In this document: positions 1-64,000 of the stretch, one piece after another
Layout of the letters: every line of letters starts with the position of its first letter
How positions within the stretch are numbered: the stretch's first letter is position 1
Assembly: GCA_002730875.1 (NCBI GenBank)
Contig: PCBI01000012.1
Coordinates: forward strand, 124,001 to 188,000
DNA: 64,000 nucleotides
DNA from: Spirochaetaceae bacterium
GTDB taxonomy: Bacteria; Spirochaetota; Leptospiria; Leptospirales; Leptonemataceae
Direction: 5' to 3'
Notes under the pieces: generated by a model
What the model was told of the DNA's origin: nothing
What the model saw: only the letters and a program-made list of their open reading frames with translations
Database searches by the model: none
Made by a program: the position numbers and the translations under genes

Positions 1-1323
1 GATTTTACATTCGAAGTGCCTTTCTCTGAGGAAGACTACAAGAGCAAGGTAATTGCCATGTTTCCGGACGAGAAGGATGCCATTGAGGGATACTTCGAAG
101 ACGTCTACAAGGTGAATCAATGGTTTGGACGCCACAACATGAAGTCATCCGAGCCATTCGTGGACAAAGTGCGAGCTCCCATTCAGATCAACGGTTTCGA
201 CACCGCGGACATTACCACGGCTCAGTATATGGAAAAGAACTTCAAAAGCCAAAAGCTGAGGGCTCTTTTGTGTTCGCAATGGGGAGACTACGGCATCCCA
301 CCTGCGAAAAGCTCTTTTGTGATTCATTGTAGCGTGGCCTGTCACTACTTTAAGGGCGGCTACTTCCCGGTAGGCGGCTCGGGCAAGATCGCCGAAAGCA
401 TTAAGCCTATTATAGAAAAGCATGGAGGTTGCGTTCTGCTTTCCCATGAAGTTGAGGAAATCCTTGTGGAGAATGGCAAAGCCGTGGGAGTCCGGGTTAA
501 GAATCTGGTGCCGCGTAAGGATGACGAGCCAGTAACCGAATACTACGCTCCTGTTGTGATTTCCAATGCCGGGGCGCATACGACCTACAACAAGCTCTTG
601 GATTCCTCGGTTCCGGTTCCCTTTCGCGGGCAACTGGACGAGTTCTATACCAATCATCCAGTGGTGGCCAGTGTTACGCTGTATCTGGGCCTGAAAGACG
701 ATCCGCGAAAGATGGGATTCCAGGGGGAAAACCACTGGATCTATTCCAGCTACGATCATGATGCGAATTTCGCCGCGGGAGCGAGCTGGGTGGGCGAGAA
801 AAAGGATATCCTGGGCGCTTACCTATCCTTTCCTTCGCTGAAGAATCCGGAGGCGAAGAGTCATACCGCGGAAATCATTGGCCTTACGGATTTTTCCTCC
901 TTTGAAAAGTGGGACGGCACTTCCTGGAAGAAACGGGGGGACGATTACGAGGCACTGAAAGAAGAAATCACATCCAAACTTCTGGCATTCATCGAAAGTC
1001 ACTATCCAGGATTTTGCGAAACAATCGATTATCAGGAACTTTCCACTCCGCTTTCGGTGAAACATTTTACCGGTCATCCGCAAGGATCCATCTACGGAGT
1101 GCCCTCGGTGCGCGAAAGGTATCTTTCCAATGAAGCGCCCTGGTGTCAGGCGAAGAGCCCGGTGGAGGGTCTTTATCTTACAGGCGCGGATGTTAGTTCG
1201 CCGGGTATTGCCGGAGCGCTAATGGGGGCCATGGCCACCGTAGGTGTTATTCCGGAAGGTTTGAGCTTCATTCGACTGTTGAAAGCGGCGAACGATGCTG
1301 TGCCGGCCGGAGCGAAAGCCTGA
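1..1323 (+). CDS. Carotenoid-type FAD-dependent oxidoreductase, 3' part (phytoene desaturase / carotene isomerase / RetSat-like)
   Basis: The frame is open from base 1, so the gene starts outside the window and only the last 440 residues are visible; a GTG at 16 is internal. The N-terminal Rossmann FAD motif is therefore not seen. What remains has the family's middle and C-terminal landmarks: a GGYFPVGGSGKIAESI segment (where such enzymes build the second FAD contact), a V-I-S-N-A-G-A turn after the substrate domain, and the closing GLYLTGADVSSPGIAGALMG stretch that contacts the flavin. This superfamily desaturates, saturates or isomerises polyene chains (carotenoids, retinol). Which reaction this member performs cannot be read from the sequence. 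No other carotenoid gene lies in the window. The end overlaps by 105 bp, on the opposite strand, the open frame of a broken lipoprotein gene. Confidence 0.85.
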   Translation, partial: DFTFEVPFSEEDYKSKVIAMFPDEKDAIEGYFEDVYKVNQWFGRHNMKSSEPFVDKVRAPIQINGFDTADITTAQYMEKNFKSQKLRALLCSQWGDYGIPPAKSSFVIHCSVACHYFKGGYFPVGGSGKIAESIKPIIEKHGGCVLLSHEVEEILVENGKAVGVRVKNLVPRKDDEPVTEYYAPVVISNAGAHTTYNKLLDSSVPVPFRGQLDEFYTNHPVVASVTLYLGLKDDPRKMGFQGENHWIYSSYDHDANFAAGASWVGEKKDILGAYLSFPSLKNPEAKSHTAEIIGLTDFSSFEKWDGTSWKKRGDDYEALKEEITSKLLAFIESHYPGFCETIDYQELSTPLSVKHFTGHPQGSIYGVPSVRERYLSNEAPWCQAKSPVEGLYLTGADVSSPGIAGALMGAMATVGVIPEGLSFIRLLKAANDAVPAGAKA

Positions 1324-1550
1324 GCGCGGCGTGGTGACGGAAGGCGGCGATGCTGAAACAAACATCATGCAGGTTCCTCCGTCCTTGCAGGGACCGCTAC
1401 TACTGCTACTATTGCTACCGCCAGCCAGGGCCAGTATCGCCAATGCGGTACCGTCATCACTGGAGTTCTCGTTGCAGGCGCCTGTGAGCGATCCTGCCAG
1501 GATCAAGCATCCGATGGTCAATAGGTTCTTTTTATTCGAATTCTCTCCAT
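1219..1550 (-). pseudogene. Small secreted lipoprotein, frameshifted in its signal peptide
   Basis: Reading the minus strand from the ATG at 1550 gives M-E-R-I-R-I-K-R-T-Y and then a stop. The next frame, open to 1219, carries an excellent signal core and lipobox (ILAGSLTGAC) but has only a TTG at 1521 to start from and no positive residues. Adding one A to the A5 run (T5 on the plus strand, 1529-1533) joins both into M-E-R-I-R-I-K-K-N-L-L-T-I-G-C..LTGAC, a textbook lipoprotein leader. After the cysteine comes a short polar stretch, a second hydrophobic patch (ALAILALAGG), a serine run and two cysteines. No function is recognised. The last third overlaps the oxidoreductase gene antisense, so the true end may be earlier. 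It could be a sequencing error, a switchable gene or a pseudogene. Confidence 0.5.
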
Positions 1551-1570
1551 GCGTCTATTCTCTGATAAAT

Positions 1571-1628
1571 CTGCACATCGTGTTTGCGTGGTGCCAGAAC
1601 TGCGCATCGTGTTTGCGTGGTGCCAAAG
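1571..1628. repeat. 29-bp tandem repeat, two copies
   Basis: Copy one is 1571-1599 and copy two 1600-1628; the first 26 bases of each differ at a single position (CTGCACATCG.. versus CTGCGCATCG..). They lie just upstream of the broken lipoprotein's ATG at 1550, in its presumed 5' region, so they could be paired protein-binding sites or a recent duplication. Two copies with no spacers do not make a CRISPR array. Confidence 0.75.
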
Positions 1629-1653
1629 TGGCGCACCCTATGATTGAGAATGC

Positions 1654-1666
1654 AAGCGTAACGCTT
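1654..1666. promoter_or_regulatory. Palindrome AAGCGT-A-ACGCTT, possible operator
   Basis: A perfect 6+1+6 inverted repeat, followed on the plus strand by an AT-rich run (TATATATACAAATAG). On the minus strand it lies about 100 bp upstream of the lipoprotein ATG at 1550. Its role as an operator or promoter element is inferred from position only. Confidence 0.3.
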
Positions 1667-1683
1667 ATATATACAAATAGGTA

Positions 1684-2160
1684 GGTATATAAACGGGGCA
1701 ATCTGAGTAGGTTGAGAGCAAAACAGATCAAAAAGTGTTACAAGCAGAGATAAAAGATAGTTAAATCAATTCTATTTTAATACAAAATGCATGCATGAAG
1801 GTGCCAATTCTCCGGCCACACTGGCCGTCCAGGGTTTCCTGGGAGCAAGTTTGGACACTCCCGGGGAGGGCATTGAGGGACGAGCGGCATGGAAAAATGC
1901 TCTAGCCGTGAATCTGATGCTCAACGTTCCAGAAACGGCCATTTGAAAGCGCAGAGTGATAGCAATAGAGGCTCATGGAACGGGTAGCAAAAGAGAGCCC
2001 TGGATGGCGGATCATTCTTCCCGGCCTGCTATCGCTCTTCAGGCCCTATGGAGCATTTCCGGTTGCAAGCGGTCTTGAACATCTTGCCCGGTGACCGCCG
2101 GGGGGTTGCGGCCTGGAATGTGTCTGGAAAAAAGTAGCGTATACTTGCCAGATAGACACG
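1684..2160. other. 477-bp stretch without a confident gene
   Basis: The first 100 bases are AT-rich and look non-coding. From 1791 to 1946 there is a short open frame (listed separately). The rest, to the MDR oxidoreductase, shows nothing recognisable apart from an A-run followed by GTATACTT near 2135-2150 that could be part of the promoter for the oxidoreductase. Confidence 0.4.
1791..1946 (+). CDS. Possible 51-residue ORF or gene remnant
   Basis: ATG at 1791 to TGA at 1944-1946. The translation (MHEGANSPATLAVQGFLGAS at the start, ending LMLNVPETAI) has a balanced, protein-like composition and the codon choice of neighbouring genes, unlike the flanking AT-rich DNA. There is no clear Shine-Dalgarno sequence. 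It may be the 3' remnant of a lost gene or a short genuine peptide. No family is recognised. Confidence 0.25.
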   Translation: MHEGANSPATLAVQGFLGASLDTPGEGIEGRAAWKNALAVNLMLNVPETAI

Positions 2161-2178
2161 GTGACGCACCGTAGTGGT

Positions 2179-3189
2179 ATGAGTTCTACAAATACACAGA
2201 TCAAACTGGCAGCCCGTCCCACCGGAATGCCCGGTCCCGAATGCTGGAAAACGGAAGAGGCAGAAATTCCATCCCCCGGCGAAGGAGAGGTTCTACTTCA
2301 GATTCTTCAAATTTCTCTGGATCCGGCCATGCGAGGCTGGATGAATGAAGCCCGTTCCTACGTTCCTCCGGTGCGAATCAACCAGGTAATGCGTGCGTTG
2401 ACCTTGAGCCGGGTGGTGCAGTCCAATTCCTCGGATCTAAAAGAAGGAGACCTGGTCACCGGCACCCAGGGCGTGCAGCAGTACGCTGTGGCAAAGCCCG
2501 AGGATCTTACGAAAATCGACGCCAATCTTGCGGAGCCGTCCCGTTTTTTGAGCGTTCTTGGGATGACCGGAATGACCGCCTACTTCGGACTATTTGACGT
2601 TGGTCAGCCGAAGCCGGACGATATTGTCGTGGTTTCCGGCGCGGCCGGGGCGGTCGGTCAAATCGTGGGCCAACTGGCCAAAATCCATGGATGCAAAACC
2701 ATTGGTATTGCAGGCGGCCAGGAAAAATGCAAATTCCTCACGGATGAAATCGGCTACGATCATGCCATCGATTATAAGTCCCAGAATGTGGCCAAAGAGA
2801 TCAAGCGCCATGCGAAGAAGGGACTGGATGTCTACTTCGATAACGTGGGAGGCGAGATCCTGGAAGCGGCGCTGTTCAATCTGAACCGTGGCGCGCGAAT
2901 CGTTATCTGCGGTGCGATTTCGCAATACAATACCACCGATGTGCAGGGACCCAGAAACTATCTCTCATTACTTGTGAACCGTGCTCGTATGGAGGGCATG
3001 GTGGTCTTTGACTATGCGGATCGATTTGGAATGGCCGTGGAGAAAATGGCCGGCTGGCTGAAGGAAGGAAAACTGAAATCTAAAGAGGACATCGTAAAGG
3101 GTGAAGTTACGGATTTTCCGGACACCTTTCTCAAGCTCTTTTCCGGCGAAAACCAGGGTAAGCTGATTCTGCAGATAGCGGACCTGTAG
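2179..3189 (+). CDS. NADP-dependent MDR-family oxidoreductase (leukotriene B4 dehydrogenase / curcumin reductase-like)
   Basis: This is a zinc-independent member of the medium-chain dehydrogenase/reductase family; relatives reduce the C=C bond of enones with NADPH. The nucleotide-binding motif GAAGAVGQIVGQLAK is at about residues 155-170, followed by the typical Y-D-H-A-I-D-Y-K and L-D-V-Y-F-D-N-V-G-G segments and the SQYNTTD loop. The conserved DPAMRGWM near the N-terminus is also characteristic. The 336-residue length is normal. The frame is open from a GTG at 2161, but the ATG at 2179 (M-S-S-T-N-T-Q) fits the family start better; neither has a strong ribosome-binding site. It is a single gene, with no partner on the same strand within 3 kb. 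The physiological substrate is unknown. Confidence 0.9.
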   Translation: MSSTNTQIKLAARPTGMPGPECWKTEEAEIPSPGEGEVLLQILQISLDPAMRGWMNEARSYVPPVRINQVMRALTLSRVVQSNSSDLKEGDLVTGTQGVQQYAVAKPEDLTKIDANLAEPSRFLSVLGMTGMTAYFGLFDVGQPKPDDIVVVSGAAGAVGQIVGQLAKIHGCKTIGIAGGQEKCKFLTDEIGYDHAIDYKSQNVAKEIKRHAKKGLDVYFDNVGGEILEAALFNLNRGARIVICGAISQYNTTDVQGPRNYLSLLVNRARMEGMVVFDYADRFGMAVEKMAGWLKEGKLKSKEDIVKGEVTDFPDTFLKLFSGENQGKLILQIADL

Positions 3190-3520
3190 GCGGCTCCGAG
3201 TTCGCGATCCGGGGAGGCTCGGCATCGCTAATCGCTCCGGATTCCAGGGGAGTGAGTACTTACTATGAGAATGGGTCATTCATGTCCGAGGAAGTATGAA
3301 CAGATTGTTCCCTCATACCTTTAAAGGATTCCGTCATGATTCCGGACGCCTTTTAATTGTGAGTTCATCCCTGATAACAAGCATACTTCGTTTCGCAATG
3401 AATGGAAATGGCTAGCCTCACTCATCGGCAGCGCTTTGATCCGGCTCTTTTCGAGATCCCTGACCTGGAACCGGGAATCCCTCCTTTAAGGTCTGTCTCA
3501 ACGCACTCGGCGTGGAGTAG
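3190..3520. other. 331-bp region between convergent genes, nothing firm
   Basis: It lies between the ends of the plus-strand oxidoreductase and the minus-strand hydrolase fragment. A short frame beginning M-N-R-L-F-P-H at 3297 could encode 39 residues but has no supported start signal or family. No clear hairpin with a T-run was found. Confidence 0.4.
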
Positions 3521-4087
3521 CTAATACTGTATCCGCGATGAGAAATCCAGGATGGCACGATTCACCTGTTCTGGCTGCCCTTCGTGCACCATATGACCCG
3601 CTTCATTGATGAGCACAAGAGTGGAATGGTCAATATCCTGATGAAATCTTAACGCAGTGTCCGGGTGAACCACCATGTCTTCACGACCCCAGATGATAAG
3701 TGTGGGAGCGGAAATGGTGGGAATACGTTTCGGATCCGCAATGGCGAAATCCCAGTTCAAGGCCCGGGGCATCCAGTACATGGCCTGGCGGCTGTTCGGG
3801 GTGCGATAAATAGCGCATAGTTCTTGTACCACTTCATCCGAAATCGCGGACGGATCGTAATACATGCTCTTAAGGGTACTTCGCATTACGAATGGGTAGG
3901 AAGAAAAAGACATGATTATGGCGCCTGGAATCTCATAGCGATTCAGGGATAGTATCCCGGGTTTCGATTTGGCGGGGTAGCCTCCAGAGGCGATGAGAAT
4001 CAAACCCTTGATGCGGTCCGGGTAATCCAGACTGAATTGCAGGGCCACCGTGGCGCCCAGGGAGTGGCCGCCAACATAACAATTGAA
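3521..4087 (-). pseudogene. Alpha/beta hydrolase, 3' half only
   Basis: The frame is open from 4087, just after an in-frame TAA at 4090-4088, and immediately shows the nucleophile elbow G-G-H-S-L-G-A-T-V-A, followed by the rest of a hydrolase: the lid, the acid region (P-T-L-I-I-W-G-R-E-D) and the catalytic histidine (E-A-G-H-M-V-H). The roughly 90-110 residues that should precede the elbow (core strands and oxyanion-hole HG motif) are missing. Upstream, 32 bp away, eutC ends normally, so the 5' half seems to have been deleted at this junction. A GTG at 4048 could start a 175-residue product, but it would lack the nucleophile serine and so cannot be an active hydrolase. Confidence 0.75.
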
Positions 4088-4119
4088 TTACACCTATGAG
4101 AACGAGCCCAGCAGAAATC

Positions 4120-5100
4120 TCATTCCTCCAGTTCCGGTGTCCAGTCGTCTTTCAAGAACACTCCGGAAAGCTTGCGGCTCAGGCTACGACTGGACAAATA
4201 GTGGAATCGTTTCGCCGCTTCTCGGGGCGGTAGGCCGTCCGGGCGGATATTTGAAATGCAGTTTCGGCTTTCATCAGTGGTACCGGCCCGGGGCTCATAG
4301 GTCATGTAAAGGCCCATGCTGTCCGGCGAGCTCAATCCGGGCCTTTCGCCGATGAGCACTACCACCATCGCAGCGCCCAGTATCTCGCCTATGGGATCGC
4401 CAATTGCTACTCGTCCCTGTTCGACGATGCAGAGGGGACCCGGCCCGGTTCGTCCGGCAATTTCCGTATACGCTTCCAGGAAGGGAGCTGCATTCTCCTG
4501 TACGGCTCTGGCCGAAAGGCCATCGGCGATTACGAATACTATGGTGCGTTCAGGTTGCCCTTGGGCCGTGTGCTCGACAATAGATTCGCCACGCTTCGGT
4601 GTCCCTTTGTTTTCTTTCGAATTGCGCAATGCCTGTGATTCTTTGTCCTTCGGCGGCGTTTCGCTGGACCTGGCCGGCGATTGGAATCTCTTCGCATACT
4701 CTTCCAGAGTATTTCGGCTGTCCGGAGACAGCTTCCTGCCCAGATCCGGCCGCTTAAGGTATTCGTTTCTATCCCTGGCCGAGCTCTTGAGTCGGATGAT
4801 GGGAAGATTCAGCGAAGACAAATCGCTCTCCAGCGCTGTCACATCCAGCTGACCATGTATGGCATCGCGAGCCATGGAATGATCCAGTTGAAATCGCAGA
4901 AGATCCTTTGTGCGCTGCGAATGGCCGGTTCGGCCCAGCGCGATTCGCGCTGCCGTGAATTGCTTGAGTTCGATCCAGGGGTCGGGCTGCGAAAATCGCC
5001 CCTTCTGATCCGGATCGGTCAGACTGTGGACTGTTAGACGATTGTCTTTCGGCGAAGCTTTGCCTGACTCTTTGGGATCAGTGTTCTTTCGCTTTTTCAT
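4120..5100 (-). CDS. eutC: Ethanolamine ammonia-lyase small subunit EutC
   Basis: EutC is the light chain of the adenosylcobalamin-dependent lyase that splits ethanolamine into acetaldehyde and ammonia. The start ATG overlaps the eutB stop codon (ATGA, 5100-5097), so the two are translationally coupled. Recognisable features are the F-T-A-A-R-I-A-L-G-R-T-G segment (about residues 48-59), the F-V-I-A-D-G-L-S-A-R motif in the middle, the G-D-P-I-G-E cobalamin-side segment and the C-terminal R-N-C-I-S-N-I-R-P-D-G-L. At 326 residues it is longer than many EutC proteins. The extra length is a charged N-terminus of about 40 residues and a polar lysine/serine-rich insert (about residues 120-175) separating the helical N-terminal part from the catalytic part. 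No microcompartment shell genes, EutA reactivase or ethanolamine transporter are seen beside it. Confidence 0.93.
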   Translation of the reverse strand: MKKRKNTDPKESGKASPKDNRLTVHSLTDPDQKGRFSQPDPWIELKQFTAARIALGRTGHSQRTKDLLRFQLDHSMARDAIHGQLDVTALESDLSSLNLPIIRLKSSARDRNEYLKRPDLGRKLSPDSRNTLEEYAKRFQSPARSSETPPKDKESQALRNSKENKGTPKRGESIVEHTAQGQPERTIVFVIADGLSARAVQENAAPFLEAYTEIAGRTGPGPLCIVEQGRVAIGDPIGEILGAAMVVVLIGERPGLSSPDSMGLYMTYEPRAGTTDESRNCISNIRPDGLPPREAAKRFHYLSSRSLSRKLSGVFLKDDWTPELEE

Positions 5101-6494
5101 TTTGTTTGCTCCAGCGCGCCGAAGAAAGACGGAAGTTCGGCGACTTGGTCACTATGGGAGTGCATGCCGGTTTTCTGCATCCATTCATGGAACTCGGGCG
5201 CCGGCTTTAAGTTAAGCAACTCCCTGATATACATGGCATCGTGAAAGGACGTGCTTTGATAGTTTAGCATAATGTCATCCGCTCCTGGCACTCCCATTAT
5301 ATAATTTAATCCGGCCGTACCCAGAAGCGTTAACAGGACATCCATATCGTCCTGGTCAGCCTCGGCATGATTCGTGTAGCAAATGTCCACGCCCATGGGA
5401 AGGCCCAGAAGCTTTCCGCAGAAATGATCTTCGATACCGGCCCGGATGATTTGCTTGGCATCAAACAGATACTCCGGCCCTATGAATCCCACGACTGTAT
5501 TTACAAGAAAAGGATCGTACTTGCGCGCCACTCCGTAGGCCCGGACTTCCAGGGTTTGCTGATCAATTCCATGGTGGGCATTGGCAGATAGAGCGCTGCC
5601 CTGTCCCGTTTCGAAGTACATAACGTTCTGTCCCACGGTGCCGCGCTTTAGCGCAAGAGCCATATCCCGGGCTTCTGCCAGCATGGACAGTTCCACACCA
5701 AAGCTTTTGTTTACCGCTTCCGTCCCTCCTATGGATTGAAATACCAGGTCCACCGGCGCTCCGGCAGCCATGGCATCCATAGTAGAAGTAACATGGGTCA
5801 GCACGCAGCTTTGCGTAGGGATTTCGTAGTTGGTGCGCAACTGATCCAGAAGCTCCAATAGCCGAATAACCGTAGGCAGGTTATCGGTGGCGGGATTGAT
5901 TCCAATTACGGCATCGCCACATCCGTACATCAGCCCATCCAGTGTGCTTGCCAGAATGCCTTTTTCATCGTCCGTAGGATGGTTGGGCTGCAGGCGCACA
6001 CAGAGAGTTCCCGGCTGGCCAACCGTTGTGCGAAACGCGGTTACGACTCTGCATTTCTTACTCACCAGAATCATATCCTGGATGCGCATGATCTTACTCA
6101 CTGCGGCGACCATTTCCGGCATCAGTCCGGATGCGATTTCGCACAGCGCATCTGTACCGGTGGACTCCAGCAACAACCACTCCCTGAATTCGCCCACACT
6201 GTAGTTCTTGATGCGGTCATAGATTTCGCTGTTCAGTTCGCTCAGAATCAAACGGGAGACACTGTCCTCCTCCGGAGGCAAAATAGGCTCTTCGGCGAAA
6301 CGCGAAAGCGGCACCTCGGCCAGAAGCATCTGGGCAGCCACACGCTCCTGGGCGGATTCTGCGCTGAGGCCGGCCAGTTCGTCCCCGGATCGGAGGGGAG
6401 TGGCTCGAGCCAGCAGGGTCTTGAGGTCAGGAAAAGAATAGTGTTTATCATGCAAACGCAGAGAGTACATTGCCTCATTCCAAGCAATTTTCAT
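5097..6494 (-). CDS. eutB: Ethanolamine ammonia-lyase large subunit EutB
   Basis: The heavy chain carries the active site in a TIM barrel. Diagnostic segments are G-D-A-V-I-G-I-N-P-A-T-D-N, F-Q-S-I-G-G-T-E, Y-F-E-T-G-Q-G-S-A-L-S-A-N-A and the D-I-C-Y-T-N-H-A-E-A-D-Q-D-D stretch that binds substrate and cofactor. The open frame reaches 6614, but homology begins at M-K-I-A-W-N-E-A-M at 6494, giving 465 residues, close to the usual 450-470. The 40 residues before it are arginine/proline-rich and unlikely to be translated. It is the first gene of a eutB-eutC pair. The upstream region is shared with the divergent methyltransferase gene, but no operator or B12 riboswitch was recognised there. The product acetaldehyde would need an aldehyde dehydrogenase encoded elsewhere. 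Confidence 0.95.
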   Translation of the reverse strand: MKIAWNEAMYSLRLHDKHYSFPDLKTLLARATPLRSGDELAGLSAESAQERVAAQMLLAEVPLSRFAEEPILPPEEDSVSRLILSELNSEIYDRIKNYSVGEFREWLLLESTGTDALCEIASGLMPEMVAAVSKIMRIQDMILVSKKCRVVTAFRTTVGQPGTLCVRLQPNHPTDDEKGILASTLDGLMYGCGDAVIGINPATDNLPTVIRLLELLDQLRTNYEIPTQSCVLTHVTSTMDAMAAGAPVDLVFQSIGGTEAVNKSFGVELSMLAEARDMALALKRGTVGQNVMYFETGQGSALSANAHHGIDQQTLEVRAYGVARKYDPFLVNTVVGFIGPEYLFDAKQIIRAGIEDHFCGKLLGLPMGVDICYTNHAEADQDDMDVLLTLLGTAGLNYIMGVPGADDIMLNYQSTSFHDAMYIRELLNLKPAPEFHEWMQKTGMHSHSDQVAELPSFFGALEQTK

Positions 6495-6738
6495 GCCGGG
6501 GCAATCATTAATCGCCGGGTTTCGGCTTTCTTTGTTTCGCTCCGCTCTCGGAAATTTTGCGACCCCTGCAAAACCCCACCCATCAGAGAGATAGAAAAGG
6601 AATGGAGCCCTCAAACCATGATCGGTCTTCTGGTTTTCGCTACGGAGAAGTCACCAAACGGGCTCCGATCTGCGCGCATTGTGCAGGCCAGGTTTTTGCA
6701 ATGTTAACATCTTCAACCGGAACTCCGGAGGACCAACC

Positions 6739-7557
6739 ATGACAGAATTTGAACTACTACTGGATCTCCATCTGCCCGCCGAAAGACAGGGACCGGGAGG
6801 CGATGCGGAGACCAAACTTGCACTACAACTGGCCGGGTTGATGTCGGATGGGCCGGGAAGCTCGGAATCAGCCGTCTCCGTTCGCAACGACTCGGGTGCA
6901 GGCGCGAAAGGAGATACCCGTGCATTGAAGATCGCAGACATTGGCTGCGGAACCGGTGCATCCACCATGATTCTCGCCGAGCAGCTAAATGCAGAGATTA
7001 CGGCAGTGGATTTTCTTCCCGAGTTTCTCCAGGAACTGGAAAAGAGGGCGAAAGCTCGAAAGGTAGAGCATAAGATCCGCACTCTTGAGTCTTCCATGGA
7101 TGCGCTCCCCTTCCAGGAAAAAGAATTCGATATGATCTGGTCGGAAGGCGCTATCTACAACATGGGTTTTGAAGCCGGGATATCTGCCTGGAAATCTTTT
7201 CTGAAGCCCGGGGGAAAGCTTGTGGTTTCGGAAATCACCTGGTTTGGCGAGAACAGGCCGGAAGAGTTGGACCGGCACTGGAAAAGCGAGTATCCCGAAA
7301 TCGCAGTCGCCTCGGCCAAGTTCCAGGCGCTTGAAAGAAACGGTTTCAGACCGCTGGGTTATTTTAAGTTGCCGGACTCCTGCTGGTTGGACAACTACTA
7401 CGGGCCGATGGAGAAACGCTTTGATGCCTTTCTGGAAAAGCATGATAGAAGCGAGGACGCACTGGCCATAGTTGAAGCCGAACGAAATGAGATATCGTTA
7501 TACAGGAAGTACAGCGAGCACTTCGGATATGGCGTCTACATCGCGCAAAAGATCTAG
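6739..7557 (+). CDS. Class I SAM-dependent methyltransferase
   Basis: Start chosen at the ATG at 6739 because a GGAGGA ribosome-binding site sits at 6727-6732; the frame is open further upstream. Motif I (I-A-D-I-G-C-G-T-G-A-S-T) is at about residues 68-79, an acidic residue ending strand 2 follows (A-V-D-F-L), then M-D-A-L-P-F and the F-D-M-I-W-S-E-G-A strand 4 motif. The P-G-G-K-L-V-V-S-E post-motif III is also present. The order matches UbiE/Ubie-like or small-molecule methyltransferases. The first 60 residues hold a low-complexity G/S/A-rich insert. Substrate unknown. The gene is divergent from eutB with about 240 bp between them and stands alone. Confidence 0.88.
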   Translation: MTEFELLLDLHLPAERQGPGGDAETKLALQLAGLMSDGPGSSESAVSVRNDSGAGAKGDTRALKIADIGCGTGASTMILAEQLNAEITAVDFLPEFLQELEKRAKARKVEHKIRTLESSMDALPFQEKEFDMIWSEGAIYNMGFEAGISAWKSFLKPGGKLVVSEITWFGENRPEELDRHWKSEYPEIAVASAKFQALERNGFRPLGYFKLPDSCWLDNYYGPMEKRFDAFLEKHDRSEDALAIVEAERNEISLYRKYSEHFGYGVYIAQKI

Positions 7558-7778
7558 GTCAGGGCAAGACCAGGTGTCTACATCGCTAGCCGGGCATGCC
7601 TTCGGGCGGCCCGTTGGATTCAGGCCTTAGTTTCATCCAGTTCGCGTTCCCTGTGCCGGTCCTCATCAGTCTGACCTCCGGGTTGTTGCTTCTTAACGGA
7701 GAGCCATTCCTGGTTTCACGCTTTCGCTTCATTTCTTTTTTCGCTTGATCGATTCGGCGAAATCCTAAGACTTCGGGT

Positions 7779-9275
7779 ATGTTCTCGAAAGGTGATCCTG
7801 CTCTGAGATTTCTGAAAACCTCGGGATTTCTGTCTGCCCTGGTGCTTGCTTCATCCCTGAGGGCAGGACCCCTGGATGGAACAACAAAGCTTTCATTCCA
7901 ACGCCTTACCGTGGAAATCCCGGGCCGCTGGAACACGAAAGCAGAAGGGAAGACACTTACGGCCACGAGTCCGGATATCCCCAATACGTTGATCATGATT
8001 TCCGAGCCTTCGGATCTTCGCACCTGGACGGCTCGCGGCTATCTGGAAAACGGAATTCTTGGAATGGAAAAACAACAGGGCCAGAAACTGGTGAAAGCGT
8101 TTCCGGACACCGTGGTTGAAGGATTGACGAAGAATGGAACCGGTTTCGCCTTTCAGAGTCGAGTCACGCGCGATAGCAGGGGCCAGGGCAGGTTCACAGC
8201 GTACTACGCTTTCGCCACCGGGGCCCGATTCCAGGCATTTATCATAATGACGGATCGATCCGAAACCATGCAGACCCTGCTCAAGGCATTCAGTCCGGCC
8301 TTTGAACAGGTGCAGACCAGCGCTCCTGTAAAGAATGTGCGAAGCTGGACGGGAGTGGATGTATCCTTCTTTAATTACACGGTGCAACTTCCGGCTCAGT
8401 GGAAATATGGTGAATCGCCCTATGCGAATCTGGCTGTTTACCACCCCGGGCGGTTGCCCGGCAGCGCCTATGTGTTTGGAAGTAGCAATCATTTCGTAGT
8501 GGAAACCGAATTACAGCCAGGTAATCCGGTTAGCCCTGTGGCGGCTTTGTCCTCATTTCTTTCGAAGCGTTCCACTACGGTGTACAAGAACTGGCACAGC
8601 CCGGAGGATGCATTGCGAATCGAAAGAATCGATGAGCTCCAGCTGCCGGACGGCAGGCAGATTGTAGGACTGGCCCTTCGCCAGGACAATGATGATCGAT
8701 TCTATCTGGGCGCATGGCTGATCAATGGCCCCGGTTACAGTCTGATTGTGTCCGGCGGATTCAAGCTATTCCGATATGATTTGATCAAGCGAGGTAGCAC
8801 GGCAGCCACCGAGCACCGAGCCTGGTACGCTTTTTATGAAAGTCTGGCTGGATTGGCCGCATCGGTTAAGTGGGATAATCGATCCATTCAAAGGAACGCT
8901 TCGGCGGAGAATTATCTGAAGAGCCAGAAGCGTTTTCGCTATCGCAGGGAAAGCTTCATATCCGGGGAGAGCATTTCCGTGGCCAGCAGCAATGTTGTTG
9001 AATGGGATTTCTATTCAGATAACCGAGTGAACTTCAAGATGGACAAGTTTACCTCGTTTAACTCCTATGATTTTAATCCCAACCAGAACTACAACGACTG
9101 GTCCTCCGGTTACCTTACCCAGGAAAAACAGGGCAAAGACAGCCTTTTCCAGGTCTGGAATGCGAAAGGCAGGGACTATATAGTGGTTATGCGTCCGGCC
9201 GGAGTGGCTACGTTTCACCCGCTCACAACTGCTCCCTTTACTATCGATGGCTTCGAGAATGGCTGCTGCCGTTAG
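7779..9275 (+). CDS. Secreted protein of unknown function with two similar N-terminal domains
   Basis: 498 residues. A signal peptide is visible (K-T-S-G-F-L-S-A-L-V-L-A-S-S, cleavage near S-L-R-A-G), so the product is probably periplasmic or surface exposed. Two related segments follow: F-Q-R-L-T-V-E-I-P-G-R-W at about 47-58 and F-N-Y-T-V-Q-L-P-A-Q-W at about 200-210. Each begins a domain of about 150 residues of the kind seen in PsbP/DUF1795-like proteins, which is a resemblance and not a firm assignment. The C-terminal 130 residues are asparagine- and aromatic-rich (N-P-N-Q-N-Y-N-D-W) and may form a beta domain. No catalytic motif was found. The following exchanger gene starts about 100 bp later on the same strand. 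Confidence 0.75.
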   Translation: MFSKGDPALRFLKTSGFLSALVLASSLRAGPLDGTTKLSFQRLTVEIPGRWNTKAEGKTLTATSPDIPNTLIMISEPSDLRTWTARGYLENGILGMEKQQGQKLVKAFPDTVVEGLTKNGTGFAFQSRVTRDSRGQGRFTAYYAFATGARFQAFIIMTDRSETMQTLLKAFSPAFEQVQTSAPVKNVRSWTGVDVSFFNYTVQLPAQWKYGESPYANLAVYHPGRLPGSAYVFGSSNHFVVETELQPGNPVSPVAALSSFLSKRSTTVYKNWHSPEDALRIERIDELQLPDGRQIVGLALRQDNDDRFYLGAWLINGPGYSLIVSGGFKLFRYDLIKRGSTAATEHRAWYAFYESLAGLAASVKWDNRSIQRNASAENYLKSQKRFRYRRESFISGESISVASSNVVEWDFYSDNRVNFKMDKFTSFNSYDFNPNQNYNDWSSGYLTQEKQGKDSLFQVWNAKGRDYIVVMRPAGVATFHPLTTAPFTIDGFENGCCR

Positions 9276-9371
9276 GAAGTCTTACTGAAGCGATAAATGA
9301 ATTGACAGCCGGGCCGGCGCCGCCACTTCCGGGCGAAATGGAGCAGGCGAGCCTGTTCGTGGAGAAAACCA

Positions 9372-10343
9372 TTGCTGCTATTTGTTTCTGCCATCATCGT
9401 AGGCCTTCTTTTGCTTTTGTGGAGCGCGGACCGTTTCGTGGAGGGAGCCGCTTCCGTGGCCAAGCACCTTGGCATGTCGCCTTTGATCATTGGAATGATC
9501 ATTGTGGGCTTCGGAACATCGGCTCCGGAAATGGTGGTTTCGGCCCTGGCCTCCGTGCAGGGTAATCCAGGACTGGCTCTGGGTAACGCCTATGGCTCCA
9601 ACATCACAAACATCGCTTTGATTCTGGGGATCACGGCTTTGATCAGTCCCATTGCCGTCCATTCAAGCATTCTGCGAAAGGAATTGCCCATCCTCACTGC
9701 CGTCACAGCTTTTGCCGTTGCCTTGCTCCTGGATAACAACCTTTCCAGACTGGATGCCGCCCTGCTCCTCGTTGTCTTTGCCATTCTTCTGTTCTGGACC
9801 TTTAAGCAGAGCAAAACAGAAAAGACCGATTCGCTTGCCACCGATGTGGAAGCCGAATTAAGCGAACGCTCCATGCCTCCCGGAAGAGCCACCCTCTGGT
9901 TAGTTGTGGGCCTGCTCTTTCTTATCGCCAGTTCGCGCCTTCTGGTCTGGGGAGCCGTGGGCATCGCCACAGACCTGGGGGTGAGCGATCTGATCATAGG
10001 ACTTACCGTAGTGGCTGTAGGCACCTCGCTACCCGAACTGGCATCCTCCGTAATCGCCGCGCGAAAAGGGGAGCACGACCTGGCGCTGGGCAATGTCCTG
10101 GGTTCCAATCTTTTCAACACCCTGGTAGTTGTAGGTATTGCCGGTAGTATTCATCCTATCTCGATTGAGAGCGCTGTTCTGCAAAGGGATCTGCCGGTGA
10201 TGGGTTTGCTCACAATCTCCCTTTTTGCTATCGGCTTCGGCTTTCGCGGGCCCGGTCGAGTGAATCGTGTTGAGGGATCCATCTTGCTGCTGGCATACAT
10301 CGGCTATACAGCGTATCTCATCCTTTCCGTAATCGGAGGGTGA
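9372..10343 (+). CDS. yrbG: Calcium/sodium (cation/proton) exchanger, CaCA superfamily, YrbG type
   Basis: This is an inner-membrane antiporter of about ten membrane helices made of two inverted repeats. The two alpha-repeat signatures are clear: G-F-G-T-S-A-P-E-M-V-V-S with G-N-A-Y-G-S-N-I-T-N-I in the first half, and A-V-G-T-S-L-P-E-L-A-S-S with G-N-V-L-G-S-N-L-F-N-T in the second. The glutamates and asparagines of these motifs bind the cation. A central hydrophilic loop (about 135-160) separates the halves. The start is a TTG at 9372, preceded by GGAG about 8 bases upstream; no ATG is placed suitably. The next gene, 90 bp downstream in the same frame direction, is a P2A-type Ca2+ ATPase, so both probably deal with Ca2+ efflux. 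Confidence 0.92.
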   Translation: MLLFVSAIIVGLLLLLWSADRFVEGAASVAKHLGMSPLIIGMIIVGFGTSAPEMVVSALASVQGNPGLALGNAYGSNITNIALILGITALISPIAVHSSILRKELPILTAVTAFAVALLLDNNLSRLDAALLLVVFAILLFWTFKQSKTEKTDSLATDVEAELSERSMPPGRATLWLVVGLLFLIASSRLLVWGAVGIATDLGVSDLIIGLTVVAVGTSLPELASSVIAARKGEHDLALGNVLGSNLFNTLVVVGIAGSIHPISIESAVLQRDLPVMGLLTISLFAIGFGFRGPGRVNRVEGSILLLAYIGYTAYLILSVIGG

Positions 10344-10433
10344 TTTCGCGTATGCTTCGGCTATGCACTCGCAATCTTCGTCTGCCGACTAAGTGCTTTA
10401 CAGGGACTTCGCCTATCCCAATGTGCAAGTGTT

Positions 10434-13145
10434 TTGAAGTCACGGGCAAAAACGTCGGACAAAGGTAAAAAAATCGGCAACGCGGTCTCCGATCCTGGAG
10501 ACCGCGACACAATCTGGCACATTCAGCATTCTACAGATTGCCTGGAGAGTCTTGGCAGCGCAATCGGCGGTTTAAGCGTAAGCGAAGCGTCCCGGAGATT
10601 GTCCCAATACGGCCCCAACCAGCTGTCAGAGAAAAAGAGCCGTCCTCTATGGTTGAAGTTCTTTGATCAGTTCAAAAGCGTCCTGACTCTGGTGCTACTG
10701 GCTGCGGGCGGCATGGCCTGGGCCATAGGCGATCTGAAAGATGCCATAGTTATTCTTATCGTAGTTTTCTTCAATGCCTGTCTGGGTTTCTATCAAGAGC
10801 ATCGGGCGGAGCGAACGCTCGCGGCTTTACGAGATATGCTGGTGCCGACGTCCAGGGCGTTACGCGATGGGGAAGTGCAAGAGATAAAAGCGGCGGACCT
10901 GGTGCCGGGGGATATTGTGCTTCTGCAATCCGGCGAACAGGTGCCGGCGGATGGGCGTATTCTAGATTCCGTTAATCTGGAGGCGCAGGAAGCGGCGCTT
11001 ACCGGGGAATCCTTGTCTGTCCCGAAGCAAGGCGAAGCGCTGAACCAGGGCGAACTGCCCCCCGGCGAAAGATCCAACATGCTATTCATGAATACCATGG
11101 TAACCCGGGGCCATGGCCAGATGCTTGTAGTGGCCACGGGGATGCGAACGGAGATGGGCCGGATTGCGGACATGATATCCGGCGCCGAAGAAGGCGAGAC
11201 TCCGCTCCAGCGACAACTGGACGCTCTGGGTAAACGTCTGGCTGCCATCGCCGTAGCGGTGATTGGAGTTATCTTTGGTCTGAATCTATGGCGAGGAGAG
11301 CCCTGGGCGGAGGCCGCGATGACGGCGGTGGCTCTGGCTGTGGCCGCTGTGCCGGAGGGGTTGCCCGCCGTCGTAACCGTTACCCTGGCCATCGGCATGT
11401 GGAGAATGGCCAAAAAGAAGGCGGTACTCAAGAAGCTGGCTTCCGTTGAAACCCTGGGCTCCACCACCGTGATTTGTACAGACAAAACGGGAACTCTAAC
11501 CATGAATGAGATGACCGCCCGGGCGGGCTGGTACGGCGGAACCAGGTTTCAGGTGGATGGCGATGGCTACAGTAGCGAAGGTTCCGTTTCGCAGCCAGGA
11601 ATGGAAGAATTGTTTCGCCCGTTGGCTCTCTGCAACGAGGCCAGAATCCACGAAGGCAATCTGATCGGCGACCCCACCGAGGGCGCTTTGTTTGCTCTGG
11701 CCCAGAAGGGCGGACTGGATCCGGATGCGGAGCAGGAGCGATTGCCCAGGATTGCCGAAATTCCATTCGATTCCGAATACAAATTCATGGCCACCTTCCA
11801 CCAGACGGAAGAGGAAGTCATGATGTTGATCAAGGGAGCGCCGGATGTGCTTCTGGATCGTTCTTCGCACTGGCTGGCGGTGCAGGACGGCGAAGTGCCA
11901 CTGTATGCGGAAACGCGAAAGTCCATTGAAGAAGAAAACAATGCGCTGGCCGGTCGGGCCTTTAGAGTGCTGGCTGTTGCCAGACGAACCATTCCGGCCG
12001 CCGACTTTGATTCTGGCGATCTATGGAAATACGCCCGCGAATGGACATTTCTGGGGATGGTAGGCCTGATGGATCCACCCCGACAGGAGGCGAAAAGCGC
12101 CATTGAAAAATGTCGCAAGGCCGGCATCGACGTAAAAATGATTACCGGGGACCATAAGACTACGGCAGCCGCCATTGCCCGGGAGCTCGGTCTTAAAGGT
12201 GAAGTTCTTACTGGCTCCGACCTGGATGAAATGGAAGCGTCGCAACTGGCGATGCGTACGGAAGACACATCGGTGTTCGCACGGGTTTCTCCGGAACACA
12301 AGGTGAAGATCGTAGAAGCTTTGAAGAAAGCCGGTCATGTGACCGCGATGACTGGCGACGGCGTGAACGACGCTCCGGCGCTCAAGACCGCAGACATTGG
12401 CGTGGCCATGGGTACCGGCACCGCGGTGACTAAAGAAGCGGCCACGCTGGTGCTTACCGACGACAACTTTGTGACCATACAACATGCCGTGGAGGAAGGA
12501 CGATTAATCTACGATAATATCGTGAAATTCGTCCGATTCCAGCTCTCTACGAATATCGCGGCCATACTTACCGTTCTTGCATCCACATTGCTGGGATTGC
12601 CGATGCCTTTCACCGCCATTCAACTTCTATGGATTAACATCATCATGGATGGTCCGCCGGCCATGACCCTGGGCGTGGAACCGGCCCGGCCCGGGCTTAT
12701 GGATCGGCCGCCCCGGAAGCCCGGCAGTCACATACTGACTCTGGCAAGGTTCGCGCGCCTGCTGGGTTACGGCATTGTCATGACGGTGGGCACCCTGGCC
12801 GTTTTCCAATACGGCCTATCCCTGGGAAACCGCGAATATGGAGTAACTCTGGCCTTTACCGTCTTTGTGTTGTTTCAGTTCTTCAACGTTTTCAACGCAA
12901 GGGCAGAAGTGGAGTCAGCCTTTAACTCTACTTTTCTGCGAAACGGCAAGCTCTGGCTGGCCCTGCTTCTGGTTCTGGCGCTGCAAGTCCTGGTGGTGTA
13001 CTGGCAACCCGCCCGCGAGCTCTTTGGCACCGTCTCTCTGTCTGTTCGGGATTGGCTCATCTGCACCCTGGTGGCTTCCAGTGTCCTGGTTCTGGACGAA
13101 ATCTATAAGCTTGGCCGAAGGCTTTATGTCGCACGCTTTCGTTGA
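10434..13145 (+). CDS. P-type cation ATPase, P2A (Ca2+/PacL-like)
   Basis: 903 residues, normal for P2 ATPases. Seen in order are the cation-transporter N-terminal domain (G-L-S-V-S-E-A-S-R-R-L-S), the actuator T-G-E-S at about 190, membrane helix 4 with P-E-G-L-P (Ca2+ site), the phosphorylation loop D-K-T-G-T-L-T at about 350, nucleotide-binding K-G-A-P-D, the T-G-D-H-K and T-G-D-G-V-N-D-A-P-A hinge motifs, and helix 6 with N-I-I-M-D-G (where Ca2+ pumps have N-x-x-x-D). It is probably a Ca2+ or Mn2+ exporter. The frame is open from the stop of the exchanger gene, and the only start codon before the conserved W-H-I segment is a TTG at 10434, without a good ribosome-binding site. A strong hairpin lies at codons 16-25. 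Confidence 0.92.
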   Translation: MKSRAKTSDKGKKIGNAVSDPGDRDTIWHIQHSTDCLESLGSAIGGLSVSEASRRLSQYGPNQLSEKKSRPLWLKFFDQFKSVLTLVLLAAGGMAWAIGDLKDAIVILIVVFFNACLGFYQEHRAERTLAALRDMLVPTSRALRDGEVQEIKAADLVPGDIVLLQSGEQVPADGRILDSVNLEAQEAALTGESLSVPKQGEALNQGELPPGERSNMLFMNTMVTRGHGQMLVVATGMRTEMGRIADMISGAEEGETPLQRQLDALGKRLAAIAVAVIGVIFGLNLWRGEPWAEAAMTAVALAVAAVPEGLPAVVTVTLAIGMWRMAKKKAVLKKLASVETLGSTTVICTDKTGTLTMNEMTARAGWYGGTRFQVDGDGYSSEGSVSQPGMEELFRPLALCNEARIHEGNLIGDPTEGALFALAQKGGLDPDAEQERLPRIAEIPFDSEYKFMATFHQTEEEVMMLIKGAPDVLLDRSSHWLAVQDGEVPLYAETRKSIEEENNALAGRAFRVLAVARRTIPAADFDSGDLWKYAREWTFLGMVGLMDPPRQEAKSAIEKCRKAGIDVKMITGDHKTTAAAIARELGLKGEVLTGSDLDEMEASQLAMRTEDTSVFARVSPEHKVKIVEALKKAGHVTAMTGDGVNDAPALKTADIGVAMGTGTAVTKEAATLVLTDDNFVTIQHAVEEGRLIYDNIVKFVRFQLSTNIAAILTVLASTLLGLPMPFTAIQLLWINIIMDGPPAMTLGVEPARPGLMDRPPRKPGSHILTLARFARLLGYGIVMTVGTLAVFQYGLSLGNREYGVTLAFTVFVLFQFFNVFNARAEVESAFNSTFLRNGKLWLALLLVLALQVLVVYWQPARELFGTVSLSVRDWLICTLVASSVLVLDEIYKLGRRLYVARFR
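10481..10506 (+). promoter_or_regulatory. Perfect 10-bp hairpin within the first codons of the ATPase gene
   Basis: CGCGGTCTCC (10481-10490), loop GATCCT, GGAGACCGCG (10497-10506). The stem is GC-rich and perfectly paired. There is no T-run after it, so it does not look like a terminator. It could influence translation initiation from the weak TTG start, or it may be chance. Confidence 0.35.
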
Positions 13146-13319
13146 AGCGAGTCTGCTAGAGCCCGCTGGAGCCCGCTAGAATAAAGGAGCGATGCCAGGA
13201 CTCTGAGCGGCCGAACCGGCTGCGCGGCCTGCACACGGGACATGACGAAACTCGATAATGTAATCAGGGCTGGACTCTTTTGGCTTGTGTCGGCTGGGAA
13301 TCCGTTTTTAGTGCGTATT

Positions 13320-14018
13320 ATGGTACCTGTAGTAATGAACTGGAGTGGCGGTAAGGACTCCTGTATGGCTCTTTACAAGACTCTGCAATCCGGGGAGTGG
13401 AGCGTTCAGGCTCTCATGACTACCTTTCAGCTGGACGTTCAAACCGATGTGGACCGGGTTTCCCATCATGAGGTGCCCTCTTCGCTGATGAAAGCGCAGG
13501 CAGAATCACTGGGTCTGCGACTGGATGAGATATATCTGCCGGATCTTCCGGAACGCGAGGAATACGAAGGAATCATGCGAAAGGCATTGAATCTCTGGAG
13601 CGATTACGGGATTCGAAATGCCATTTTTGGGGATATCTTCCTGGAAGATCTTCGCAAGCACCGCGAAGACAATCTGTCCATGGCCGGGTGGGCCGCCCAC
13701 TTCCCGCTCTGGAAGCAGGACACCTGGTCTCTGGCTCGGGAATTCATCGGACTGGGCTTTAAAGCGATCGTAGTAAGCGTGGACGGTGAGAAACTGGGAC
13801 CGGATTACTGCGGTCGGTCTTATGATGAAAGCTTTCTATCCGATTTACCCGAAGGTGTGGATCCCTGTGGCGAACATGGAGAGTTTCATACTTTTGTCTA
13901 TGACGGTCCCATGTTTCAAAAGCCGGTGCTGTTTCGTCCCCTGGAAACGAAAACCCGGAACTATCAGTGGGAAGGGAAGAGCCAGGATTTCCACTACCTG
14001 GTCCTCGAAGCGAATTAG
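13320..14018 (+). CDS. ATP-pyrophosphatase of the diphthine-ammonia ligase (Dph6/ATP_bind_4) family
   Basis: The PP-loop M-N-W-S-G-G-K-D-S-C-M-A is at residues 6-17. It is followed by the family's H-H-E-V-P, G-I-R-N-A-I-F-G-D-I-F and the D-P-C-G-E-H-G-E-F-H-T motif near the C-terminus. Enzymes with this fold adenylate a carbonyl or acid and then amidate it. In eukaryotes and archaea the relative finishes diphthamide, but bacteria have no diphthamide, so the bacterial substrate is unknown. The frame is open upstream to 13242, but those 26 residues do not fit the family; the ATG at 13320 places the PP-loop at the usual distance from the start. It is a lone gene after the ATPase. Confidence 0.85.
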   Translation: MVPVVMNWSGGKDSCMALYKTLQSGEWSVQALMTTFQLDVQTDVDRVSHHEVPSSLMKAQAESLGLRLDEIYLPDLPEREEYEGIMRKALNLWSDYGIRNAIFGDIFLEDLRKHREDNLSMAGWAAHFPLWKQDTWSLAREFIGLGFKAIVVSVDGEKLGPDYCGRSYDESFLSDLPEGVDPCGEHGEFHTFVYDGPMFQKPVLFRPLETKTRNYQWEGKSQDFHYLVLEAN

Positions 14019-14345
14019 TCGGAAGTGCTTATGTCGCGCGATGGTGTCGTTGCGAACCCCAGGCTTATCAGTGATGGTCGGTCTCTGGTATCAGGGGCCC
14101 TGTATCATTAGTAAGAGTCGTCCATTCGCAGTTAGAGCCGTTCCTTCAGCAATATAAGCTGCTCTTCTCGCACCAAGGGTCATTTCATTCTCAGCAAAAA
14201 CCCCTCGCTTAGCAAGAAGAGTCGCTCCTTTAGCAGCAAGGGTCCTTCCATAAAAAAGCTCAGGATTGGCTTCGGACTTAGCAAACTATTGGTTCCCGTC
14301 CATAAATTCGTTGCCATCCATGTAGCCTGTGTGTGAAATACTGGC
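14019..14345. other. 327-bp gap with a degenerate 21-bp repeat
   Basis: No gene is supported. At 14187-14249 three imperfect 21-bp units can be aligned; the last two are CTTAGCAAGAAGAGTCGCTCC (14208-14228, last base omitted from key matches) and TTTAGCAGCAAGGGTCCTTC (from 14229). They share the pattern T-T-A-G-C-A-x-x-A-A-G-x-G-T-C. Their purpose is unknown. The promoter of the lipoprotein at 14346 is presumably in the last 100 bases. Confidence 0.4.
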
Positions 14346-14711
14346 ATGGCTCGAATCGTACCAGTCCTGCTACTAACTTTCATGATTTCTCAGTGCGCCT
14401 TCATGGTTAAGGAGAATCGCCGGCTCACGAATGCTCTGGATTCTGTAGTAAGCCCGGAGTCCACCATGGCGAAAGTGGTTCTGTCTCCGGTTTTTGTTCC
14501 TGTGGGCGCGGTGAGCCTGGCTGCCGATGCTATCGTCATCCATCCCGTAGCCGTAATTCCACAAGCCGCCGACGATACCCTGGATGCAATATGGAGGGAG
14601 CCGGAAGGCAGTATCATCTGGCAGACGTTTCTTTTTGTCCCCAAAGTAGTTTTTTCGCCTGTATTCTTCAGCTTCGATTGGCTCTTTCGATCGCTCTTTG
14701 ATATGGACTGA
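14346..14711 (+). CDS. Small lipoprotein, paralogue of the next gene
   Basis: 121 residues with a lipoprotein leader (L-L-L-T-F-M-I-S-Q-C). The body contains V-F-V-P-V-G..A-D-A-I-V-I-H-P-V-A-V-I-P-Q-A-A-D-D-T-L-D-A-I-W, which aligns closely with I-Y-I-P-V-G..L-D-A-F-I-V-H-P-I-R-M-L-P-R-A-A-E-D-T-S-D-A-L-W in the following gene. Both also share V-F-S-P-V-F-F-S-F-D-W-L versus G-F-S-P-I-F-F-S-L-V-W-L. The two are tandem duplicates; this copy ends right after the shared domain. It resembles the YceK/DUF1375 type of small lipoprotein in layout (VPVG..D..HP), which is a tentative comparison. Its function is unknown, but an envelope location is clear. Confidence 0.8.
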   Translation: MARIVPVLLLTFMISQCAFMVKENRRLTNALDSVVSPESTMAKVVLSPVFVPVGAVSLAADAIVIHPVAVIPQAADDTLDAIWREPEGSIIWQTFLFVPKVVFSPVFFSFDWLFRSLFDMD

Positions 14712-14863
14712 TTTTACAAAGGGGAGGGCAAACCGTTTACCGAAAGAGCCAAATGAACCAACCTTTTATAGCACAGAACGACCGCAAAAACACTATGAAG
14801 AATGATAGAGATACGATGAAAAATGATACTGAAAGATTCGGCGGCTTAATAGTCTCAAAACGC

Positions 14864-15787
14864 ATGAAGCGTTTCAGACAATCCGGGGGAGAACGCATTC
14901 AAAGCAGGTCCTCCGTCTGGCTCTCCGCCTGGTTTTTGTGCGTGACGTTTCTGTTTCTTTGCCTCGCACCGGGATGCGCCGTATTCGATAGAAGAAATAC
15001 AATCCTGGTAAATGCAGTGGAAGAGAACATGGTGCCGGAAAATCAGCCTTCCCGGGCTCTTATGGCTCCCATCTACATTCCCGTGGGATTAATGGCCGGC
15101 GTGCTGGACGCTTTCATCGTTCATCCAATCCGGATGCTTCCCAGAGCTGCCGAAGACACATCGGATGCCCTGTGGGAGTTCTCGGACGAAACCGGTTATG
15201 TCACCCATGCCGGCTCCGTCGTATACAGGGCTGGCTTTTCCCCGATCTTTTTTAGCCTGGTCTGGTTGGCTCGGAGCGCCTTTATCGGTTTCGACGACGA
15301 CCCGGTGGCCCCGGGAGAGCGGCCGGAAGGTAGCTACGAAGACCTCTTGGAAAGGCGGGACGTGCAGGGCTTGCGATATGACCTGGCTCGATGCGATGAT
15401 AAGACCATTGCTGTAGATTTACTGATCCGTACCTTTGACGAATTCGAAGACCAGTCTCTCGAGCCTGGCGAGAATCGTTTCTATGATAGTCCGGCCTTTC
15501 TGGCGGTCCGATGTCTGGAATCCCGGGATTCGGAATCCGTTTTCGCTTTTTTCCAGGCCAGACTACTCGCCCCTGAATCTGCCGAATTGACCTGGGTTCA
15601 TGATCAGTCCATCCAGTATTTCCAGCGGCATAACTCCCCACGAGCGGCCCGGGTGCTCATGAAAGCTCTGATTGTTCCCGGACGTTCCCGGGAGTTCAAA
15701 ATGGCCATTCTGCGCGGCGCCATCTTCATGAACAATAGTGATGCGCAACAGGTCATTCTGGACTCTTTGAGCGACAAATCCCGGTGA
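14864..15787 (+). CDS. Lipoprotein with YceK-like domain and C-terminal helical extension
   Basis: The open frame starts at 14753, but the first 37 residues are a repeated polar stretch (N-T-M-K-N-D-R-D-T-M-K-N-D). The ATG at 14864 (M-K-R-F-R-Q) gives a normal leader with lipobox C-L-A-P-G-C. After the domain shared with the preceding lipoprotein come about 170 residues with features of a HEAT-like helical repeat region (L-L-E-R-R-D-V-Q-G-L-R..A-V-D-L-L-I-R-T-F..A-R-V-L-M-K-A-L). That suggests a protein-binding arm. The gene follows its paralogue by about 40 bp to the open frame, and both precede an M23 peptidase-type gene on the same strand; the three may form an envelope operon. No enzyme motif is seen. 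Confidence 0.75.
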   Translation: MKRFRQSGGERIQSRSSVWLSAWFLCVTFLFLCLAPGCAVFDRRNTILVNAVEENMVPENQPSRALMAPIYIPVGLMAGVLDAFIVHPIRMLPRAAEDTSDALWEFSDETGYVTHAGSVVYRAGFSPIFFSLVWLARSAFIGFDDDPVAPGERPEGSYEDLLERRDVQGLRYDLARCDDKTIAVDLLIRTFDEFEDQSLEPGENRFYDSPAFLAVRCLESRDSESVFAFFQARLLAPESAELTWVHDQSIQYFQRHNSPRAARVLMKALIVPGRSREFKMAILRGAIFMNNSDAQQVILDSLSDKSR

Positions 15788-15824
15788 GCGAGCCGGTGCA
15801 TTTGAAGTGTATGGAAGTCGATAA

Positions 15825-17183
15825 TTGAATATGCTTCGGGTTTTTCAAAGCATCCTACTGATTATTCTGGTGCCGGCTATGCTGCTGGCCAACGATCCGC
15901 AGGACTCGGTGGATACGGCCATGCATCTGGACGATCAGAAGTCTTCTAAAAAGAAGAACGCCTGGCGCAAGCTGGGCCAGTCCACCCTGATCTACGCTCC
16001 GGACGATTTTTCCATTCAGGAACCGGAGCAGATGACTTTCAAGCTGGAAGGGGTTCGGATGGATGTGTACTCCAGGGACTTTGCCCAGGGCGACGTCGTT
16101 TATCTGGAAATACTCCGGCCGGCGGGAGTACATGGCTTCTACAGCTATCTATACGATAAAGACGGCAATCAGCTTCCGCTGACTCGCACCGCCTGGGGTT
16201 ACAGGATACTTCTGCCCATCGGCGCTCAGGACAAAAGAGAAAAGATTGAGCTTCTGTGGAAACAGTCCGTGGCGGACCGGTTCGGCAAAGCCCGTATTGA
16301 GATTCCGATAAACGAGAAATCCTTTCCTCAGACCCGATGGTATAACCGGGTCGGTCAGTTCCTGCCGGAGATAGCGCCGCGCATGGCGGGGGGCGAAGAA
16401 TCCGATCCGTCGCCTGAAGCCGCCGAATCGCCGGACCCGCCGGGGGGATCCGGGACGGAGAACCGGGAAAATCTTTCGGCGGTACAGCCAGCTCCGGGCA
16501 AAGAGCCCTCCTCGGAATCCGGTAGCGATACGGGGCCGGCTCACGATAGCCAATCTGCATTGGACTCCGCTGATTCCGAGATCCAGGAGACTGCCGAAGA
16601 ACGGGAAAAACGCGAACAGAAGGAAAAGCAGGCCCTGGAAGAAGAAAAAAGCGAAGAGCAGCTATCGAACTTCATGAAGAAGATCACCCTGGAAAAAAGC
16701 CTGCGAAGCCAGGTGTTCGAAAGAAAGGGCAATGATTTAATTACCAGCCGCCTGTCGCATCCCCGGGATATGCACTATGTGACCAGTCAGTGCTTCACCA
16801 GTCGGGTAAAGGTGTCCTATCGTTACGAGAACGGTCGCCGGGTAGAAGTGGGTCGACGGGTAGTGATGCATAACGGAGTGGATCTGCGAGGCCGGCCTGG
16901 AACTCCGATCTATTCCATTGCGGACGGTCAGGTGGTACTGGCGCGATCCATGCACTTTGAAGGCAATTTCACTATAATCGACCATGGGCTGGGCATTTTT
17001 TCCGGGTACATGCATCAAAGTAATCTGCGAGTGCAGGTAGGCCAGTACGTACGCGCTGGCGAACGAATCGGGGACGTGGGAAACACCGGCTACTCCACGG
17101 GGCCTCATTTGCACCTGTCGCTCTGGATACGTGGAGTTCCCGTGGACCCCATCAGTTTGTATTCCTTACCGATTCGCGACTAG
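15825..17183 (+). CDS. Exported M23-family (LytM) peptidase-like protein
   Basis: 452 residues with an N-terminal signal peptide (I-L-L-I-I-L-V-P-A-M-L-L-A-N). A beta-type domain occupies about residues 40-180, then a proline/serine/glutamate-rich linker and a charged coiled-coil segment (about 245-290). The C-terminal LytM domain has both zinc-ligand motifs intact: H-N-G-V-D (HxxxD) at about 348 and H-L-H (HxH) at about 430, plus G-N-T-G-Y-S-T-G-P. The domain could therefore cleave peptidoglycan cross-links. The coiled coil before it is the arrangement used by EnvC/NlpD-type division factors, but those usually lack catalytic residues. A TTG at 15825 is favoured over ATG 15831 because GGAAG at 15813-15817 is 7 bases away. 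Confidence 0.88.
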   Translation: MNMLRVFQSILLIILVPAMLLANDPQDSVDTAMHLDDQKSSKKKNAWRKLGQSTLIYAPDDFSIQEPEQMTFKLEGVRMDVYSRDFAQGDVVYLEILRPAGVHGFYSYLYDKDGNQLPLTRTAWGYRILLPIGAQDKREKIELLWKQSVADRFGKARIEIPINEKSFPQTRWYNRVGQFLPEIAPRMAGGEESDPSPEAAESPDPPGGSGTENRENLSAVQPAPGKEPSSESGSDTGPAHDSQSALDSADSEIQETAEEREKREQKEKQALEEEKSEEQLSNFMKKITLEKSLRSQVFERKGNDLITSRLSHPRDMHYVTSQCFTSRVKVSYRYENGRRVEVGRRVVMHNGVDLRGRPGTPIYSIADGQVVLARSMHFEGNFTIIDHGLGIFSGYMHQSNLRVQVGQYVRAGERIGDVGNTGYSTGPHLHLSLWIRGVPVDPISLYSLPIRD

Positions 17184-17273
17184 GGCCAGCGGTAGGGCTA
17201 GCGGTTGGCTTATGAATTGCGGTTAGTGCGCGGTGGGGACTCGGAGCTGGTGCGTCATGGATAGTTCGTAAGC

Positions 17274-17315
17274 GATGAGCTTCCAGAGAGATGAGCTTCC
17301 AGAGAGATGAGCTTC
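17274..17315. repeat. 16-bp tandem repeat, 2.6 copies
   Basis: The unit GATGAGCTTCCAGAGA occurs at 17274-17289 and 17290-17305, and partially at 17306-17315. It is in the non-coding gap upstream of the STAS gene. Such short perfect tandems can change copy number. No role is evident. Confidence 0.7.
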
Positions 17316-17403
17316 GAGCCAGGTTCGTGTCTACCTGGAATGGGTTAGAACTACTATAAGAGACATAATTTATGCTTGCAGTCAAAAAAAAGGGGGCTGA
17401 ATC

Positions 17404-17802
17404 TTGATTTTTGATCGTCTGTTTTCTCCGCCCATGAGTGATTCTTCGCGATATGAACCGGAAAGCCTGCAATGGCCCGAATCCGTCCTTTTTCGAGCCC
17501 GGGGAAACCTGGACATTTATACCAGCCCGGAGTTCCGGTCGGCGCTGGAAGAGTCGCGTTCTGAAGGTAAGAAGCACTTCATCCTGGATCTCTCCGCTGT
17601 GGATTACATCGACAGCACGGGCCTGGGTAACCTGGCATCCTTCATGGACGTGGTAAAAAAGGATCGCGGTTCGTTGAAGCTTTCCGGGCTCCGGGGAGTT
17701 GTACACAAGGCCTTCGTATTTACAAATCTTCTGGATTTGTTTTCGATTTTTGACACTTCCAACGATGCCATAGAATCCCTGGGCCAGGAGCTATCCGAGT
17801 AG
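17404..17802 (+). CDS. STAS-domain protein (anti-sigma factor antagonist, SpoIIAA/RsbV-like)
   Basis: 132 residues from a TTG at 17404, which has a G-run about 8 bases upstream; an ATG at 17434 is an alternative. The STAS fold is seen in F-R-A-R-G-N-L-D-I-Y-T-S-P-E-F, H-F-I-L-D-L-S-A-V-D-Y-I-D-S-T-G-L-G-N-L and the closing F-S-I-F-D-T. The serine of D-S-T-G-L-G is the position phosphorylated by partner anti-sigma kinases in this family. No anti-sigma kinase or PP2C phosphatase is encoded beside it, so the partner is elsewhere. The preceding 220 bp contain a short tandem repeat. The function is probably partner switching in signalling; the target is unknown. Confidence 0.88.
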   Translation: MIFDRLFSPPMSDSSRYEPESLQWPESVLFRARGNLDIYTSPEFRSALEESRSEGKKHFILDLSAVDYIDSTGLGNLASFMDVVKKDRGSLKLSGLRGVVHKAFVFTNLLDLFSIFDTSNDAIESLGQELSE

Positions 17803-17867
17803 TCCCGGGGCCGCTATAACAACGTCTCTGTTCTGGGTGTGCCGGATTGCCAGCGCCGAAGCTGGCT

Positions 17868-19202
17868 CTAGGATGAACTCTGACCTTTTCTTTGTTCGGC
17901 CATGGATTCTACAGTGGCCGCAAAATCCGGGTAGCGGTTCAGAATCTCTTCAAAGGTCTTGCGATCCAGACTGTAGATATCGCAATAATCCAGAGCGCGG
18001 ACTGAAGCGTTCCTGGGCGCATGATGCAGCAGCGCGACTTCGCCGAAAAACTGCCCATCGGACAGGGTGGCGATGGCATTTCTTTCTTTGTCCAGGATTT
18101 CGACGCTACCCTTGCTAATCATGTACATCTCTTTGCCCGGATCGCCGTATTGAAATACCATGTCCCCGGGAGTGAATACCTGCGGACTCAGGCTGAGCAC
18201 AATTTCGCGTACCAGGCTGGAAGGGGCGCCCTTCAGAATGGGCATTCTTTCCAGGATGTCTTTGTTCAGCGAGAGGGCTACTTCCATCTGCAGGGAGCGA
18301 GGTAGATCCTTGAGAAAGGTGAACTCGTCGTATCCCAGGCGGCTTTCCCAGAGATAGTTGTAGTAGTTGCGAATCTTGTCCTGCAAGGAAGTTGGAAGAT
18401 GTCTGTACCTCAGGAATGCATTTACGTTTTCCATCTTCTGACGAAAATGGGCGCGAGCCACGTCTATATTGGCCAGTAGATGGGCCACGTTTCCGATGAT
18501 ATAGCCGTACATTCCGACGCCCACAATCATGGTCAGGATGGCATACACCGTCTGGTGATTGTTGGTCGGTACCACATCGCCGTAACCCACCGTGGTTAGA
18601 GTGGTAAAGGCCCAGTAAACCCCGCGAATGTACCGTGTGACCTGATCCGGCGCATCGGGTATTCCGCCCATGGCCACCCAGCCGCAGCCCACCCAGTGTC
18701 CAATCAGCGAAACCCAGAAGCCAAAGAATAGCAGCCGCATTATCGCGGGGTTGAGCATTTCCCGGTGCCCCAGGTGATGGAGAAGCTGGGCCAGCCTTAC
18801 CAGCCTGAGAAGCCGGATGAGCCGAAGCATTCGCAGAGCGCGCAATAGAGTTGGCGAGATGAGTCGAGCCAGGTCTGCTTCCGGTTCGCCCAGGCTATGA
18901 ATCAGTATTAGGTCAAAAGGAACCGCCGCCAGGAAATCCACAATGAACCAGGTGGAGAGATACCTCCGCGCCACGATCCGGGGATCGGAAATCAACCTTC
19001 CTTCTATTATAATCGATGTTCGAAAGTTGATAAAGACATCGGCGATGAATACTGTGATTACGATCAGATCCAGAAATAGGATGTAGCCGGTGGCCGGATA
19101 GCCCAGGACCAGGCGTAGAGGTACTTCAATGGAAGCATAGGTGGTTACCAGGATCAGAATGAGGTCCCATGTTTGTTTGAAAGGATGGGAGGGATGGATC
19201 AT
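17868..19202 (-). CDS. Cyclic-nucleotide-gated, voltage-sensor-type potassium channel
   Basis: 444 residues in the EAG/HCN/CNG order. Six membrane helices come first; S4 has arginines every third position (R-A-L-R-M-L-R-L-I-R-L-L-R-L-V-R, about residues 136-151). The pore has the K+ filter T-T-V-G-Y-G-D. A C-linker leads into a cNMP-binding domain from about 320, with F-G-E-V-A-L-L and the following P-R-N-A-S-V-R arginine expected in the phosphate-binding cassette. It should conduct K+ and be opened or closed by cAMP or cGMP. It is the second gene after a voltage-sensor/HAMP gene, 24 bp downstream, so the two are likely co-transcribed. No nucleotide cyclase is in the window. Confidence 0.93.
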   Translation of the reverse strand: MIHPSHPFKQTWDLILILVTTYASIEVPLRLVLGYPATGYILFLDLIVITVFIADVFINFRTSIIIEGRLISDPRIVARRYLSTWFIVDFLAAVPFDLILIHSLGEPEADLARLISPTLLRALRMLRLIRLLRLVRLAQLLHHLGHREMLNPAIMRLLFFGFWVSLIGHWVGCGWVAMGGIPDAPDQVTRYIRGVYWAFTTLTTVGYGDVVPTNNHQTVYAILTMIVGVGMYGYIIGNVAHLLANIDVARAHFRQKMENVNAFLRYRHLPTSLQDKIRNYYNYLWESRLGYDEFTFLKDLPRSLQMEVALSLNKDILERMPILKGAPSSLVREIVLSLSPQVFTPGDMVFQYGDPGKEMYMISKGSVEILDKERNAIATLSDGQFFGEVALLHHAPRNASVRALDYCDIYSLDRKTFEEILNRYPDFAATVESMAEQRKGQSSS

Positions 19203-19226
19203 GGTTTATCGCAGACCAGGGGTAAG

Positions 19227-20423
19227 CTAGATCAACTCGTCCAGGGAAACGCTTTTTTTGGGTTCCAGGGGCTGACCGTGATCGGCCGCGGTGATCGCAT
19301 CATCCTTCTTCTTTTTCTCGTAATGCGCCACGATCCGTTCTTTCAGGGGTAGCCACCGACGGTTGTAGATGTTGGCCAGCTTGCTGATTTCATCCTGCGG
19401 TCGGTCTCGAAACTCGGGTATGGACAGATTGTAGTTCCATTGCCGCAGGCCACGATCCATCATATAGATGGGTTCGGCCACTTGCTGCACAAAGAGTCGT
19501 CCATACAGAATTACGTACCCCAGCAGAAGAACCATGATAATAGCCAGAAGACAGAGTATCAGCAGCGCCAGGTTCGCATCTGCGCGATAGTAGGAAAGAT
19601 TGGCTGTGTAACCGCCGGCGAGGTCAATATCTACCCTGGGGCTCCATTCCGGCGTATCTCCGCTTTTCTCATAGAGCACCTGACCGTCTTTGTCTTTAAG
19701 GCTTACTATGGACGGAAAAGCGCTGCCAAAGAGGACGGCATCCGGCTTTTCGTAGGCCGCCCTGGTTTGACTCAGATAGCTTTCCACTCGGCTCTGCACG
19801 TCGCTTCGGTACGCTGTATGCCCGGGCACCGGCGAAATGGGCAGTAATTGAAGTACAAAAACGGAGAAAATCAGAGTGGTTACGGTAATGGTGGCCACCG
19901 TGGCTACGTGGTGATTGGTCATCTGCGATTCGGTGTATTGTACCGGGCCAAATACTCGAATCATACGAATCAATCGCAGGGCCCTGGTAACTCGCACGGC
20001 CTTGGCTGTCTTCAGGAGCACCATGTACTGGGGCAGGTGTTCGATTTCGTTTCCCGGGCTGAGAAACAACAGATAAATGGCCGGTCCGGAAACCAGGATT
20101 GCCAACGGAACAGAAGAAATGAAATCGATCCAACCTCGCTGTCGCGTGAAGTAGAGCAGGAAACGTCCTTCCTTCAAAGAAACCAGAGAACGTCCTAGAA
20201 ACTCAAGAGAGAAGATTAAATCGAATGCAAAAGCGCCCAGAATCAGATCTCGATGGGCGTTGGTATCCCAGGCCATCAAGATGGCCAGTTCCTCTATACA
20301 GAGATGACAGATTGCCAGAAAGATCAGAATCAGGATAATGATTTCAAATGCATGAGGAAAATGGTCTTCTGGATACTTCCGATTCTGGGCAGCCATGTAC
20401 CGCTCCTGTGATTTCTTGAACAT
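19227..20423 (-). CDS. Voltage-sensor-domain membrane protein with extracytoplasmic insert and HAMP-like tail, no pore filter
   Basis: 398 residues. S1-S4 are recognisable: helices at about 27-50, 62-82, 100-120, and an S4 with arginines at every third place (R-V-T-R-A-L-R-L-I-R-M-I-R, about 150-162). After an S5-like helix (about 178-198), where an ion channel would have a pore loop, there is instead a polar segment of about 95 residues (about 200-295) with V-L-Y-E-K-S-G-D and other features of a small ligand-sensing domain. A final helix (A-L-L-I-L-C-L-L-A-I-I-M-V) leads into a cytoplasmic stretch resembling HAMP (A-E-P-I..L-S-I-P..D-E-I-S-K-L-A-N-I-Y-N) and a lysine-rich tail. No G-Y-G or other filter is visible. 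Annotation as an ion transporter by the S1-S4 fold alone may mislead; a sensor coupled to the channel gene that follows is a plausible alternative. Confidence 0.75.
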   Translation of the reverse strand: MFKKSQERYMAAQNRKYPEDHFPHAFEIIILILIFLAICHLCIEELAILMAWDTNAHRDLILGAFAFDLIFSLEFLGRSLVSLKEGRFLLYFTRQRGWIDFISSVPLAILVSGPAIYLLFLSPGNEIEHLPQYMVLLKTAKAVRVTRALRLIRMIRVFGPVQYTESQMTNHHVATVATITVTTLIFSVFVLQLLPISPVPGHTAYRSDVQSRVESYLSQTRAAYEKPDAVLFGSAFPSIVSLKDKDGQVLYEKSGDTPEWSPRVDIDLAGGYTANLSYYRADANLALLILCLLAIIMVLLLGYVILYGRLFVQQVAEPIYMMDRGLRQWNYNLSIPEFRDRPQDEISKLANIYNRRWLPLKERIVAHYEKKKKDDAITAADHGQPLEPKKSVSLDELI

Positions 20424-20631
20424 CCGAGTTCAAGGCCAACGCCTTTCTCGGAGATCCGGCTTCGGGCCAGAGAACCAGCTGGGCCTGGATATTCCGCCGG
20501 TCCTGCTACGAGAATCGACAGAATGAACCAATCCGTTCTTTCTTTTTCATGTGTGAAAGCCCGTAATTTCATCGGACCAGCCCTCTGCACTGGCAATCGC
20601 GCCGAATGGCGACGGATGTCGCTGAACGGCC

Positions 20632-20665
20632 ATAGGACCGTTGATAGGACCGTTGATAGGACCGT
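20632..20665. repeat. 12-bp tandem repeat, 2.8 copies
   Basis: The unit ATAGGACCGTTG is at 20632-20643 and 20644-20655, then a partial copy to about 20665. It is immediately beyond the 3' end of the YdcF-type gene. The rest of the 20424-20670 gap shows nothing recognisable. Confidence 0.7.
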
Positions 20666-20670
20666 GCATT

Positions 20671-21453
20671 CTAGATGTAGCCTTTGATCCAGTAAGCCAG
20701 GATACCAATGTATTCCTTGAGTCCAATCCAGGTCTTCTGGATCCCGTGTGCCGAAGGGAACAGCGCTTCGGGGCCGGCAAAAAAAGCGGCGGAGCGGTAA
20801 TCCGTAGGATACGGGACCACTTCCAGGTCCGTGAGTTTGTCGAACACAGCCACAGACCTGGGCATGTGGAACGCCGAGGTCACCAGGAATACCCGTCTCC
20901 AATTGCGTTTGCTGGCTATGCGGTCGCTGTTGAGGGCGTTTTCCGCCGTGTTTCGGCTCTCCTCTTCGGCAATGATTTGATCGGGCCTGGCCATGCGCTG
21001 CTGAAGAAGCCAGTTGCGCAACAATGCAGACTCTGTGGGACCTCCCTGAAGAATCAGCCCACTGCCGCCTGATAGGATCATGGCCGGGGCTTTTTCTGCA
21101 TTCAGAAGAAGTAGTCCGGCAAAGAGCCGATTGGCGCCGTCGGTGAACTCCGGTACGGTTCCCCGTTGCGCTACCGGATCCATCATGCCTCCCAGCACTA
21201 TGATGCCGTCCGCTCGGTTCAGTTCCGCAAGCTCCGGCAGCGGATAATCATTTTCCAGTGATCCAAGGATCCAGTCGGCGCACAGGTCCGTAGACAGGAC
21301 GCCGAACAGCAAGAAGCCAGCCAGAAAGAGCCTACGGGTTTTTCGGCGGGGGGTGTCCTTTGTGAGTCGCCAGGCGAGAAAAAGCAGCACGAAATAGGCC
21401 CCGGGATACAGACTGAAAAGCAGGGTGAATAGCTTGGATAGATAAAAAAACAT
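20671..21453 (-). CDS. YdcF/SanA/ElyC-family (DUF218) membrane protein
   Basis: 260 residues. Two N-terminal membrane helices (about 5-28 and 40-58) are followed by the DUF218 domain. It has D-G-I-I-V-L-G-G-M, the M-I-L-S-G-G-S-G loop, the acidic/asparagine motif E-E-E-S-R-N-T-A-E-N-A and V-T-S-A-F-H-M-P-R-S. Family members affect envelope integrity or bind nucleotides, but the biochemical role is not settled; ElyC in E. coli works around the lipid carrier used for peptidoglycan. The gene is divergent from the sigma-54 activator at 21631, with a 177-bp shared upstream region. Confidence 0.9.
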   Translation of the reverse strand: MFFYLSKLFTLLFSLYPGAYFVLLFLAWRLTKDTPRRKTRRLFLAGFLLFGVLSTDLCADWILGSLENDYPLPELAELNRADGIIVLGGMMDPVAQRGTVPEFTDGANRLFAGLLLLNAEKAPAMILSGGSGLILQGGPTESALLRNWLLQQRMARPDQIIAEEESRNTAENALNSDRIASKRNWRRVFLVTSAFHMPRSVAVFDKLTDLEVVPYPTDYRSAAFFAGPEALFPSAHGIQKTWIGLKEYIGILAYWIKGYI

Positions 21454-21536
21454 AGAAGCGTTGGTACTCCCGAAACCGCCTGTTGATGGGTCACTTTTCC
21501 GGAATAAGGGGAAAACTGAAGATTTTTTCCGCAGCC

Positions 21537-21558
21537 TGGCATGAAATACGCTATACTA
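21537..21558 (+). promoter_or_regulatory. Possible promoter for the sigma-54 activator gene
   Basis: TGGCATGAAATACGC at 21537-21551 has the GG-N10-GC spacing of a sigma-54 promoter and a good TGGCA half, but the -12 half reads ACGC instead of TTGC. Overlapping it, TATACT at 21553-21558 matches a sigma-70 -10 box. Which of these works, if either, cannot be decided from the sequence. Confidence 0.3.
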
Positions 21559-21630
21559 TATGCAAAAAGGCATCGTTTTGTATAAATTGTAGGCATTTGC
21601 CCCCTTCTGCTATTAAGGGGAGGGATTGGT

Positions 21631-23784
21631 ATGTCTAATATTTCGGCAGAATGTCTTGAAAGAGGGCACATGACCGTAAAGATTACTGAACTGGCGACCC
21701 GATTCATTGAAGAAATTACTTCTGCAATGAACCGGATTGAGGATCCGGAAGAGATTCTGGATGGTCTACTTTCGGATTGTATCGAAGCCACCCAGGCCGA
21801 TTCGGGAAGCATTATGCTCCTCGATTCAAAGGATGAGTATTTGGAGGCCAGGGTAGTGCGGGGCTTGAACCTGGTGGGCGGCAAGCTACGCCTCAAGGTA
21901 GGCGAAGGAGTCACCGGCTGGGTGGCTCGCGAAGGCAAATACAGACTTGTTAGCAATGCCAGCGAAGAGCAGGACTACATCCGTCTAAAGGAAGATCTTC
22001 AATCCGAATTGGCCGTTCCCATGATGGCCCGCGGCAAGATCATGGGTGTGCTCTCGGTAGATGCACAAAGGGCCGGAGCCTTTAGCCAGGAGGATGCGGA
22101 CTTCCTTCGCATCATGTCCAACCTGGCCTCGCAGATTTTTGTTCGCCTGGAAGATAACCGTCTGCTGAAGATTCGGGATCGCTTCCACCAGGTGATGATG
22201 GAGATTTCCAGGGTTGTATCGCACTCGCTGAAGCTGAAAGAAGTCTTTCGGGAGATTATGCAGATTACCGAAAAAGCGTTTCGGCTCAATCGCAGTACTT
22301 TATTCCTGTATAACAGCGAAGAAGACGCACTTAAGATTGCGGCCGCCAGCGGATTGGACGAAAGGGAGACCACTTCCATTGTCTATTCGCCCGGCGAAGG
22401 CATTACCGGCGGCGTCTTTCAGAGCAAGAAAGCCATATTTATTCCAAGTGTGCGCAACGAGCCCGGATTTCTGAACCGCATGAAAACGGTGCCCGAAAGC
22501 GGCGACATGGGCTACTTCTGCTGCCCCATTTTCTCGGGCACAGAAGTGGTGGGAGTTTTTTCCACTTTTACCCATCCGCAGACCGGAGTGGATCCGGAGT
22601 CGGTGTTGGAGTTTCTTGAGATCCTGGGTTCCATTATTTCGCAGGCGATTACGATTCAGCGACTGGTTCAGGAGGAGACCCGGGTAATCACAAGCGAAAA
22701 CCTGAAGCTCAAACAGGAACTGTCCAGTAGGTATCAATTCGGAAGTCTGATTGGACGATCCTCGGCCATGCTGAGACTGTTTGAGAAGGTGCGAATCATC
22801 GCCGACTCCCGAGCCTCGGTTCTGCTTACCGGCGAGTCCGGAACAGGTAAAGAGCTAATTGCCAGCGCAATACATTACAACAGTCCCCGGCGCGAGCGTC
22901 CTTTCATCAAGATCAACTGCGCGGCCATTCCCGAGAACCTGTTGGAAAGCGAGCTTTTCGGACATCGAAAAGGCGCATTCACCGGAGCCGTGGGCGATAA
23001 AAAAGGTAAATTCGAAATCGCCGATGGCGGGACCATCTTCCTGGACGAAATCGGCGAAATGGATCTGAACCTGCAATCCAAACTGCTTCGTGTACTCCAG
23101 GAACGGGAAATTGAGCCGGTAGGTGGACGGACGCGTCAGGTGGATATCCGTGTCATCGCCGCCACCAATGCGGACCTGGAGGATCTCATAGCCCAGAAAC
23201 AATTCAGGGCCGACCTGTACTACCGGCTAAACGTAATCAACCTTCGGATTCCGGCGTTGCGCGACCGGAAAGAGGATACAGTACTTCTGGTACATCATTT
23301 CATCGAGAAATACAACAAAGAAAACGAAAAGCAGATCACCGGAATATCCCACGATGCCATGCGAATGCTCGAGAACCATGACTGGCCGGGTAACGTTCGC
23401 GAACTGGAGAATGTAATCGAGCGAGCGGTTGTTATGGCGCAGAACTCTATTCTGGATGTGGACGATTTCACCGATATTACACTTCCGTTCAAAGCGGGGG
23501 AACCCGGTTCCTCGGGCCAGATCCGCGTGGCCGAGCCCACTCCTGATGATCCTGCGGAATCTCCGGTGGAGACGGCCTCGCCGCTAACCGCAGTGGTTTC
23601 AGAGGATGAACTGGACAACATGGAAGGAAAGGTTTACGAAACGGTGATTTCCGAGGTAGAGCGGCGGCTAATCATAATGGCGCTAAAGCGATTCCGTTAC
23701 ACAAAAACCAGGGCCGCCAGGTTTCTGGGCATAAACAGAAATACCCTGGATAAGAAGATTAAAGAACTGGAAATCGATTACTGA
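21631..23784 (+). CDS. Sigma-54-dependent transcriptional activator, GAF-GAF-AAA+-Fis
   Basis: 717 residues; GGGGAGGG about 9 bases before the ATG supports the start. Two GAF domains (about residues 20-170 and 190-345) form the sensor part, as in NifA/FhlA-type regulators. The AAA+ domain follows with the Walker A G-E-S-G-T-G-K-E, the sigma-54 contact loop G-A-F-T-G-A intact, Walker B I-F-L-D-E-I-G-E-M and the R-A-D-L-Y-Y-R-L-N-V arginine finger region. A serine/proline/glutamate linker (about 615-665) leads to a Fis-type helix-turn-helix at the C-terminus (T-K-T-R-A-A-R-F-L-G-I-N-R-N-T-L). It should remodel sigma-54 RNA polymerase in response to a small molecule or redox signal sensed by GAF. 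Its targets are not in evidence. Confidence 0.95.
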   Translation: MSNISAECLERGHMTVKITELATRFIEEITSAMNRIEDPEEILDGLLSDCIEATQADSGSIMLLDSKDEYLEARVVRGLNLVGGKLRLKVGEGVTGWVAREGKYRLVSNASEEQDYIRLKEDLQSELAVPMMARGKIMGVLSVDAQRAGAFSQEDADFLRIMSNLASQIFVRLEDNRLLKIRDRFHQVMMEISRVVSHSLKLKEVFREIMQITEKAFRLNRSTLFLYNSEEDALKIAAASGLDERETTSIVYSPGEGITGGVFQSKKAIFIPSVRNEPGFLNRMKTVPESGDMGYFCCPIFSGTEVVGVFSTFTHPQTGVDPESVLEFLEILGSIISQAITIQRLVQEETRVITSENLKLKQELSSRYQFGSLIGRSSAMLRLFEKVRIIADSRASVLLTGESGTGKELIASAIHYNSPRRERPFIKINCAAIPENLLESELFGHRKGAFTGAVGDKKGKFEIADGGTIFLDEIGEMDLNLQSKLLRVLQEREIEPVGGRTRQVDIRVIAATNADLEDLIAQKQFRADLYYRLNVINLRIPALRDRKEDTVLLVHHFIEKYNKENEKQITGISHDAMRMLENHDWPGNVRELENVIERAVVMAQNSILDVDDFTDITLPFKAGEPGSSGQIRVAEPTPDDPAESPVETASPLTAVVSEDELDNMEGKVYETVISEVERRLIIMALKRFRYTKTRAARFLGINRNTLDKKIKELEIDY

Positions 23785-23912
23785 TAGCCACCGGTTTCCT
23801 CGAAAGAACAGATTGAGGCGTGCCTCGAAAAAAAGTCCTGGTATTCGGAGTCCCGGGCTGGGCCCCGGAAAGAATGGGGCCTGGATTTAGGTTTCGCCGG
23901 ACCCAGGGGATT

Positions 23913-23932
23913 CCCCGGATTCGTAGCCGGGG
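23913..23932. terminator. Weak hairpin between convergent genes
   Basis: CCCCGG, 8-base loop, CCGGGG, located between the end of the activator gene (23784) and the end of the giant lipoprotein gene (24000). There is no T-run on either side, so a role as terminator is only suggested by position. Confidence 0.2.
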
Positions 23933-23999
23933 GATGCCTCGGTCGATTCTTCCAGATGCGCCTGGCCTGAAGCGGACTACTCGGTAAATTCTCTGACGT

Positions 24000-26900
24000 C
24001 TACTGCGAAACTTGAATCCACCGTGAAGTAATTAGACGGTATCCATAGGCGGATTGCGTGTGACGAATATCGCGAATCATCAATGCAAAAGCATGTACGT
24101 AACGCTCCGCGAAGCTGCTTTCCGGTAGATCCCTGTCGTAGAAATGCTTCACAAAGAAAGCATGCGCCGTTCCGGTAGGTCGAGAGATGGTCAGGAGACC
24201 GGGACCGGAAGTGTTGTCGCTCATTCTGACAAAGAAATCCCGTAGTTGTCGGTTGTTTAGATCGGGCAGATAGGTGTTGGATACAAAATAGGGAATGCTT
24301 CTATCGTTGTAGATGGTTCCGTGCACATTCGCTGCGAAATGGTGGGATAGAGCCGGAATTCCCACGCTGGTATTTTTAAGCGCGCTAATCTCCATATCTG
24401 AGATTCTTCCAATCAGAGCATTATCCAGACCGGGATAGTAACCCGGATTTCCCGAGACCAGTACGCGGAAGTTCCCTTTTAGTTCCAGGCTTCCCGTAAA
24501 CGGACTGGCCCCGGCGATGGTGGAGGGATCCAGAACCTGATAGAGCTGGTCCCCGGTCCGAGGGATAATAGGCGCCAATGCATGCGCCGTGGGAAACCAG
24601 TAGTAGTGGGGTACTTCTGTGCGACCCGGAAGTACGGAACGATAGAAATCCGACAGAGTTGTGGCCAGTTGATCGTGGGGCTGGTTGTTGCGAATCCTGC
24701 GTCGGAATTCCTCCAGATTGGCGCGCATCTCTCTGGCATTGGCGCCCAGGTCTTTTTGGACCAGTCCGCCAGAAGAGAGTATAATCGAATAGAACCTGTC
24801 TCCGGCATCCACCAGCACAGTAAGTGTCTGGCCCTTTGGTATGGTGCGTATGATCATTCCGGCAATGTCGCGCATGGGCGGTAACTCATCGCCGGAGTTC
24901 AGGATAGCATCCTGATAGAACTCCAGATTTGCCAGGGTTTTCCAGTTACTGTCGCGAATGGCGCGGCGCTTCAGTAGATCCAGCGCCACACTCCTTTCCT
25001 GTTGCAGATTGGGCAACCCTGCGCCTTTTTCCAGTTCGCGGACGATCTTATCGTAGTCCCGGCGATCCGGCGCGCCAGGTAAACCAATGACCATATCGGC
25101 CATTCTTCGAACGGGAGTTACGTTCATGAACTCTCCCAGCAACGGATCCGAAATGGGTTTACCATAGAGACGGTACCACACCGCAAGTCGACCTCGGCGC
25201 ACTTCGTCGGTTTCCAGGGAGCCTTCCCGATACTCCAGATGTTTAGAATAGAAGCGAAAACCGGTATCGGCATCCATCTTGTTTAGATAAGCTTCGGATG
25301 CTACCAGGGCAAACCAGGATGCTCGGGCGCCGGAATACACCGCCTCGGCGGCGATTAGATCCTGTAACATGCCCGCGATTTGCAGGCCCGGGTCCACATC
25401 CACGGATTGTATTAACAGGTGAAACATTAAGGCCCTGTCTACACTGGAAAGATAGAGACAGCTGGTTTCGCCTTCGCCGGTGAGGCCCACCAGGTCTGTA
25501 ATCTGGCGACCATCGGGCAAAACGTTCTGAATGGCGGTAAATGCGTTGGCAGCGGAAAGATCCTCTTCTTTGACCGGAATGCATCTGAGCTGTTCGAAAG
25601 AGAGCGGAGTGCCAGTGCGGCTATTTTTCCATTGCTGTAGTAGTTGCTTGCGATGCTGTCCTTTTTCTTCGGGAACAGTGGTGGGCAGGTTCTCCACCAT
25701 GTCGTCGAAGAATTTCCAGCGTCCGGCCAGGGACTCCGCCAGAAGAAAGGAAGTCTCCGTTTCCACCGTATCTGGCACGACGAAATCTTGCTTATGGAGT
25801 AGAGCGCTTTGTATTCTGGCCTCGCCAGAATACTTTCTGCTTGCTGGAAGAAAATCCCCCTGAAGCATACTTTGTGCGCGGTCGGTGGCCCCATGCTTGA
25901 TCAAGTACCGAGCCGCCTCCTGTCGATCCTGCGGTCCCTGCAAGTATGCTTCCAGGGCGCCCGCCGAAAGTCTTGCCGCAGACAAATCTGCGGCCGGCGA
26001 AGATGAGCTCTGTAGAATCGCCAGGGCCAGATAGTTGCGGAGCCTGCCTGTCATGGATTCGCTGAGCTCTGGATAGGCGCTGGAGAATCGCGAGGAAAGG
26101 GTATCACCCTGGTCAATTTTTCCGGATTCGTAGAGTCCGCGGATTCTCTCGGAGAAAAGGAGTAATGCGTCTTCGGGTTGCTTTACAAGCTCCAGGGATT
26201 CTTCGAAGAAGGAGTCCCCCTGCAAAGAGTCCGTTCTGGCCAGAGCCCGATTCAGGAGGGCGGCTGCCCGAATACCATCTGGATTCGAAAGAAGTCTACG
26301 AAGCGACATCGCCTTTGATGCGAGCAAGGAGGCCGCTTCATTTTGTCTTTCATTCAAGGCATTCTCTGCCAGCGCTTCCGATTGTCTGGCATCTTGAAGA
26401 ATGTAATTTCGCATGGAATCCGAGTCAAAACCTGACACTCCAAAGATAGGCGCGGAACCGCTGGTGTAGGGTTTTTGGCCCGCCCAGGACTGGATTTCTT
26501 CGGATTCTCCATCTGTAACCACCGCCAGGGTGGCGCCCCCGGAAGCCCTGAATACTTCGTAAGCGTTTCGGATGGACTGATAGTACTCGATAGGATCTGC
26601 GGAGTCTGCTTTCAAAAATAGCACCGAGGCCAATTGGTCCTGGCGAAGGGCCTTTCTGGGGTCGTAGCCAGGATTCTCTCTTCCGGCAAAGATCTCAAAA
26701 GAAGGGGTTCCATCATAATGCAACTGATTGCTACTTTCCACGGGAGCAGGTCCGGCATTCCAAAGGTTCCGAACGCCGGACCAGTTTCTTGCTTCCCGTT
26801 CATCCACATAGCCCAGGGCATCCCCCATATCTCGGATGGTGGTGGTAAATACCGGCGAAGGCAAATCCGGTCTCATCGCCGGTATCTTTTTATGGAGTTC

Positions 26901-29900
26901 CCATTGGAAAGATTGATGGTCCGGAACCACAAAAAGAGCCCGGGCTTTCTCGGGTAGACAGGCCTCAATGAAAGAGTCTACATCCTGGTTTTCCAACGGG
27001 AAGAATCGGATGTTTCCATCGTGTACCAGACATCCCCCGCCGGCCTGGTTCGTGAAGAACTGAATCAACACCTCCCCGGGTCCGGGCCTGAGTACGCCTC
27101 TTTGTAGCGTCAGGAAAGGCCTTAGAAGCGGTCTTGATTCGGCCAGACTCCGCTGCACATAAGCCAGCTCATTTCGCAACTCCTGATTGTAGCGCGCGAT
27201 GCTGTCAAAGTTTTTGTGCTGTAGCCTGAGGATGGATTCCTGCCGTGAGCTTCTGTGCAGTGTCTGTAACGTTCCAATCATCACTCGATGTTGTTCGTCT
27301 TCAATACTGCTGCCCAAATTTAATGGGTACCGAAGAAACTGGGTCTGCAAATAGGTCTGTCGCTTTAGCTCTAACATCTCCATGGCCCGTTCATACTGGT
27401 TTCGGGAGATGTGGAATCTGGCCAGGCTGTCGAAATAATCGGGCAACCTGCTCGATACCCTGTGCATCAGATCGGGATACTCCAGAAGTATTCGCAGTGA
27501 CTTTTCGTAGTTCAAGGCAGCTTCCGCTGCATTGTTGCGGGCGAGGTAGGCGTCGCCCAGGCTGCGGTAGGTGGCCCAGTATTCGCGCAAGGAGTTGTAT
27601 TCATAGGTTTCGTCGGCCAGATCGCGCAACTCCTGAATGGCCTGGTCGGATTTGTTCAGCAGTAACTGTGTTCGGGCCAGGTTTAGTCGAGCCCGCATGG
27701 CCACAAATCCGGGAACCTGTCCTCGGGCGGCCAGGGCCTGTAGCGAATCCGAAAAGAGCTTTTCTGCCTTCCGCGCGGATTCCTGTGCCGCTTGTGAGTC
27801 TCCGTTGGCCGACTGTTTGAGCGCAATATAGTAATTGGATTGTCCCTCCAGAACAAGGAAGTCCACGAGACGTTGATTGACTCGTTCCTCCACAGCCGGG
27901 TCATCCCGTTTCTCTTCGTAGCTGAAGTCAGGGTCCTCTGTTTGCTTTTCGTCTATATAATCCTGCTTAACCTCTTCGCGGTACCGATCCTGTTGTGTGC
28001 GAATGGCTTCCAGGGATTCCCGCAGGCGTTCAATGCTTGCGTAGGGATGTCCGGCCTCCGCGGCCATGAAGAGTACCACATATGAGTTCTTGAAGTTTGT
28101 GAAAAAACTATCGAGAAAGTTCCAGTCCAGGGCCTTTTCGGCGGCATCCTGGAAGACTTCGTGTGCCTGCTGAAACTTCTGCAAGTTCAGGAGGTTGATG
28201 GCCTTGCTGTTTTCGGAGGAAAGCAGTCCTCGCTTACCCAGAATAACGTCGCCATCTTGTGATTCAAATACATCGCTTCGCTTTTCGATTAACTGCATGG
28301 CGCGATCCAGGTTGCCCAGGAGAACCGCGTTTTCCAATTGAATACCCAGAGATAACTCGTACTGGCGAAGGCTGGAAAATCCGTATGGAGTTCTTCCTTC
28401 GCCAATGACAGAAAAGTCTTCGCCATAGCCCAGAATACAATCCAGGGCGCGTCCGCCCATGGTCTGCGGTTGATAGCGGCTATCTTCTCGGTCCAGGCCC
28501 TGGTTCAGACTTACTTTTTCTGCAAGTTCAGCCGAATTGTCCGAAGCGTCGTACAGACCGGCGGATTGATAACTCATCGCCATGAAGTTTAGAAGTCCGC
28601 TCCGGGCCACTCCATCCGGCACGGCCGGCTTCTGACGGTACAGAATATACTCCGCCTCTCTATAGGACGAAATGGCCTGTCTGTACCGGCCGGCTTCGCT
28701 GAGCGCCAGGCCGCGTAGCGAGGAAATCAATGCGAGTCGGTAGCGGCTCTTGAGTAGTTTCTGTTCGGTCTCGGCTAGAAGCTTGTCCAGATAGGCGGGG
28801 TAGTTTTCGCCGGACGTTCGGAACTTTAGCTCGGTGTACCTCTGAAATACCGGGTTGTATTCATTCTGCTCAAAAATGGATCGTGCCTGCTGCAAGTCCT
28901 CGGCCGCTCGCAAGACGTCGCCTTCGTAGTAGGCGGAGCGCCCGCGGTTGAAGAAGTACAGGGCCTCCTGCAGGTAACCCGAAAATACCGGATGCGAGCT
29001 CTGGTTGCGCAAGTCTTCCACAAGTTTGTAGTGCTCGGAGGCTCGCTTGAAGTTGAGCAGTTTGAAATGGTTGTTGGCCAGGTTCAGGTTCAGGAGGGCC
29101 TTGCTTTCCGGGTTGGAGTTCTGACCGAGTCGCGTTATCGCCTGATTATAGAGTTCGATGTTTTTCTCGTAGAGTCGGTCGGGAAAATAGGCCACATAGA
29201 GATCCCTGTAGTAGGCCCCGTCCTGATACTCCGCCGGTCGGGCACCGGTGATGGTGCGAAAAGCTTGCTCTACCAGGTCCGGTTCGATGAGTAGCTTTGA
29301 CTCTCTTCGTTCGTCCACGTACTGGTAGAGCCAACCCAGAAGCAAATAGGCATCCACATTGTCCGGCTCCACGTACAGGATATACTGGAGCTGGTATTCA
29401 GCTTCTTTCAGGTCTCGAAGTACTGCCTCTTTCTTCTCTTTCAAAAAGGCATTACTGAGATCTTCCCCTTCCTGAAGTAAGCTGTCATAGAATTGTTCTC
29501 TTTCTACCGACTTCTGGACCAGGGAATAGGCATAACCGTAAAGTAGCGAGTGGTCAAAAAATTGACGGGCTTCGGGAGCGGCGTAGCGATAACCGTAGAC
29601 GACTTCGTTGAAAATCCTGGCTTCGAAGGGGTCCCCTTCGCTAAGCAAGTCCGTAAGCGGAGCAGTGGGATCAAGTTCGATCTTCTGTCTTTCCCAGGCT
29701 AGCCGCTTCTGATTTCTTTCCACGGCCAGATCCACTTTCATTCGATGGAAAAAGATGGCCTTTCTCTTATACAACTCCGGAAACAGATCGGCTTTCTTTA
29801 CGAATAGAAAGAGAATGTTCATGCTATTCGCATTGGCGTAGCTGGAAAGATACAGCAAGTCCGCCGCTGCCTGAGCGTCCTTGAAAGGCAGCTCCACGGT

Positions 29901-32246
29901 CCTTCCGCTGAAGAAGTCCTGATTGCCGCTGCAGAAATCCTGATATTGTTTCAGGTAATCCGGTATTCCCAGGCTGCGAATCAGCGTAACTGCGGAAGAC
30001 TCGGGCGCACAAAAGTCCCTCAACACTTCTCTATCGCTCAGTTTAAGCGAAAGGGTTTCCCGGCTCAGGTCCAGCTCCACAACGGCCAGGCCAACGCCAA
30101 ATCTGCGTTCGCTTCTTTCTTCCAGGTCGGAATAGATTGAGCGAGCCGTATCACGATAGGTGCGGACCAGTTGCTCCGAGTCCTCGACGATGCCCTGGAA
30201 TTCCTGAGCCGAGATTTCCACCCCGGAATCTGGCGTGTAGGAACCCCCGTAGATTAGCTTGGCGCTGTAAGCGGCTGTGCTGTTTTGGAGAGCTTCCTCT
30301 GCAAAGGCGATTGTCTGCCATCCGCGAAGATACAGGCCCGTTTTTTCGGGAACGCCATCCAGTCCCTGGCGGGTAACCTGGATCGCTTGTTCGTATTGCC
30401 GGTCATTCTGGAGCAATCGTCCCCTGGCGATCAAGAGCGCGGACCGGATGGCGGGATTGGGTTCCGGAAGGAGATTGTCTATAGCTCGCATTCCGTTGGA
30501 TGGCAGCATGGATTCGAATTCGTTGAATACAGAGGCCAGGATTTGCTCGCGCAGAGCGGCGGGCAGGTTTCCGTCTTGCAGCAAAGTGCGAAAAACATCG
30601 GGAATGCGTTGTCTTGTACTCAGAAAGAGCTGGCCCTGGAGCACCGACGCTTCGTATCGCCGAAAATAATCCGGGAATCGCTGGTTCAAACGTTCCAGGG
30701 TGCCAAGGGCGGCACTCCTGGCGCCGGACTCGGCCTGAGCTCGGCCTAACTCTTCCATCAGGTAAGCCCTGGCCATATCTCTACGGTCCGGATCCAATCC
30801 GGCGGCAGTGGTTTCGGCCGCCCGTTGGAGAATGGCGGCCCGGCCTGCCGGACCAACGGGCGTGGCATACAACTGACGATCCAATTGGACCATGGGATTT
30901 CGGTTTAAGGCCTGGTCGATTCGCCTGTCCACTGCCAGGATTTCGTCACGGTTTCCGTCCTGGCGCAAGGTGTTTCGCAGGCGATAAAGCGACTTTCCCT
31001 CGTATAAGAAGAACTGCGGCGATTCGGCATGATAGAGCCGAACCGCCTCCAATGCCAGAGCGTATCGTTCTGGATAGTCGCGGTAATCTTCAGCCTGTTC
31101 GTATTGCTTATCCACCCGGGGTTGTCCCGGGATCATACCGGATCGCGGGGTGACATAGATGTTCACCGTATTGTACAAATCCGCAGCATAAAGAATAGTG
31201 CCCTGTTCGAAACCTGAGTAAGCGATGGAGTAGATGGGAACGCTACTTTCGATCAGTCTGTATCGCTCGGGCAGGGTGGTGTTTTCGATTACATCCTGAA
31301 CGCTGACGCCCGCAACCGAGGCCCGGTCGGCCTGATCCAGTATTCCGTTGCGGTTTGTGTCTTCACGAACGATTCCGTAGTAAACTGTCTGTCCGTCGGA
31401 AGATATAGAAGGACGAAAGTACATGTAAGGTCGGGCTTCGGGTCCATAGTCCAGGGGAAGCCTGTGCCGTTCATTTGTAGTTGTATCCAGGATCTCAATG
31501 TGCGGTGTGTTGTTTCCGGTGCGAATCAGATAAGTGACATATCGGCCATCAGCGGAGATTGACGGCTGCATGGAATTCTCTTCCGTAACGGGTCGCGGCA
31601 GCGCTTCGCTTTCCTGTTCTTCCAGTTCCAGAGACCATATCCGGTAGATCCCTGGATTGCATCGATCGCTTACAAAATAGATCGTATCCCCGTTGGGCGA
31701 AAGCACCGGGTCGCGTTCCGCAAAGCTTCCCTTGCATCCGGGACCCAGCTTTTCGCCTACACTGTCCAGGTACCGGGATAGATTGATTGAACTGCTCCAC
31801 AGGTTGGGGGGATCTTCGCCCAGCAGGGCCGCCTCTACTACGGTTTCGGGCTCCAGAGCTACAATGCGGATGTCGCCACCTGCGTCCAATTCGAAGGAAA
31901 CATAGGTTAAGATTGTGCCGTCGGGAGTGATGTATGGATCTGTCTGTTCGGCGGGGTGTCGGACTACGGGAACGTTTACCGTGCTTCCCAGGTCGCGCAT
32001 CCAGATGTCCGAGGAGCCGTCCACATCGGAAGCGTAAAAGAGGTAGCCGCTACTGGAGGCGGATGGGTCTGTATTATTGCCGCGCTGAACAGTTAAAGGA
32101 AAGTGTCCTTCGGGGTTATTTTCCAGGAAACGGGAGATAAGGCGATTGTAGTCAAACCTGGGGGGTTGTATCGTCTTTACGGTGGCGCACTGCAATAGAG
32201 TGACCAGCAAAAGAATCAGGGGGAGAATAGTTCCAGTTCTTTTCAT
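24000..32246 (-). CDS. Giant lipoprotein: TolB-like propeller, TPR tracts and two degenerate CHAT-like domains
   Basis: 2748 residues. The start is the ATG at 32246, which overlaps by one base the stop of the DUF1318 gene (TAATG) and gives a perfect leader ending V-T-L-L-Q-C; the longer frame from 32285 is not needed. Residues about 50-370 are WD40/TolB-like propeller repeats (D-P-V-L-S-P-N-G-D-T-I-Y-F-V-S-D and similar), with a Ca2+-loop-like D-T-N-R-N-G-I-L-D-Q-A-D near 300. About 390-1700 is a long series of TPR-type helical pairs. About 1715-1950 resembles a CHAT domain (E-V-L-I-Q-F-F, L-F-V-V-P-D-H-Q-S-F-Q-W-E). After more helices, residues about 2474-2748 form a second one (L-T-V-L-V-D-A-G-D-R-F-Y, S-H-H-F-A-A-N-V-H-G). 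Where active CHAT proteases have the S-A-C cysteine, I read V-L-F-L-K-A-D and L-L-T-I-S-R-P, so both look non-catalytic. It is exported and lipid-anchored; a scaffold role is inferred. Confidence 0.85.
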   Translation of the reverse strand: MKRTGTILPLILLLVTLLQCATVKTIQPPRFDYNRLISRFLENNPEGHFPLTVQRGNNTDPSASSSGYLFYASDVDGSSDIWMRDLGSTVNVPVVRHPAEQTDPYITPDGTILTYVSFELDAGGDIRIVALEPETVVEAALLGEDPPNLWSSSINLSRYLDSVGEKLGPGCKGSFAERDPVLSPNGDTIYFVSDRCNPGIYRIWSLELEEQESEALPRPVTEENSMQPSISADGRYVTYLIRTGNNTPHIEILDTTTNERHRLPLDYGPEARPYMYFRPSISSDGQTVYYGIVREDTNRNGILDQADRASVAGVSVQDVIENTTLPERYRLIESSVPIYSIAYSGFEQGTILYAADLYNTVNIYVTPRSGMIPGQPRVDKQYEQAEDYRDYPERYALALEAVRLYHAESPQFFLYEGKSLYRLRNTLRQDGNRDEILAVDRRIDQALNRNPMVQLDRQLYATPVGPAGRAAILQRAAETTAAGLDPDRRDMARAYLMEELGRAQAESGARSAALGTLERLNQRFPDYFRRYEASVLQGQLFLSTRQRIPDVFRTLLQDGNLPAALREQILASVFNEFESMLPSNGMRAIDNLLPEPNPAIRSALLIARGRLLQNDRQYEQAIQVTRQGLDGVPEKTGLYLRGWQTIAFAEEALQNSTAAYSAKLIYGGSYTPDSGVEISAQEFQGIVEDSEQLVRTYRDTARSIYSDLEERSERRFGVGLAVVELDLSRETLSLKLSDREVLRDFCAPESSAVTLIRSLGIPDYLKQYQDFCSGNQDFFSGRTVELPFKDAQAAADLLYLSSYANANSMNILFLFVKKADLFPELYKRKAIFFHRMKVDLAVERNQKRLAWERQKIELDPTAPLTDLLSEGDPFEARIFNEVVYGYRYAAPEARQFFDHSLLYGYAYSLVQKSVEREQFYDSLLQEGEDLSNAFLKEKKEAVLRDLKEAEYQLQYILYVEPDNVDAYLLLGWLYQYVDERRESKLLIEPDLVEQAFRTITGARPAEYQDGAYYRDLYVAYFPDRLYEKNIELYNQAITRLGQNSNPESKALLNLNLANNHFKLLNFKRASEHYKLVEDLRNQSSHPVFSGYLQEALYFFNRGRSAYYEGDVLRAAEDLQQARSIFEQNEYNPVFQRYTELKFRTSGENYPAYLDKLLAETEQKLLKSRYRLALISSLRGLALSEAGRYRQAISSYREAEYILYRQKPAVPDGVARSGLLNFMAMSYQSAGLYDASDNSAELAEKVSLNQGLDREDSRYQPQTMGGRALDCILGYGEDFSVIGEGRTPYGFSSLRQYELSLGIQLENAVLLGNLDRAMQLIEKRSDVFESQDGDVILGKRGLLSSENSKAINLLNLQKFQQAHEVFQDAAEKALDWNFLDSFFTNFKNSYVVLFMAAEAGHPYASIERLRESLEAIRTQQDRYREEVKQDYIDEKQTEDPDFSYEEKRDDPAVEERVNQRLVDFLVLEGQSNYYIALKQSANGDSQAAQESARKAEKLFSDSLQALAARGQVPGFVAMRARLNLARTQLLLNKSDQAIQELRDLADETYEYNSLREYWATYRSLGDAYLARNNAAEAALNYEKSLRILLEYPDLMHRVSSRLPDYFDSLARFHISRNQYERAMEMLELKRQTYLQTQFLRYPLNLGSSIEDEQHRVMIGTLQTLHRSSRQESILRLQHKNFDSIARYNQELRNELAYVQRSLAESRPLLRPFLTLQRGVLRPGPGEVLIQFFTNQAGGGCLVHDGNIRFFPLENQDVDSFIEACLPEKARALFVVPDHQSFQWELHKKIPAMRPDLPSPVFTTTIRDMGDALGYVDEREARNWSGVRNLWNAGPAPVESSNQLHYDGTPSFEIFAGRENPGYDPRKALRQDQLASVLFLKADSADPIEYYQSIRNAYEVFRASGGATLAVVTDGESEEIQSWAGQKPYTSGSAPIFGVSGFDSDSMRNYILQDARQSEALAENALNERQNEAASLLASKAMSLRRLLSNPDGIRAAALLNRALARTDSLQGDSFFEESLELVKQPEDALLLFSERIRGLYESGKIDQGDTLSSRFSSAYPELSESMTGRLRNYLALAILQSSSSPAADLSAARLSAGALEAYLQGPQDRQEAARYLIKHGATDRAQSMLQGDFLPASRKYSGEARIQSALLHKQDFVVPDTVETETSFLLAESLAGRWKFFDDMVENLPTTVPEEKGQHRKQLLQQWKNSRTGTPLSFEQLRCIPVKEEDLSAANAFTAIQNVLPDGRQITDLVGLTGEGETSCLYLSSVDRALMFHLLIQSVDVDPGLQIAGMLQDLIAAEAVYSGARASWFALVASEAYLNKMDADTGFRFYSKHLEYREGSLETDEVRRGRLAVWYRLYGKPISDPLLGEFMNVTPVRRMADMVIGLPGAPDRRDYDKIVRELEKGAGLPNLQQERSVALDLLKRRAIRDSNWKTLANLEFYQDAILNSGDELPPMRDIAGMIIRTIPKGQTLTVLVDAGDRFYSIILSSGGLVQKDLGANAREMRANLEEFRRRIRNNQPHDQLATTLSDFYRSVLPGRTEVPHYYWFPTAHALAPIIPRTGDQLYQVLDPSTIAGASPFTGSLELKGNFRVLVSGNPGYYPGLDNALIGRISDMEISALKNTSVGIPALSHHFAANVHGTIYNDRSIPYFVSNTYLPDLNNRQLRDFFVRMSDNTSGPGLLTISRPTGTAHAFFVKHFYDRDLPESSFAERYVHAFALMIRDIRHTQSAYGYRLITSRWIQVSQ

Positions 32247-32872
32247 TACTTCCGAACCCAGGCGCCCACAGGATTCCGAATCCATTCGCCGCTGCGCGTT
32301 CTATAATAGAAAGAACGCAGGAAGGCCTCCGCTTCCCGAGGTTGGATGCGTGCCAGGTATGCATAAATGGCACGACGCGAGCGATTGGTTTGTTCGGCGG
32401 CTATCAGGGCTTTCTGCAGGCTTTCCGCCGAAACATTCCCCTGGTAGGCCGCAGGGGTTCGCATTACTCGCCCATCGTAGGATTCGCCCAGGACACCCAG
32501 GTTGCGGTAACGTTGAACAATGTCTGAGTAAAACTCCAGGATGCGATATTCCTGACGTATTTCCGGGGAGTACCCGGACAACTCCTGGTTGCCCGCAGGA
32601 AGCGCGGACGATGAAGCGACCAGCCAGCCGTCTTCCACCAGCTCCTTTTCTTCACCAATCAATTGCCTTTCGGCGGCCGTGCGAGCCGGAGTCAGAGTAA
32701 TGGGAGGTAGATCCACGCTGACCACAGTACATTTTCCCAGGTATTCCGTAACCGGATCTGTAGCCACTGTGAGCACCTTGGGCGTGCTGGTGGAAGAGCA
32801 ATATCCTGAAAGCAACAGAAATGCCGGAAGTAGAATTAAGGGGAGTCTGGATTGGCTTCGGGGATGTGTCAT
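32246..32872 (-). CDS. DUF1318 (YdbL-like) lipoprotein
   Basis: 208 residues from the ATG at 32872 (M-T-H-P-R-S), which has AGGA about 8 bases upstream inside the end of the AsmA-like gene. The upstream part of the open frame to 32995 is antisense-free but lies within that gene in another frame and is not needed. The leader ends L-L-L-S-G-Y-C, a lipobox. The C-terminal half matches DUF1318: G-V-L-G-E-S-Y-D-G-R-V, A-A-E-Q-T-N-R-S-R-R-A-I-Y-A-Y-L-A and the closing G-E-W-I-R-N-P-V-G-A-W-V-R-K. In E. coli, YdbL is encoded with the AsmA-like YdbH and the small lipoprotein YnbE in an intermembrane lipid-transport system. Here the domain is itself on a lipoprotein, with about 100 extra residues before it (T-P-A-R-T-A-A-E-R-Q-L-I-G-E). 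Confidence 0.85.
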   Translation of the reverse strand: MTHPRSQSRLPLILLPAFLLLSGYCSSTSTPKVLTVATDPVTEYLGKCTVVSVDLPPITLTPARTAAERQLIGEEKELVEDGWLVASSSALPAGNQELSGYSPEIRQEYRILEFYSDIVQRYRNLGVLGESYDGRVMRTPAAYQGNVSAESLQKALIAAEQTNRSRRAIYAYLARIQPREAEAFLRSFYYRTRSGEWIRNPVGAWVRK

Positions 32873-32876
32873 TTTT

Positions 32877-35800
32877 CTATTCCTGACTGCTGGCGGTTTC
32901 TCGGGTGAATCGACTGGATTCGGTGCGTGCTCGTTCCAGGAATTCCGCCAACGGAATCCTTTCCTGCCGAATCTCTTCTTCGGAGGGACGTACAAGCACC
33001 GAAAGTGATAGAAGGGATGGCCTTTTAACTTTCACCGAGGTGTAGATCAGTCCTCCCTTGAGTTCCACTTGAATGGCCGGAATTTCCAGGGTATTGTTCA
33101 CCGCAAATGCAATGGCATCGTTGGGGATTAGCAATCGCACGGCGAATCCGGTAAACTCTTCACTGATCCGGTACACTGACAATCGCATATTTGTATTTCG
33201 TATGAAGTCGGAGAGGTCCCGACCGGAGAAGGATAGATCCCCGCTGATGATACCGTCAAAGTTGGAGTCGGAATCCGGAAAGAACGGCGCCAGATTCAGG
33301 TTATGGATTTGGAGGAAGCCTGCATACTCCATGTTGGCCGGAGCCAGGTCAGCAGCGTTGAAGAAAATCCTCTTGCCCTGGATGGTTCCGTCCCGGGCCC
33401 AGACTTCGCCGGTACGGGCATCCCTTTGCTTGAAAATCTTTGCGTCGATCCAATCGATCATAAAAACGTTTCGGCGGTAGTCCATGCGCCCGGAAACTCC
33501 GAAACCCCTGGAAGGATCCAGCGAACCCAGATAGAAGTGGCTTTCCGGCTTGTAGGTGCCGCCGGGAGTGTGGCTGGAAGCCACGAACTTAACGGTGAAG
33601 TTCGGATCGCTTCGAAACCCTGTGTCGTTCAAAGCCAGGCCGCTGGATGTGTCGGACAGGCGCACGGGATCCTTCATAGCCATGCTATGCCGGATCGGAA
33701 GGTTCAGGTTCAGCTTCTCGATCCGTAGACGTCGGCAGGCCGGGGATTCGGGAACCCGGCAGTTGCCGGTATTCACCTGGATGTCCAGGTCATTTATGTA
33801 GATTCCGCCGGTGGCCACCTGCGGATTAACGTCCAGGTTGATCTGTACGCCGCCCTGAATGGAAACGTTTTCGTGTACCGGCAGCATTTGCTCCCGGGCC
33901 AGGTTTAACCGGAACTGTAGATAGGGTTGCAACTCCGGCCCGGTATTCAGCGATCCGGAGAGCGATGCGTTCAATGCCCCCCGCAATCCGGCGATGCGAA
34001 GCATGGGAATGGATATCTGATTCTCGGAGATGTTGGTATTCACCGCCAGGTTCAGGGAGTCCTGACTGATGGATGGAATGGTAAGATTGCCGTTCCCCTG
34101 AATGGAAGTTCCCTCCTTGCTGGACTGTACGCTGGACTGAAGGCTCAGAATTAATCCATCCTTCAAATAGGCGCCGTAAGGCGCTATGGGGTACTTCAGT
34201 CTTGCCGGCAAGGTGGTGAGCATGGGGGCATAGTTAATGCCAAGGCGGTTTATGGTTGCATCATAGGACTGATTACCCTTGCCAAAAACCAGTTCGGAAG
34301 AACCAGCAAGGTTCAAAAATCCAATACCCGCCGCATTGGTGCCATTGAGAGTCAATCGCTCAATGGAGATGCGAGTGGACTCTTCGCCAAACAGCAGCTT
34401 GCCGGCTGTATTCAACGTCAGATTGTTTATGCCGGAGCGGGACCGACCAATGGAGTATCGTCCGCCGTAAACAGTGAGCGTTCCCGACACATCCAGTTCA
34501 TCAAAGTTTTCTGTGGACTGGGCCTGTAAATCTGTGCCCGCGATTCCGGTGACATGAGGAGCCAGGAATTGCCCCAGGTTGAATCCGTTGATTCGAATGT
34601 TTGCGTTTACTCCCTGGCCGGGATTTATGGAACCGCTGGCCTGCAGGGTTGCCCCATTGTAGCCTCCGGAAAGCTCTTTTAGTTCCAATCGGTGGACCAG
34701 TCCGTAAGCCAGTTTCTTTTTTTCCTGCTCCCGGTCGTACTGTTCGGGGGGACGCAGAAATGGGAGGGTCTCATACAGGTTTATGGCGCCTCGGGAATGG
34801 AGCTCAAGTGTAGAGACGTTATGACTACCGCCAGGACCATTTAGATACAACCCCTGGCCTTCCGCATTGATTTCAAAATCCAGTTCGCTCAGGGGACCCT
34901 TTAGTCGCACGGGATACAGGGAAAGATAACCTCCCATGCGAATCCTTCCATTGGTGAGCATGGAAAGAAATTGTCCCGGCTCGTCGAGAAGGATTTCCGA
35001 TCGAAGCACCGACAGGTCCACCGCCGGGGTTCCTTCCGTAAGCCGGTCTACCCTGGCTTCCAGAGCGAGCCATTGACGACCGTTGTAGCTAACGCTGAAA
35101 TCGCGATAGATCAAAGCGTCTTCTTCTTGATTGTAGGATGTATTGTATTGAGCCAGTAGACCGGGAGTGGCGGGAGCATAGCCCGGACGACTCATTGTTA
35201 AGGATGTCCCGTCGACGTTTAGTAGCGAAGAGAATATCCCCTGGCCGTCCACTACCTGGCGAAACATTCGAAAAGCCAGCGTTAGCTCTCCCTCCAGACG
35301 ATTTCCATTGCTATATTCAACATTCACCGGACCGTACGGATTGATGGCGACTACCAGAGTTTCAAAAAGGTCCAGCGCATCCGTGTTAAGAGGGATAGTG
35401 TTGAAGGTTTCGGTAATGAACGCCAGGCGAACGTCCAGGCCGGACAGATCCAGTGTCTGATTCTGCGTTTCGCTGTGATAGTAGAATTGCAGATTGCGCA
35501 CGTCAATGTTTGCGTACAACTTAACGGGCAAATAAGTGCTGATGCTTTCGCGAGGTTCCTTCTTTTCGGCGTCGCTTTCGCTTTTCTTTTTTTCCTTTTT
35601 CTCGCCGGACGACAGGTAATCCAGATTCCATACGCCGTCCTTTTCGGTAACGTAGATCTTCGCATCCTTCAAACCCAGTTCCCGAATACCCACATGACCG
35701 GCCAGGATTCCCGGCAAAAACCAGGTAAGCTTCAATTCCGGGATGCTGACGATGGGATCGCCGTTTTCGGTGTTTAGCTGAATATCCTGGAAGTGGAATC

Positions 35801-35975
35801 CGTGTAACAGGCTGGACCGCCGCACATCGATATGCAGACGACTACGAGTAACCATGGGAACGGTTTTCTCCAGAATGTATTGAACCGTGGCCGGATAAAG
35901 AAGTATCTGGTAGGCGAGGATGACACCGAACAGAACAATTATGATTTTTGCGAATCTGCGCCAGGCCGGTCTCAT
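32877..35975 (-). CDS. AsmA/YdbH-like inner-membrane protein, probable intermembrane lipid bridge
   Basis: 1032 residues. One N-terminal membrane helix (I-I-I-V-L-F-G-V-I-L-A-Y-Q-I-L-L-Y) is followed by an AsmA-like start (V-T-R-S-R-L-H-I-D-V-R-R-S-S-L-L-H-G), a lysine/glutamate-rich insert (about 125-145) and about 850 residues of alternating beta strands, the composition of TamB/YhdP/YdbH proteins that form a hydrophobic groove across the periplasm. The end (E-L-K-G-G-L-I-Y-T-S-V-K-V-K-R-P-S-L) resembles the strand-pairing region where YdbH-type proteins meet an outer-membrane lipoprotein. The gene lies 4 bp before the DUF1318 lipoprotein gene, which supports the YdbH interpretation. A phospholipid-transport role is inferred from family knowledge. 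Confidence 0.82.
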   Translation of the reverse strand: MRPAWRRFAKIIIVLFGVILAYQILLYPATVQYILEKTVPMVTRSRLHIDVRRSSLLHGFHFQDIQLNTENGDPIVSIPELKLTWFLPGILAGHVGIRELGLKDAKIYVTEKDGVWNLDYLSSGEKKEKKKSESDAEKKEPRESISTYLPVKLYANIDVRNLQFYYHSETQNQTLDLSGLDVRLAFITETFNTIPLNTDALDLFETLVVAINPYGPVNVEYSNGNRLEGELTLAFRMFRQVVDGQGIFSSLLNVDGTSLTMSRPGYAPATPGLLAQYNTSYNQEEDALIYRDFSVSYNGRQWLALEARVDRLTEGTPAVDLSVLRSEILLDEPGQFLSMLTNGRIRMGGYLSLYPVRLKGPLSELDFEINAEGQGLYLNGPGGSHNVSTLELHSRGAINLYETLPFLRPPEQYDREQEKKKLAYGLVHRLELKELSGGYNGATLQASGSINPGQGVNANIRINGFNLGQFLAPHVTGIAGTDLQAQSTENFDELDVSGTLTVYGGRYSIGRSRSGINNLTLNTAGKLLFGEESTRISIERLTLNGTNAAGIGFLNLAGSSELVFGKGNQSYDATINRLGINYAPMLTTLPARLKYPIAPYGAYLKDGLILSLQSSVQSSKEGTSIQGNGNLTIPSISQDSLNLAVNTNISENQISIPMLRIAGLRGALNASLSGSLNTGPELQPYLQFRLNLAREQMLPVHENVSIQGGVQINLDVNPQVATGGIYINDLDIQVNTGNCRVPESPACRRLRIEKLNLNLPIRHSMAMKDPVRLSDTSSGLALNDTGFRSDPNFTVKFVASSHTPGGTYKPESHFYLGSLDPSRGFGVSGRMDYRRNVFMIDWIDAKIFKQRDARTGEVWARDGTIQGKRIFFNAADLAPANMEYAGFLQIHNLNLAPFFPDSDSNFDGIISGDLSFSGRDLSDFIRNTNMRLSVYRISEEFTGFAVRLLIPNDAIAFAVNNTLEIPAIQVELKGGLIYTSVKVKRPSLLSLSVLVRPSEEEIRQERIPLAEFLERARTESSRFTRETASSQE

Positions 35976-35984
35976 TCTGTGAAT

Positions 35985-37268
35985 TCAGCTCCGAGGCTCC
36001 CCAGGGGAGTGCTCTCTTTTTTCCGGGTCCCTCATTAGAAGGAAACTAAAAAAAACCAGCCCATGAATGACCAGAGAAGCCAGAAAGACCGGTCCAAAGT
36101 CCAAAAACTCGGCCGACGGCAGGCCCTGGGTGCCTGGCATATCCCCTGTTAGGTCCTGCAACCTTGCCGGCAGGTTCCATTCCAAAAGCAGCCCTGCCAG
36201 ATAGGAGCCAATCAGCGCTCCCGAAGCGGTGGCCAGTACCATGAATAGTCCCTGACCCGTGCCGTAGAGATGATCCGGATAGAAATGTCGCAACCTGAAT
36301 ATGGTACCCATGTAGTAGCCGGTGAAATGGATGCCATGCAGTAGCTGCGTCAGTAGGAGGCCGGGGATCTCATCCAGCGTATCCCAGTAGAACAGGCCAA
36401 ATCGAAGTATGCCCGCGCCGGTACCGATCAAGAACAAAGGCGTGGACCCGAATCGAGCATGGATCCGGGCGCATAGCGGTAGGAATGGTAGCTCTAGCAA
36501 AGTGGCCAGACACCAGCCGCCATAAACCCCGGCCATGCCGTACCGCTGATTCAGATAGCCGCCCAGGTAATAATCTACTGTTTGATACCCCGAGAAATAC
36601 ACAAAGGAAATGGCAAAGAATAGGAAGACCGGACGATGCCTCAATGTGTTGAGCGCTTCCAAAAAGTAATACTTCGCCCCGGCCCGTCGATCCTTCTGAA
36701 CAAACAGGCAGGCGATGGCGAAGAGCAGCAGGAAGGCCGAGCCAATCCTTCCGCCGGTACCGCTGGTCGAGACCTCCGTGGATAGCAGACCGGGAAACCT
36801 GGTTTCGAGAACGAAGAGAACAACGTGAACGATGAAGAACCCCAGGGTGCCAGCGCTTCGGCTCAACGAAAAGCCTTTTAGCTCCAGGCTTTCCAGGGTT
36901 GCGATGGTTAGCAATTGCATGTTCGCGGCGAAGAAGAACCTGGTGACTCCGCCCAGGAGGGTCGCTCCTTCCAGATCCAGGCCTGGCCAGTACAGAAAAT
37001 ACTGGCAGGGCGCATGCAGAAGCACCATGGGTACCAGTAGTCCGCGAATCGTCTGAAATCGGTCCGAAAGATATCCTGCGATAAAATAGCCGGCGGGAAA
37101 GGCGATCTGCCCGGCCAGAAATACGAATCGGGCATCGCTTCCAAACCGATCCAGCATATAAGGGCTCAAAGTTGAAAAATAAGAGCCATGACCCAGGAAA
37201 TAGAGAAAGTAGAGAAGGGCGTATATCAAGTGTCCCTGCCTGGTTCCATACCGGCGGCTTTCTGGCAT
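35985..37268 (-). CDS. Major facilitator superfamily transporter (LacY/HcaT-like MFS_1)
   Basis: About 427 residues with around twelve membrane helices. The first helix, F-L-Y-F-L-G-H-G-S-Y-F-S-T-L-S-P-Y-M, is the LacY-like opening, and the loop after helix 2 reads G-Y-L-S-D-R-F, the MFS motif A position. The start is uncertain. ATG 37268 (M-P-E-S-R-R) is listed. A TTG at 37229 overlaps the TGA of the acyltransferase gene in the usual TTGA arrangement and would also give a complete first helix; the frame from 37382 is too long. Substrate not predictable. It is placed between the DUF374 acyltransferase and the AsmA-like gene (9-bp gap), so a lipid or lipid-precursor role, like that of lysophospholipid transporters, is possible but unproven. 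Confidence 0.82.
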   Translation of the reverse strand: MPESRRYGTRQGHLIYALLYFLYFLGHGSYFSTLSPYMLDRFGSDARFVFLAGQIAFPAGYFIAGYLSDRFQTIRGLLVPMVLLHAPCQYFLYWPGLDLEGATLLGGVTRFFFAANMQLLTIATLESLELKGFSLSRSAGTLGFFIVHVVLFVLETRFPGLLSTEVSTSGTGGRIGSAFLLLFAIACLFVQKDRRAGAKYYFLEALNTLRHRPVFLFFAISFVYFSGYQTVDYYLGGYLNQRYGMAGVYGGWCLATLLELPFLPLCARIHARFGSTPLFLIGTGAGILRFGLFYWDTLDEIPGLLLTQLLHGIHFTGYYMGTIFRLRHFYPDHLYGTGQGLFMVLATASGALIGSYLAGLLLEWNLPARLQDLTGDMPGTQGLPSAEFLDFGPVFLASLVIHGLVFFSFLLMRDPEKREHSPGEPRS

Positions 37269-37915
37269 CGATACATGTTTTCCATCATGGCTGATTGGAT
37301 CCTTTCTATTGAGAGGGTCAAATCCTGGTTCTCGCCCGGGTCCAGGTAAATCGGGTCTCCATAGCTCATATACAGTTTGCAAAAGGGGGCCGGTATCCGG
37401 TGTTTATCCCAGGCATGATTCGCTACCCACTGTCTGGTTCCTTCGTAATGGAAGGGAATAATTGCTACTTTCGTTGACCGGCCCAGAGCTACGATTCCTG
37501 CCTTTGCCTGAAACGCCGGGCCCAGAGGCCCATCCGGTACGATGCAGGCAGGATGTCCATCCTTCAAAAGTCCTATCAACGTTTTCAGGGCTCTGGCACC
37601 GTTTTTTCCGCTGCTTCCTCTAACGCATTGATTGCCGGAACTCTCTACAACCCTTGCGATGATTTCGCCGTCACGGGAAGGGGAGATCATCGCCTTAATG
37701 CCATGGTTTCTGTGAAAAAAAGGGGCCCAGAGCACACAGCAATGCCATACTGCCAGGATATACGGTTCCTTCGACTGGCGAATTCTTTCGAATGGTTCTG
37801 CGTTCAGGTATTTCTTTTGGATGGTGAGTCTGACCATTCGTTGTAGTGTATAAATGATCCAGGGAAGGGTCGCCGTGAGTACTCTTGATAAGAGGGAGTT
37901 TTCCTTGATTCGCAT
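37226..37915 (-). CDS. DUF374-family lysophospholipid/lipid A-type acyltransferase
   Basis: 229 residues. The conserved block I-S-P-S-R-D-G-E-I-I-A-R-V-V-E, V-R-G-S-S-G-K-N-G-A-R-A-L and I-V-P-D-G-P-L-G-P-A is the DUF374 signature, a branch of the LpxL/LPLAT superfamily. The W-H-C-C-V-L-W segment at about 57-63 takes the place of the H-x4-D acyltransfer motif start; the aspartate is not obvious at the standard spacing, so I do not claim catalysis by that motif. An N-terminal hydrophobic patch suggests inner-membrane association. It overlaps the MFS transporter start downstream and follows the DUF486 gene by about 55 bp on the same strand. A role in lipid A or phospholipid acylation is inferred. 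Confidence 0.85.
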   Translation of the reverse strand: MRIKENSLLSRVLTATLPWIIYTLQRMVRLTIQKKYLNAEPFERIRQSKEPYILAVWHCCVLWAPFFHRNHGIKAMISPSRDGEIIARVVESSGNQCVRGSSGKNGARALKTLIGLLKDGHPACIVPDGPLGPAFQAKAGIVALGRSTKVAIIPFHYEGTRQWVANHAWDKHRIPAPFCKLYMSYGDPIYLDPGENQDLTLSIERIQSAMMENMYRCQKAAGMEPGRDT

Positions 37916-37969
37916 GGCTGTTTTTCGCTCTTTCTGGCCTGGACCTGGTTGAAAAAGTCGCCTGATGAT

Positions 37970-38323
37970 TTAACTCGATGACGGCGACTGCCCGGATTCC
38001 GGGATGAACAGGAATCCGGCTGCCAGAACCAGAAAAGCAAATCCTACAGCGTGATTCCAGCGAAAAGACTCTCCTAGATAGAATACTGAGAACAGTGCAA
38101 AAACCACCAGTGTAATGACTTCCTGAATGGTTTTTAATTGGGCTGCACTGAACATACCATGGCCCATTCGATTGGCGGGCACTTGAAAGCAATACTCAAA
38201 GAAAGCGATGAGCCAGCTGATGAAGATAACCTGTAGCAATGGGGCCTCTTTGAATTTCAGATGCCCGTACCAGGCGAAAGTCATGAAGATATTGGAGAAT
38301 ATTAGAAGCAGAATTGTGTTCAT
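37970..38323 (-). CDS. DUF486 (DMT-like) small membrane protein
   Basis: 117 residues with four hydrophobic segments. The family signatures are M-T-F-A-W-Y-G-H-L-K near the N-terminus, F-I-S-W-L-I-A-F-F-E-Y-C-F-Q-V-P-A-N-R in the middle, and G-M-F-S-A-A-Q-L-K-T-I-Q-E-V-I. DUF486 proteins have the size of a half drug/metabolite transporter and probably work as dimers; the substrate is unknown. It is divergent from the nitronate monooxygenase gene with about 80 bp between them, and it begins the long minus-strand series that ends with the giant lipoprotein. Confidence 0.9.
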   Translation of the reverse strand: MNTILLLIFSNIFMTFAWYGHLKFKEAPLLQVIFISWLIAFFEYCFQVPANRMGHGMFSAAQLKTIQEVITLVVFALFSVFYLGESFRWNHAVGFAFLVLAAGFLFIPESGQSPSSS

Positions 38324-38403
38324 AGCTCCGGATCGCTACCACATCCATTGCGTCGTTCTTTTTTCGCTTGCAGGCAGGTACCTGCGATCGGTATCTCCTC
38401 TTC

Positions 38404-39333
38404 ATGCGTATTTCTACCAGAGTTTCCGATATGCTGGGCATTGATCTGCCCATACTGGGCGCACCCATGTTTCTGGTTTCCTATCCAGATCTGGTTGTGG
38501 CGGTTTCCGAGGCCGGGGGCATTGGCTGTTTTCCTGCCCTGAACTACCGGACCACCGAGGAGCTCAGAGATGGTTTGCAGGAGATACGGTCCCGAACAGA
38601 CAAACCCATTGGCGTTAACCTGATTCTTTACAAAGACCATAATCCCAACTGGCCACGGCAGTTTGAGGTCTGCCTGGAAGAGAAGGTGGAACTGATCATC
38701 ACTTCCCTGGGATCTCCCCGGACCGTGGTCCAGGAAGCCAAAGCGGTGGGTGCCAAAGTGTTTTGCGACGTAACCACTCTGCGCCATGCAAAGGTAGTGG
38801 CCAAAGCCGGCGCAGACGCACTCATTGCTGTAGCCCAGGGGGCCGGCGGTCATGCGGGAAACATCTCTCCTTATGCATTGATTCCCCAGCTTAAGGCCGA
38901 ACTGGACCTGCCGGTAATTGCGGCCGGGGCCATATCGGACGGAAAGCAAATGGCAGCTTCGCTGGCTCTGGGAGCGGATGCCGTTTATCTGGGCACACGG
39001 CTCATTGCAACTCCGGAAGCTAAAGCGGCAGAAGGCTACAAAAACATGATTGTGGAGTCCACTGCCGATGATATTGTGTATACAGCCGAGATTTCCGGTA
39101 TTCCGGCGAACTGGTTAAAAAAGAGCGTGGAAAAAGCGGATGCCCCCTCAAGAATTGCTGGCGACGAGGACGAATACAAAAGATGGAGAGATATCTGGTC
39201 TGCGGGCCACGGTGTTTCCCAGATTGGAGCAGTTCAGCCCGCTGGAGAGATTGTACGTTCCATGGCAGAGGAGTACGATGCCATAAGAAGGTCTCTGCCC
39301 GCACTGGAAGGCGCTGCGGTTCAATCCAGCTGA
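38404..39333 (+). CDS. Nitronate monooxygenase (2-nitropropane dioxygenase family)
   Basis: 309 residues from ATG 38404; the longer frame from 38368 adds nothing family-like. It is an FMN-dependent TIM barrel. Family features are L-P-I-L-G-A-P-M at the N-terminus, the E-A-G-G-I-G-C-F-P-A turn, K-P-I-G-V-N-L, A-Q-G-A-G-G-H-A-G with the histidine thought to act as the base, the phosphate-binding V-I-A-A-G-A-I-S-D-G and L-G-A-D-A-V-Y-L-G-T-R. It oxidises alkyl nitronates; some relatives act on enoyl-ACP or other substrates, so the natural substrate remains open. The DUF5362 gene follows after 13 bp with its ribosome-binding site in between. Confidence 0.93.
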   Translation: MRISTRVSDMLGIDLPILGAPMFLVSYPDLVVAVSEAGGIGCFPALNYRTTEELRDGLQEIRSRTDKPIGVNLILYKDHNPNWPRQFEVCLEEKVELIITSLGSPRTVVQEAKAVGAKVFCDVTTLRHAKVVAKAGADALIAVAQGAGGHAGNISPYALIPQLKAELDLPVIAAGAISDGKQMAASLALGADAVYLGTRLIATPEAKAAEGYKNMIVESTADDIVYTAEISGIPANWLKKSVEKADAPSRIAGDEDEYKRWRDIWSAGHGVSQIGAVQPAGEIVRSMAEEYDAIRRSLPALEGAAVQSS

Positions 39334-39346
39334 AGGAGTTTTCGAA

Positions 39347-39739
39347 ATGCATTCAACTCATCCTGCTTACGGCAACACGGACTACGGTTACAGTGTAAGC
39401 CCCATCGGAATGATGATCAAGAACGCGGAGAATGGGGCGAAATGGGCCAAATTCTGCGGAGTAATGACTATCATAGGCGGCTGCATGTACTGCCTGGGGA
39501 TCATCACAGCCACCGTGGGTATTCCCATGATCTTCATGGGCCTGCGAGCCATGAAAGCCTCCGATCGTGTGTTGCACTATCTGCGTACCAAAAACCATGA
39601 AGATGCGCTGGCCAGTCTTACCGAATACGGTAGCTATTTCAAGATTCAGGGAATACTGGCTCTTGTAGGCATTGCTCTTACCATCGTAGCGTCTTTCATC
39701 TATCTGGTGATTGCCATCGTTTTGATCGTGAATCGATGA
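39347..39739 (+). CDS. DUF5362-like membrane protein
   Basis: 130 residues with GAAGGAG about 10 bases before the ATG. The N-terminal 20 residues are polar and tyrosine-rich. Two hydrophobic regions follow, the first glycine/cysteine-rich (V-M-T-I-I-G-G-C-M-Y-C-L-G-I-I) and the second near the C-terminus (I-L-A-L-V-G-I-A-L-T-I-V-A-S-F). A helix between them has A-M-K-A-S-D-R-V-L-H-Y-L, as in DUF5362 proteins. Function unknown. The close spacing suggests it is transcribed with the nitronate monooxygenase gene, and the lipoprotein gene after it starts within 60 bp. Confidence 0.8.
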   Translation: MHSTHPAYGNTDYGYSVSPIGMMIKNAENGAKWAKFCGVMTIIGGCMYCLGIITATVGIPMIFMGLRAMKASDRVLHYLRTKNHEDALASLTEYGSYFKIQGILALVGIALTIVASFIYLVIAIVLIVNR

Positions 39740-39797
39740 TCGGATCCGGGAACCGATGTCCCGGATCATTGGTCAGATGTTTCTAGCGACTCATTCC

Positions 39798-40169
39798 ATG
39801 CAAAGTGCGGTTCTGAAATTCTGCTATTTGATCGGGCCGGGATTGCTCTTTGCGGCCTGTCTAACCGGCCCCCCGGACCTTCCGGAAGATTCCGGTGAGG
39901 GCCCCTGTAGCTATGAGCTGCAGGTAGACGGCCAGCAGCGTACCCTTAACGGCGCCTGCCCCCCAATCAGCATTTCGGCGCTCTGGAAAAGTCTGCCATC
40001 CTGGTTTCAGGCCAGGTTTCAATTACATCCCGATGAAGTGCTACGAAACAAGTTGCGACTTTATTCCGGTCCGGGAGTCTCCCGGGCTCTGGTGATTGAC
40101 GGAAAGCGATACGATCTCGTATCTCCGGATCTAAAGGTTCGATCAGAAACAAGAATCATTATTGAATGA
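39798..40169 (+). CDS. Small lipoprotein of unknown function
   Basis: 123 residues from ATG 39798 (M-Q-S-A-V-L-K-F), chosen over the TTG/GTG options upstream because it gives a compact leader ending G-L-L-F-A-A-C. The mature part has two cysteines (G-P-C-S-Y, G-A-C-P-P) and a C-terminal beta-type pattern (S-R-A-L-V-I-D-G-K-R-Y-D-L-V-S). No family is recognised. It follows the DUF5362 gene on the same strand. Confidence 0.7.
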   Translation: MQSAVLKFCYLIGPGLLFAACLTGPPDLPEDSGEGPCSYELQVDGQQRTLNGACPPISISALWKSLPSWFQARFQLHPDEVLRNKLRLYSGPGVSRALVIDGKRYDLVSPDLKVRSETRIIIE

Positions 40170-40349
40170 TACCAGAACTCCCCTGAGGTCTTCAGGATGA
40201 ATTCCGCTGATGCGACGATCTCCAATCATTTCGGCAAAGAACTCCTCCTTTGCGGGCAATTCGTCTTCGGAATAAGAATCGGGCCTATTCTATTTCGCCC
40301 GCTTCGGTTCTTAGCCTGGCAACAATGGGAAGAGACAACTCTTGAAGTC

Positions 40350-40811
40350 TTAGATACTGTGAATTACAGGCAGGCCAGTCGGAACTTCCCTCTCCGTAAC
40401 TTCACTGACGTCAGGAGATTCAGACATAGGGCGATGGATTCGATAGATTCTGGTCATTGTGCTTGTTTGATCGCCTTTGATCTGGCTGGTCATGACCGTG
40501 GCATAAAGCCGGCCTTCTGCGTCCGGGCCCAGTAATTGAGCGTTAGTCTCGATAGAGAAGTCATTGGCGCTATGGTACGGATGCGCGCTTATTGTGCCGT
40601 TCATGCATTGTTCCAGGTCGAGAATTGAACGGCCGGAGCCCCGGTGCAGGGATACCCATTTCATGCCTGCCGAGGCCGGACGATCCATGCTGAGTTTGAA
40701 TTCGTTTATGAGCAATGGGAACCTTCCAGAACTGTTCGAAAAAAAGATGTAGCGTGCCGAACTTCCCGTGTAGCTCAAAAATACCGGCCGCGTTTGGCGA
40801 GGCAGACTCAA
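40350..40811 (-). CDS. Uncharacterised protein, possibly truncated at its N-terminus
   Basis: 153 residues from a TTG at 40811. The composition looks protein-like (F-L-S-Y-T-G-S-S-A-R-Y-I-F-F-S-N, I-Y-R-I-H-R-P-M) but there is no signal peptide or family match. The frame is open a few codons further upstream, giving T-G-C-L-S-L-P-R, which would look like a lipobox, and an overlapping frame just before holds a hydrophobic run (G-L-F-L-A-L-M-T-A-Q-I). Together these suggest that a leader peptide has been separated by a frameshift, although there is no homopolymer at that point. A terminator hairpin lies immediately upstream. The 180 bp downstream to the lipoprotein at 40169 contain only a short open frame on the same strand ending at 40143. 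Confidence 0.4.
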   Translation of the reverse strand: MSLPRQTRPVFLSYTGSSARYIFFSNSSGRFPLLINEFKLSMDRPASAGMKWVSLHRGSGRSILDLEQCMNGTISAHPYHSANDFSIETNAQLLGPDAEGRLYATVMTSQIKGDQTSTMTRIYRIHRPMSESPDVSEVTEREVPTGLPVIHSI

Positions 40812-40990
40812 GCAGCCAGTGTATCTGTGCCGTCATGAGCGCAAGAAAAAGGCCCGTGCTGGTTTTGCTCCAGCCGGGCCTTGTGCTTGGCATTCCTTTT
40901 GTAGGTCTTGCCCGATGGTTTTACTTTGTTGGGTGGTAAGGTCTGCTTTCGCGCCTGGGCGCGAATGACCTTCAATGTTTCGCGCTTCAT
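40808..40990 (-). CDS. Small lysine/arginine-rich protein
   Basis: 60 codons from ATG 40990. The first 42 residues are strongly basic and regular (M-K-R-E-T-L-K-V-I-R-A-Q-A-R-K-Q, L-P-P-N-K-V-K-P, K-H-K-A-R-L), as in small nucleic-acid- or ribosome-associated proteins; the remainder is ordinary. The odd point is that a rho-independent terminator (40846-40880) falls inside codons 37-49, so most transcripts would end before the stop codon. Either the real product ends earlier through a frame difference or the hairpin serves another purpose. AGGA is only 2 bases from the ATG. Family not identified. Confidence 0.45.
   Translation of the reverse strand: MKRETLKVIRAQARKQTLPPNKVKPSGKTYKRNAKHKARLEQNQHGPFSCAHDGTDTLAA
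40846..40880 (-). terminator. Rho-independent terminator (minus strand)
   Basis: On the minus strand GGCCCGGCTGG pairs with CCAGCACGGGCC (one bulged base) around loop AGCAAAA, followed by TTTTTCTT. On the plus strand the hairpin has an A-run before it and no T-run after, so it works in the minus direction. It would end transcription of the small basic gene. Confidence 0.8.
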
Positions 40991-41344
40991 ATCCTATTGG
41001 ACGTAAATACCCCGGTAAAGGCAATTAAAAATCATTGCCCAAGGATTCCGCATAATCGGCCTTTTCTTACTGAAATTCCTGCGGGGACCTTTCCGTCCCG
41101 GGTGCCTGCGGGGACCTTTCTGTCTTACGTGCCGGCGGCAGGCCCTTCTGTTGGAGATCCCTGCGGCCGATTCCTTTATTGGGATCTTAGCTTCTCGGGC
41201 GCGGCGTTAGAGAAGGCCCTTCATGCCCCGAGGGTCTTATTTGCAGGGGCTTTTTTCCGGGAAAATCGCTGACAAAATGGTTTATTCTTTGCATTCTGTA
41301 GAGGAATCCTCTGCCTTTTCGGCCACCCGCCGAAGTGATCTGCC
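40991..41344. other. 354-bp gap containing a 27-bp-period repeat
   Basis: Copies CCTGCGGGGACCTTTCCGTC at 41078-41097 and CCTGCGGGGACCTTTCTGTC at 41105-41124 differ at one base. A plus-strand open frame (40997-41272) translates the repeat as P-A-G-T-F but has no start signal or family and is probably not a gene. At 41230-41258 GCCCC..GGGGC followed by six T could be a weak plus-strand terminator. The promoter for the beta-helix lipoprotein probably lies in the last 80 bases. Confidence 0.4.
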
Positions 41345-44300
41345 ATGAACTTCGTGACGAAAATCAAATACTGTTTGGTGGCTTTATTGGCCCTTTCCTG
41401 TGTGCAAGATCACCCAGATGAACCTCCCTTGTTTTTTTCTGCGCCTGCTACGCTCACATTAGGCGGTGAAGTCCTCGGGCTCAACGGTACGCTAGTTCTC
41501 AGCAATAATGGCACAGATTCAGTGACTATCAACTCCGATGGAGCCTTCGAGTTTCCTACCAGGTATAGATCGGGCGCGCCCTACAGCGTTACCGTTACAG
41601 ATGCGCCCTTGAATCAGAATTGCAGCGTTACATCGGGCACCGGAGTGCTTTTGTCAAATGTTGATACGGTATTTGTTCAGTGCCAGAACACCGGCGTCAT
41701 CATAGATAATATCCAGCGCCTGTATCTGAGCAGTCAGGGCGGCGCCCATAACACTTCATCCATTGACTGGACTCCGCAATACACGGAAAACTTCGAGATC
41801 CGTATTGGGGCGGATTGTGCCACCGGTAATCTGGGAACATTTACCAACAATTCCGGAACAACTACTACCGGCGTTCAGGAAACCAGCGTAATCAACCAGA
41901 CGGACCTGGTGCCCGGAACCAACAGCATCCATATATGCATCCTGGACGGTTCCTCCAATCTCATCGATTTCAATACCTTTACCATTGAACGAGACGATGT
42001 CTCTCCGGTGGTCACCCTGGGCACGGCCTCCGGGAGCTACAATAGCCCGCAGAGCCTGAGTGCCAGTTGTTCGGATCCTGCCAGCGGATGCAACGCCCTG
42101 GTCTATACTATTGCCGATGTGGCTCTGCCAGGAACGGCCAATCCGGCGGATCCAGCGGTCACTACCGATGGCACTCCCACCACCGGGACACTCTATGCAG
42201 CGCCGTTGAATGCGGCGGATCTGCGCAATACGCAGCTGGAGCTTATTGGCATTGATAGAGCTGGCAACCGCTCGGCGGTTGTGATCGGCAATTACACGAT
42301 TGATGCCACTGTGCCGGCCCTTTCGCTCGGCGCTCCCTCCCGGGACTTCATTAGCAATGCAGCCGGGGCGCCCTATGATTCTTCTACGATCAGCTGGACA
42401 TCCAATCGAAGTAACATGGACTACTTCGTCTGGTACGGAGCCACCGACTGCCATGGTTCGGGCGGCACTTCAATTACCACGGGAACAACTACCGGCGCCG
42501 GGGATACAATCTCCGTTTCTGCAGCCTCCATTCCGGTGGGAGCGCAAACCATTACCATCGCAGAAAGAAACTTCGCCGGCGACTATGGCTGCCAGACCTT
42601 CACTCTTACCAGAGACGATACAGCGCCCACAGTGGTGGCCGGTGGCACTCCCATAGGAAGCACCCTGGCCTATGACGATGAAATCGATATTCGTTTAAGC
42701 GAACAGATTCTACCTGGCTCCATCACTGTCGGGGGAGGGGATCTCGACGGGGAAGCTGTGTTGCCGCCAACCATCGTCACAACTTCCAACACCGACGACA
42801 CCATCCAGATTTCGCCCACTACCTACTGGAGTCCGGGCAGCGGCAGAACCATCGATGTAGATGTGCGGGACCGGGCCGGCAATCTGTTAAACCTATCCCT
42901 GGCATTTGACCTGCCCAACGGAACAGTGGAGCCCATGTATGCAGCAGCGCCTGACTGGAATCAACATATAAGAAATGATGGCACCCGGGTCTTCGATGCG
43001 AGCGGCGTTTCCTGCGACGGAACCGAAACTGGATTCATTACCTCGTGTCTCCATGGAGGCGAACTACGGAAAGTGCTGGTGCTAAACGCTACCAGTTGCG
43101 CCGGCTTGACCGCCAGCGATGCCAACGGCTGGTACGGATGGGGCTGTTATGATCCCCCGGGACCCGGTCCTGTAGAAATGGTAACAGTGGTCCGTGTTAA
43201 CGGTCTTCGAGAATTTATAGATTTCGGCACGCAAACCTGGAATACCAACTCCGTATCCGTAAGTAATGGCTTCAGTACACCCACCACTGCATGGTGGGGG
43301 AATCCCATTCAGACGGTGCCTGCTGGCGGTATCAGCATGAATACCGCCAATACAGTGTACGTCACCACAGCCAACGTTACCATGACCGGAGCGATCACAG
43401 CATCTGTGGACAATGTTACATTCAGTACAGCGCCGAGCACGGCCATTACCACCAACGTCGCTGCCCATCAGATCAACATTACAGGCCGAAATTTTGTATG
43501 GGTCGAGGCTGGAATGCGTCACATAGACGGTACAGGAAACTCATCAGGTATCTTTATTCGGGATTCCGCTTTCATTACAGTGGACCGTACCGCCATGGCC
43601 AACTACCGGGGCTTCAGCAATACGGGTCAGGTGCGCGTGATTCATAGTCGTGGTCTCCTGTTTCGCAACATGGTCATAGCCAATAACCCGGACCATCACG
43701 GAATTAGCTTCTATTCCGATACAGCCGACAGCCACCACAACTGGATTGATCAGGTGCGCATCTTTAATAATACAGGACATGGTATCTTTTATCGAGGTAA
43801 TAGTCCCAATGTAGTTCGCGACATGCTGGTTACCCGCTCCATGATTCACAATAACGGTGGCGGTGGTATCTATGCAAGCCAGGGGATTGCCAATTCGCTG
43901 TTTATGAACTCCCTATCTGCCAACAATGTCGGCCCCGGGGTAAACCTACTTGGGACCGGGCCTTCTGGTGCAAGTAATACCCTGGTCAACATAGTATCGA
44001 TCAACAATCAGAATGGCGGAATTACACCGGGCGATAATAGTCAGTTTATCAATCTGGGCCTTTCCGATAACGGCGGAGCCGACGTAATGGCTCCCCTGGC
44101 CACCGGCAATTTCTACTCGGGTGTGCTGTATTCAGGTAGAGCCAGCGTTCTCCCTGATGATCAGGATGGTCGTTGTAATGCGGCCGGGGCGGGCTCCGGT
44201 ATGCAAAACGATGACGATTGCACGCCCGAGGGGCCTTCGGATCATACCGTGATAAGCGCCTTTGATCTCGCTGATCAATTTCGCGGGCCCAACGGTGGAG

Positions 44301-44770
44301 TTGTTGCCTATGCAATAACCAATAACTGGTTTGCCCTGCCCAACGATTATTCCGGGTTTGGTCGCTCTCCCACGGTTCCTCCAGCCTATCCGGCAAATGG
44401 ATATCGGGGCAATTGTGATGGAACGGTGCTCACCGGTTGCCGTGAATTTGACTGGCAGCTTGTGAATACCGCCCCGAGCCCCGGTTTTCGCAATGCCCTG
44501 GCCTGTCCGGATACGCTACCCACAATGCCGGTGACTCATACTTTCTCTTCCGGCACCTACACGTTTCTGCGGAACGCCTACGCCCTGGAAACCGATGCAG
44601 ACTGGGATCTGCCTATGTGCATGGGGGATGAGCAATGTCTCTATACTCCGAATCTGGGTGTTTATCAGGGGCATGCCGGCCTTACGGATTCAGGTTGCAC
44701 TGATCTGGTGGGGGACCCAACGTTCGGTAACATCGATTTTCAAGAGTTTGGCACAAACGGCGTGCCTTGA
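41345..44770 (+). CDS. Large lipoprotein with Ig-like N-terminal domains and a parallel beta-helix
   Basis: 1141 residues. The leader ends A-L-L-A-L-S-C. A first domain (about 35-110) has a carboxypeptidase-regulatory-like pattern (L-G-L-N-G-T-L-V-L-S-N-N-G). Then come three similar beta domains, each ending T-I-E-R-D-D / T-L-T-R-D-D before the next, with paired cysteines and a chitobiase-like C-S-D-P-A-S-G-C segment. From about residue 690 to 930 there is a right-handed beta-helix with N-N and G-I turns (N-N-T-G-H-G-I-F-Y, N-N-G-G-G-G-I-Y-A-S), as in NosD or pectate-lyase folds. The C-terminal part is cysteine-rich. It is serine/threonine/asparagine-rich throughout, typical of surface proteins. 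No catalytic residues were identified; adhesion or glycan binding is a reasonable guess only. Confidence 0.85.
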   Translation: MNFVTKIKYCLVALLALSCVQDHPDEPPLFFSAPATLTLGGEVLGLNGTLVLSNNGTDSVTINSDGAFEFPTRYRSGAPYSVTVTDAPLNQNCSVTSGTGVLLSNVDTVFVQCQNTGVIIDNIQRLYLSSQGGAHNTSSIDWTPQYTENFEIRIGADCATGNLGTFTNNSGTTTTGVQETSVINQTDLVPGTNSIHICILDGSSNLIDFNTFTIERDDVSPVVTLGTASGSYNSPQSLSASCSDPASGCNALVYTIADVALPGTANPADPAVTTDGTPTTGTLYAAPLNAADLRNTQLELIGIDRAGNRSAVVIGNYTIDATVPALSLGAPSRDFISNAAGAPYDSSTISWTSNRSNMDYFVWYGATDCHGSGGTSITTGTTTGAGDTISVSAASIPVGAQTITIAERNFAGDYGCQTFTLTRDDTAPTVVAGGTPIGSTLAYDDEIDIRLSEQILPGSITVGGGDLDGEAVLPPTIVTTSNTDDTIQISPTTYWSPGSGRTIDVDVRDRAGNLLNLSLAFDLPNGTVEPMYAAAPDWNQHIRNDGTRVFDASGVSCDGTETGFITSCLHGGELRKVLVLNATSCAGLTASDANGWYGWGCYDPPGPGPVEMVTVVRVNGLREFIDFGTQTWNTNSVSVSNGFSTPTTAWWGNPIQTVPAGGISMNTANTVYVTTANVTMTGAITASVDNVTFSTAPSTAITTNVAAHQINITGRNFVWVEAGMRHIDGTGNSSGIFIRDSAFITVDRTAMANYRGFSNTGQVRVIHSRGLLFRNMVIANNPDHHGISFYSDTADSHHNWIDQVRIFNNTGHGIFYRGNSPNVVRDMLVTRSMIHNNGGGGIYASQGIANSLFMNSLSANNVGPGVNLLGTGPSGASNTLVNIVSINNQNGGITPGDNSQFINLGLSDNGGADVMAPLATGNFYSGVLYSGRASVLPDDQDGRCNAAGAGSGMQNDDDCTPEGPSDHTVISAFDLADQFRGPNGGVVAYAITNNWFALPNDYSGFGRSPTVPPAYPANGYRGNCDGTVLTGCREFDWQLVNTAPSPGFRNALACPDTLPTMPVTHTFSSGTYTFLRNAYALETDADWDLPMCMGDEQCLYTPNLGVYQGHAGLTDSGCTDLVGDPTFGNIDFQEFGTNGVP

Positions 44771-44892
44771 ATCGTTTTGCCTTTTGCCCTCCTTTGTGGC
44801 AAGTACGCCTACCCCGGCGGTGGCTTTCGCAAACGTGTACCGTCATCGCATTCCGGGTTGACTGATCACTCTAACTCCCGGTCAAATGATCT

Positions 44893-45387
44893 GTGTCGAC
44901 TATGGATCCCAGGGCATCCTGTTTAACGATTTCCCGGTTTTCTGGCGGAGCCCTGTTTGTCTTCCTGTTGGTTTTGGCCGGCTGCTCCAATTTGATCATC
45001 GGAAACGATGGGGAAGATACTGTGCTGGCCTCAGACGCTTCCGGCCAGATGAACCGAGCTATCACCGCAAAAATAATGCAATGCAGACAGGAGCAAAACG
45101 ATACATCCTATCCGGCGGGAGGTCCATGTGTGGGCGCGCTTGTAGGCGATCGGCTGCTGAGGAAGGGTGATGTGGATGCCTGCATTGCGACCCTGCTCAG
45201 TTGGCAGTGTCCGGCAAATCCGGGTTCGACGGGTATCTGGCTTCTGTCGCAGACCATGAATCAGTATGCCATCAATTGTCCGGCAAAATCTGTACCTTTC
45301 CTATTTAACGATGTGGGGCCGCCCTGGCAAGGTAACATTCTATCGCTCACCGGAGATGAGCCCACCTTCTACTATGCGTGCTTTTAA
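44893..45387 (+). CDS. Cysteine-containing lipoprotein, unknown function
   Basis: 164 residues from a GTG at 44893 (ATG at 44902 is possible). The leader ends V-L-L-V-L-A-G-C. The mature part has seven further cysteines (M-Q-C-R, G-P-C-V, D-A-C-I, W-Q-C-P, I-N-C-P, Y-A-C-F), suggesting disulfides, and a lysine/aspartate helix (L-L-R-K-G-D-V-D-A-C). No family is recognised. It sits about 120 bp after the beta-helix lipoprotein and is followed by a clear terminator, so it may share that transcript. Confidence 0.7.
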   Translation: MSTMDPRASCLTISRFSGGALFVFLLVLAGCSNLIIGNDGEDTVLASDASGQMNRAITAKIMQCRQEQNDTSYPAGGPCVGALVGDRLLRKGDVDACIATLLSWQCPANPGSTGIWLLSQTMNQYAINCPAKSVPFLFNDVGPPWQGNILSLTGDEPTFYYACF

Positions 45388-45410
45388 CTACATGCTGCAA
45401 CGGCTCTAAA

Positions 45411-45441
45411 AGAAAAAGCCCGGCCTCGGCCGGGCTTTCTT
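45411..45441. terminator. Bidirectional rho-independent terminator
   Basis: A-run, then AGCCCGGCC (45417-45425), a two-base loop apex TC, GGCCGGGCT (45428-45436), then TTCTT. It lies between the convergent cysteine-rich lipoprotein gene and the aldolase gene and can serve both strands. Confidence 0.9.
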
Positions 45442-45556
45442 GCAAATGAGATGAATCTCCTGGATTCGCCTGCGACAATGAGCCTGCAACGCGAAGGGGG
45501 CTCTCTGACGTTTCGTCGCCTATTGCAGGCAACGCCCCCCAGAGGGCCCCAGGGAA

Positions 45557-46609
45557 TCAGGCCACAGTAATATCTTTGTTCAGATATACGTCCTGAATCG
45601 CATTCAGCAGCTCCACACCCTCTTTCATTGGGCGCTGGAAGGCTTTTCGACCGGAAATCAGTCCTGTTCCGCCAGCTCGTTTGTTGATTACAGCGGTTCT
45701 TACTGCATCCGCCAGATCGCTCGCTCCTTTGGATTCGCCTCCGGAGTTAATCAGCCCGGCGCGGCCAGCGTAGCAGTTCAGCACCTGATACCGGCATAGA
45801 TCGATGGGATGATCAGAAGAAAGCTCAGAATACACCTTTTCGTGGGTCTTTCCGAACTTGATCGCGTTGTAGCCGCCGTTGTTGGTTGCCAGCTTCTGTT
45901 TGATGATGTCAGCCTGGATGGTTACGCCCAGGTGGTTCGCCTGACCGGTCAAATCCGCTGCCGTATGATAATCCTTATCCTTCTTGAAGTCGTTGTTTCG
46001 CAGATAGCACCAGAGCACCGTAGCCATACCCAGTTCGTGGGCATGCTGGAAGGCTTCGGCCACTTCGATGATCTGCCGGCTGGATTCTTCGGAGCCAAAG
46101 TAGATGGTGGCGCCCACGGCTGTGGCGCCCAGGTTCCAGGCTTCTTCCACGTTTCCGAACATGATCTGATCGTATTCGTTGGGATACTTTAGAAGGTCGT
46201 TGTGGTTGATCTTTACCAGGAAGGGGATTTTATGAGCATACTTTCGCGCAACCGATCCCAGAACGCCGTAGGTGGTGGCAACAGCGTTGCATCCGCCTTC
46301 AATGGCCAGCTTGATGATATTCTCCGGATCAAAGTATGCCGGATTGGGCGCGAAAGATGCGCCGGCGGAGTGTTCGATGCCCTGGTCTACGGGAAGGATG
46401 GAAACGTATCCGGTACCGGCCAGGCGACCATGATTGAAAATCCCTCCCAGGGATCGAATTACCTGGGGATTGCGGTCGGAGCCTACCCAGACGCGGTCTA
46501 CGAAATCCGGCCCTGGCAAATGCAGGCTTTCCTTGCTGATCTTCGGGCTGTGCTTTAGAATGCTATCGGCGTCGGCGCCCAGCATTTCTGTAATCTTGGC
46601 TGTATCCAT
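45557..46609 (-). CDS. fbaB: Class I fructose-bisphosphate aldolase, DhnA type
   Basis: 350 residues. It interconverts fructose-1,6-bisphosphate with glyceraldehyde-3-phosphate and dihydroxyacetone phosphate through a Schiff-base lysine. The DhnA-type landmarks are [10 protein letters not shown], the V-K-I-N-H-N-D-L-L segment, W-C-Y-L-R-N, D-I-I-K-Q-K-L with a candidate lysine, and the phosphate-binding N-S-G-G-E-S-K-G and [10 protein letters not shown]. The start ATG 46609 has AGAGG a few bases upstream. It is a lone gene on the minus strand, with a lipoprotein gene about 130 bp behind it in the same direction. No glycolytic neighbour is present. Confidence 0.96.
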
Positions 46610-46740
46610 TGTTACCTCTTTAAATTCTGGCGTTTAGTTTTGAATTATTCCTGGTGCATCTGACGTCGGAGATGTTTTAATCCTCCGCTTCCAGATCTGT
46701 CCTTCGCAGGACAAAACCGGGAAAAGTTACAGAGGCCCCT

Positions 46741-47355
46741 CTACTTCGAAAGAGCCTCGGCGCTGATTCCTTCATTTCGCGCCTTCGGGAAAAGCTGAAT
46801 TTCAATTTGATCGTTCAATCCGCCTTTCATTTTTTCTTCGGCGGGCTCAACGGTGGTGCGATTGAGTTTCAAAACAAAGTCATTTGTTTCAAAGATCTGT
46901 TGCTTTGTTTTGATTACGTTGCCCGCTTCCGTGGTTTCGGAGTTCTCCGGCGAATCCACCGCCGCTTCTTTCAGACCATATGCTTCCTGGATCTTTTTCA
47001 AAAACTCGGCTACATTCTCGGCGGTGTCCCTGCGTTGGACCCGAGCAATGGTGAGCGCATTATCCTTGAAGAATAGAGTCAGGGTGTAGGGCTCTTCCGG
47101 CTTTTCGGCCTCGGCAAAAAGGTCGGAGGCCTCTATGTCCTGATCTCGGGAAACCGGATAGGATAGAATCACGGATTCGTTTGAGTCGGACACCAGGGTC
47201 CAACCCGAACCAGAAAGACTGGATATGGTCGCATCTCTGGACTCGCCCCAGGGCAAGTCCCCGGGGCCGGGAATCGGCGCTTCAATGTCTTCGGAGCACT
47301 GAAGTAGAACCATAGGAAGTAGGACAAGCAGCGCTGCCTTTGATAAGGTATTCAT
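46741..47355 (-). CDS. Lipoprotein of unknown function
   Basis: 204 residues. The leader ends M-V-L-L-Q-C, the same lipobox as the giant lipoprotein. The mature part starts with an acidic/proline segment, then a globular-looking region (L-P-W-G-E-S-R-D-A-T-I-S-S-L, a pattern found where proteins compare a value with a calculated one), and a charged helix (V-A-E-F-L-K-K-I-Q-E-A-Y-G). There are no extra cysteines and no family is recognised. The gene is divergent from flhF; the 237-bp region between them should hold both promoters. Confidence 0.75.
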   Translation of the reverse strand: MNTLSKAALLVLLPMVLLQCSEDIEAPIPGPGDLPWGESRDATISSLSGSGWTLVSDSNESVILSYPVSRDQDIEASDLFAEAEKPEEPYTLTLFFKDNALTIARVQRRDTAENVAEFLKKIQEAYGLKEAAVDSPENSETTEAGNVIKTKQQIFETNDFVLKLNRTTVEPAEEKMKGGLNDQIEIQLFPKARNEGISAEALSK

Positions 47356-47592
47356 TGAATCCTACTTCCAGGCGAAACCGGGCCTATTCAAGCCTTTTTC
47401 CGTTCCGGGCGGTGTCGTCCGCTGCTACCGTTCCTGGCCGTACCAAAATGGCAGCAATAGCGGCCGCTGCTTTGGAGTGTCCGAAAGGTCAATATACCGG
47501 CGCGAATGCCCATTTTTCAGGGGCTTTGCACAAAAAAGGAATTGCATCCTCACAATCTTAATGAGACATAATCCATTTGCAGAGGATTCATC

Positions 47593-49404
47593 ATGCAATA
47601 TGGTACATTGAGAGGCGAGTCGGTACAGAAGTGCCTCATGCAGCTGCGCAGTCAGTATGGGTCCGATGTCTTCGTCATTGATACGCGCGAAGTCACTGAA
47701 TCCGGATTCCTGGGCACAGGGCTTTTCAAAAAGAAGATCTACGAAGTGGATTACATGATCAAGGAGCAGAACGCTCCCTATCATCAGAAAAAGACCCCCG
47801 AACGAAAAAGCAATACTCGCAAAAAGACCGCCGAGCAGGCGGCCCTTTCTTTCCTTTCCGGTGGCTCAGCAAGTACCGGCGAAGACTCCTGGCCATCCGA
47901 GCGGCGTTCTCGCTCCTCCGAATATCCTGTGGCGGCCAGAAAGCCTCTTGCCCGGCGGGAAGAGCTACCTGCTCCCGACATACAGAACCCCGGGCACTCG
48001 GAAGGGACATCCGAAAAGCCAGATGCGGACATCCCCGAATTGGATCAATTGATCGCATCCTTGAAAGCTTTGAAAGAGGAAACGGGTCGAGACCTGGACC
48101 GCTCCAAAAAGGAGCAGAAAACGGAAAAAGAATCCGACGACCGGATGAATCGGCTGCTCAAGAAGATGGATGAAATGGCCCGAGCGGAGCAATCCGCGGC
48201 TCTTTCGTCCCGGGAAAAGGCCCCTAAAGCAGCTCAATCGGTTCCCTCGGCGCCCGTGCCCGGGGCCTTCAAAGTGGCGGAACCGCCCAGCGCTGAAGAG
48301 ATAGACGCTCTATGGTCTGAGCAGTATGACCCTGGCACATCAGCCGAAGCCATGCCGGTAGAAGCGGAGATGAGCGATGAGGCCTTGCTTGCGGCCGCCG
48401 ACCGAATTGGCTCAAACGCCGGGGCGGGCGAAGCCAACGGCTCGCGGCATTTTCCGGTCGCCCCGGAGGGGGTATGGCCGGCCCGGAAGCTGGAGATTAA
48501 TACCGGTCGCGGCAGGCATTCCGATTCTCTGGCGGACGATGGCAGTTTTGATACCGGCGCTGAGTTCCGAGTCTCATCTCAGGAGTCCGAACGAGCGGGT
48601 TTATTGACCGCTTCCCAGGACCCCACGGCTCGGAAATTTATGCAGATTCGCCAGAGGCTTCTGGATAGTAGCCTTTCCAGCGATCTGGCGGACCGAATCA
48701 TTCGAAGCGTGGATGACAGCCTGTCGCGCAACGACCGTCAGCATCCAGGTCGTATCGAAGAGGCAACCCTGAACAAGCTGAGCAACATGATCCGGATGGT
48801 GCCGGACATCGCCCCTCCGCGGGGGGAATGCAGGGCTGTGATGCTGGTGGGACCCACGGGGAGTGGAAAAACATCCAGCATCGCCAAGCTGGCCACGCGG
48901 TATCTTCTCCATGAAAAGCGGGAGGTATCCATCTATAACCTGGATCTGTACCGCCTGGGGGCCACCGAAATGCTCAAGGTGCATGCAGAGATCATCGGAG
49001 CTCCTTTTTATGCTCCTTTGAGCGTGGAAGAGTTCAAAAAGCAGATGGATGAGGACCCGGCCGAGATTATGCTCATCGATACCGCCGGAATCAGCGGCCG
49101 GGAAGGGCGCCTCAAAGACATCCAGGCATTCCGGGATGCCTGTCCGGTGAAGCTGGATGTCCATCTGACCGTGGCTGCCGGTACCGATAGTCGGATGGTG
49201 GACCGCATCTTTGACACCTTCGACAGCTTCGGATTTGATAAAATTCTACTTACAAAGCTGGATGAAACAGATTTTTTTGGCGCATTCATCGAGCATGCCG
49301 ATAAAATTAATAGGCCGTTCTCGTTTTTGATGGATGGTCCAGGTGTGCCCGGCAATATCATGGATGCCAGACCAGATGACCTTGCCCGGATGCTACTGGA
49401 CTGA
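47593..49404 (+). CDS. flhF: FlhF, SRP-type GTPase for flagellar placement
   Basis: 603 residues, longer than the usual 380-450. The N-terminal B domain (M-Q-Y-G-T-L-R-G-E-S-V-Q-K-C-L, residues 1-60) is followed by an unusually long low-complexity linker (about 65-340) rich in Glu, Lys, Ser and Ala. The NG GTPase domain begins near 350: G-P-T-G-S-G-K-T P-loop at about 419-426, D-T-A-G-I-S-G-R at about 497, T-K-L-D-E at about 554. FlhF recruits the first flagellar components to the pole; in spirochaetes flagella are periplasmic and sub-polar. AGAGGA lies before the ATG. It is the first gene of flhF-flhG-TM protein-sigma factor, all on the plus strand with gaps of 8-45 bp. Confidence 0.95.
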   Translation: MQYGTLRGESVQKCLMQLRSQYGSDVFVIDTREVTESGFLGTGLFKKKIYEVDYMIKEQNAPYHQKKTPERKSNTRKKTAEQAALSFLSGGSASTGEDSWPSERRSRSSEYPVAARKPLARREELPAPDIQNPGHSEGTSEKPDADIPELDQLIASLKALKEETGRDLDRSKKEQKTEKESDDRMNRLLKKMDEMARAEQSAALSSREKAPKAAQSVPSAPVPGAFKVAEPPSAEEIDALWSEQYDPGTSAEAMPVEAEMSDEALLAAADRIGSNAGAGEANGSRHFPVAPEGVWPARKLEINTGRGRHSDSLADDGSFDTGAEFRVSSQESERAGLLTASQDPTARKFMQIRQRLLDSSLSSDLADRIIRSVDDSLSRNDRQHPGRIEEATLNKLSNMIRMVPDIAPPRGECRAVMLVGPTGSGKTSSIAKLATRYLLHEKREVSIYNLDLYRLGATEMLKVHAEIIGAPFYAPLSVEEFKKQMDEDPAEIMLIDTAGISGREGRLKDIQAFRDACPVKLDVHLTVAAGTDSRMVDRIFDTFDSFGFDKILLTKLDETDFFGAFIEHADKINRPFSFLMDGPGVPGNIMDARPDDLARMLLD

Positions 49405-49448
49405 ATCGAAAAAACGGTCTAAATTATCGTTGAAGAGAGACCGGAACA

Positions 49449-50402
49449 ATGGAACGATTCGAAAAGGTCAGAAATGCTCGAACGCAGATGGCGGAGGTTC
49501 TGGCTGGAGTCGGTCCGGCCACCGTGCTGGAGCGTGATACATCTATGGAAAGCATCGCTGAGCAAAGCCCGACGGGACCCGGGACAGAAAAGGCAACCCG
49601 CATCATCTCGGTGACCTCCGGAAAAGGTGGAGTGGGCAAAACCACTGTATCGGTGAACCTGGCCATTAGCATGGCCCAGCTGGGCAAAAAAGTCCTGCTG
49701 TTTGACGGTGATCTGGGTCTGGCAAATATCAACGTTCTTCTGGGCATCATCCCCGAACACAACATCTACGAGGTGATGAAAGGCCGGCGCAACCTGAAAG
49801 ACATCATCATCCCCACAAATTACGGAATAGACATAATCGCCGGGGCCAATGGGATCAGCCAGCTGGCCAACCTCAGTGATGACCAACGCGAACATTTCCT
49901 CACCGGCCTGGAAGATCTGCCCGGCTACGATGTAATGATAATCGATACCGGAGCGGGTGTGGGTTCCAACGTAATCGGTCTCGTGATGCCCGCAGACGAT
50001 GTTGTGGTAGTAACGACTCCTGAGCCTACCGCCATCACCGATGCGTATGGAATGATCAAAAGCATCGTGGCCAATCGACAGGAAAAAACTATCAAGCTGG
50101 TGGTGAATCGAGTGCCCACGGCTGTGGAGGCCAAAAGGGTAGCCGATCGATTGATTACGATCTCGTCTCAATTTCTGAAAACCAATGTGGAAAACCTGGG
50201 CTTCATTTTCGAAGAGAACCTGGTCCAAAAAAGTATCCGTAGCCAGCGTCCCCACGTGGTCCTGTATCCCGGAGCCAAGAGCTCGGCCTGCATGCAACAT
50301 GTAGCCGCTCGCCTTCTAAATCGCGAGATTGAACAAGAGGGAGAAGGGATTTCCGGATTCTTTTCCAAAATCTTTCAGATGGTGGGGATCGGAAACGATT
50401 GA
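49449..50402 (+). CDS. flhG: FlhG (YlxH/MinD-like ATPase), flagellar number regulator
   Basis: 317 residues. The deviant Walker A S-G-K-G-G-V-G-K-T is at about 57-65, D-G-D-L-G-L-A-N-I-N follows and D-T-G-A-G-V-G gives the second switch. The C-terminal helix G-F-F-S-K-I-F-Q-M-V is amphipathic and should be the membrane-targeting sequence typical of MinD/FlhG. The N-terminal 18 residues (M-E-R-F-E-K-V-R-N-A-R) take the place of the short motif that stimulates the GTPase of FlhF. FlhG limits how many flagella are assembled. It starts 45 bp after flhF. Confidence 0.95.
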   Translation: MERFEKVRNARTQMAEVLAGVGPATVLERDTSMESIAEQSPTGPGTEKATRIISVTSGKGGVGKTTVSVNLAISMAQLGKKVLLFDGDLGLANINVLLGIIPEHNIYEVMKGRRNLKDIIIPTNYGIDIIAGANGISQLANLSDDQREHFLTGLEDLPGYDVMIIDTGAGVGSNVIGLVMPADDVVVVTTPEPTAITDAYGMIKSIVANRQEKTIKLVVNRVPTAVEAKRVADRLITISSQFLKTNVENLGFIFEENLVQKSIRSQRPHVVLYPGAKSSACMQHVAARLLNREIEQEGEGISGFFSKIFQMVGIGND

Positions 50403-50417
50403 TCCCGGGCATCTGGA

Positions 50418-50858
50418 ATGTCCCTTCAGATTAAATTCATCGCAGTATTTGCCCTGCTGGGGCTGGCTGTTTCCCTTACATTCGGGCTTATGTCTGGAAA
50501 CAGCTTGACGCACGTACTTGTCACTGCTTTGATCTGCACAGTTCTATCCGCCGCCCTTGGTGTAGGTGTGTACCAGGTACTCAAGAATCGGGTGCCCGAG
50601 TTTCTTGACCTGTTAAGCGGTAGCGGAGATGCGTCGGATCTGGCCGAAGACGAGCTGGGCGGATTGGATGACTCGCTGGCGCTGTCCGAGGACGATGATC
50701 TGGCCGGCGAAGGGGCATCGGAAGGCGCTTTCGCAGAAGGCGCCGAGCCAGAAAGGAAGGAATTCGGGGATCATATCCTGGTAGACAAAGTAAAAGTCAA
50801 AAACAACCCGCGCCTCATGGCTTCGGCCATTCGCACCATGTTGTCCCGGGATGAATAG
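50418..50858 (+). CDS. Small two-helix membrane protein of the flagellar operon, unknown function
   Basis: 146 residues. Two membrane helices (about 5-24 and 31-53) precede a cytoplasmic part. That part has an acidic stretch (about 65-115, rich in Asp, Glu, Ala and Gly) and a conserved-looking basic/hydrophobic C-terminus ([21 protein letters not shown]). It lies 16 bp after flhG and 9 bp before the sigma factor, so it is clearly part of the same transcript. I do not recognise a named family. The context argues for a role in flagellar gene control or FlhF/FlhG function at the membrane, but this is inference. Confidence 0.85.
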
Positions 50859-50866
50859 CCTGTCGA

Positions 50867-51664
50867 ATGTCAAAGATCTACGAAAAATATAAAGACGAAG
50901 ACGAACAGTCTCTCTGGCAGAGATATCGCAAAGAGGGTCTTCCAGAACTGCGGGACTTCTTCGCCGAGAAGTACGCGCCTCTGGTGAAATACGTGGCGGG
51001 CAAAGTGGCTATTGGCATGCCACAGAACGTGGAATTTGACGATCTGGTAAGCTACGGTTCCTTTGGTCTTCTGGATGCCATCGAGAAATTCGACCCCAAC
51101 CGCGACATCAAGTTCAAGACATACGCTATGACCCGTATTCGGGGCGCCATATTCGATGAGCTACGAAGCATCGACTGGATTCCGCGAAGCATCAGGCAAA
51201 AGGCTCGCCAGGTAGAAGAGATCATTTCTCAGCTGGAGAATAAGCTCGGCCATACTGTAGAAGATGAAGACATCGCCAAAGAGATGGGCATCTCGGTGGA
51301 TGAGCTTCAAAGTCTATTGACGAAGATTTCCGGCACCTCTATTATTTCGCTCAATGACATCTGGTACATGGGCGACGACAACGATGAAGTCTCTTTCATG
51401 GAGACCCTGGAAAGTCCACAGAACCTTAATCCGGACTCGCTCATCGAGAAAGAAGAAATAAAAAGCGTTATCGTAGAAGCCATCAAGACCCTTCCTGACA
51501 AAGAAAAGAAAGTCATTGTCCTCTATTACTACGAAGATCTGACGCTCAAAGAAATTGGCGAAGTTCTGGAAGTTACCGAGTCCAGGATTTCGCAACTTCA
51601 TACCAAGGCTATTATGCGACTCCGCGGAAAGCTGGTTCGCATGAAAAATGCTCTGAAGAAATAA
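50867..51664 (+). CDS. fliA: RNA polymerase sigma factor FliA/WhiG (sigma-28)
   Basis: 265 residues. Region 2 is [18 protein letters not shown] and [18 protein letters not shown], region 3 contains [13 protein letters not shown], and region 4 has the helix-turn-helix [20 protein letters not shown]. The I-P-R-S-I-R segment after region 2 is typical of sigma-28. It directs late flagellar and chemotaxis genes. It is the last gene of the flhF run. No clear sigma-28 promoter could be assigned in this window; flaG at 54981 is a plausible target by function only. FlgM, the usual inhibitor, is not encoded here. Confidence 0.95.
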
Positions 51665-51857
51665 CGCTCCGAGAATTGGCCTACTATTCCAATCCGACCG
51701 GACCTCGTACCCCCGGAGGCTCTGGCCTCGGATTCCGCCCGGAAACCCTTCGCCTAACGTTCCGTTTTTCCCTGGAAACCAGTTCTGCTCATTCTCTGGC
51801 TTATGGCGAGGGTTTTCCTGGTCCCTGCTTCTCCCTGTCGGCCTGGCTCTCCGCGCT

Positions 51858-53846
51858 CTACGAACTACTGGGGGCCGAGGCAAACCGGGCAATCGTATCC
51901 ATCAGCTGCTTTCTATTAAACGGCTTCTGCAGGTAGCCGTCGAGTATCCCATCTTGAATGTATTTCTCCACCGCCTCATAGTCGTGGGCTGTTACGCCCA
52001 CAAACGGAGGCGCGGATGCACCGGCGCCATTCTTGTAGGTGCTGGCCCAGACAAGTGCGCGATCCCCCTCCAGCTCTACATCAGAAAGTACAAGGTTATA
52101 TCGATTCTGGTTTAAGAGGGCCAGGGCTTCGGCGCCGTTGCGAGCGCGTTGCAATTCGAAAGGTCCTTTGCGTAGCAGGCGGGCCACCAGCATGGCAAGC
52201 AGATCGGAGTCCTCCACGTGAAGGATTCGCAGCGTTTCGGCGCCGGAAAAGGCAATGGGATCGCTGTCGGAATGTATCTGATCCGGTTCCCGTTGGTCGG
52301 ATTCAGACTTGACTTGCGTTTCGCCGGTAGCTGGAAGATGTACCGTGAAGCGAGTGCCTTTAGCGCTTTCGGTTTCCACCGTTATATAACCGCCCGTGGC
52401 GGCGAGTAGCAACTGGGACAGGTACATCCCCAGTCCGGCTCCTTTCTCTCCGTCCGTTCCGCTCCGCGGTTGAACTCGCCTCTCCGGATCCAGAAGCTGA
52501 CGGGCCTCCTTTGCATCCATGCCAATTCCTGTATCTTCAATGTGGATTTGAACTTCGGTGGGGCCTTGTTCCGCGTAGATGTGTACTTTTCCGCTTGCGG
52601 GGGTGAACTTTATCGCATTCATCGCTATATTACGCAGAACTACTTCCAGGGAATCCGGCTCTATGGCCGCCGACATTTTGGGAGGAAGGACCAAATCCAA
52701 CTCTACCTTTTTCTGAATCGCTCTGAGGGATATGTCCTTCTGAACTGTTTTGAGCACGCTGGAAACGTCACAGTGCAATGACAGATGGCCGGAGGGAGTG
52801 GAAGCTCGGGCCCATTCGAGCAGGCGTTGCAGAAGGTCCATGGAATCACGAATGCCGCCGCGAAGCAAGTCCAGTTCTGCGCCCTTCAGGGCTTCCCGAT
52901 TGTGCGACAAATCGTCTAGAAGCGAGTAGCTGGTCGCCAGGGGACCGCGAAGATCATGGCCCAATACAGAAAGAACAATTCGTTGAAATTCCTGCTGCCT
53001 GTAGGCGGTATGATGCGCTTCGCGCAGATCGGATACCATGGAAGCATTTCGCAAAGCCAGTACCACGTATGGGGTCAAGCCCTGTAGGAGCTCTCTGGTG
53101 CTTTCTTTGTAGGGTTCATTTGTAAACCTCTGGAAGAATAGGATAGCCCGTAGTTCGTCGCCTTCTTGCACCGGCACGCAAAGTGACCGATCCTGAAAAT
53201 CTGCCGGCCACCGAAGTTCCGGATCGCTTTCTTCGCGTACGCAGGCGGCCGCCAGACCGGGTGTCCTGTGTGCAAACAATACTTCCCGGGATATACCCCG
53301 GGATTCATCGGCCGAAGAAATGGGCGCGGTGTATAGAGTTCTGATCTCGGGCAAATAGAGTCCCAGTTTCTGCAGGCCAAATGTATGCTTAAGGGATCCG
53401 AATAGATTAACGGTAATGCTGGCCGGCGAGTCGCAACCGATAAGGGACCAGGCAACGTTGCTGAGTATCTGAGCGCTTTGCAATGATGCGCTAATACGGG
53501 CCTTTTCCTGTCGTTCCCGGGCGGCTCGGTGCGCCAGCGCCGCTACATGCGCCAACAGAAAAAGAAGTAAACCAAAGGATACCAGATACGGGGATTGTAG
53601 AAGATTCAGTTCTACCAGAATATCGTGGATTACGAAGAAAGAAAGAGCGATGAACCCTGCGCCAATGAGCAAGGCATTGAGTTTCTGCTCTTGCCGTCCG
53701 AGATAGATCGAACGTGCGGCCACGGCCATAGTGGCGACCAGAAAGGCGTGGTTCAAGGGAACAATATTCGTAAAGAGTAGCGGCGGCAGAAAGATCACTA
53801 TCAGCGCAAAAAAAAACGAAAATTGCCGTGAGTCCACGAAGTGCAA
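51858..53846 (-). CDS. Hybrid histidine kinase with C-terminal receiver, 3' part of a frameshifted 7TMR-DISM kinase
   Basis: 662 codons from a TTG at 53846, but this start is an artefact of a frameshift: the true N-terminus is in the preceding feature. The part seen here begins with the last membrane helices of the 7TM unit, then a GAF-like domain (about 125-270), the H-box L-G-H-D-L-R-G-P-L-A-T at about 295, N-box N-I-A-M-N-A-I-K-F-T, D-T-G-I-G-M and G-A-G-L-G-M-Y-L. After a charged linker comes a receiver domain (H-V-E-D-S-D-L-L, phospho-Asp in V-L-S-D-V-E-L-E, lysine in Y-L-Q-K-P-F). Kinase and receiver both look intact. It is convergent with fliA. Confidence 0.9.
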   Translation of the reverse strand: MHFVDSRQFSFFFALIVIFLPPLLFTNIVPLNHAFLVATMAVAARSIYLGRQEQKLNALLIGAGFIALSFFVIHDILVELNLLQSPYLVSFGLLLFLLAHVAALAHRAARERQEKARISASLQSAQILSNVAWSLIGCDSPASITVNLFGSLKHTFGLQKLGLYLPEIRTLYTAPISSADESRGISREVLFAHRTPGLAAACVREESDPELRWPADFQDRSLCVPVQEGDELRAILFFQRFTNEPYKESTRELLQGLTPYVVLALRNASMVSDLREAHHTAYRQQEFQRIVLSVLGHDLRGPLATSYSLLDDLSHNREALKGAELDLLRGGIRDSMDLLQRLLEWARASTPSGHLSLHCDVSSVLKTVQKDISLRAIQKKVELDLVLPPKMSAAIEPDSLEVVLRNIAMNAIKFTPASGKVHIYAEQGPTEVQIHIEDTGIGMDAKEARQLLDPERRVQPRSGTDGEKGAGLGMYLSQLLLAATGGYITVETESAKGTRFTVHLPATGETQVKSESDQREPDQIHSDSDPIAFSGAETLRILHVEDSDLLAMLVARLLRKGPFELQRARNGAEALALLNQNRYNLVLSDVELEGDRALVWASTYKNGAGASAPPFVGVTAHDYEAVEKYIQDGILDGYLQKPFNRKQLMDTIARFASAPSSS

Positions 53847-54699
53847 ACCGATGCATTGTTCCCGGGAAGAGATGGTTCAGCGAATGCAGAAATGCCGCCG
53901 GCGAAAGTAGAATACCCAGAAATTCCAGACGATAGTAAACGCCAAACGGGAAGTCGGGCATTAAGTGTAGAATGATATGCGAATTGGTACTTATCTGTCG
54001 CAACATGGCAAACAGTGCGAAGAAACCGAAAAATAGCGACGCGCGGTCTTGAGTGTTCAGAAGGAACAACGCGAAAGAAAATCCGGTCGCCAGGAGCAAC
54101 ATACCGGTCATCAAGCTGTCCAGGATTACGGTTCTATGCACATAGTCCTCGATAGACTGTGCCGGGCCTAGCAACGGCGCATTCCACATTCCTCCGGACT
54201 TATCGTGCCCATTGGAGATGTGTAATACCAGCTCAATTACCGGCGCGTCGGGAAGACGAACCATCTGAGGAAGCATGGCGGCCTGTCGTTTCGCTGGATT
54301 CCGGGCAACAGTTCCGTTACGGGCCAGCACTTCGCCATTTACCCATAACTCGTAGGCGGTGCCCTGGAACGGCATATACAACGCCAGGTCCGCTGATAAG
54401 TCTTCCGGGATCTCCAGTATCATTCTATAGGTGGCTACTCCGGTACCCTTCATCCCCCAGGGGGCGGGGTATCGGGTCCACGAATCCGGGATGGTTTGAA
54501 AGGAGCAATGGCCCGGCATTTCCGATGCAAAATCATGTCCTGGCAGCAAAGCATTCGGACAGAAGGCCCATTGGCCGCTCAGGGAAAGGTTCTTTTCAGG
54601 AATCTCCCGAATTTTCAGGGCTCCTTCCACCACGGAGGGCATCCGGGATTCGGAGGCGCATCCGACGAAAACCAGGCATAGGATGACCAATCTCTTCAT
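53491..54699 (-). CDS. 7TMR-DISM sensor, 5' part of the same kinase, interrupted at a T9 run
   Basis: It starts at ATG 54699 with a lipoprotein-like leader (L-C-L-V-F-V-G-C); the frame from 54912 is too long. A periplasmic beta-sandwich domain (7TMR-DISMED type: L-S-L-S-G-Q-W-A-F, Y-E-L-W-V-N-G-E, E-L-V-L-H-I-S-N) is followed by five membrane helices. At the run of nine T (plus-strand A9, 53808-53816) the frame ends in nonsense after about 300 residues; the last hundred codons to 53491 duplicate the kinase region out of frame. Removing one T continues T-A-I-F-V-F-F-A-L-I-V-I-F-L-P-P directly into the kinase feature, giving one protein of about 945 residues. These receptors are thought to sense carbohydrate-like ligands. 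Confidence 0.85.
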   Translation of the reverse strand: MKRLVILCLVFVGCASESRMPSVVEGALKIREIPEKNLSLSGQWAFCPNALLPGHDFASEMPGHCSFQTIPDSWTRYPAPWGMKGTGVATYRMILEIPEDLSADLALYMPFQGTAYELWVNGEVLARNGTVARNPAKRQAAMLPQMVRLPDAPVIELVLHISNGHDKSGGMWNAPLLGPAQSIEDYVHRTVILDSLMTGMLLLATGFSFALFLLNTQDRASLFFGFFALFAMLRQISTNSHIILHLMPDFPFGVYYRLEFLGILLSPAAFLHSLNHLFPGTMHRFALRGLTAIFVFFCADSDLSAAATLYEYCSLEPRLSGRHYGRGRTFDLSRTARAETQCLAHWRRVHRSFFLRNPRYSGRTESSTIPVSGILWFTSFSVGACSGAGAPSRPGTTGKGPY

Positions 54700-54980
54700 T
54701 TGCCCACCAGTCTCCAGCCGAAGCCCATACGGAAAACCATCACGGATCGGGTAAACGTCAACGCAAAGCAGCGCTACGTAATGATTTTTGCGCCGGAATT
54801 GGCCCTCAAGCCGGGGCTTCATTCCGGTGGCAAGCATGGGGCAAAGCGCCGGAATCGGCCAAATCCGGCGCCAGGCAGTGGATAGGACGGAAAAACCTGT
54901 CAATATTTGCACAGTAAACTATTGCCCAGGCATTAAGTCCGAACCAACCTTTGCCGAAGCCTATTAATGAGGTACAACCT

Positions 54981-55346
54981 ATGGAAACCATACAGGTAAA
55001 CGGTACGCACCAGAATTCGGCTCCGGCCAGACAGCAGATGCTTCAGGCGTCCAGGGCCGAGTTGGCTCGTAAACTGCAGGACGGCAGGCATCAGGATGTG
55101 GCGGATACCCCGGAGAACCGGCAGAATGTGCAGAAGGCCATTGACGCTCTGGACATGTTCTCCAGCGACAAGAATACCAACACTCGATTTCAGTATAGTG
55201 TACACGATGAGACTGGCACCATTCAGGTGAAACTGTACAATTACTTAACAGGTGAGGTAGTTCAAGAGATCCCGTCATCCAAACTTCTGGAGTTCGCTTC
55301 TCATATGCAGGAACTATCTGGTCTATTGCTGAACGAACAGGCTTGA
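54981..55346 (+). CDS. flaG: FlaG-family flagellar protein
   Basis: 121 residues from ATG 54981 with GAGG about 9 bases upstream; the open frame from 54951 is not needed. The N-terminal half is polar and disordered. The C-terminal half carries the FlaG signature: Y-S-V-H-D-E-T-G-T-I-Q-V-K-L-Y-N, T-G-E-V-V-Q-E-I-P and L-L-E-F-A-S-H-M-Q-E-L-S-G-L-L-L. FlaG proteins influence flagellar filament length or assembly; in spirochaetes the filament is periplasmic. A terminator follows directly, so it is probably a one-gene transcript. Confidence 0.9.
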   Translation: METIQVNGTHQNSAPARQQMLQASRAELARKLQDGRHQDVADTPENRQNVQKAIDALDMFSSDKNTNTRFQYSVHDETGTIQVKLYNYLTGEVVQEIPSSKLLEFASHMQELSGLLLNEQA

Positions 55347-55350
55347 TCCC

Positions 55351-55386
55351 GAGCCCTGCGGGGCTCCGGGCTCTGGCTTCTTTTTT
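55351..55386 (+). terminator. Rho-independent terminator after flaG
   Basis: GAGCCC (55351-55356) can pair with GGGCTC at 55361-55366 or at 55368-55373, followed by CTTCTTTTTT (T-run ends at 55386). It starts 5 bases after the flaG stop codon. Confidence 0.8.
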
Positions 55387-55441
55387 CCAGTAGGCTCGGT
55401 TTTTGTTTGCCAGGCTGTGATTTTGCTGTCACAATCCCTGG

Positions 55442-56419
55442 ATGCGCATAAGTGTAATAATCCCTACCTTGAACGAGCAGGAGGATCTCCCGATTCTCCT
55501 GGAATCTCTAAGCAAACAAAGTTGCCGCGATTTCGAGGTGATTGTGGCCGATGCCGGCTCCAAAGACGCCACGGTCAAGATTGCTCGCAAATACAAAGCC
55601 CGGGTAGTGCCCGGCGGTATGCCCGGAGTGGGCCGCAACCGGGGGGCGGAAGCTGCCAATGGAGAATATCTCTTCTTTCTGGACGCTGACGTTCGTTTAC
55701 CGCCGGATTTCCTTGAAAAGGCGGCGGATGAGATGGATAGCCGTTACCTGGATCTGGCAACCTGCGAATTTCACCCCGATTCAGATCTCAAACTGGACGA
55801 TATAATGTTTCGTTTCGCGAACCTTTCCGTGAAGCTTAACCAGGACATGAATCCCCGGGCCGCCGGCTTCTGCATTTTTATTACTCGACGTTTGTTTCGC
55901 AGGGTAGGGGGCTTTGATGAGAGCTTAAAGCTGGCCGAAGACCATGACCTGGTACAGAGGGCTTCCGAGTTTCGCCCGCTGCGGGTTCTGCGAAATACCT
56001 TCTTGAAGGTTAGTATTCGCAGACTGGAAAAGGAAGGTCGCTTCTCGTTGATTCAGAAGTACTTCAAAGTGGAAATGCATCTGCTCTTCAAAGGGAATGT
56101 CAAAGAGGATATCGTCGACTACGAATTTGGCAATTTCTCGGAGAAGTCTGACAATAACAAATGGGTGGACGATCTGGAAAAGAAGATCATTCAGATGGAA
56201 AAAGCCTATGGAAAGTTATCCGCTCCTTCCGATCAGCCGGGTAAAGCGGGCAGTGGCGCTACCAAAGAAAAGAACGATCTGTTCGAAACATTGAAAGCGG
56301 GTATTGGAACACTGGTGGACGTAATCACAAAATCTCCTGAAGACAGCGTGGCTGCGGAAAAGGCAAAAGAAGCGAAAGGCGAAGGCGGCAAGGGCAAGAG
56401 TAAGCAAGGGAAGGGCTGA
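55442..56419 (+). CDS. Family 2 glycosyltransferase
   Basis: 325 residues. The GT-A fold is clear: S-V-I-I-P-T-L-N-E-Q-E-D-L at the N-terminus, A-D-A-G-S-K-D-A-T, then L-D-A-D-V-R-L, the metal-binding D-x-D equivalent, and V-G-G-F-D-E-S-L-K-L-A-E-D-H-D-L, the acceptor-side E-D. After the catalytic domain (about 1-225) there is a hydrophilic extension: an acidic segment (E-D-I-V-D-Y-E-F-G-N-F), a coiled-coil-like part and a lysine/glutamate/glycine-rich tail. No membrane helices are evident. Sugar donor and acceptor are unknown; glycans of the envelope are a likely destination. It is convergent with the hydrolase gene, only 1 bp apart. Confidence 0.9.
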   Translation: MRISVIIPTLNEQEDLPILLESLSKQSCRDFEVIVADAGSKDATVKIARKYKARVVPGGMPGVGRNRGAEAANGEYLFFLDADVRLPPDFLEKAADEMDSRYLDLATCEFHPDSDLKLDDIMFRFANLSVKLNQDMNPRAAGFCIFITRRLFRRVGGFDESLKLAEDHDLVQRASEFRPLRVLRNTFLKVSIRRLEKEGRFSLIQKYFKVEMHLLFKGNVKEDIVDYEFGNFSEKSDNNKWVDDLEKKIIQMEKAYGKLSAPSDQPGKAGSGATKEKNDLFETLKAGIGTLVDVITKSPEDSVAAEKAKEAKGEGGKGKSKQGKG

Positions 56420-56420
56420 T

Positions 56421-57536
56421 CTAGTTGCCCAGAAATTCTTTCAACGCCCTTACCATCTGCGTCCGGCCCGGTTCTTCGTAAGGTAGATGACCGGCCCCTT
56501 GCAGAACCACCAATCGCTTTTTCTCCGGGATCCGATCATAGAATTCTTTGCTCATTTCCAGGGGCGTCCAGGGATCCAGTCCGGGATGGATCATCAAAAC
56601 CGGGCATACCCGAAATTCTTCGGGCTCCAGGGCGGGTGCATAGTTCATAAAAGTGCGTAGAAAAAGGAGGCTAACCCATCCTCCGCCGGCATGGGGGTCA
56701 GTGGCGAAGACCTCGGAAAATGCCGGGTCGTTTGTGATCAGCTCCATTTTGCTAAGGCTGGCAATAGGAAGGTAGACTCCGTCCGTGAACCAACGAAATA
56801 GCGATCCCAGTGGTACGCCGACCCGGCTTAGAAATAGATTCGCGCTTACGGCATCTCTTACGTCAGTCCTGCGCACATCTGCGAAAGTGGTAGCGATTAA
56901 GCCGTCGGCCTGTCCGTTCATGGCCACTGCTTGATAAGCCAGCATCCCGCCAATGCTCAGACCGAACACGTAAAGTCTCTGACCCGGTCGTCTTTCTTTG
57001 TCCATCAAATGGCTTGTTAGCTCCACCCATAGGCCGTAATTCAGTTCGGTTTCGGGGTTCGGCACGGTGAGTCCGTAGCCCGGCATGTCGGGGGCCACCA
57101 CCGTGCAGCCCAATTCATATACCAGGACAGCCACAGGTCCCAGAATGCGCCCGTTGCCGCCGCCTCCGTGAAGTAGGATCACCTTACAGGCGCTGGAATC
57201 TTCGCCGTAACGATCCAGGTGCACTTTGTGACCGTTCCACTGCCAGTATTCTTCGCGAGGCAGGTTTTCGGCGGTAAACCGCATGCTTTCTGGTAGAAAG
57301 CGCTGATATCTATGCCAATGTTCGGTGTTTAGATAGGAATCCCCGCGATGCGGCGGGTTCGAATAGCATCCGGCCAGAATAAGAAAGCCAAGTGTCCAAA
57401 GGATAGTTTTTGGCGCTCTCCGAATAATTCGCGAAAACACAGAGCGACTATTCCGGGCTCCTGGAATTGATGTTGGCTCCGGGTCGCTCAAACGACCTGG
57501 CTTTCGTTCCGGTTTTATGGCTGAATTCATAATCAT
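56421..57536 (-). CDS. Lipid-anchored alpha/beta hydrolase
   Basis: 371 residues. A basic N-terminal region of about 45 residues precedes a leader ending L-G-F-L-I-L-A-G-C, so the start may be one of several ATGs (57536 or 57530). Hydrolase motifs: oxyanion segment I-L-L-H-G-G-G-G-N-G, nucleophile elbow F-G-L-S-I-G-G, acid region M-I-H-P-G-L-D-P-W and histidine in G-A-G-H-L-P-Y. The serine-aspartate-histidine triad is complete. Substrate unknown; small esters or lactones are typical. It is divergent from a TetR regulator, and a perfect 22-bp palindrome lies between them, so that regulator probably controls it. Confidence 0.88.
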   Translation of the reverse strand: MIMNSAIKPERKPGRLSDPEPTSIPGARNSRSVFSRIIRRAPKTILWTLGFLILAGCYSNPPHRGDSYLNTEHWHRYQRFLPESMRFTAENLPREEYWQWNGHKVHLDRYGEDSSACKVILLHGGGGNGRILGPVAVLVYELGCTVVAPDMPGYGLTVPNPETELNYGLWVELTSHLMDKERRPGQRLYVFGLSIGGMLAYQAVAMNGQADGLIATTFADVRRTDVRDAVSANLFLSRVGVPLGSLFRWFTDGVYLPIASLSKMELITNDPAFSEVFATDPHAGGGWVSLLFLRTFMNYAPALEPEEFRVCPVLMIHPGLDPWTPLEMSKEFYDRIPEKKRLVVLQGAGHLPYEEPGRTQMVRALKEFLGN

Positions 57537-57660
57537 TCCCTTGCCTGTTTTACACTTGCGAAGTTAGTCCAGTCGCTCTGAATTAAGCGCCAGCTCTGGT
57601 TCTTGAAGAAGGCAAGTGCCACGATAATGGAAAGAGAAAAAGTGGACGCTTTGCTCCCTG

Positions 57661-57682
57661 CGGGTTTACATATGTAAACCCG
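57661..57682. promoter_or_regulatory. Perfect 22-bp palindrome, probable TetR operator
   Basis: CGGGTTTACAT followed directly by its exact reverse complement ATGTAAACCCG. It is 16 bp before the TetR start codon at 57699 and about 125 bp before the divergent hydrolase start, the expected place for a shared operator. Repressor binding is inferred. Confidence 0.8.
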
Positions 57683-57698
57683 GAACTGGAAAAAGATC

Positions 57699-58268
57699 TT
57701 GAGTCGAATTGAGAAAACCTACCGCCAGGTCATAGATGCTTTTCTGGAACTGATGGTAAGTCAACCGTACGGCCGGATTTCCGTGGACTCCATATCCCGC
57801 GCAGCGGGTATTTCCCGGGTTACATTCTATAAATACTTCGCAGATAAAGAAGACTTGCTCTGGAAGTGCTTTGAGCATGTGTATCTGGATGTGAGCCAGC
57901 AAGTGGAGCGAGTGGATCCGGTGACGCTGCTTTCGGACGGCAAACCGCTGACCTACTATGTTTTTGAGAATATCCGCCAGAATCGAGATTTCTACGAAAA
58001 TCTATTTCTGGGAGATATGCCTTACGATTTTCAATGCAGGCTTCTGGATCACATCAGCCGGGAATCCTTTAGAACCCATGAGCTGATTCGTAGCCATTAT
58101 GCAGGTGAAGTGGATTATGTTCGCATCAATGAATTTCTTGCCGGAGCGCTTTTCAACCTGATTCGCACACTCTTGCGCGATGGGGATTGGGACTCGCTGG
58201 AAATGGCTGAATTCTTCACCGCTCTCGTGGCTCCCGGACTCATGCAGATGTGCAACCCCGGAAAATGA
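57699..58268 (+). CDS. TetR-family transcriptional regulator
   Basis: 189 residues from a TTG at 57699; no ATG is in place and the helix-turn-helix begins at about residue 26, as is normal. The DNA-binding part is I-S-V-D-S-I-S-R-A-A-G-I-S-R-V-T-F-Y-K-Y-F-A-D-K-E-D-L, close to the TetR consensus. The C-terminal domain is helical and has a TetR_C_7-like pattern (F-L-A-G-A-L-F-N-L-I). It should bind the palindrome immediately upstream and so repress itself and the divergent hydrolase gene until an effector binds. The effector is unknown. Confidence 0.92.
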   Translation: MSRIEKTYRQVIDAFLELMVSQPYGRISVDSISRAAGISRVTFYKYFADKEDLLWKCFEHVYLDVSQQVERVDPVTLLSDGKPLTYYVFENIRQNRDFYENLFLGDMPYDFQCRLLDHISRESFRTHELIRSHYAGEVDYVRINEFLAGALFNLIRTLLRDGDWDSLEMAEFFTALVAPGLMQMCNPGK

Positions 58269-58433
58269 TCCGAATCACACTCGGTAGTAACTTTGGGCCG
58301 GGGAAGATGGGCGACAGGAAGACTCCAGAAAAAGCTAAGCTGGGACAGTGTTAACGTCCGCGTGAGCGTCTGGTAGCGCGAAAATAGCAGGCATTTATTT
58401 GTGGGCTACCGCCAACTTCTGGCGGCACAGGCC

Positions 58434-59786
58434 TCAACTTTGCAGGAAGTCCCGGTACCAGAGTCCGCTATCCTTTATTGTACGTTTTTGTGTTTCGAAA
58501 TCAACGTGTACTATCCCAAAAGTCTTATCGTAGCCCTCTTTCCATTCCAGATTATCCAGAAGGCTCCAGACGAAGTACCCTTTCAGGTTTACGCCCTCGC
58601 GCCTGGCTTTGAGGCACTGTTGCAAATATTCCTGTATGTATCTCTTGCGGCGCTCGTCGTGAATATGACCGTCCCTTTCTACTTTGTCCGTGTATGCCGC
58701 GCCATTTTCGGTAATGTACAGGGCAGGTATCTCCGGGTATTCGCCAAACTTCTTCAGAATCTGATAGATACCGGCAGGGTGCACCTCCCAGCCCATGCTG
58801 GTGATTTCCACATCCTTTAGCGGCTTGTGCTCCCAGAATTTCAGGTAAGGCATCCACCAGGCCGATCGCACGGTCTTTCGGGAGTAATGGTTGATGCCCA
58901 GAAAATCGAACGGATACTGCACCATGTCCATATCGTCCGGATGGATGATGGGCTCCATCTTTCGCAGAAACGGCAGATCCTGAAACGGGTAGCCTCGTCC
59001 TACAATGGGGTCCACATAGAGTCTGTTAAAGAATGCGTCGTGTCTTCGCAAAGCGGCCAGGTGCCGCGGCGCGTTGGAGGCGGCTTCACCCGCAAGGGTT
59101 GAAATGGTAGTGCCTATCTTGATGTCCGATCGTGCGGCAGCCATTGCCCGGGCCGCTTTGCCCTGGGCCAGCATGGTTAAGTGCGAAGAGCGCGCAAATT
59201 TTGCCGGGCCCCGTTTCTGCGGAGGGAAGTATCCGATTCCGTAACCCAGAAGCAAGAAAACGAAAGGTTCGTTCAGAATGATCCAGTTCTTAACCCGATC
59301 GCCCAGAGTATCTACCATAAGTCGGGCATAGCCGGAGAAGTGGTCGGCTATGTCTCTGTTTAGCCAGCCGCCCTGGCGTTCCAATTCCAGCGGCAAGTCC
59401 CAGTGAAACAGCGTTACGAATGGCTCAATTCCGTTATTTAGAAGTTCGTCCACCAGACGTTTGTAGAAATCCAGACCAGGCTGATTCAAGCCGCCGGCTA
59501 CGCTGCCATTCGGCAAGACCCTGGGCCAGCTAACAGAGAATCGATAGGCTTTGAGCCCCAGACTTTTCATCAATGCAACGTCTTCTTTCATGCGATTGTA
59601 ATGATCGCAGGCCACATTTCCCGTTTGCTTTTTTCGGATCTTGCCCCTGGCGGCAAAATCATCCCAGATGGACGGGCCCTTGCCGTCCGCATCGTGGGCT
59701 CCTTCTATCTGATAGGCTGCGGTGGCGGCTCCCCAGGTGAATTCGCCAAAATCGGAAGCTTTGAAAGACGCTACGCTCGGGCTCAT
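58434..59786 (-). CDS. Family GH1 beta-glucosidase
   Basis: 450 residues from ATG 59786 (M-S-P-S-V-A-S-F); the longer frame to 59906 does not match the family. It is a TIM barrel with the two catalytic glutamates in the expected motifs: acid/base in I-I-L-N-E-P at about residue 165 and nucleophile in Y-I-T-E-N-G at about 355. The GH1 start F-T-W-G-A-A-T-A-A-Y-Q-I-E-G-A and W-S-L-L-D-N-L-E-W near the end are present. No signal peptide, so it is cytoplasmic and would act on imported beta-glycosides. No sugar transporter or regulator is adjacent. Confidence 0.95.
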   Translation of the reverse strand: MSPSVASFKASDFGEFTWGAATAAYQIEGAHDADGKGPSIWDDFAARGKIRKKQTGNVACDHYNRMKEDVALMKSLGLKAYRFSVSWPRVLPNGSVAGGLNQPGLDFYKRLVDELLNNGIEPFVTLFHWDLPLELERQGGWLNRDIADHFSGYARLMVDTLGDRVKNWIILNEPFVFLLLGYGIGYFPPQKRGPAKFARSSHLTMLAQGKAARAMAAARSDIKIGTTISTLAGEAASNAPRHLAALRRHDAFFNRLYVDPIVGRGYPFQDLPFLRKMEPIIHPDDMDMVQYPFDFLGINHYSRKTVRSAWWMPYLKFWEHKPLKDVEITSMGWEVHPAGIYQILKKFGEYPEIPALYITENGAAYTDKVERDGHIHDERRKRYIQEYLQQCLKARREGVNLKGYFVWSLLDNLEWKEGYDKTFGIVHVDFETQKRTIKDSGLWYRDFLQS

Positions 59787-60027
59787 GAGCCTTTTTGGTC
59801 CGAAGGGCCCAGGATGGCAATCGGTTCGGAGCCCGAGCCGCCGAACCGCCATGTTTTTGCGGGAAACCCAAAAAGTGGTCCGGCCAGAAGGAAGGCCAGT
59901 GGCCACGCCCCCGGAGTTGGAAAAGCAAATTCCGGGGCCGCAGCATCCGCAGAAATATTGATTTCGAGTCCTGCAAAGTGGTTGAGTCCGACTCCACCTG
60001 ACTCCAAAATTGGCGGGCTACAACTCC

Positions 60028-60354
60028 ATGTACTCAAACCCGGAAAGCAAGACTCGGCGCTGGGCCTTACGAATCCTGTTTGCCTTTTTGATAATCATCA
60101 TTCCGCCTTTTCTGTTTAGCGCCGGAATTGTGGGATTCGTGGTTATACAGGACTACAACGGAATTTGTCCCGGGATAATGGATATACCTCCTTACGAATG
60201 CAGCGTCTGGGAGTTTGCGGCCCGAAACAGCATAAGTCCCTTTGCTTTGCCCTTTCATCTTTTGATCTTCATGGCGTACTGGGCCATCGCTATCCCGGGC
60301 GTCACAGCCGTCCTGATCTGGAAATGGTTTAGCGAAAACCCCGCTAATTCATAA
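60028..60354 (+). CDS. Small membrane protein, unknown function
   Basis: 108 residues from ATG 60028; a TTG at 60010 would add six. Two hydrophobic helices (L-F-A-F-L-I-I-I-I-P-P-F-L-F, and L-L-I-F-M-A-Y-W-A-I-A-I-P-G-V near the C-terminus) flank a loop with two cysteines (G-I-C-P, Y-E-C-S). The N-terminus is basic, so the loop would face the periplasm and could contain a disulfide. No family is recognised. It is between a divergent beta-glucosidase and a convergent lipoprotein. Confidence 0.7.
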   Translation: MYSNPESKTRRWALRILFAFLIIIIPPFLFSAGIVGFVVIQDYNGICPGIMDIPPYECSVWEFAARNSISPFALPFHLLIFMAYWAIAIPGVTAVLIWKWFSENPANS

Positions 60355-60397
60355 TCTTATACCTGACACTGTTGGAATAGCCTGATGTTTCCGGAAA

Positions 60398-61426
60398 TCA
60401 TCCCGGGTTGCAGGCGAACTTCTGTACAATACCTCTAGACTGATCGCTGACATAAACGTTACCATTTGTATCCACTGTCAGGTATTTGGGCTGAAGGAAT
60501 TGACCATTCCCGGTTCCGGAGCTGCCAAACCTGGTCAGGAAATTTCCGGATGAATCGAACTTCTGTACTCGTCGTGCTCCTTCGTCGATAGCATAGATGT
60601 TTCCTACAGCGTCCGTAGCGACACCGCCGGAACCAGTGGTGAATTGTCCATCTCCGGCGCCGCTGCCTCCCCAGGAGGCCTGGAAGTTACCCTGCCGGTC
60701 GAACTTCTGTATGCGAAGATCCGAAGACACAAATATATCGCCGGTGAGGGGGTTCACGGCGATCCCTTCGGGACTGTTGAATTGGCCATCGCCGCTACCG
60801 GAACTACCAAATTTTAACACAAAAGAGCCGTTCGTGCCCAGTATTTGAACATCATTGTCGGAAGCATCGGTAATGGCCAGGTTTCCGTTGGGTAAAATGG
60901 CCACGTCCCAGGGCAGGTTAAATTGACCGTCTGCGCCGCCATTGCTGGCCAGGATGGCAATGTGATTTCCCGATGAATCAAGGGATTGAACGCGGGTGTT
61001 GCCAATTTCGGCCACGTAGAAATTACCGTTCTGGTCAAACGCCAATCCAGAGGGAGTGTCAAAGGCACCGTTGGTTGGAACGGCAGTACTTCCAAAACGA
61101 GCTTCAAATACGCCGTCGAGCGTGCATCTCTGAATACGCGAAGTTCCCGCATCCGTCACGTAGAGCTTTTGGTCCGGACTGATTGCCAGGCCCCAGGGAT
61201 CCTGGAACTGACCATCGGCGCTTCCTGAGGTACCAATGTTCTGCGAATAGGAATAGCTGTTCGAAGGACAGGGATCCGTGGGCGTCAAAAGCAAAGCCAA
61301 CAGAAGAGCGGATTGAATTTCCGAGTCTGAATCACGGCAGTTGTCCACGGGCGTGCACGAAAGCAGCAGCAAAAGCAGAGTGTTAACAGTCAATCTGCGC
61401 CGGTATCGGAATGTTCTTTTGGTCAT
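60398..61426 (-). CDS. NHL-repeat lipoprotein
   Basis: 342 residues. An arginine-rich start and leader end in L-L-L-L-L-S-C. Behind the cysteine is a polar segment, then a second hydrophobic run (A-L-L-L-A-L-L-L), as in the broken lipoprotein at 1219-1550. About six NHL units follow, each with a D-G-Q-F-x-x-P motif and a strand such as V-Q-K-F-D-S-S-G-N-F. These should form a six-bladed propeller. Such domains bind proteins or ligands, and enzyme activity is rare. It is downstream of rpsD on the same strand but separated from it by a terminator. Confidence 0.88.
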   Translation of the reverse strand: MTKRTFRYRRRLTVNTLLLLLLSCTPVDNCRDSDSEIQSALLLALLLTPTDPCPSNSYSYSQNIGTSGSADGQFQDPWGLAISPDQKLYVTDAGTSRIQRCTLDGVFEARFGSTAVPTNGAFDTPSGLAFDQNGNFYVAEIGNTRVQSLDSSGNHIAILASNGGADGQFNLPWDVAILPNGNLAITDASDNDVQILGTNGSFVLKFGSSGSGDGQFNSPEGIAVNPLTGDIFVSSDLRIQKFDRQGNFQASWGGSGAGDGQFTTGSGGVATDAVGNIYAIDEGARRVQKFDSSGNFLTRFGSSGTGNGQFLQPKYLTVDTNGNVYVSDQSRGIVQKFACNPG

Positions 61427-61758
61427 CGAATGCTCCCTGGGATACGCTGCATTCTGGATCGCCCGGGATTCGCAGGACCGGAAATGGGTTTTCGCGAATC
61501 ATCGAAGCATTGCAGGAATCCCGGAGAAAGGGATTTGTGCGATGGCGATAGGCAAGCTATATTTCGGTTTTTAGCGCTCGAAGGAAGGATTCTCCGGTTC
61601 ATTTGGGCCCATTCGGACCAATTCTGGCCAATGGGCTCTCTGGATGAATGTTCAAGGGTTCAAAGGCGCCGTGCCAGGTGACCGGCCACAAAAAAAGGCG
61701 ACCCGTAGGCCGCCTTTCGCGCAACATCGCTGCAGAAGCGATGCCTGGATTCGTTCTA
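61427..61758. other. 332-bp gap between rpsD and the NHL lipoprotein
   Basis: The rpsD terminator is at 61690-61717. The rest, about 260 bp, presumably contains the promoter for the NHL lipoprotein, but no convincing -35/-10 pair was picked out. No coding frame is supported. Confidence 0.4.
61690..61717 (-). terminator. Rho-independent terminator after rpsD
   Basis: On the minus strand AAAGGCG pairs with CGCCTTT around a 10-base loop and continues into a total of seven T (plus-strand A-run 61690-61696). It is about 40 bp beyond the rpsD stop. Confidence 0.85.
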
Positions 61759-62376
61759 TTACTTGGAGTAGAACTCTATGATTTTCTGGATGTTGATTCG
61801 CGTCACCGGTACATCGTCCGGATTGGTGATGCCCATGAACTTTCCGGAAACCCCGTCTTCTTGCAGCTCCAGATACGGAGTGGGGTTGTTTCCCGTGGGA
61901 CGAGCTTCCAGGGCAAATTTTACACGGTCCAGTTCTTTGGAAGCGGGATGCAGTCCAATGACTTCGCCCACCTTTACCTGGTAGCTGGGGATGTCTACGC
62001 TATGGCCGTCCACCATTACGTGGCCGTGGTTGATTAGCTGTCGAGCATCGAAGATACTTCTGGCCAGACCCAGTCGGTAAACCAGGGTCATCAGTCGGGA
62101 TTCCAGCATGTACAGGAAGTTATCCGCTTTGTTCCCCTGCAGTTTGGAAGAACGTTCGAAGGTTTTGAAGAATTGCTTTTCCATCATCCCGTAGGTGAGA
62201 CGAAGCTTTTGCTTTTCCAGTAGCTGTTCGCCGTAAGGAGAACGCTTTCTACGTCTTGAGCCGGGTCGATGCCCCGGAGCATAAGGTCTCTTGATTGATG
62301 GACACTTGGGATGATTGTACAGGCAGTAGCCTACCGTACGGCAGATCTTGTGTTTTGGTTTTCTAATTGTAGCCAT
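61759..62376 (-). CDS. rpsD: 30S ribosomal protein S4
   Basis: 205 residues. S4 binds 16S rRNA early in small-subunit assembly. The S4 RNA-binding fold is seen in [15 protein letters not shown] and [19 protein letters not shown] is just before the ATG at 62376. The N-terminal zinc-site region reads C-R-T-V-G-Y-C and H-P-K-C, i.e. three cysteines plus a histidine, where many bacterial S4 proteins have four cysteines or none. In most bacteria rpsD lies with rpsK and rpoA; here it stands alone with its own terminator. It may be the only copy or a paralogue of one in the ribosomal operon. Confidence 0.95.
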
Positions 62377-62961
62377 TTTCCTCTAATTTGCCCGAATAGG
62401 TGCGATTTGGCCTTGCAACAGATTCGGAGGCAGCCGCTAGATTGGTCCCGAAGGACGCGGTATCTCAGCTCAAGCCAGTTGAGCCTGCCAGACGTCAGAG
62501 CGTCAGATTAGCGCCTCCTGTAAACTGAAAAAGGGCCGGATGGAGGCCTGGAAGTCGGTGAATCTCCCAAACGTCCCATAGCACCGAGTCCAGGGCCCGA
62601 GCGGCCAGCGGCGCAAGGTTCCCGATGCAGGAAAACGGCTTCGTGCCGTAGACCGGTACGCCGCAGCGGCTCCTGCATGCACCGGATCGGACCTGCTAAC
62701 ACCCGTTCCCACTCGCTCACACCTCTTCGCCCCCGTTGGCACGTCCGTCCCCGGCGACATAATCCGGGCGGGGTGCCGGAACCGCCAATCGAAGGACCTG
62801 CACCACCATGGCCGAGTGAATTCGGAGTGCGGATGCCTCCCTGATTCTGCTTCGGCGAAGAGACAGCCCCTGGAGAAAATGGAAGAAGTCCTTTTCGGAT
62901 CCGGGATAGGGTCCACACAATCCTGCTTGCCGGTGCTGGCCGGCCTGTGGACCTGTACGGG
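62377..62961. other. 585-bp gap between divergent rpsD and serB
   Basis: It should hold the promoters of both genes. No RNA gene was recognised (no RNase P, tmRNA or SRP core motif found by eye). On the minus strand, about 62500-62700, one frame reads like protein (for example A-L-D-S-V-L-W-D-V-W-E-I-H-R-L-P) between stop codons without a good start, so a decayed gene is possible. Confidence 0.35.
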
Positions 62962-64000
62962 ATGTCTGATTCTTCCATTGCCGGTCCAATACCATCCCAC
63001 GAACCTGTACACAACAAGCTCCAGGAGGCCACTCGATCCGGTTTGCTCCTCATCAACATCTCTGGAGTGGACCGACCCGGGATTACCCGGTCCATAACAG
63101 AAGTGTTGTCCGCTTACAATGTTCAGATCCTGGATATGGGGCAATCGGTCATTCATGAGAGTCTTTCCCTGGGAATTCTAATTCGCATACCTCCGGAGCA
63201 GCAAGGGGCCCCGGTTCTGAAGGATCTGCTTTTTCGCGCCCATGACTTCGGTATTCCCATCAACTTCACTCCGGTGGACCAGAAGTCCTATGATCGATGG
63301 GTGATGCATGGCGGATTGCCGCGCTACATTGTTACCCTGCTTTCCCGGGATTTGCGGGCCAGGCATGTGCATCAGGTTACCCGGATTATTGCGGATCAGG
63401 GACTGAACATTAACTCCATTCGCAGGCTTTCCCGTCGCATCCCCGGAGACGAATTGGCGGACCTGGACCGTTCCGTTGAACCGGAAAAGCCAGTGGAAGG
63501 CAGCCAGCGACGCCCCCCGGTCTGTCTGGAATTTCAGGTAAGCGGGAACGATGTCGACTTTGCTCGCTTAAAGGAAACTCTGCTATCCGCCACTCAGCAA
63601 CTTGGCGTGGATATCGCATTCCAGAAAGACGATTTGTTTCGCAGGAATCGTCGTTTGATTGCATTCGATATGGATTCTACCCTGATTCAGGCGGAGGTTA
63701 TCGACGAGCTGGCAAAAGAAGCGGGCGTCGGCGAAGAGGTGTCGAAGATAACGGAAAGCGCCATGCGAGGCGAAATAGACTTTAACGAGAGCTTTCGCCG
63801 GCGGGTGGGGCTCCTAAAAGGTATGTCCACAGAATTTCTTGAAGGCATCTATGAACGATTGCCGGTTACGGAAGGCGCGCCGCACTTGATCAAGGTTCTG
63901 AAGTCCATGGGATACAAGACAGTGATTCTTTCCGGAGGCTTTACATTCTTTGGCGAAAGACTGCGAAAGCGTCTTGGTATGGACTATATCTTTGCCAACG
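62962..64000 (+). CDS. serB: Phosphoserine phosphatase with N-terminal ACT-like domains, 5' part
   Basis: The start is ATG 62962 and the gene runs off the right edge; 346 codons are visible. SerB removes phosphate from phosphoserine, the last step of serine synthesis. Residues about 25-110 form an ACT-like domain (L-I-N-I-S-G-V-D-R-P-G-I-T), and about 113-210 a second one (Y-I-V-T-L-L-S-R-D-L), which in this family sense amino acids. The haloacid dehalogenase catalytic domain starts at about 230 with D-M-D-S-T-L, the nucleophile aspartate motif, followed by V-I-D-E-L-A-K-E-A-G and, further on, L-S-G-G-F-T, motif II. Motif III (K and D-D) is beyond the window. Confidence 0.95.
   Translation, partial: MSDSSIAGPIPSHEPVHNKLQEATRSGLLLINISGVDRPGITRSITEVLSAYNVQILDMGQSVIHESLSLGILIRIPPEQQGAPVLKDLLFRAHDFGIPINFTPVDQKSYDRWVMHGGLPRYIVTLLSRDLRARHVHQVTRIIADQGLNINSIRRLSRRIPGDELADLDRSVEPEKPVEGSQRRPPVCLEFQVSGNDVDFARLKETLLSATQQLGVDIAFQKDDLFRRNRRLIAFDMDSTLIQAEVIDELAKEAGVGEEVSKITESAMRGEIDFNESFRRRVGLLKGMSTEFLEGIYERLPVTEGAPHLIKVLKSMGYKTVILSGGFTFFGERLRKRLGMDYIFAN

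Follow-up and report, generated by a model that had tools for sequence, protein, structure and literature searches.

We found that the window, the whole stretch of 64,000 nucleotides that was analysed, encodes a giant protein, predicted to be a CHAT-derived lipoprotein, which in two phyla is nearly always inherited together with an AsmA-like protein and a small lipoprotein. This pattern points to an undescribed component in the building of the outer envelope. With slightly better than even confidence we propose that it serves an AsmA-type envelope module as its third component, acting there as a lipid-anchored pseudo-protease scaffold or regulator, and that it arose from an exported TPR-CHAT peptidase. 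All components are members of known superfamilies; a CHAT-derived component in an AsmA-type envelope system is unusual, and a literature search found no paper with both a CHAT domain and AsmA and none with the locus tags LIC_11026-11028. The features are listed below by their position in the window.

24000..32246, minus strand: giant protein of 2748 aa, predicted exported lipoprotein, with propeller, TPR, CHAT-like 1, TPR-like and CHAT-like 2 regions (ORF, Pfam, AF2, Foldseek, hhalign)
32187..32246, minus strand: predicted signal peptide with lipobox Cys20 (MKRTGTILPLILLLVTLLQC); Cys in 38/38 class homologues
31077..32069, minus strand: TolB-like PD40 beta-propeller, residues 60-390 (PD40 1.8e-18; TIGR02800 39 bits, below the cut-off)
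31326..31364, minus strand: EDTNRNGILDQAD, EF-hand-like (calcium-loop-like) motif inside the propeller, residues 295-307 (alignment conservation)
27177..31049, minus strand: TPR superhelix region, residues 400-1690 (sub-threshold TPR_2; strong TPR matches in relatives)
28857..29594, minus strand: best-conserved block of the TPR region, residues 885-1130 (containing AYLLLGWLYQYVD; class alignment)
26427..27089, minus strand: putative internal CHAT-like domain (pseudo), residues 1720-1940 (hhalign to KSB1-type CHAT1)
24003..24959, minus strand: C-terminal CHAT domain (pseudo; no Cys), residues 2430-2748 (AF2, Foldseek)
32246..32872, minus strand: DUF1318 (YdbL-like) lipoprotein, 208 aa (PF07027 28.5 bits, cut-off 27)
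32877..35975, minus strand: AsmA-like protein, 1032 aa (NCBIfam NF047499, LIC_11026 family; DUF748; 437 bits, cut-off 325)
35985..37382, minus strand: MFS-type transporter directly upstream of AsmA, probable operon member (same cluster in 9 loci)

The giant open reading frame starts with MKRTGTILPLILLLVTLLQC, a hydrophobic signal peptide ending in LLQC, and the lipobox Cys was present in all 38 class homologues that have this column. Judged from sequence only, the protein is thus predicted to be exported and lipid-anchored, which agrees with the initial annotation of a 2748-residue exported lipoprotein with propeller and TPRs. Most of the KSB1-type homologues that we read apparently carry ordinary signal peptides instead of a lipobox. 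The Pfam scan detected PD40 four times (E 1.8e-18) and TPR_2 below threshold, and both propeller and TPR score strongly in relatives. The order of TPR before CHAT was recovered, with a weak TPR signal in the window protein and a strong one in relatives. A profile search for CHAT, TPR and PD40 had been suggested as a check; it was positive for PD40, sub-threshold for TPR and, for CHAT (PF12770), without a direct match in either CHAT-like region of the window protein and positive in its relatives. Inside the propeller the EF-hand-like loop was highly conserved in the class alignment (D296 and D307 in 39/39, N298 in 38/39, D304 in 36/39), and the KSB1-type consensus at this loop is DTNGDGxxDPxD. 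By its sequence the loop may bind calcium.

Of the 48 class genomes, 43 contain a homologue of the giant gene, complete copies encoding approx. 2450-3100 aa, and the gene is therefore not an artefact of this one assembly. When the giant protein was used as a single-sequence query against the genome contigs no kin were retrieved; residues 885-1130 used as a profile picked up relatives elsewhere in Spirochaetota and in genomes of the KSB1/Calditrichota type.

The giant gene is the last of a tight operon with the order AsmA-like gene, DUF1318 lipoprotein gene, giant gene. The stop codon of the DUF1318 gene overlaps the start of the giant gene in a TAATG junction, so that the overlap with the YdbL-like gene, for which co-translation had been proposed, is real, and the stop codon TAG of the AsmA-like gene is followed by AAAA-ATG of the DUF1318 gene. 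The DUF1318 lipoprotein has the PF07027 domain, and its family is homologous to E. coli YdbL (hhalign 96.3%). The AsmA-like protein belongs to the AsmA superfamily; the window copy scored below the Pfam cut-off for DUF748 and above that of NF047499, a name that is a sign only that this gene is known from Leptospira. A search for the same gene beside AsmA-like genes in other Leptospirales had also been advised; across two phyla we found a three-gene operon conserved in 31 distinct loci, the DUF1318 gene lying between the AsmA-like and the giant gene in all 31. Some KSB1-type loci (L114, L117) have an extra gene inserted ahead of the giant gene.

Several further observations were made on the surroundings. 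The MFS-type gene stops some 10 bases short of AsmA, and upstream on the same strand there is also a DUF374 gene (window 35985-37915); the MFS cluster upstream of AsmA in 9 loci hints at a larger lipid-related operon. On the other side, convergent with the giant gene, window 21631-23784 encodes a GAF-GAF-sigma54 activator-Fis HTH regulator that recurs in several relatives. Turneriella-type loci have a GAF-SpoIIE phosphatase after the giant gene instead; we rejected its equation with the GAF-sigma54 gene of the window, as the two clustered through their GAF domains only. At one locus (L046, genome G013) the AsmA-like neighbour of the giant gene is split into three ORFs, which reflects either gene decay or a faulty assembly. 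Genomes of genus 18 and of family f2 (L055, L058, L148, L150, L151, L153, L154) carry both the giant and the AsmA-like gene in a second copy, and in the split copies of family f2 the DUF1318 lipoprotein gene stays beside the giant or the AsmA-like gene.

Co-occurrence extended this picture beyond the neighbourhood. Among the 48 genomes of the class, 42 had both the AsmA-like and the giant gene, four had neither and two were discordant, both being low-completeness assemblies. Across the rest of Spirochaetota (thresholds: giant core E <= 1e-25, AsmA E <= 1e-70) 35 genomes had both, 163 neither and one AsmA alone, and 30 of the 35 pairs were adjacent on one contig. In the KSB1-type phylum the two genes occurred together in 55 genomes and were jointly absent from 20, with seven discordant genomes (2 giant only, 5 AsmA only); the AsmA-like gene was upstream on the same strand in 33 of the pairs, on the other side in three and on a different contig in 19. 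Fisher tests of co-occurrence were extreme, on counts that ignore phylogeny. Most revealing is the Turneriella-type family f6, in which the three genes lie far apart (at approx. 1.29, 1.95 and 2.22 Mb in G041) yet are all kept. All three genes are absent from family f5 (G033, G034). Brachyspira-like genomes (family f14, genus g36) contain a weaker AsmA relative (E ~1e-65), and no giant gene was detected in them. The initial annotation had named homologues unconnected to the AsmA/DUF1318 pair as evidence against its proposal. Such cases were confined to some families whose genomes hold all three genes in dispersed order, and conserved operon and co-occurrence in two phyla make the link of the giant gene to AsmA/DUF1318 far stronger than one neighbourhood could show.

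These distributions also bear on two other explanations. Defence and conflict systems, e.g. Craspase, include many CHAT proteins as well as large repeat proteins, and the giant protein is very large and diverges rapidly in its C-terminal half; it could therefore be a conflict or adhesion protein located beside AsmA by chance. Near-universal retention in the class, joint absence with AsmA and the separation of the two phyla by a branch of the tree described below are atypical for defence genes, and we regard this explanation as very improbable. The second explanation, which we consider unlikely, is that the protein is a scaffold recruiting or activating a separate envelope protease or hydrolase, the AsmA link reflecting shared regulation of envelope growth and not lipid traffic. 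TPR lipoproteins with such a role are known, LbcA serving CtpA and NlpI serving peptidoglycan hydrolases (PMC8764530, PMC7049810). TPR and propeller would suit a general scaffold, and CHAT ancestry indicates a past tie to proteolysis, but the constant partners were the AsmA-like and DUF1318 proteins and no other neighbour family was comparably conserved.

To the C-terminal region (residues 2430-2748) structure prediction and fold search were applied, as had been recommended. The AF2 alignments contained Spirochaetota rows only and the canonical KSB1-type CHAT relatives were left out, so that a CHAT answer could not be imposed. The resulting model (pLDDT 86.7, pTM 0.89) had TPR-CHAT/Csx29 as best Foldseek match in the PDB (E 1.4e-6, probability 1.00), separase and SAVED-CHAT ranking after it. 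Profile-profile comparison of the core with the KSB1-type domain gave 94.7% (6.3e-8), against at most 0.9% in controls. From the model we can say confidently that this region has a caspase/separase-like fold related to TPR-CHAT, in line with the caspase-like fold that had been anticipated; a mismatch, named beforehand as evidence against the proposal, did not arise for this region.

A His-Cys dyad with a SAC-type Cys, as in CHAT peptidases, was present in neither CHAT-like region of the window protein, and residues 2430-2748 contain no cysteine at all. The motif LLTISRP (2684-2690) had been taken as the former S-A-C site near residue 2685; it does lack a Cys, but its counterpart in the alignment is the CHAT strand that follows the catalytic Cys (SLLASLWKVDD) and not SAC. 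The equivalent of the Cys loop is probably IPYFVSNTY (2651-2659). The possible histidine noted in the motif NVHG, His 2642, is matched by a His in the two same-genus kin that we checked and is not conserved across the family. Since the fold is maintained in the AF2 model, an unrecognised catalytic activity through other residues might be imagined for the C-terminal domains. The missing cysteine in the window protein and the finding of no invariant residue in alignments A4 and A5 make this hardly credible.

The core of the internal region (residues 1720-1940) matched the KSB1-type CHAT1 domain in hhalign with 97.2% (3.7e-11). As controls we used reversed profiles and seven further regions of the giant protein, and these reached at most 0.9%. 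KSB1-type CHAT1, the counterpart of the internal region, itself matches PF12770 with 60 bits; by this homology to a PF12770-positive domain the internal region appears to be CHAT-derived. The AF2 model was weak (pLDDT 73, pTM 0.69) and Foldseek gave no significant match and no CHAT structure, so the evidence for a CHAT origin consists of the profile comparisons. The initial annotation of two CHAT-like domains was thus borne out by fold for the C-terminal one and by profile for the internal one, whose own model had no CHAT match. The string VLFLKAD is located at 1875-1881 and not near residue 1885 as first reported.

The KSB1/Calditrichota-type relatives carry two Pfam-level CHAT domains, for instance L114, whose C-terminal domain matches PF12770 with 215 bits and whose internal one does so with 60 bits, TPR arrays lying around both. 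Profile-profile comparison also showed the two KSB1-type domains to be homologous (99.9%). The PF12770 match drops to 21-25 bits in other Spirochaetota members and is gone in the window protein. A C-terminal SACETG-type motif was kept in 20 of the 26 complete KSB1-type genes examined; SACETG or SACESG was read at the C terminus of 15 of 20 newly fetched genes, and the motif is also found in L114, L116, L117, L118 and L120. The six complete KSB1-type genes without it are L122, L126, L129, L130, L131 and L135. No internal domain in any gene examined contained the motif, nor did either region of any Spirochaetota member examined, in which the few chance SAC-like strings were never followed by E-T/S-G. 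We concluded that the origin of the giant protein in a protease, proposed earlier, is well supported.

In a tree of the conserved block, which was quick, unrooted and partly weakly supported, the Spirochaetota and the KSB1-type members each fell on one side of a branch. The SAC state required three changes on this tree, two of them inside the KSB1-type set, and by CHAT homology the direction of change was probably loss. In the same tree L090, titled Caldithrix sp., stood among Turneriella-type Spirochaetota, near-identical to L087, and is probably a mislabelled MAG, and the conserved block of L112, titled Actinomycetota, was near-identical to that of the Calditrichota record L111. The genome of the window encodes one Pfam-positive CHAT protein elsewhere (L001, G000:C8:34235-35071; 610-aa frame, 85 bits).

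The distribution of the motif could also be explained by a proteolytic switch, in which an active periplasmic CHAT peptidase of KSB1-type bacteria cuts the AsmA-like or the DUF1318 partner when propeller and TPR sense a signal, and the Spirochaetota keep the platform without cleavage. The SACETG/SACESG motifs listed above fit this, as does the presence of AsmA-like genes in all 13 such KSB1-type genomes checked. Since two distinct parts of the KSB1-type set and the Spirochaetota have kept the genes but not the motif, cleavage would be dispensable, and we judge such a switch to be improbable.

In the module that we favour, the AsmA-like protein, the DUF1318 lipoprotein and the giant protein would be made from one operon. 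The AsmA-like protein would be the expected inner-membrane anchor and trans-periplasmic bridge (for the E. coli literature see PMC8593681, PMC8912898), and by analogy the DUF1318 lipoprotein may be the YdbL-type partner of this bridge and the giant lipoprotein an additional component in the periplasm. The propeller, the TPR superhelix and the two dead CHAT domains would be binding modules for bridge and partner, through which the giant protein would most likely dock, stabilise or gate the bridge at the outer membrane. We infer the physical complex, the membrane of residence and the gating role. The ancestor would have been an exported TPR-CHAT peptidase; of the CHAT domains, the internal one has degenerated in every relative examined, and the C-terminal one is still intact in most KSB1/Calditrichota-type relatives but degenerate in Spirochaetota. 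More tentatively, and with well under an even chance in our estimate, this is a three-component envelope system widespread in both groups of bacteria, in which the exported caspase-like TPR-CHAT protein would have control over an AsmA-type lipid bridge. Most KSB1-type members would exert this control through proteolysis, the Spirochaetota through a pseudo-protease switch.

The question of which partners an AsmA-type bridge requires has been posed as an open one (PMC12977461), and the near-fixed set of AsmA-like protein, DUF1318 lipoprotein and giant CHAT-derived protein common to two phyla bears on it. It would place CHAT (caspase-like) proteins in the cell envelope, and within one gene family the CHAT domains form a natural series, from canonical ones with SAC to dead ones. 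Since most of the carriers known here are uncultivated and a giant propeller-TPR-CHAT gene is absent from the E. coli ydbH locus, work on model organisms would have missed the protein.

Among known systems, E. coli ydbH-ynbE-ydbL, which encodes YdbL (PMC8593681), likewise combines an AsmA-superfamily gene, a DUF1318 (YdbL-type) gene and a lipoprotein; there YdbH and the outer membrane lipoprotein YnbE act together in lipid transport (PMC11784454, PMC12977461). Unlike in E. coli, the DUF1318 protein in the window is itself the lipoprotein. It had no profile similarity to YnbE, and the idea of a YnbE-YdbL fusion was dropped for its YnbE half. Pairwise profile comparison of the AsmA-like protein with E. 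coli YdbH likewise gave no similarity, and a direct match to YdbH was discarded. With neither a YnbE-like lipoprotein nor a YdbH-type AsmA protein, the window set was not assigned to YdbH-YnbE-YdbL, and lipid transport and a lipid cargo are therefore suggested for this AsmA subfamily by analogy with the superfamily only. The adjacent AsmA-like protein is a member of the LIC_11026 family (NF047499; 437 bits, cut-off 325), a hypothetical-equivalog family for which the literature search found no tie to a CHAT-derived protein. TolB and PorE (PG1058)-type proteins share the PD40 propeller, which is TolB-like by profile. To our knowledge CHAT domains do not occur in them. The window protein scored 39 bits for TIGR02800 (TolB), far below the cut-off of 343; PG1058 is a multidomain envelope protein (PMC5053529). 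Cyanobacterial HetF also combines CHAT and TPR, is membrane-associated and is tied to envelope growth (PMC8406250), but it has one TM segment and interacts with FtsI, and the domain map published for it consists of CHAT, TM and TPR, with neither propeller nor second CHAT. The TPR-CHAT peptidases, with Csx29 of Craspase, share the caspase-like C-terminal fold and the TPRs adjoining CHAT. Unlike these, the giant protein has no catalytic Cys and no direct Pfam CHAT match, is predicted to be exported and lipid-anchored, and carries two CHAT-type domains in one chain.
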